Made by a program: the position numbers and the translations under genes. The notes beneath the pieces are model-generated. The model did not search any database. It was not told the DNA's origin and worked only from the letters and a program-made list of their open reading frames with translations. Below are positions 1 through 21,183 of a DNA stretch of 21,183 bases, in pieces; position 1 is the first letter of the stretch, and each line of letters starts with the position of its first letter. The DNA lies in the IMG/VR virus record IMGVR_UViG_3300031707_005491, positions 1 to 21,183 of that record; one strand, written 5' to 3'. This DNA comes from a virus.

Positions 1-198
1 CTTCGTTCGACTGAGCGTCTTGTACAAATTTGTAAGGATCTCGGAGCAACAAAGTATATTGCAGGCACAGGCGGTAAAAAATATCTTGATACTACTTTGT
101 TTGACAAAGAATCAATAGATGTTCAATATCAGAACTTGAATTCATATGATAAGATTCATACTATTGACAAGCTGAAATTGGTAAATAAAGCACAATGA
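1..198 (+). CDS. WbqC-like protein, C-terminal part (5' end outside window)
   Basis: An open frame runs from the first base of the window to TGA at 196-198 and encodes the last 65 residues of a protein. The segment RSTERLVQICKDLGATKYIAG, followed by GGKKYLD and a later 'F...SIDVQYQ' stretch, resembles the C-terminal part of WbqC-like proteins, where ER-V-IC--LGA--Y-SG-GGK-YLD is characteristic. WbqC-like proteins occur in O-antigen and polysaccharide clusters; their exact biochemical role is not settled. The stop codon overlaps the ATG of the next gene (ATGA at 195-198), so the two are probably translationally coupled. The glycan genes that follow agree with this call. The family assignment rests on a short piece, so it is good but not certain. 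Confidence 0.72.
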   Translation, partial: LRSTERLVQICKDLGATKYIAGTGGKKYLDTTLFDKESIDVQYQNLNSYDKIHTIDKLKLVNKAQ

Positions 199-806
199 CT
201 ACACAGCATAGAAAGATCTTTTTGGATTGTGGCACGAATATCGGTCAAGGATTTCGTCAATTCATAAAAGCTGGTAAGATAGTCAATGATACAGAAATCC
301 ATTGCTTCGAACCAAATCCATTCTGTGAAATTGATGTGACTAGGCTAAAAGCAATAGCTATAGAAGAAGGTCTTGCATCTTGTAATAAGATCTTTTTTTA
401 TCAAACTGCAATTTTAGACAGGGACGGAGTGTCAAGTATATTCGTACGAGATGATGAAAAAAATCATGTTGCAACATGTCTTCAAAATATCGGCAATAGT
501 GAGACACAAAGATTTCAAAAAATTGGTGGCGTTGATGTTGAAGTAACAACAACGCGTTTAACGAAATTTATTGATGACTTGCAATTGACAACAGGCGACG
601 AACTCATAATCAAAATCGATATTGAAGGATCAGAATTTCTTGTGCTTCTAGATATGTGTGAAAATTTCAAACACTGGCATGTGCTGAAAGACATTTTTGT
701 TGAATGGCATGAAAGATTCATCAGCCATTTTGATCCGCATTCTGCTAGAAGTTACATAGAAAAAGTCTTTAGAGACAATTCTGTAGAAATTACACCATGG
801 TTTTAG
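195..806 (+). CDS. FkbM-family SAM-dependent methyltransferase
   Basis: This 203-aa protein has the hallmarks of FkbM methyltransferases, class I enzymes that usually O-methylate sugars or polyketides. The N-terminal SAM-binding loop is DCGTNIGQGF (residues 11-20). An acidic strand end with EPNP lies at 39-42. The diagnostic FkbM motif IKIDIEGSEF lies at 139-148, preceded by a VTTTRLTKFID segment typical of the family. The length fits a stand-alone domain. The ATG overlaps the stop of the WbqC-like gene (ATGA), which supports this start. Surrounding sugar genes suggest the acceptor is a sugar in a surface or virion glycan; that is inference, since the acceptor cannot be read from the sequence. 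Confidence 0.85.
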   Translation: MTTQHRKIFLDCGTNIGQGFRQFIKAGKIVNDTEIHCFEPNPFCEIDVTRLKAIAIEEGLASCNKIFFYQTAILDRDGVSSIFVRDDEKNHVATCLQNIGNSETQRFQKIGGVDVEVTTTRLTKFIDDLQLTTGDELIIKIDIEGSEFLVLLDMCENFKHWHVLKDIFVEWHERFISHFDPHSARSYIEKVFRDNSVEITPWF

Positions 807-861
807 AGATTCTCAATGCAAAGGCTTTGTAGATTAACTTTAGTTATATTGGAAAAATGAA

Positions 862-1431
862 ATGGCACATAAACAACAGTGGGATTTCTGTCACAGCGTC
901 AAGTCTATGTTACCTGATTATTTCAAGAACGTAAAAGTATTAGATATCGGATCATATGACGTCAATGGAAATGAAGCTTTCTTGTTTGAAAATTCAGACT
1001 TCACAGGACTTGATATAGGTCCGGGCAAGGGAGTAGATATTGTTTGTCCTGCACAGGACTATGATGCACCTGATGGAACTTTTGATACAATAATTTCATG
1101 TGAATGCTGGGAACACAATCCTTGTTACACAGAAAGCATTAGGAATGCTATAAGAATGCTTAGACCCGGCGGTCTCTTTATTTTCACATGTGCTACAACA
1201 GGACGACCCGTGCATGGTATTGCTAGTCTGGAATATCAATCAAAAAAAAATCATACAGAATGGAAGACAATGCCAAACGTATCGCGAGCCGATTGGGACA
1301 ATGAGTACTATAAAAATCTTACAGAAAAAGACATTCGAGAAGTGATTAATACTGATACAGCATTTGTACGTTACAATTTTTCAGTCAACCTCGAACATTG
1401 TGATTTATACTTTTGGGGAATTAAGCGATAA
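862..1431 (+). CDS. Class I SAM-dependent methyltransferase (Methyltransf_11-like)
   Basis: This 189-aa protein has a Rossmann-type methyltransferase fold. Motif I is VLDIGSYDVNG (residues 26-36), the acidic residue closing strand 2 is D51, and a 'DGTFDTIISCECWEH' segment at about 71-85 corresponds to motif IV. The 'MLRPGGLFIFT' turn lies at about 99-109. The layout matches small metabolite methyltransferases of the UbiE/Methyltransf_11 group. A 55-nt gap separates it from the FkbM gene; the gap contains TATATTGGAA just before the ATG but no clear terminator. The substrate is unknown. Its place in a sugar cassette suggests a nucleotide sugar or glycan acceptor. A 2'-OH or nucleobase target cannot be excluded. 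Confidence 0.75.
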   Translation: MAHKQQWDFCHSVKSMLPDYFKNVKVLDIGSYDVNGNEAFLFENSDFTGLDIGPGKGVDIVCPAQDYDAPDGTFDTIISCECWEHNPCYTESIRNAIRMLRPGGLFIFTCATTGRPVHGIASLEYQSKKNHTEWKTMPNVSRADWDNEYYKNLTEKDIREVINTDTAFVRYNFSVNLEHCDLYFWGIKR

Positions 1432-1432
1432 C

Positions 1433-2446
1433 ATGCAAAAGATTATCTTCATACCGAATCAAAAGTCGCCATGGGGTCAGCAACGGTGCACCGGTGCAGA
1501 CGGTAAATCATCTTATGAGATGATCGATCATTCTGATACAGTCGGCTCTTCACTAATGAGAGCTTGCGTTCCTTACGCATTTATGAAAGAACATTTTTCA
1601 GACAAAATACAAGTATGTTATAAAAGAACTCTTCCTGATGACGCCTCTGCGGGAGACATAGTCATTTTTGTTCGAGACTGCGATCATCCAGGTATACAAG
1701 AAGCAAAAAATCGAGGATGCATCACTGTATACGACAATATCGACGGATGCAAACAGTTCAATGCAAATGGAAAATTTGATATAATAATTGCAAATTCTGC
1801 AAAGCATGCTGAGATCTTGTCTAAACGTCACGAGATCGATTTGAAAAAGATTGTAATAATTGATATTCTGCACACAAATGTTAATAGAGAAAAAGTAAAA
1901 GCTCGGGCGCGCAATCAACAACCTGTTGTTGGTGCTGTCAATCCTGGCCCAAGTGCATTTCTGCGCACTGACATTTATGAAGACTTGGTACAGTTTTCAA
2001 AAAAGAATAAATTTGATCTCAAGAATGTCGACTACGAAAAGATACCGCTCAGCCTAGATGTTGAAAACATCAGAGTTAACAATCTATTCGAATGTTATGA
2101 TGGAATTCATATCGGATTATCACTTTTTGTTCAAGAGCATCTTAATTACGACAGGCTAAATGAGAAGCCATCAACGAAAGTAACCGGTTACTCGTCATAT
2201 GATATTCCAGTTGTATGTTCATACCAAAGAGCCTTTGACGATATTATCCAACGATTTCCTGATTTCAAGAATTATATTACGCAAGACATCGAACATGCAA
2301 AGTCAATTATCTTAAGACTTGTTCAAGACTACGACTACTACATGGAAAGTCGTTCACTGTTTCATGATATTGGCGAAATGTTTCACATGGATCATTCATA
2401 TGACAAGTATGTCACACAAATTAACAATGCAGCAAAGATGATGTAG
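1433..2446 (+). CDS. Glycosyltransferase-like protein (GT-B-like)
   Basis: This 337-aa protein starts at ATG 1433, one base after the stop of the previous methyltransferase. An upstream TTG at 1364 in the same frame lies inside the preceding gene and is unlikely to be used. A central stretch, GDIVIFVRD...DNIDG, followed by FDIIIANSAKHAEIL, looks like the N-terminal half of a GT-B fold. The later segment EKPSTKVTGYSSYDIPVVCS resembles the 'KP-nKl--aWaaG-PvI-s' signature of glycosyltransferases that act on surface polysaccharides. The usual E-x7-E motif of GT4 enzymes is not evident. The assignment rests on this signature and on the sugar-gene neighbours, so function and donor are inferred, not established. 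Confidence 0.45.
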   Translation: MQKIIFIPNQKSPWGQQRCTGADGKSSYEMIDHSDTVGSSLMRACVPYAFMKEHFSDKIQVCYKRTLPDDASAGDIVIFVRDCDHPGIQEAKNRGCITVYDNIDGCKQFNANGKFDIIIANSAKHAEILSKRHEIDLKKIVIIDILHTNVNREKVKARARNQQPVVGAVNPGPSAFLRTDIYEDLVQFSKKNKFDLKNVDYEKIPLSLDVENIRVNNLFECYDGIHIGLSLFVQEHLNYDRLNEKPSTKVTGYSSYDIPVVCSYQRAFDDIIQRFPDFKNYITQDIEHAKSIILRLVQDYDYYMESRSLFHDIGEMFHMDHSYDKYVTQINNAAKMM

Positions 2447-2459
2447 TGTTGTAATCATC

Positions 2460-3434
2460 ATGAAGAGCTCGATTGCAATAATTGGTTGTGGATTTGTTGG
2501 AGGATCACTTGCTTCTGTATTTGCAGAAAGAGATGCGACGGTTTTTACATATGATAAGATTGGTCGGCTTCCTATTGGAAGTTATAGAGGATCAATATGG
2601 CCGGGCCCAAGAGCACCAAAATCTATTACAGAACTAATTATAGCATGTGAAAATGTAGAATTCAACGGAATGATTGGGGGCGCGCCCGATACAAAACATT
2701 TTTCTGGTGTTTATTTTGTATGTGTTCCGACGCCAATGTATGAAGATGGATCTGCAGACATATCAATAGTCGATAGTGTTTTAACAGAAATGGCAAGTGT
2801 ACCTGGTGACAGAATTGCCGTAATAAAATCAACTGTTCCTCCCGGTTCTACAGATGCATGGAATAAAAAGTTTGAAGGAACTGGTCTGCGTGTTGTTTTC
2901 TCTCCAGAATTTTTAACAGAAGCTAATGCGTTAGATGACATGAGAAATCAGAATCGTATTATTCTCGGCGGTCCGAGGCCATGGATCAATAAAGTTAAAC
3001 AAATTTTTCAATCTACTTTTCCAAACGTTCCAATCATTAAGACTTCATCAACAAATGCAGAATGCATAAAATACTTCACGAATATTCAACTCGCTGCACG
3101 TGTAGTATTAAGCTGCGAATTTAAACAGGTTTGTGATGCATTAGATTCTAAAGGCCTTGATGTTGATTATGACAAGGTGCTTGAGTACGCAAAATACGAT
3201 CAACGTCTCGGCAACACACATATGAATGTACCTGGCAATGATGGTATATCAGGAGCGCGCGGACATTGTTTTCCAAAAGACCTTAACGCATTCATTGACA
3301 TTGCATCAAAAAATAATGTCAATCCCGCTGTAATGAAAGCAATATGGCAAAAAAATCTCGAGTTGATTCCATCTGAATATAGAGATTGGGAAAAAATGAC
3401 GGGTAGAGCTGTTTCAAAAAAGACAAGCAAATGA
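2460..3434 (+). CDS. UDP-glucose/GDP-mannose dehydrogenase family, short form
   Basis: This 324-aa protein is an NAD-dependent UDP-sugar 6-dehydrogenase relative, which would oxidise a nucleotide sugar to the uronic acid. The NAD-binding fingerprint IAIIGCGFVGGSLA lies at residues 5-18. The family segments CVPTPMYEDGSAD, IKSTVPPGST and FSPEFLTEANALDDM follow in order. The active-site lysine and asparagine are at K204 and N208 (ECIKYFTNIQLAARVV). The nucleophilic cysteine is C270 in GHCFPKD. Bacterial enzymes usually have about 400-450 residues, with roughly 140 after this cysteine. Here only 54 follow, so the C-terminal UDP-binding domain is missing. The catalytic residues are intact. Whether the short form is active alone or needs a partner is open. 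Confidence 0.85.
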   Translation: MKSSIAIIGCGFVGGSLASVFAERDATVFTYDKIGRLPIGSYRGSIWPGPRAPKSITELIIACENVEFNGMIGGAPDTKHFSGVYFVCVPTPMYEDGSADISIVDSVLTEMASVPGDRIAVIKSTVPPGSTDAWNKKFEGTGLRVVFSPEFLTEANALDDMRNQNRIILGGPRPWINKVKQIFQSTFPNVPIIKTSSTNAECIKYFTNIQLAARVVLSCEFKQVCDALDSKGLDVDYDKVLEYAKYDQRLGNTHMNVPGNDGISGARGHCFPKDLNAFIDIASKNNVNPAVMKAIWQKNLELIPSEYRDWEKMTGRAVSKKTSK

Positions 3435-4084
3435 AGAAATTGGAATCATTACAGAATATCGGTCTAAAACATAATACAGACAAAGCAGGCGGTCATTGTT
3501 TTTGTGATTTCTATGAATCTCATCTTGAACATATGCGATATGATCAGATTCGAATTCTTGAGATTGGCATTGATAATGGTCGTAGTCTAAAAATGTGGAA
3601 TGAGTTTTTCCCAAACGCGATTATTAATGCTGTTGATATAGCTTCAGAAAGCATTGAACTTGCAAAACAAATTCCTGGTGTGCATGAATTGTATAAAGCT
3701 GATATGGATTGTGTCAGCGTCGTAGAACGCCTTTCTAAGGAATTTGAATGGGATCTTATCGTAGATGATGGTGGTCATACAATGAGACAACAACAGCTGG
3801 CATTTAGATTCCTATGGCCCAAAGTCAAATCTGGCGGGTTTTTTATAATGGAAGATCTTCATACAAGCACAGATGCGCAGCGTATACCTACACACAATCA
3901 ATATCTAGATCCAACAACGTATGATATGATTGTCGCACTTAGAGACAACAAACCATTTGATAGCTTATATTTGCCTGCAGCTCTGCATAGTGAATATCAA
4001 AAGTCTATCAAGCATGTTGAAATTTTTCAAAAAGATCCAAGGAATTTGAACATTAGCGTAACTAGCATCATAAGAAAGCTGTAA
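3431..4084 (+). CDS. TylF/MycE-like class I SAM methyltransferase
   Basis: This 217-aa protein begins with LKHNTDKAGGHCFCDFYESH, like the 'TDK--H-Y---Y' entry motif of sugar O-methyltransferases related to MycE, TylF and CmcI. SAM-binding motif I is LEIGIDNGRSLKMW (residues 43-56). The metal/catalytic VDDGGH is at 111-116, and GGFFIMEDLHTS is at 135-146. These enzymes use SAM, often with a divalent metal, to O-methylate a sugar hydroxyl. The ATG overlaps the stop of the dehydrogenase gene (ATGA at 3431-3434), so the two are probably coupled. This is the third methyltransferase in the cassette and implies a multiply methylated glycan; the acceptor is inferred. Confidence 0.78.
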   Translation: MKKLESLQNIGLKHNTDKAGGHCFCDFYESHLEHMRYDQIRILEIGIDNGRSLKMWNEFFPNAIINAVDIASESIELAKQIPGVHELYKADMDCVSVVERLSKEFEWDLIVDDGGHTMRQQQLAFRFLWPKVKSGGFFIMEDLHTSTDAQRIPTHNQYLDPTTYDMIVALRDNKPFDSLYLPAALHSEYQKSIKHVEIFQKDPRNLNISVTSIIRKL

Positions 4085-4103
4085 TTTGAACTGATGTGCA
4101 TGA

Positions 4104-4125
4104 GCATGTTATTATTGGAACATGC
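4104..4125 (+). promoter_or_regulatory. Hairpin covering the nuclease start codon
   Basis: GCATGTT (4104-4110) and AACATGC (4119-4125) are a perfect 7-bp inverted repeat with an 8-nt loop (ATTATTGG). The right arm contains the ATG of the nuclease gene at 4122. In RNA, this stem would hide the start codon and lower translation unless unfolded or unless transcription starts inside it. It lacks a U tract, so it is not an obvious terminator. The regulatory role is inference. Confidence 0.4.
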
Positions 4126-4937
4126 CCGAGCAGACAGAATTTCAACTACTCCCAACTGGGAAACCTCACGTCTCATTCTCTGAAGTCAAGCTTTGGAAAG
4201 AATGTTCATACCGTCATTTCCTAACTCACGTCAAGAAGATAAGCATTTTTAAGCCATCGCCAGTTCTTGCATTTGGTACTGCAATTCATTCTGCTGCTGA
4301 AAAATATCTTCTCACACGAGAAATGAATCAACAGGTTTGTTTTGATATACTTGACAAATCATGGGTTGAAAATAACACAAACGAAGATTTCACTCCCAAG
4401 GCACTGATCGAAGCAAAAGAAGCTGCAACATTAATTCTATCAGAGTTCCCAGCTTTCTTCGATAAACAATTCCCAGGTTGGGAAATTGTTGATGCAGAAC
4501 ATCAACTCTATGAGAACATTGAAGGTCATAAAAATGCTTTCAAGGGATTCATAGATGGTGTTATCAAAGTCAAAGGTAAAAATGGTGAGGACATATATTG
4601 GGTGCTTGATCACAAGACTAGTGCACGTGGTTGGTTTCGTGATAAGCGCTCTGATGATATGATTAAGTCTCAGCTAGCACTCTATAAAAATTATTGGTGC
4701 CAGAAGAATCCTACAGTTCCATTCAAGGATGTTCGATGTGGCTTTGTGATTCTCAAAAAGAAAGCTCCCGTAGGCGATCATTGTGAATTATTTACAGTTT
4801 CTCTTGGCGATGTTCCAATCAAGCGGGCACTTAAAGTTGTAAGTAACATGATTACATCAGTGAAAAAGGGTGTAAATATCAAAAATAGAGATTCGTGTAA
4901 GTGGTGTGAATTTCACAAGACAGAACATTGTATTTGA
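4122..4937 (+). CDS. PD-(D/E)XK nuclease, Cas4/AddB-type with likely Fe-S cluster
   Basis: This 271-aa protein has the RecB-family nuclease motifs in order: H56 in AFGTAIHSAAE, D145 in GFIDGVI, D163-x-K165 in VLDHKTSA, and Q184...Y188 in QLALYKNYW. Four cysteines are placed as in Cas4, AddB and Dna2: C28 near the N-terminus (WKECSYRHF), and C259, C262 and C270 at the extreme C-terminus (CKWCEFHKTEHC). In those families one N-terminal and three C-terminal cysteines hold a 4Fe-4S cluster. It probably cuts or trims DNA ends in phage replication or recombination. It is not evidence for CRISPR, since no cas1, cas2 or repeat array is nearby. A 7-bp hairpin covers its start codon. Confidence 0.85.
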   Translation: MPEQTEFQLLPTGKPHVSFSEVKLWKECSYRHFLTHVKKISIFKPSPVLAFGTAIHSAAEKYLLTREMNQQVCFDILDKSWVENNTNEDFTPKALIEAKEAATLILSEFPAFFDKQFPGWEIVDAEHQLYENIEGHKNAFKGFIDGVIKVKGKNGEDIYWVLDHKTSARGWFRDKRSDDMIKSQLALYKNYWCQKNPTVPFKDVRCGFVILKKKAPVGDHCELFTVSLGDVPIKRALKVVSNMITSVKKGVNIKNRDSCKWCEFHKTEHCI

Positions 4938-4967
4938 AAAAGAAAAGAAACGATTGAATCTCTTGGG

Positions 4968-4975
4968 TATATAAT
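4968..4975 (+). promoter_or_regulatory. Candidate late-type promoter, TATATAAT
   Basis: TATATAAT lies in the gap after the nuclease gene. It matches the pattern TATATNAT also seen before the genes at 8869 and 12564. No -35 hexamer sits at a 17-base spacing, which would suit a gp55-type late promoter that uses only a -10-like octamer. In AT-rich DNA such matches arise by chance, so this is tentative. Confidence 0.25.
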
Positions 4976-5060
4976 GATTGAGATATGGGAAACAGAATTC
5001 AAGTCAAAAAAGTGGTTAACAAAAATCGATTATTTAATGGAGTGCACAAAGCATGAATAA
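4974..5060 (+). CDS. Putative 28-aa small protein
   Basis: A short frame from ATG 4974 to TAA 5058-5060 encodes MIEIWETEFKSKKWLTKIDY followed by LMECTKHE. Its end overlaps the first codons of the split glycosyltransferase (ATGAATAA at 5053-5060), the coupling style used throughout this window. The residue mix, with two tryptophans and alternating charges, looks protein-like. No good Shine-Dalgarno sequence is visible and the family is unknown. If it is translated, it may mainly serve to bring ribosomes to the 13-codon exon behind it. It could equally be chance. Confidence 0.35.
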   Translation: MIEIWETEFKSKKWLTKIDYLMECTKHE

Positions 5061-6568
5061 AAAAACAATCCTGATGCTATCAGATCATCCGTGAACAACT
5101 ACAGCTCAGCGGATGTAAAACTGGGTGAATTGCTGGGAAGTCGTGGGACAACACCACAGCGTGGCTGGAAACGGCGAGCGCGACGGTCTAAAAAGTTTTA
5201 CTTTACGATAATCAGCAGCCTAGCTCCTGTAAAGAAATTTTGGAGAAGGTTCAGAGACTACGGTCAGTCTAAGTCTATAAATTTGTAGATACGACAATGA
5301 TCCGACAGCGCCCAGCACTAACTAGTGATGATATAGTCCAACAAATGAATTTTTATGAAGTGAGCACTTCTGGCGTAGGGACTCAAGCAAGGTGGTTAAT
5401 CAGCGGTCTTATTGCAACGGGTAAATACACGTTCCGTTGTTTCGGTGGTGCAATTCGTCATGATAGCTATGAAACAATTGCAGTAAACCCAGACTTCATA
5501 ATCAAACCAACGAATGGTTTTGGCGATAAAGCTTTACTTCGAAAGACAATTGCCCAAGTAAGACCAGATGCTTTGTTGCTGTTTACCGATCCTCGATTTT
5601 TCACATATTTATTTGAGATGGAAGATGAAATTCATCAAATCTGTCCAATTTCATATTGGCATCTTTGGGATAATCTTCCTTGGCCCGAATTCAACAGGCC
5701 AATTTATGAAGCTTCTGATCTAATAAATTGCATTAACAAGCCGACTTATGAGATGGTTAAGGAACGTTTTCCAGAGAAGACAAATTACATTCCGCATGCA
5801 GTTCCAAAAGATCTTTACTATCCACTTTCAAAAGAGGAAATTGGTAAATTCAAATTGTCATTGCTTGGTCCCGAAAGAAGTGATCATTTTACGTGTCTCT
5901 TCGTTTCCAGAAATGCAAGACGAAAGATGCCGTCTGACATTCTAATGTCATGGAAGCTTTTTCTTGACGAACTTGAAAAGAACTTTGGTCATCGAAAAGC
6001 AACGCTCATTATGCATACTGATCCGCTCGATCAAGAGGGAACAAATCTTTATCAGCTTGTCGATTTATTTGATCTGAAAAATAATGTGATGTTTTCAAGA
6101 GAACGAATAGACTTCAATGAAATGAGGTCACTGTACAGTGTATGCGATACGATCGTAAATCGAAGCTGTGCAGAAGGATTTGGTCTACCAACGCTAGAAG
6201 CAATGATGTGCGGTAAACCTATTATTGCAATAAAGACAGGTGGTCTTACAAATCAGGTTGAAGATTCAATTACAAAAGAACAATTTGGTATTGCAATAGA
6301 ACCAGAAGTAAAGACACTTATGGGAAATCATCAAGTTCCGTTCATTGCTGAAGATTATATCTCACATGAGACGCTGATGAAGGCATTCATGCAGATGTAC
6401 AAGCTTACGCCAGAAGAAAGAGAAATTATGGGTCACCGAGCCATGGCTCGCGCGCGGTCAGAATATAACATTGACAAAGTAATCTCAGACTGGGACACGT
6501 CATTAGCTAAACTAATAGACGAGTGGCCGAGCAAAAAGCCAGATCAGTGGAAGATGATAACACTATGA
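5053..6568 (+). CDS. GT4-family glycosyltransferase, split by a group I intron: join(5053..5092, 5361..6568)
   Basis: Exon 1 (5053-5092) encodes MNKKTILMLSDHP plus the first base of codon 14. Exon 2 (5361-6568) supplies TG and the rest. The joined codon is TTG (Leu), giving SDHPLSTSGVGTQ, the expected first strand and donor-site loop of this enzyme type, and a 415-aa protein. The C-terminal GT-B half carries VSRNARRKMPSD and the E-x7-E motif as E285 and E293 in AEGFGLPTLEAM, typical of retaining GT4 enzymes that transfer a sugar from a nucleotide donor. Unspliced RNA stops at TGA 5092-5094 after 13 codons. A frame starting at ATG 5297 exists but would replace the first strand with 21 intron-encoded residues. 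The stop overlaps the ATG of the next glycosyltransferase (6565). Donor and acceptor are unknown. Confidence 0.88.
5093..5360 (+). ncRNA. Group I self-splicing intron (T4-like, probably IA2), no endonuclease ORF
   Basis: All core elements are visible. P1: exon CATCCGT (5086-5092) pairs with GCGGATG (5109-5115), with U5092.G5109 at the splice site. P10: TGAGC (5361-5365) pairs with GCTCA (5104-5108). P3: CTGGGTG (5121-5127) with CGCCCAG (5309-5315). P-element AATTGCTGGGAA (5128-5139) and Q-element AATCAGCAGCCTAGC (5210-5224) form P4 (TGCTG 5131-5135 with CAGCA 5213-5217). P6: CC 5219-5220 with GG 5248-5249, plus CTCC/GGAG. R-element GGTTCAGAGACTA (5248-5260) and S-element GATATAGTCC (5330-5339) form P7 (GACTA/TAGTC). 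P8 is 5316-5327. P5 hairpins fill 5140-5209. A 5261-5304 stem matches the P7.1/P7.2 insertion of IA introns. The last base is G5360, as required. P9 is minimal. Self-splicing is inferred from structure. Confidence 0.93.
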
Positions 6569-7740
6569 AAAAGAAAGTCCTATTACGAGGCCCTGTTCTC
6601 ACACAATCAGGCTATGGCGTTCATGCGCGCCAAGTAGCATCATGGCTATTAAACAGAGATGATCTTGATGTAGAATTTCAAGCACTTCCGTGGGGAGACA
6701 CACCCTGGTTAATTGATGAAAAATCACATGACGGTTTTATTGGACGAATTCTAGAAAAAACTTCTGATCCATCTGGCAAGGTCTACGATGTAACTGTACA
6801 GCTACAGCTGCCTAATGAATGGGATGAAAAATTGGGCAAGGTGAATATAGGCATTACAGCAGCAGTAGAAACAGATAGATGCAATCCTGATTGGATTCAT
6901 TCTTGTAATAAGATGACGTCTATTGTTGTTCCGTCAGATCATGCCCGCAGGTGTCTTGCTGCATCTGGCGACTTACGCGTGCCAATAAGAGTAATACCAG
7001 AAGCATACAACGATCAGATCATAAAACACGACAGACCTGATAACAAAATCGACAGTCTCGATTTTTCTACTCCATTCAATTTTCTTGTATTCGGCCAGAT
7101 TACTGGAAATAACCCTGAAAATGACAGAAAGAACATGTTCTACACTGTTAAATGGTTTTGTGAGGCATTTAAGTCAGATCCGTCTGTTGGTCTCATTATA
7201 AAGACAAATGGTGGTCGAAATTCTACATTTGATCGAAGAAATATCACTAGCCTAATGTCAAATGTCGTCGGTGAATCTAGAAAGAATTCATTGATACCTC
7301 GTATACACATCGTTCATGGAAATCTTTCTGATGAAGAAGTTGGTTCTTTGTATCGACACAAAAGTGTAAAAGCATTGTTATCACTTACACGCGGAGAAGG
7401 TTTTGGCTTGCCGCTGCTTGAAGCAGCTGTATGTGAGCTACCAGTAATTGCTACTGGCTGGTCGGGACATGTAGAATATCTTTCGCAAGGAAAATACATT
7501 GATATCAGCTATAAGCTTGATGAAATACATCAGTCTAGAATCGATGATAAAATCTTCATGAAGGGCAGCAAATGGGCTGCTGTTGATGAATCTGATGTAA
7601 AGAAAAAGTTACTAAAATTCAGAGCTAGTCCTGATATACCAAAACAGTGGGCAGTTTCACTTTCAGAAAAACTTAGATCTTCTCATTCACTTTCATCGAT
7701 TACTGCAAGATATCAAGAAGCATTCAAGGACAGCATATGA
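6565..7740 (+). CDS. GT4-family glycosyltransferase
   Basis: This 391-aa protein starts at ATG 6565, overlapping the stop of the split glycosyltransferase (ATGA). An upstream in-frame GTG at 6523 would add 14 residues from inside the preceding gene and is rejected. The N-terminus VLLRGPVLTQSGYGVHARQV is a first strand plus donor loop of a GT-B fold. The C-terminal half has FLVFGQITGNNPENDRKN and the E-x7-E motif as E278 and E286 in GEGFGLPLLEA, followed by ELPVIATGWSGHVEYL. This marks a retaining GT4 enzyme. It shares little obvious sequence with its upstream neighbour beyond the fold, so it likely adds a different sugar to the same glycan. Acceptor and donor are unknown. Confidence 0.88.
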   Translation: MKKKVLLRGPVLTQSGYGVHARQVASWLLNRDDLDVEFQALPWGDTPWLIDEKSHDGFIGRILEKTSDPSGKVYDVTVQLQLPNEWDEKLGKVNIGITAAVETDRCNPDWIHSCNKMTSIVVPSDHARRCLAASGDLRVPIRVIPEAYNDQIIKHDRPDNKIDSLDFSTPFNFLVFGQITGNNPENDRKNMFYTVKWFCEAFKSDPSVGLIIKTNGGRNSTFDRRNITSLMSNVVGESRKNSLIPRIHIVHGNLSDEEVGSLYRHKSVKALLSLTRGEGFGLPLLEAAVCELPVIATGWSGHVEYLSQGKYIDISYKLDEIHQSRIDDKIFMKGSKWAAVDESDVKKKLLKFRASPDIPKQWAVSLSEKLRSSHSLSSITARYQEAFKDSI

Positions 7741-8030
7741 GTTTCTTGTTTCTTATTCTTTCTATTCTTAGCATTGGGCTTTACAAAAGTATAAGAAAAA
7801 ATCTTGAAATGCTTTCAAGGATAGATGAAATTGATTCTGGCATTGATGTTTGTTTAGTAACGCTTGATAAAATTCATCGAAGAATCGATAATAAAACAAA
7901 ATTGGAGATTTTTTCAGATGAACCTGTCATTCGTGAACTCGTTAGTGACATAAATGAAGCTAGAGACTCTGTATTAAAGATTGCAAAAATCATCAATGGC
8001 GATGACGATGTGTATGAGGAATCAGCATGA
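7737..8030 (+). CDS. Small membrane-anchored hypothetical protein
   Basis: This 97-aa protein begins with one hydrophobic segment, FLFLILSILSIGLY (residues about 3-16), followed by a basic KSIRKNLEML and a long charged helical region rich in D, E, K and I. It looks like a type I-orientation or N-terminally anchored single-pass membrane protein with a coiled-coil-like cytoplasmic tail. No family is recognised. An AAGGA Shine-Dalgarno sequence (7726-7730) sits 6 bases before the ATG. The gene overlaps both neighbours by ATGA, placing it in one operon with the glycosyltransferase and the late sigma factor. Function unknown. Confidence 0.7.
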   Translation: MSFLFLILSILSIGLYKSIRKNLEMLSRIDEIDSGIDVCLVTLDKIHRRIDNKTKLEIFSDEPVIRELVSDINEARDSVLKIAKIINGDDDVYEESA

Positions 8031-8857
8031 CAAAAAAAATCAAGTCGCCACTTCCATTGCAATCACATCAAATTGAGAAAACGAAAAAGAAAACTCGAAA
8101 GCCGCGAACACCAAAGGCTGCAGTAGAAACTCAGACAATTGTTGATGGAGTAGTAGTCGTTACAAAGCCTGCTCCAAATCCAAAACTTTATTTCAATTCA
8201 GGCACACAGGATGCAATAGTAGAGTTCCAGTCTGAGGAATTAAAGAAAGCAAGAGATGCACTTTACGTTAGTTCAATCATGCCGGCATTTGAAAAGCTAG
8301 TAGAAAATCTAATCAACATACACAAGTTCGCAGGCATGCATGACACGTATGAAGAGCTAAAGAATGATTGTGTCAATTTTCTATTTGAAACAATTCATAA
8401 ATTTGATGCTGCAAGAGGAACAAATGCTTTTTCATACTTCAACGTTGTTGCAAAAAATTGGTTGATAATAAAGACAAAACAAAGATTACAGAGAGCAAGA
8501 AGAAGTGTTTCGCTTGACGATCCTACTTCATTATCTGCACACGAGATGCTGGCAGTTGAAGAACACAACATCATCCCGCCACAAGATGCCATATTGGACA
8601 ATGCTGACACTTCAATTGCAACGATCAGTATGTTATATGAGATCAGATCAAAAGCAAAGTCTGAGAATGAGCTAACTTGCATTAATGCAATCATCACTAT
8701 ATTTGAAAACATAGATGAAATTGATTTACTCAACAAGGGTGCAGTGTTGTTATACATGCGAGAGTTATCAGGTTTAACACCAAAACAATTGACAACTGCG
8801 ATGCAGTCAATCAAGCGTCACTACAAAAAAACGAAATTCATATTTTGTGATGACTGA
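8027..8857 (+). CDS. 55: Late-transcription RNA polymerase sigma factor, T4 gp55-like
   Basis: This 276-aa protein matches T4-type late sigma factors, which direct host RNA polymerase to short late promoters together with the sliding clamp. The signature is in the region 2-like part: LKNDCVNFLFETIHKFDAARGTNAFSYFNVVAKNWLI, of which FSYFNVVAKNWLI spans residues 135-147, followed by a basic KTKQRLQRARRSVS. The first 50 or so residues are a lysine/proline-rich extension (KKTRKPRTPK at 21-30) absent from T4 gp55, which has 185 residues. A GAGGA Shine-Dalgarno sequence (8016-8020) precedes the ATG by 6 bases, and the gene overlaps its upstream neighbour. Its place just before the baseplate genes fits a role in switching these on late. 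Confidence 0.83.
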   Translation: MTKKIKSPLPLQSHQIEKTKKKTRKPRTPKAAVETQTIVDGVVVVTKPAPNPKLYFNSGTQDAIVEFQSEELKKARDALYVSSIMPAFEKLVENLINIHKFAGMHDTYEELKNDCVNFLFETIHKFDAARGTNAFSYFNVVAKNWLIIKTKQRLQRARRSVSLDDPTSLSAHEMLAVEEHNIIPPQDAILDNADTSIATISMLYEIRSKAKSENELTCINAIITIFENIDEIDLLNKGAVLLYMRELSGLTPKQLTTAMQSIKRHYKKTKFIFCDD

Positions 8858-8865
8858 TATATCAT
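8858..8865 (+). promoter_or_regulatory. Candidate late promoter, TATATCAT
   Basis: TATATCAT begins 11 bases before the ATG at 8869. The preceding bases are CTGA, giving CTGATATAT (8854-8862), which also occurs before the gp25-like gene. T4 late promoters are a lone TATAAATA-like octamer, so this is a plausible variant, but the match is short and partly overlaps the end of the sigma gene. Confidence 0.3.
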
Positions 8866-8868
8866 TCC

Positions 8869-9231
8869 ATGTCTAATAAGATTTCAAACAATACATTGCA
8901 GATAGAAGCAAAGATCAAGGCTTTTTCTGATCTGCTTTCTCAAATCGATAGTGTACCCGACAAAAAACAAAAGCTATGGAAAGAAATCTATGAAAATGCC
9001 GTGACAGATCGACAGAATTCTTATGAGCTTTTTATGCAGCTTACTGAAATAGTCAAAGACAAAAGTACAGAACATGCAGTTCATGGCAAATCTTTGTCAT
9101 CATATATTGAACGAATGAGTAAAGCAAATGATCAGATAATCAGACTCGCGGAGCTTATATCAAAGGCAGAATCACCTACAGCATCAATTGACCCAGAAGA
9201 CATGTTTAACAAGATCAGAAATCAGAAATAA
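8869..9231 (+). CDS. Small helical hypothetical protein
   Basis: This 120-aa protein is mostly charged and appears alpha-helical throughout, with no cysteine, signal peptide or membrane segment. Segments such as QIEAKIKAFSDLLSQID, YELFMQLTEIVKD and ANDQIIRLAELISKAE look like amphipathic helices or a short coiled coil. The C-terminus SIDPEDMFNKIRNQK is acidic then basic. It sits between the late sigma factor and the hub-like protein. A late-transcription accessory such as T4 gp33 (112 aa) is possible by size and neighbourhood, but no gp33-specific motif is visible, so I do not name it. It could also be a tail assembly chaperone. It is separated from the next gene by only three bases. Confidence 0.7.
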   Translation: MSNKISNNTLQIEAKIKAFSDLLSQIDSVPDKKQKLWKEIYENAVTDRQNSYELFMQLTEIVKDKSTEHAVHGKSLSSYIERMSKANDQIIRLAELISKAESPTASIDPEDMFNKIRNQK

Positions 9232-9234
9232 TAC

Positions 9235-10743
9235 ATGCCTAACAACACTAGCGACAATATGCGTGATTTTGCTGAAGGCAGAAGCAATTCTTCAATAACG
9301 CAAAGTAAACATCGAGAACCAGAAAAATCTCAATTCTTAAGAATGATTGTTCTTGAAGTCATTTCAGATCCAAATTATGATCTAACTGACGAAAAAAAGA
9401 AAGCAAGATGGCAAGGTCTTGGCGTCTCAAATATGACGTATGCAGACATATTGCCAAGAAATTCAATCATTGCAAGAAAAATGAGTTCAGACGAACCGCC
9501 AATGTTTGTCTTTCCTTTCTTTGCATCACATCTTTCGTTGCCATGCAAACCAGGCGAATGTCTTTGGGTGATGATAGAAAATCCCGCCGGACACTCAGAT
9601 GCTGCATTTTGGATGACACGCATAATTGAACCACATCTTTCAGATGATGTTAATCATTCACATCCAGGCAGATCTTTTGAAGTCACAATGAATCCTGACA
9701 CTGTAAAGATTGCAGAAAATGAAAAATCTGGAAAAGCAGAGTCAGGAGAAGATGTATGGCATGAACTTCGTAATGGACCTGTTGTTAATGTAAATGATGA
9801 CAGAACAACTGCCTATGAAGGATCATTGCTTAGAGGTGAACCAGAAGATATCTTCGAACGTCTTATTACAGAATCAGATGCTTCAAAATTGATGTCATTT
9901 GAACCAGTCGCAAGATTTCGAAAGCGACCAGGCGATATCGCATTCGAGGGTTCAAATAATTCTCTCATTGTTTTAGGAACTGATCGTGAAAGTTCAATTG
10001 CTGCTTATAATGATCCTGTCACAGAATTAGAAAAATCACTTTGGACTAAAACTACATCATATCCTGAATCTGATTTTCTTAATGATGCCGGCACAATTGA
10101 TATTGTAGTAGGAAGAGGACAAACAGAAGCTACATTTGGAAAGTCTGCATCTACGACTAGTATACGCGATGCCAAAGGCAAGACAAAAGGGACTAGCATA
10201 AAGAAGGAACTAAATAAATCGCCTGCGATTATTTCTGCATCAGAAGGCGATCCTGACTATGTAAATGACAGAAGTCGCATACTTGTTTCACAACGGACTA
10301 GAGTTGATAGAAACTTTGATCTTACTTCTTACAATACAACAATAGATGAGAAGATGTCAGATTCTATTACTGGTGATGCTGCAATTGTAATCAAGACGGA
10401 CAAGGTACGTCTCATTGCAAGAAATGATGTTCAATTTCTTGTTACAAATTTTACTGCAGGAAAAACACCAGATGGTGCACCCATTGCAATTGATGAATCA
10501 GATGCATCAAAGTGGGCATCAATTACAATCATGAATGGAGATATTATTTTCAAGCCTAGCCAAGAAGGGTATATCAAGTTAGGCAGTGAAAATGCAGATA
10601 AGGCACTACTTTGTACAGATAAACCAGCAAAACCTGTTTTAGGCACAGTACATGCTAGTCCAATTACCGATACATCTGTTGGATTTATTGGAACGTCTGC
10701 ACCAGGACAAGGTACATGGGCAAAAAAGATTCTTGTAGATTAG
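9235..10743 (+). CDS. Baseplate hub/central spike-like protein with OB-fold
   Basis: This 502-aa protein looks like the gp5/VgrG-type spike component at the tail tip. Residues about 31-130 suggest an OB-like beta barrel, ending in CKPGECLWVMIEN...AAFWMTRI. The segment at about 226-250, RPGDIAFEGSNNSLIVLGTDR, resembles the 'GD-i-EGr-gn-IrfGs' stretch seen in T4-type hub proteins. The C-terminal part is beta-rich and ends with a KLGSENADKALLCTD-type repeat like that of spike tips in marine T4-like phages. No lysozyme domain is visible; the next gene may provide the cell-wall-cleaving function. It is followed by that gene after 18 bases. The domain-level call is likely, the precise T4 counterpart uncertain. 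Confidence 0.6.
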   Translation: MPNNTSDNMRDFAEGRSNSSITQSKHREPEKSQFLRMIVLEVISDPNYDLTDEKKKARWQGLGVSNMTYADILPRNSIIARKMSSDEPPMFVFPFFASHLSLPCKPGECLWVMIENPAGHSDAAFWMTRIIEPHLSDDVNHSHPGRSFEVTMNPDTVKIAENEKSGKAESGEDVWHELRNGPVVNVNDDRTTAYEGSLLRGEPEDIFERLITESDASKLMSFEPVARFRKRPGDIAFEGSNNSLIVLGTDRESSIAAYNDPVTELEKSLWTKTTSYPESDFLNDAGTIDIVVGRGQTEATFGKSASTTSIRDAKGKTKGTSIKKELNKSPAIISASEGDPDYVNDRSRILVSQRTRVDRNFDLTSYNTTIDEKMSDSITGDAAIVIKTDKVRLIARNDVQFLVTNFTAGKTPDGAPIAIDESDASKWASITIMNGDIIFKPSQEGYIKLGSENADKALLCTDKPAKPVLGTVHASPITDTSVGFIGTSAPGQGTWAKKILVD

Positions 10744-10761
10744 CAAAGACTGAATATAAAA

Positions 10762-12534
10762 ATGGCAGATCCTCCTCATGCACAAGTTGCAGCAAATGTT
10801 CTAGAAGACAAAAATGGAAATCTTGTTATCACAGATGTAGCTCGTGCAGTATTTGTAAAACGAACAAAAGATGCATTGATCAATGGAGAACTAGGCTTAC
10901 CATTTCCTTGTGGAGAAAAACTTCAGACATTAGATGCAGCAAAAGATCTAGATCTTGATGATCGTGACAAATTTCCTGATTTTCATAATTTCTGGATAGA
11001 TGGCTTATATACCGGCATTGCAAAAGCTATCAATACTGTACCATCTCAATTTATGATACCCATATTTGATCCGCTAGCGTTGGCAATCGCGCTTAAATTA
11101 CCAGCACCAAAATTAAGCTTTCCTTCTGTGACAATGAGCTTAGCAGCACCAATTCCACTTGCATTGAAATTAATTGGAATCAAGCCGCTAGATTTACCGC
11201 TAAAAATCCCAGAAATGCTTAAGCTTATCAATATTGAACCGCCAAAAATTCCTGCGCTAGATATCAAATTCCCAGACATAAATTTGGTATATCCGTGGGG
11301 TGCATTTCAAATACAAGCAATGCTTAATTTGGCAATTCCGCTTGGATTTGCCAAATTACTTTTGAATCTAGCTACACCTTCATTTTGGGCACCACTTTCT
11401 TTTCCAGCTTTGTTTGAACTTGGTTGTAAAACATTTACAGACTCAATATCAGCACCATTTTCAACAGCAACTGATGCAGATGGAGAAACTGTTACACCAC
11501 CGCTCACAGGGCTAGCAGCAGCAAGAGCACTGGCGTCTGTAACATCAGATTGTGCAATTTTTGCAGCAACTGGGTGTGTCGTAGGTGCAGGATTCATAGT
11601 TCAAAAAGAAGCAGAAATGCAAGGTTACGTGCCTCGAGCAGCAAAAGAAGATACAACACTTATAGCAGAAGGTGCAATGAACGGTCTATCAGCTTTTGAA
11701 CCTGATGAGACTACTGATGGAGCACGTTGGGTATTTAGAGATAGCACAAGAAATACTTTTTTTGGTGATCCTTTTGTTGTTGACTACCTTTATGAACTAA
11801 GCGCACATATGAAAACAAAATCAACAACTTTTGAAGTTCCTGATTATATTGTTGAAGTTGGAAATATTACTGGCAAAGATGATGATCACGGATGGAGATG
11901 GTCGAAGTGGTCAACAAAAAGATCGAATGGAAAGATTATTTCATCTCATTTTGGAAGTGCATTCGATTTTGCATATCCGTTAAGATCAGGTAATTCAAGA
12001 ATTTCGGGAATGAATCCTAAAGCAAAGGCCATTACAGGCGAAGCAGAAGGCGCACCAGGAACATCTCCATACCTACCAAGTCCTTTATCTCCTCTCAAGG
12101 CTGAAAAATATGACTTTGAAGTAATGCATGAGATTTTTACATGGTCAATAAGTCATGTTAGAGAACTGATATCTTCAAACAAGATAACACCAAAAAATAT
12201 TTATGCAAAACATAATCTTGTTGTTGGTGACGTATTTATTTCTGTCACGCTTGGTGAACAAGTATTTTCTTTTTATAAAGACTGGCTAAAGACAAATGGA
12301 AAAAGTCTTCCTTCTGGTCCAATTTGGGATCCAAATAAAGTGCATGAAGATCATTTGCATTTTAGATTTGCTCGAACACGCTCTGATTCAGGCAATCCAG
12401 AAAGTCCCAATCAAGATATACGTTATTTAATTCCTTGGCGCATCGAAGGAAAATATCCAAATGATAGAGGAATAGAAGAAGCAAAATCGCCACCTAACCC
12501 AGAAGATGGATCAACAATTACTGTTGTTGTCTAA
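10762..12534 (+). CDS. Baseplate-associated protein with C-terminal murein endopeptidase-like domain
   Basis: This 590-aa protein has two parts. The N-terminal 270 residues are hydrophobic, with repeated proline-leucine/isoleucine motifs (for example IKPLDLPLKIPEMLKLINIE) spanning about 100-200. The C-terminal part has zinc-peptidase-like motifs: SSHFGSAFDF with H396 and D402, and HEDHLHFRF with H531 and H533, close to the HxDH-H ligands of MepA (M74) and LAS peptidases. These enzymes cut peptide cross-links in peptidoglycan. The H-to-D spacing is six residues instead of the usual seven, so activity is not assured. The gene lies between the hub and gp25. The likely role is to open the cell wall during DNA injection. 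The function of the hydrophobic part is unknown; it may be an assembly scaffold or membrane-facing region. Confidence 0.65.
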   Translation: MADPPHAQVAANVLEDKNGNLVITDVARAVFVKRTKDALINGELGLPFPCGEKLQTLDAAKDLDLDDRDKFPDFHNFWIDGLYTGIAKAINTVPSQFMIPIFDPLALAIALKLPAPKLSFPSVTMSLAAPIPLALKLIGIKPLDLPLKIPEMLKLINIEPPKIPALDIKFPDINLVYPWGAFQIQAMLNLAIPLGFAKLLLNLATPSFWAPLSFPALFELGCKTFTDSISAPFSTATDADGETVTPPLTGLAAARALASVTSDCAIFAATGCVVGAGFIVQKEAEMQGYVPRAAKEDTTLIAEGAMNGLSAFEPDETTDGARWVFRDSTRNTFFGDPFVVDYLYELSAHMKTKSTTFEVPDYIVEVGNITGKDDDHGWRWSKWSTKRSNGKIISSHFGSAFDFAYPLRSGNSRISGMNPKAKAITGEAEGAPGTSPYLPSPLSPLKAEKYDFEVMHEIFTWSISHVRELISSNKITPKNIYAKHNLVVGDVFISVTLGEQVFSFYKDWLKTNGKSLPSGPIWDPNKVHEDHLHFRFARTRSDSGNPESPNQDIRYLIPWRIEGKYPNDRGIEEAKSPPNPEDGSTITVVV

Positions 12535-12538
12535 GATT

Positions 12539-12566
12539 ATGTTTCTGATATATATGATCAGACATG
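12539..12566 (+). promoter_or_regulatory. Hairpin with embedded TATATGAT before gp25-like gene
   Basis: TCTGAT (12544-12549) and ATCAGA (12557-12562) form a 6-bp stem with a 7-nt loop. With a two-T bulge, it extends through G12541-C12563, T12540-A12564 and A12539-T12565, covering the ATG at 12564. Inside it, TATATGAT (12551-12558) matches the candidate late octamer. T4 genes such as e and soc use this layout: long early transcripts fold the start away, while late transcripts starting inside the stem do not. This is a hypothesis. Confidence 0.35.
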
Positions 12567-13037
12567 TCGTCATATAGCTTCAAAAGTTCAGGTCAGACAC
12601 AAGATCAAATTTCAGACGAAGATGCTGCAGTCATTGCATCAAAAACTCCGTATGGAATAAAGACGCCTCTACAACTTGGAGATGGCGACAGGTTATATGC
12701 CATGAACTTTGAACTTGAAGATCAATTTGCAGATAATTTAAGAAATCTATTACTGACTAATTGGGGAGAACGTCTCGGCTTGTATAAATTTGGTGCAAAT
12801 CTGAGACCACTTACAACAGAATTTGTCAGTCTAGATAACTTTGATTCTCAGGCAATTGGAAGAATTCGTTCTGCAGTAGAACAATGGATGCCATTTATAG
12901 ATCTTGAAACATTTACATCAGCAGTAGATCGAACAAATAACAAAAATACAGGTATTCTCACGATCAATATAACATACAATATACCTGCACTTGACGTCAC
13001 GGGCAAAGGTCTTCAAATTGTTTTGTACGTAATCTGA
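12564..13037 (+). CDS. 25: Baseplate wedge subunit, gp25-like
   Basis: This 157-aa protein belongs to the GPW/gp25 family of baseplate wedge proteins, which connect the inner baseplate to the sheath-initiating end. The core is the segment FADNLRNLLLTNWGERLGLYKFGANLRPLTTEF (residues about 55-87), of which NWGERLGLYKFGANLRPL matches the family's 'GER---P-fG--lr' signature. T4 gp25 has 132 residues; the extra here is an N-terminal leader of about 30 residues. It is followed after 34 bases by the gp6-like gene, the order found in T4-like phages. The start is ATG 12564, in a possible hairpin. No other start fits better. Confidence 0.9.
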   Translation: MSSYSFKSSGQTQDQISDEDAAVIASKTPYGIKTPLQLGDGDRLYAMNFELEDQFADNLRNLLLTNWGERLGLYKFGANLRPLTTEFVSLDNFDSQAIGRIRSAVEQWMPFIDLETFTSAVDRTNNKNTGILTINITYNIPALDVTGKGLQIVLYVI

Positions 13038-13071
13038 TTGTGTATCTATTTATCATCAGGTAATAACAGAA

Positions 13072-14934
13072 ATGGCAATCTCAGACAACAGCGTGGCACT
13101 AAAAACTGTTCGGCAACGAAATTATCTTGCCAGAGACTTCGATGGTTTCAGAACAGTTCTTCTAGATTATGCCAGGCAGTATTATCCTGAACAGATTCAA
13201 GACTTTTCAGAATCATCACTGGGCGGCCTCTTACTTGATATGGCAGCATATGTTGGCGACAACATGTCATATTACATGGATCATCTGTATGGAGAGCTAA
13301 ATTCAGAGACAGTAGTTGAGACAGCAAATATAGAACGTATCCTTAGATCAGCAGGCGTACCAATACATGGCGCCGCAGCAGCAGTAGTAGACGCAGACTT
13401 TTACATCGAAGTCCCAGTTCTTTCAGATGGAACACTGACACCGGATAGTACACTTCTTCCTACAGTAAATGAAGGATCGATCATTCAGTCATCGACAGGT
13501 ATCAGCTTTAATCTTCTTGAAAATATAGATTTTTGGAAGTCTGATCCAATATCAGGTCAAATAAGCATTGCTGACGATGTTGAAGTTACAAATGGAAGAA
13601 GACTTTCTGGTAACATCGTATCAAAGATTCTCAAAAAGAAGGGAACTTGCGGCAGTGGCAATCAAACAACTGAGACTTTCTCAGTTGGTGATTTTGTACA
13701 ATTCAGAAGACTAACACTTTCACAAAGCGATGTTACACAAATCATTAGTGTGTCTGATTCTCTTGGTAACGTCTATTATGAAGTTGGAAATTTGACACAT
13801 GACGTAGTATACAAGAACGTTCTTAACACTGTAGAAAAGGATGTTCTCGTCAAAGACATATTAAAAGTGATTCCTGCACCGTATAGATTCGTAAAGGAAA
13901 CTTCACTTAGCAATAGAACATCGACGTTGTTATTTGGAGGCGGAAATGCCGATGTCATCGAAGATGATATAATACCAGATCCGTCGGAATTTTCTATTCC
14001 TTTGCCATACTCTCAGACATTTTCCAAAATTCCAATCAATCCACAGAAAATGCTTCAAGGAACAACGCTGGGTGTCGCCGGCGCAAATACTACATTGACA
14101 GTCACTTATCGATATGGCGGCGGTCTAAATCATAACGCAAAACCAGGAACAATCCGTAGCGTCTCGACGCTTTCTATGACATTTCCGCAAAATCCTTCTG
14201 CAGGTCAGCAATCACAGATTAGAAATACACTTGCAGTAACTAATCCATTTGATGCTAGCGGCGGCGAAGATCCACTAACAACAGATGAGTTGATGGCTTT
14301 AGTTCCAACGATAAAGAATTCACAAGAACGCATCGTAACAAAAGAAGATCTTCTTGCAAGGGTATACACGATGCCAAGTAACTTTGGTAGAGTGTTTCGT
14401 GTAGCAACCACAAAAAATCCAAATAATCCGCTTGCATCTAGACTTTTTATAGTCTCGCGCAATATAGACGGACAACTGATTACATCTTCAGACAAGTTAA
14501 AGCTTAATCTTAAGCGTTATCTTAACAGCTATCGAATGATTTCAGACGCTATTGACATACAAGACGCAGGAATCATCAATTTAGAACTATTTTTTCAAGT
14601 AGTTGTAGATCCTTCTATGAACAAGAGTGTGCTCATTCAAAGTGTTATTCGTGATCTAAAAGCACAGTTTGAAATTACAAAACTTCATATCGGTCAACCA
14701 ATAATTATGTCTGACATAATATCAACGATATTCGCACATCAAGGTATAATTTCTGTCGATACAGTCAAATTCAACAATCTTAATGGCACAAACAACAACT
14801 TGCAATACTCACCAATTGCATATAATCCTCAGTTCAATACAAAGAATAACATCATGTATCCCTTGGAGGGTTCGATCTTCGAGATAAGATACCCAGACGT
14901 AAATATAATTGGGAAAGCGATGTCAAATGTTTAA
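13072..14934 (+). CDS. 6: Baseplate wedge subunit, gp6/J-like
   Basis: This 620-aa protein is a gp6/J-type baseplate wedge protein that forms the iris around the hub and triggers sheath contraction. The N-terminal block, YLARDFDGFRTVLLDYARQYYPE, followed by FSESSLGGLLLDMAAYVGD and YYMDHLYGELNSETVVETANIERI, is highly typical of the family (T4 gp6, P2 gpJ). The size is close to T4 gp6 (660 residues). The central and C-terminal parts hold the J-like core, with LTTDELMALVPTIKNSQERIVTKEDLLARV at about 401-430. Its last codons overlap the ATG of the next gene at 14927 by eight bases. Confidence 0.9.
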   Translation: MAISDNSVALKTVRQRNYLARDFDGFRTVLLDYARQYYPEQIQDFSESSLGGLLLDMAAYVGDNMSYYMDHLYGELNSETVVETANIERILRSAGVPIHGAAAAVVDADFYIEVPVLSDGTLTPDSTLLPTVNEGSIIQSSTGISFNLLENIDFWKSDPISGQISIADDVEVTNGRRLSGNIVSKILKKKGTCGSGNQTTETFSVGDFVQFRRLTLSQSDVTQIISVSDSLGNVYYEVGNLTHDVVYKNVLNTVEKDVLVKDILKVIPAPYRFVKETSLSNRTSTLLFGGGNADVIEDDIIPDPSEFSIPLPYSQTFSKIPINPQKMLQGTTLGVAGANTTLTVTYRYGGGLNHNAKPGTIRSVSTLSMTFPQNPSAGQQSQIRNTLAVTNPFDASGGEDPLTTDELMALVPTIKNSQERIVTKEDLLARVYTMPSNFGRVFRVATTKNPNNPLASRLFIVSRNIDGQLITSSDKLKLNLKRYLNSYRMISDAIDIQDAGIINLELFFQVVVDPSMNKSVLIQSVIRDLKAQFEITKLHIGQPIIMSDIISTIFAHQGIISVDTVKFNNLNGTNNNLQYSPIAYNPQFNTKNNIMYPLEGSIFEIRYPDVNIIGKAMSNV

Positions 14935-16450
14935 AACATTCTTTGCTGACAAGGACACCTACATAACGAATAAAGTCATCAAGTCTGTAAGAAAGACGTC
15001 TAGCAATGTAGGTAATGCTGGTACTCTTGATCTATTCAAGTTGTATGGTGCTTCAATGAGTGGAACACTTCCCAATACTGAATTGACTCGTTTGCTCATT
15101 CATTTTGATATAGACAAGCTAAAAACGCTTCATGAATCAGGTCGAATCGATATTGGAGATTCTAGCTTTTGGTGTGAAATGCATCTTCATGATGTTTATG
15201 GTGGTCAACCAACACCAAATAATTTCACAGTTGATGTATTTCCATTGTCCTCGTCATTCGATGAAGGCCTTGGAAGAGATATAGCTCATTACTCTGATTA
15301 CGATTCATGTAATTGGCTTTCTTCATCATTTACAACGTTATGGGTTTCTGGTGGCTGCTCTCTTGCATGCTCTGCAAACGCCGGCGGCGGTGATTATATC
15401 ACGAGTTCTTTTAGTCTTGCTAGCACAAAAGCTTCTCAATACTTCAAAACAGGAACAGAAGATCTCGTTGTCGATATCACATCGTTGATGTCAGCAACGT
15501 TGGCAGGAGAGATACCCGACGTTGGATTCAGAATATCTTTCGAAAATTCGCTTGAGGTTAACTCAAAGACTTATTTCGTAAAACGATTCGCATCACGTAC
15601 AGCATTTGACGAGACAAAGCGTCCACATCTATTGATGGGATTTGACGATTCTATCTACGATGATACTCAAGATCTTTCGCTTGACACGTCATGTCGTCTG
15701 ACATTCTATAACTACAATTTTGGAAGTCTTTCAAATCTCACGTCAGGAAGTAGTTTAAGCCAAATCACGGGAAGCAATTGTCTATTGCTTAAAATGAGCA
15801 CGCCTATATCTGGAGGCTACTATAATCAGTATATAACTGGATCTCAATATTCACATGGCTCGTCATATGTTACAGGAACATACTTTGCTGACGTAACAAT
15901 CCCGTCATCAGGAACTGGATTAGCTGCAGTAATTGCATTATCTGGTTCTCTGGAATTTGTGCCCGTATGGCAATCAATTGATAACAGTCTTGCGTATATA
16001 ACTGGCAGCACTCTCACTATATCCCCTCCAGTAAGGAGCATGTCGCGAAGAAACAAGTCACTTATTGTATCTGTAAGAGATCTAAAAGACAGATACACAA
16101 ATTCAGAAGAAGCAATTATTAGAGTGCATATCTTTGATCAAACAAGCCCCTTGATCAAAGCAACAAAGTTACCTGTTGAATTGCCTGGTGTTATCATAAA
16201 AGATGTGTACTATCAAATTCGAGATTCTGTGACAGACGAAGCCGTTGTACCATTCGATCTTGATAAAAAGTCAACAAAAGTATCTAATGATGCTGATGGC
16301 ATGTTCTTCGTACTCGATACATCAAGTCTTTCTTCTGGCAGAACATATGTGATTGATGTCATTATTCCTATAGATGGAAACAACTCAGAATTCAGATCTG
16401 TTTCTTCTATATTTCGAGTTGAAAATTACCCGACACCACTGAGGACATAA
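14927..16450 (+). CDS. Baseplate/tail structural protein with DNRLRE-like N-terminal domain
   Basis: This 507-aa protein starts at ATG 14927. A TTG at 14909 in the same frame lies inside the gp6-like gene and is rejected. The first 230 residues resemble a DNRLRE/CBM96-type beta-sandwich: FADKDTYITNKVI near the start, then SSNVGNAGTLDLFKL, then TRLLIHFDIDKL and a late DETKRPHLLMGF. Such domains bind or pack against other proteins or carbohydrates. The rest is beta-rich with serine/glycine-rich loops (SGSSLSQITGS, GTGLAAVIALSGS), typical of virion proteins. It occupies the position after gp6, where T4 has gp7, but it is half the size and not recognisably gp7. It is followed by a 1171-aa protein after one base. 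Confidence 0.65.
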   Translation: MFKTFFADKDTYITNKVIKSVRKTSSNVGNAGTLDLFKLYGASMSGTLPNTELTRLLIHFDIDKLKTLHESGRIDIGDSSFWCEMHLHDVYGGQPTPNNFTVDVFPLSSSFDEGLGRDIAHYSDYDSCNWLSSSFTTLWVSGGCSLACSANAGGGDYITSSFSLASTKASQYFKTGTEDLVVDITSLMSATLAGEIPDVGFRISFENSLEVNSKTYFVKRFASRTAFDETKRPHLLMGFDDSIYDDTQDLSLDTSCRLTFYNYNFGSLSNLTSGSSLSQITGSNCLLLKMSTPISGGYYNQYITGSQYSHGSSYVTGTYFADVTIPSSGTGLAAVIALSGSLEFVPVWQSIDNSLAYITGSTLTISPPVRSMSRRNKSLIVSVRDLKDRYTNSEEAIIRVHIFDQTSPLIKATKLPVELPGVIIKDVYYQIRDSVTDEAVVPFDLDKKSTKVSNDADGMFFVLDTSSLSSGRTYVIDVIIPIDGNNSEFRSVSSIFRVENYPTPLRT

Positions 16451-16451
16451 A

Positions 16452-19400
16452 ATGTCCACAAGATCGAATACACCGTTTGTTCCATCATTTATGAAGGCTG
16501 TTGCAGGCAATACTAAGCCTGTTATCCAAACATATGCTGATGCTGATTTGAGTAACTCTAATCATGCAGGCAACACATCATTCAAATATGATCCGCTTGA
16601 TTCACCTCTCAAAAGTTCTCAACAGCTCAACGTAGATTGGTCAAAGTTTGAAAATCATACTTTTTTCTCTTCTGCAGAAGTAAAAGTAAATGAGGCATTC
16701 AACAAGATAATCAACGGTTTTCCATTTGACGGAACTAGGAAAGAGGTCGAAGAGTATCTTGATTCAATGACAGGATTTGAAAAATATGTCTTTGACAGCT
16801 TTCCAACGTGGTCAGGTGCACTGCATTTTTCAGGTACGTCAGTAACTGAAAATCCCGCAGGAGGATTCCAAGAAAAACTTGGAACATGGATAGCCGTTAA
16901 GGATAAATCAGGTAATCTATATCCTGAAATGTCAAAAAACAATGAGGGCGTAACAATCATCAATCCTGCAGATGAAGAGACGTCAATGTCTATCGAAGCA
17001 ATCATTCGAATACCAGAACTTGCAAATGACACACAAGTTATTTTTCAAAAAAGCTCAACTGACACTGATGGTTTTATGTTTCATCTTAGTCCATCAGTGT
17101 CATCCACTTCTGCTACTGCTGTTTTTAGTGTAACGTCAGGGTCGATATCAAATTCAGTTTCTTATGAGCTTTTAAAGGGTTCACCAAATCACGTCTGTGT
17201 AATTCTTAATAAAGAAGGAAGAGAAAATTCACTTCAATTTTATCTCAATGAATCGCTTCAGTCAGAAACAACTAAGAATAAAAAATTTGGAAAACTTTCA
17301 ATTGATGAATCAGATTTTCTGATAGGGTCTGGCAGTACTTTTTATTCTGGCGGGATCCTTGTAACACCTACACAAACTTTCAGCGGTTCGCTTGATGAAT
17401 TGCGTATTTTTCATTCTGTTAGAGATACGCAGTCTCAAATCTTACAGTCATCTCGCGGTTTATATTCTACGCCTGATCTGAAACTTTACTATCGATTCAA
17501 TGAACCTTCTGGGACATTATCTAATCTTAATTCTACGACAGATGCTGTTGTATTGGATAGCTCAGGCAATTCATTGCATTCAACAATTCAAAACTATGAT
17601 GCATCACTGAGGCTTGATGCTACAGCAGATAGTGACAACATACTTGTTAATGAACGAAAAGAATTCAAAACAGTATTATTTCCAACATATGAGCCGATAT
17701 TGGAGCTCAATTTATCACTTTTGACTGAAGCTACAAAATATGACAGGGAAAATCCAAACAATATCATTAAGCTAATACCAAAACATTACCTTCTTGAAGG
17801 TGCATCACAAGACGGCTTCTATGATGTTGAAGGTGATGCAGGAAATCCTTATGCAGGCGATGGTGTACCCGGTCAGGGTAAAAAGGGCTCTGTTCAACTT
17901 ATCCTGTCTTTTTTGTATATCTGGTCAAAGTTTTTTGATGAGATCAAGCTGTATGCAGATGCATTTAGTACACTTAGGACCGTCGGTTATGATGAGACTG
18001 ATACGATCCCAGACAACTTTCTTGAAGATCTTGTCAGACAATATGGTTTTTATCTTCCAAAGTTCTTTACTAATTCAACAGTTGAACAATATGCTGATGG
18101 TCAATATATCCCAGGTTTAACTGACTTGGACACGCCGCTTAAGAAGATTCAGTCTATCATTCTCCGTCGTGTTCTCACCAACATGCCAGACATAATCAGG
18201 TCAAAGGGAACACAACATAGTATCAAGTCATTTCTTAGATCAGTAGGAATAGATCCTGAAAATAGCATAAAAATTAGAGAATACGGCGGAGCAACAACCA
18301 AACAATTGTCTGCATCTCGTGAAAAGAAGTTTGAACCACTCGGCATGGTTAACTTTATCACTTCGTCTTTTGTGATAACTCAGCCGCTCTCAGGATCACG
18401 AATAGAACCTGGTTTTCCAAAGCCCGCAGGAAGCTTCATCACAAGCAAAATTACAAAAAGAAATACTGGGACAACTAACAGGTCTGACGGATTATTTACA
18501 TCGGGTTCTTGGAACGTCGAAGGATGCTTCAAATTTACACCACAAAAAATATCAGAGATAGTAGGTAGTGAAGGTAATCAGTCATTATTTCGAATGATTG
18601 TCACCGGCAGTACTTTGCCAAGTCAACAACCAGCATTACTTGCAAATGTTGTCGCAACGCAAGGCAGTGGAAATCAACAAGATCCTGCAACTGTTGAATT
18701 ATTCTGTAGACCAACTCAAAGTTCATCTGCAAAATTGTTGCATATGTCACTATCATTATCCGGATCAGGTATATTTGACGGCGATCGTTGGAACGTTTCA
18801 TTCGGTTGCATTAGAAATGATGAATTCGATTCAAGAGTAACATCTTCGTATTATTTGCGAGTTGGTAGAGCTGATGAAGGTGAAATATTAGATTCATATG
18901 TAACATCATCATATTTTGATGAATCAATCACCGGACAGAACAATCTCTTTAGGACTGCATTATCAGGAACGAATGCATCTGGAAGTTATATCTGTATTGG
19001 TAATAATCAAGTTATTCCTGCAGGTATTGGTTACTCGCATCTTAACGATACTTTGTATTCAGATGATATTGCACGTACAGTTGACTTTGAAGGATGGGCA
19101 GCCGGCATACGTTTTTGGTCAAAGTCAATGACAGTTGATGAATGGAAAGAACATGTAAGAAATCCTAAGTCTACAGGCGTAGATGATCCGATGACGAACT
19201 TTAACTTCGTTACAGATATGTCTGGTTCATTTCAAAAACTTCGTCTAGATACATTTCATAAGCAACCAATACGTGATGCTGATGATAATGGCAACATCGT
19301 ATTCGCAGATTTTAGTCAAAACAATAACGAACCTGATGGAACAGGTTTCGAACCGAATTCTCATGTTGTTATTGGTGATATTTTCCGCTTTAGTTACCTG

Positions 19401-19967
19401 TCACCTGCATTCGATGAATCAGCAACTGATGATAAGATTCGAATCAAGAGTTTTACAAGCCCAGATCTACTAAATGAAAATCCATTTGCTGTTCCTTCAC
19501 CGTCATATTTGAGTAATGATTACTTACTATCAGAAGAACCGCAGGATGATCTTCGACTATCACTAGAATTTTCAATGATTGATTCACTAGATCGTGACAT
19601 TGTTTCAATGTTTTCATCATTTGACATCTTAAATGACGTTCTTGGTAGTCCTGAATTAATGTTCTCTGCTGATTACCCTGGTCTTGATGTACTTCGAGAT
19701 GTTTACTTCAATCGATTGTCAGACAAGGTAGACTTTAGAAAATTCTTGGAATTCTACAGGTGGTTCGATATATCAATATCAGGATTCATTGAACAACTTA
19801 TACCTAGTAAGACACGGTACAAAGGAACAAATTTTGTGATTGAGTCTCACATGCTCGAGCGTCATAAGAACACATATCGTCATAGTGATAACTACATTGG
19901 TCAGAAGCAGATTATTGATGATAGCTTATTGGTTCAACAAATAGTCGGAGTATTTAGAAAATATTAA
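16452..19967 (+). CDS. Large baseplate wedge protein (gp7/gpI-like) with two LamG-like domains
   Basis: This 1171-aa protein sits one base after the previous gene with a GAGGA Shine-Dalgarno sequence (16441-16445). Residues about 178-343 form a LamG/concanavalin-like sandwich (MSIEAIIRIPEL, FSGSLDELRIFHSVRD, LKLYYRFNEPSG). Residues about 516-630 match the tail-protein I/gp7-like module (FLEDLVRQYGFYLP, then IILRRVLTNMPDIIRSKGT and SIKSFLRSVGI, IREYGG). Residues about 676-906 form a second LamG-like sandwich (SGSWNVEGCFKF, FEGWAAGIRFWSKSMTVDEW). The C-terminal 200 residues contain FLEFYRWFDISISGFIEQLIP, possibly an interaction segment. It probably joins the wedge core to fibres or host sugars. 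T4 gp7 has 1032 residues, comparable, but LamG domains are not part of it. Confidence 0.7.
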   Translation: MSTRSNTPFVPSFMKAVAGNTKPVIQTYADADLSNSNHAGNTSFKYDPLDSPLKSSQQLNVDWSKFENHTFFSSAEVKVNEAFNKIINGFPFDGTRKEVEEYLDSMTGFEKYVFDSFPTWSGALHFSGTSVTENPAGGFQEKLGTWIAVKDKSGNLYPEMSKNNEGVTIINPADEETSMSIEAIIRIPELANDTQVIFQKSSTDTDGFMFHLSPSVSSTSATAVFSVTSGSISNSVSYELLKGSPNHVCVILNKEGRENSLQFYLNESLQSETTKNKKFGKLSIDESDFLIGSGSTFYSGGILVTPTQTFSGSLDELRIFHSVRDTQSQILQSSRGLYSTPDLKLYYRFNEPSGTLSNLNSTTDAVVLDSSGNSLHSTIQNYDASLRLDATADSDNILVNERKEFKTVLFPTYEPILELNLSLLTEATKYDRENPNNIIKLIPKHYLLEGASQDGFYDVEGDAGNPYAGDGVPGQGKKGSVQLILSFLYIWSKFFDEIKLYADAFSTLRTVGYDETDTIPDNFLEDLVRQYGFYLPKFFTNSTVEQYADGQYIPGLTDLDTPLKKIQSIILRRVLTNMPDIIRSKGTQHSIKSFLRSVGIDPENSIKIREYGGATTKQLSASREKKFEPLGMVNFITSSFVITQPLSGSRIEPGFPKPAGSFITSKITKRNTGTTNRSDGLFTSGSWNVEGCFKFTPQKISEIVGSEGNQSLFRMIVTGSTLPSQQPALLANVVATQGSGNQQDPATVELFCRPTQSSSAKLLHMSLSLSGSGIFDGDRWNVSFGCIRNDEFDSRVTSSYYLRVGRADEGEILDSYVTSSYFDESITGQNNLFRTALSGTNASGSYICIGNNQVIPAGIGYSHLNDTLYSDDIARTVDFEGWAAGIRFWSKSMTVDEWKEHVRNPKSTGVDDPMTNFNFVTDMSGSFQKLRLDTFHKQPIRDADDNGNIVFADFSQNNNEPDGTGFEPNSHVVIGDIFRFSYLSPAFDESATDDKIRIKSFTSPDLLNENPFAVPSPSYLSNDYLLSEEPQDDLRLSLEFSMIDSLDRDIVSMFSSFDILNDVLGSPELMFSADYPGLDVLRDVYFNRLSDKVDFRKFLEFYRWFDISISGFIEQLIPSKTRYKGTNFVIESHMLERHKNTYRHSDNYIGQKQIIDDSLLVQQIVGVFRKY

Positions 19968-19970
19968 GCT

Positions 19971-20012
19971 ATGAATAAGTTTTCATACAAACAAAAACTT
20001 GGTGCAGAATAA
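19971..20012 (+). CDS. Possible 13-aa leader mini-ORF
   Basis: ATG 19971 to TAA 20010-20012 encodes MNKFSYKQKLGAE, and the stop overlaps the ATG of the next gene (TAATG). No Shine-Dalgarno sequence precedes it. It could couple translation across the 44-base gap after the large baseplate gene, or arise by chance. Confidence 0.2.
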   Translation: MNKFSYKQKLGAE

Positions 20013-21109
20013 TGAGTGTAAACTTTAACAATTCTACAGCAACACCTGCCGGCAGCATTTCATCTGCATTGGCTCGTGCAAATTCAAGCGTAGACAGCAT
20101 ACACATTGATTGTGATGTAAATTATTTCAATACAAAAGAACAAATTCGACTTAGAGACATTACATGGTTTGAAGATTTTGGCGCGCCGGCTGTGATAGCG
20201 GGATCTTCAGAGGCAGGCGGATTTTTCTCACATCGAAAGATCTATAGAAATATTCCTTCTAGTGGAACGTCTCATCATCTTGTAAGCATGACAGTCATCG
20301 ATGGAAAAGGGGAATCTAGAAAAATTCTTTCAACAAATATCGATTACTATGCATCATCAAGTCTCGATTCATATCGAAATGGTGTTGATATTACTTCTGA
20401 GAAACACTGGACAGCCGGCATTGTAAAAATTTCTGCCGGCACAGCAGGACATTTGCTAGATAGAACACTATTCGGTGTTCCGCATGTCAGTATAATAGCT
20501 GCAGATAGATTTGAAGAGATTGATGTATTTGATCCTGTCAGGTATGTTGAATCAGGTGGTGATCCAAGTATTTTCACATATCCGATTGTCACATCTGATA
20601 CAAATCAACGAGAAAATTATGTTATAGATGGAATAATAGAAGCGTTTCCAATTCGTTCAGTGGTATCAAATTTTTCAATTAATCATCCATTTGAACCACA
20701 TTCTGTAATGGGTCAATTTGGAAATGGAAACATATTTAGTCGATTTGATTCAGATCAAGTCTTGTCAGTTGATTACATAGACAAACCATTTGTGAATAAG
20801 CAATTTTTTCTCGATGCAGTCGAAGTAGTTGGAATTGAAGGAACAGATTTTCATGTAGGTCCTGCAATAGGTTATGTCTCATATGATAGAAACGTATTAG
20901 AACCATTTGAAGATGTAATTCATCTAATACAAGAATTTCCTGTTGGAAGTAGAGCCAATGGAGAAAATCTATTTAATTCACTCAATGCTATGAGAAATTC
21001 ATCAACAACGTATATTACGCCAAAAGAGCATACAGGTACGTGCGGATTTGTGTATGATAATGCATATTCTGGTACAGAATCTGTGACATACGGAGGTATG
21101 CTTTTTTAA
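20012..21109 (+). CDS. Hypothetical virion structural protein
   Basis: This 365-aa protein has no recognised family. It lacks a signal peptide, membrane segment and enzyme motif. The composition (many D, S, I, V and aromatic residues with few long helices) suggests a beta-rich structural protein. Notable segments are ITWFEDFGAPAVIAGS at about 50-65, SHRKIYRNIP near 73, and FGVPHVSIIAADRF at about 154-167. It lies in the baseplate module directly after the gp7/gpI-like protein and overlaps the next gene by one base (TAATG at 21107-21111), so it is probably a baseplate or tail-fibre-attachment component. The start at ATG 20012 is the only one that fits the short gap. Confidence 0.7.
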   Translation: MSVNFNNSTATPAGSISSALARANSSVDSIHIDCDVNYFNTKEQIRLRDITWFEDFGAPAVIAGSSEAGGFFSHRKIYRNIPSSGTSHHLVSMTVIDGKGESRKILSTNIDYYASSSLDSYRNGVDITSEKHWTAGIVKISAGTAGHLLDRTLFGVPHVSIIAADRFEEIDVFDPVRYVESGGDPSIFTYPIVTSDTNQRENYVIDGIIEAFPIRSVVSNFSINHPFEPHSVMGQFGNGNIFSRFDSDQVLSVDYIDKPFVNKQFFLDAVEVVGIEGTDFHVGPAIGYVSYDRNVLEPFEDVIHLIQEFPVGSRANGENLFNSLNAMRNSSTTYITPKEHTGTCGFVYDNAYSGTESVTYGGMLF

Positions 21110-21183
21110 TGTCTGCATCACCAAAAACTAAGAGACTAGCACCTGACAGAAACTTTGACGACTATGTTGTAACACTGACGTCG
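21109..21183 (+). CDS. Start of an unidentified gene (3' end outside window)
   Basis: An open frame starts at ATG 21109, overlapping the preceding stop by one base, and runs to the window edge for 25 codons (MSASPKTKRLAPDRNFDDYV and on). It is too short to identify. Its context suggests another baseplate or tail-fibre protein. Confidence 0.55.
   Translation, partial: MSASPKTKRLAPDRNFDDYVVTLTS

Follow-up and report, generated by a model that had tools for sequence, protein, structure and literature searches.

The stretch of DNA analyzed here (hereafter, the window) is a virus record of 21,183 bp from a tailed phage, in which a glycosyltransferase gene is split by a short group I intron (Table 1). 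The split gene is part of a glycan cassette, surrounded by genes for a methyltransferase, a UDP-sugar dehydrogenase, a PD-(D/E)XK nuclease and a second glycosyltransferase, and the cassette stands upstream of late-sigma-like and baseplate-wedge-like genes. A PD-(D/E)XK C-terminal motif matching that of the preceding gene was also found at most 350 nt upstream of the homologous gene in 45 of 72 intronless clusters.

Table 1. Features of the split glycosyltransferase locus in the window (top) and intein-like insertions in two relatives (last two lines, numbered within L106 and L293).
Feature	Position	Strand	Basis
PD-(D/E)XK nuclease gene, precedes the glycosyltransferase gene	4122..4937	+	PF12705, 64.1 bits
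Degraded 3' end of a Vsr-fold homing endonuclease gene (KRKETIESLGYIMIEIWETEFK...), lying outside the intron	4938-5057	+	tblastn with the L009 endonuclease
Exon 1 of the glycosyltransferase gene: MNKKTILMLSDHP plus the first base of Leu codon 14	5053..5092	+	ORF rebuilt on joining exon 2; N-terminus like that of intronless homologues
Group I intron without ORF, 268 nt, U before, G last	5093..5360	+	RF00028, 62 bits; covariation over six distinct introns
P1	CAUCCGU 5086-5092 / GCGGAUG 5109-5115	+	last pair U.G at the 5' splice site; invariant in 6/6 distinct introns
P10 guide	GCUCA 5104-5108, pairs with 3' exon UGAGC 5361-5365	+	two-sided change in relatives
P3, 7 bp	5121-5127/5309-5315	+	two-sided changes
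P4	5131-5136/5212-5217	+	invariant
P5	5141-5145/5204-5208	+	two-sided changes; one pair open in 2 rows
P6	5218-5220/5248-5250	+	two-sided change, from one row
P6a	5224-5227/5242-5245	+	two-sided change, from one row; one pair open in 1 row
P7	5256-5260/5334-5338	+	invariant
P8	5316-5320/5323-5327	+	3 pairs with two-sided changes
P7.1/P7.2-like helices	between P7 and P3	+	RNAalifold
Exon 2 of the glycosyltransferase gene	5361..6568	+	PF00534, 47.6 bits
Intein-like insertion of L106, with LAGLIDADG	8453-9601	-	NEGFGL motif
Homologous insertion of L293, same place, without intron	within 1811-4192		

An earlier note on this DNA had proposed a group I intron with exact ends and named helices, hosted by a glycosyltransferase gene, and these proposals held. 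A cmscan of the whole window gave a sole Rfam match, to the group I intron model RF00028 (5026-5357, + strand, E 8.6e-14), scoring 62 bits where the gathering cut-off is 50. In the Rfam alignment P1 comes out upstream of where the 5' splice site really is, so the intron ends were taken from comparison instead, with G5360 as the last intron base, and the helices in the window were verified by script. The intron interrupts codon 14, and joining T5092 to T5361 restores the frame just as the note had claimed, yielding an ORF of 415 aa (MNKKTILMLSDHPLSTSGVGTQ...) with a single stop, at its end, while the unspliced mRNA holds an in-frame UGA (5092-5094) at the exon 1-intron junction. The rebuilt protein matches Pfam Glycos_transf_1 (PF00534) well above the cut-off of 26.4 bits as well as the PHROG 'glycosyltransferase', and we take it to be of the GT4 type. 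Sequence analysis thus confirms 5093-5360 as an ORF-less group I intron, the predicted splicing of which would rebuild the glycosyltransferase.

The host gene is common in viral contigs, with relatives in 219 viral stretches, 80 of which were kept for comparison. Relatives with 27-32% identity also occur in eight deposited phage records, including those of Flavobacterium phages immuto, Microcystis phage Mel-JY01 and Rhodothermus phage RM378, and the annotation of the glycosyltransferase stretch, inspected in three deposited phages, contains no intron. The annotation of Microcystis phage Mel-JY01 (PP395634.1, 83441-84932) divides the homologous glycosyltransferase between two adjacent ORFs, which may represent a frameshift or a split gene. 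A genome scan of bacteria and archaea gave 28 contigs with relatives, two at 47-49% identity and 26 weak or short. In the 80 kept loci, the N-terminal motif (S/C/A)DH(P/A)(L/M)xxSGV is contiguous with exon 2 in 77, and the three in which it is not (L003, L009 and L028) all bear an intron.

The same insertion position is occupied in eight records including the window (the others being L003, L009, L028, L100, L101, L104 and L106), which represent six distinct introns of 255-287 nt. L003 is a second record of the window sequence, from the same or another sample, with none of its mismatches lying in the intron. RF00028 scored 63-94 bits at the same-site loci of L009, L028, L100, L101, L104 and L106; among the 80 whole records it exceeded the cut-off in L003, L009, L028 and L056 (in the latter, elsewhere in the record). 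Weaker matches, under the cut-off, came from G024 and G072. A scan with the guide and P3-P4 sequence identified eight contigs, seven at the glycosyltransferase gene and one (L103) in another gene.

These introns, whose aligned bases diverge by as much as about 24%, were aligned in seven rows (six distinct introns) and examined for covariation. Standard pairs occupy 98.9% of 282 cells (P1, P3-P8, P6a and P10), and sliding the helix partners by 1-3 columns lowers pairing to 31-44%. Two-sided changes occur in 10 of the 47 pairs, compared to 4.2 in shuffles, none of 500 of which reached 10; one of the five measures, the number of further pair types (14), was less informative, being reached by 40 of 500 shuffles. 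Compensatory changes were found in P3, P5, P6, P6a, P8 and P10; P1, P4 and P7 carry no covariation information because they are invariant. P10, which reads UGAGC/GCUCA in the window, reads UAAGC/GCUUA in L028 and L106 (C-G to U-A), altering in step on both sides, and the guide is therefore tied to the 3' exon. RNAalifold recovers the checked helices except P7 and P10, which are missing because they cannot be written alongside P3. It further predicts 11 pairs, five of them with two-sided changes, in a P7.1/P7.2-like region (columns 187-230); P7.1/P7.2 between P7 and P3 are the mark of subgroup IA, a possible assignment for this intron. The junction flanks read CATCCGT-T(G/A)AGC (the hyphen marking the junction) in all intron alleles and in 0 of 86 intronless sites, the exon 1 part occurring in one of these sites and the exon 2 part in seven, a conservation that fits guide pairing, co-conversion or both.

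Two readings that would do away with a functional intron were weighed against these data. According to one, the glycosyltransferase needs no splicing, being translated from an ATG within the intron at 5297, whose frame runs through the 3' end of the intron into exon 2, and the intron-like RNA is a relic. The ORF 5297-6568 is open and encodes 423 aa, but the upstream frames hold stops in L009, L100, L101 and L106, the frame of L028 lacks an ATG and the intron helices are preserved with compensatory changes. The N-termini of the homologues, in line with the earlier note, match the spliced start (77 of 80 loci reading through the motif and the other three carrying the intron) and rule out 5297 as the true start, leaving this reading very improbable; annotating the gene from 5297 would be wrong. 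Even less probable is that the intron is an assembly chimera or an inactive insertion in a dead gene: the window is a metagenomic contig without an isolate, but L003 differs from it by only 5 mismatches over 12,565 shared bases, the junction is repeated in six further contigs, and exon 2 is open with low dN (0.10-0.23 in five comparisons involving an intron allele; 0.21 for the window against L004, a pair whose dS is outside the method's range).

The earlier note regarded the intron as a stand-alone curiosity, an account that was incomplete in that it missed how common the host gene is in viral contigs, the presence of introns at this very position in related phages, and an endonuclease remnant just upstream, at 4938-5057. 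This remnant is 48.6% identical over 35 aa to the L009 endonuclease (tblastn with residues 1-303, E 2.6e-4) and scores 42.4 bits without composition correction, compared to at most 21.9 bits in 500 shuffles. It lacks the part matching the catalytic region of the L009 protein, and the window's own endonuclease cannot act. The 120 nt located 5' of exon 1 share 54-83% identity among the window, L009, L101 and L104 versus 39-52% with 12 intronless relatives, and the upstream DNA of L028 and L106 is dissimilar to that of the other intron alleles (43-50%).

In L009 the corresponding ORF (618-1637) is uninterrupted, follows the PD-(D/E)XK gene and lies directly upstream of exon 1 (1528-1567), which it crosses in another frame before ending 70 nt inside the intron. 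It contains NUMOD3 (27.6 bits, cut-off 20.4), and its best PHROG match is phrog_22677, of unknown function (1.2e-17), followed by the endonuclease family phrog_13076 (9e-4). An AlphaFold model of the protein, built from a 7-row alignment, has a mean pLDDT of 63, with higher values over most of the nuclease domain (58-93 for ten-residue blocks of residues 191-300). Using VIA-align, the modelled nuclease domain was found to be most similar to Vsr (Z 11.6, rmsd 3.2, 117 residues), closely followed by I-Bth0305I (Z 11.5, rmsd 2.6, 94 residues; catalytic domain PDB 3r3p). As Toxoplasma mitoribosome chains score almost as high as Vsr (Z up to 11.1), the fold match alone is no proof of function. A PDB profile search returned three rows, all Vsr, at E about 0.03, and a Foldseek search with the model gave no match at E <= 0.001, the best being 1.3e-3. 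The model assigns L009 618-1637 the Vsr/I-Bth0305I fold (EDxHD class), and the protein is predicted to cleave DNA.

A scan of contigs with the L009 endonuclease returned L009 itself, one identical truncated contig and one distant relative, adjoining ORFs that we take to be helicase-like. The endonuclease copy of L106 has an internal stop and matches phrog_559 (9.3e-8), which carries the VSR endonuclease signature according to the available part of PMC11878797. L101, L104 and the window retain 3' parts only, and L028 has instead, just upstream, an ORF matching phrog_1035 'endonuclease VII' (8.8e-10), a type found in no other of the 98 sequences searched. The GIY-YIG, HNH_3 and LAGLIDADG_3 models, run on 18 records, miss the Vsr-like genes and, near the glycosyltransferase gene, match only the intein-like insertions of L106.

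The association of intron and endonuclease was quantified using 88 intronless loci with a readable site, of which 79 had at least 600 nt upstream and formed 72 clusters at 95% identity. A Vsr-like gene or remnant was present in 5/5 distinct intron alleles, as opposed to 3/72 intronless clusters with one within 1.5 kb (Fisher p = 2.8e-6; the query comes from an intron allele and favours kin among intron alleles), and counting the Endo VII type of L028 brings the intron alleles to 6/6 (p = 3e-7; the 72 clusters were covered for the Vsr type, and searches with models of other endonuclease families covered 18 records). The three intronless clusters with a relative of the L009 endonuclease are those of L008 (with a damaged end), L071/L073 and L291. 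Because the last 37 residues of the endonuclease translate exon 1 and the intron, the search was repeated without them, and all five alleles still matched, the window with the E value given above. The locus has the layout of collaborative homing, namely an ORF-less intron with an endonuclease gene outside it and beside the host gene, the window itself having a remnant only.

A quick maximum-likelihood tree was built from 82 exon 2 proteins, without L101 (then a fragment) and the intronless kin of L028 (L268, L269 and L289). The intron state changes four times on this tree, all changes being forced by starred branches, and has intronless sisters in L004 (of the window), L010 and L011 (of L009) and L005 (of L100/L104); L106 sits on a long branch, probably because its row includes part of an insertion. 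Compared to shuffles (mean 6.8 changes; 0/500 as low as four), the intron shows stronger clustering, a pattern that would also be expected from vertical descent or near-copies. Among L009, L101 and L104, identity is 79-87% in the endonuclease tail, 82-100% in exon 1 and 85-91% in the intron, and 67-72% in the preceding gene and 63-78% in exon 2. The similarity of the tail is not due to selection on the endonuclease, since in L101 and L104 it belongs to dead genes. Exon 1 alone is weak evidence for a block, because that of intronless L011 is 88% identical to those of L009 and L104. In the window, where the sign of a block is weak, only exon 1 (75-85%) and the intron (83-87%) are raised in comparisons with the other alleles, and since its endonuclease remnant is only 60-66% identical to theirs, this copy may be old and inherited. 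The higher similarity of the intron than of the exons could partly reflect RNA constraint.

Based on these comparisons, we consider it likely that the intron spreads by collaborative homing with a Vsr-fold endonuclease encoded outside it, upstream of exon 1. The intron RNA would fold, an external guanosine would attack after U5092, and the exons would be joined at U5361 with the aid of P1 and P10, while in unspliced RNA ribosomes starting at 5053 would halt at the junction UGA. The endonuclease would cut intronless glycosyltransferase genes near the insertion site, and repair would copy a block comprising the endonuclease gene, exon 1 and the intron. After fixation, the endonuclease may decay (as in the window, L101, L104 and L106) while the harmless intron stays, or another endonuclease may take its place with the intron retained (L028, Endo VII-type). 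The main competing explanation is that the intron was inherited vertically within this phage group and lost repeatedly, no longer moves, and has the upstream endonuclease genes as chance neighbours. The divergence among the introns implies an old association, alleles with the intron cluster on the tree, the endonuclease remnant of the window is no more alike than the neighbouring genes, and a group I intron can be lost precisely, all of which agree with inheritance; however, the 6/6 against 3/72 association, the dead remnants of L101 and L104, 87% alike where the preceding gene and exon 2 are 63-70% alike, and the 40 nt of exon 1 identical between L009 and L104 make vertical descent an unlikely account of the whole.

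Under collaborative homing, the alleles may be read further as stages of one process. The natural states at the site include no element; endonuclease alone (L071, L291, and L008 with a damaged end); endonuclease and intron overlapping (L009); intron with a stopped endonuclease (L106); intron with a 3' remnant (the window, L101 and L104); and intron beside an endonuclease from a different family (L028). We lean, by a little, toward the broader view that every phase of collaborative homing, from beginning to end, is represented at this single site. Intron and endonuclease would then be independent parasites that converged on the same conserved motif and move jointly, and one endonuclease could be exchanged for another. 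Because several of the intermediates exist in nature as alleles of a single gene, the sequence of steps and the specificity of the enzyme are directly testable.

The intron resembles other ORF-less phage group I introns (RF00028) in its P3-P8 core, U.G pair in P1, terminal G, P10 and conserved host gene, and, among the matches listed, its core DNA resembles introns or intron-like stretches of Staphylococcus, Serratia, Vibrio, Flavobacterium and Bacillus phages (37-61% of the query). It differs in its host. Phage introns mostly sit in conserved protein genes, as stated in the accessible text of PMC3984707, and the hosts named in the portions available are DNA polymerase, terminase, thymidylate synthase and ribonucleotide reductase (PMC11878797) and td, nrdD, nrdB, helicase, lysis, capsid and tail genes (PMC3706429); the available part of the latter, which treats introns in capsid and tail genes, does not describe glycosyl transferase genes as intron-split. 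A literature search covering titles and opening abstracts found no phage group I intron in a glycosyltransferase gene, and likewise none together with an intein. The earlier note's view of the host as unusual therefore stands as far as reported phage introns go; at the same time, the gene is widespread in viral contigs, so that it is an ordinary kind of intron target and not a strange one. A carbohydrate gene can evidently be a target if conserved enough within a phage group.

The closest parallels are the collaborative homing systems, reported in T3-like phages, a cyanophage and the ICP1 terminase (PMC10448857, in part). In cyanophage S-PM2, the free-standing endonuclease gene of F-CphI lies beside the intron-bearing psbA, as at the present locus, and the Endo VII family of L028's neighbour is the motif class of F-CphI (PMC6083498, section available); here, by contrast, the host gene is another one, and the main endonuclease is Vsr-fold, predicted to cleave, with a frame overlapping exon 1 and the intron. 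At the ICP1 terminase locus the endonuclease gene similarly lies beside the N-terminal exon and outside the intron, but the enzyme there is of the T5orf172 type, whereas here it is Vsr-fold and several stages of decay and replacement are found at one site (PMC10448857, same part). I-Bth0305I shares the nuclease-domain fold of the L009 model, but the L009 gene is not inside an intron. A literature search for an endonuclease frame overlapping an upstream exon gave only a yeast paper. The window thus adds to known kinds, and what is new is a host gene not found reported and the unusually complete set of natural intermediates among relatives.

Besides its intron, the L106 glycosyltransferase gene carries an in-frame insertion of 383 aa at ISC/NEGFGL, with a homologue in the intronless L293 (Table 1). 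The NEGFGL motif is presumably part of the GT-B catalytic EX7E. The intein model PF14890 scored 26.4 and 31.2 bits (L106 and L293), below its cut-off of 35.8, and LAGLIDADG_3 scored 22.5 and 34.6 bits against a cut-off of 22.5. Both insertions begin with Cys but differ at their ends (HN-C in L106, SN-C in L293, the hyphen again marking the junction), and from these sequence features they appear intein-like. The long ORF of L012 (790 aa) was rejected as a further intein, being a fusion with the next glycosyltransferase. The neighbouring PD-(D/E)XK gene of L106 also seems to hold an intein-like insertion at about 11673-12392 (- strand; LAGLIDADG_3 match, ...THN-T in frame).

Further group I introns or intron-like sequences were encountered in other genes. 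L103 (3471-4020) contains an intron-like sequence, with an ORF inside, whose guide and P3-P4 are almost identical to those of the glycosyltransferase intron but which lies in a gene ending ...YEITGTNP; we take the gene to be ribonucleotide-reductase-like and the inner ORF to be LAGLIDADG-like. A second strong group I intron (87.8 bits) lies in the record of L101 (L265:826-1068, - strand; G082), adjoining an ORF that, we assume, encodes a tRNA-lysidine synthase. In Staphylococcus phage CF5 (L002:2412-3544), RF00028 matches four consecutive times within about 1.1 kb, and the annotation places an intron-encoded nuclease immediately downstream. In a 2014 review, the available text places all phage group I introns to date in protein genes (PMC3984707), and an interrupted phage tRNA-Stop has been reported and called a possible artefact (PMC5746245, as far as available). 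In the record of L056 (L093:791-1069; G054:C1:12290-12568), a group I intron (RF00028, 56.6 bits) seems to split the anticodon loop of a phage tRNA gene; removal of 826-1028 (U before, G last) would leave a 76-nt tRNA-Lys(UUU), ARAGORN with introns accepting many trial junctions.
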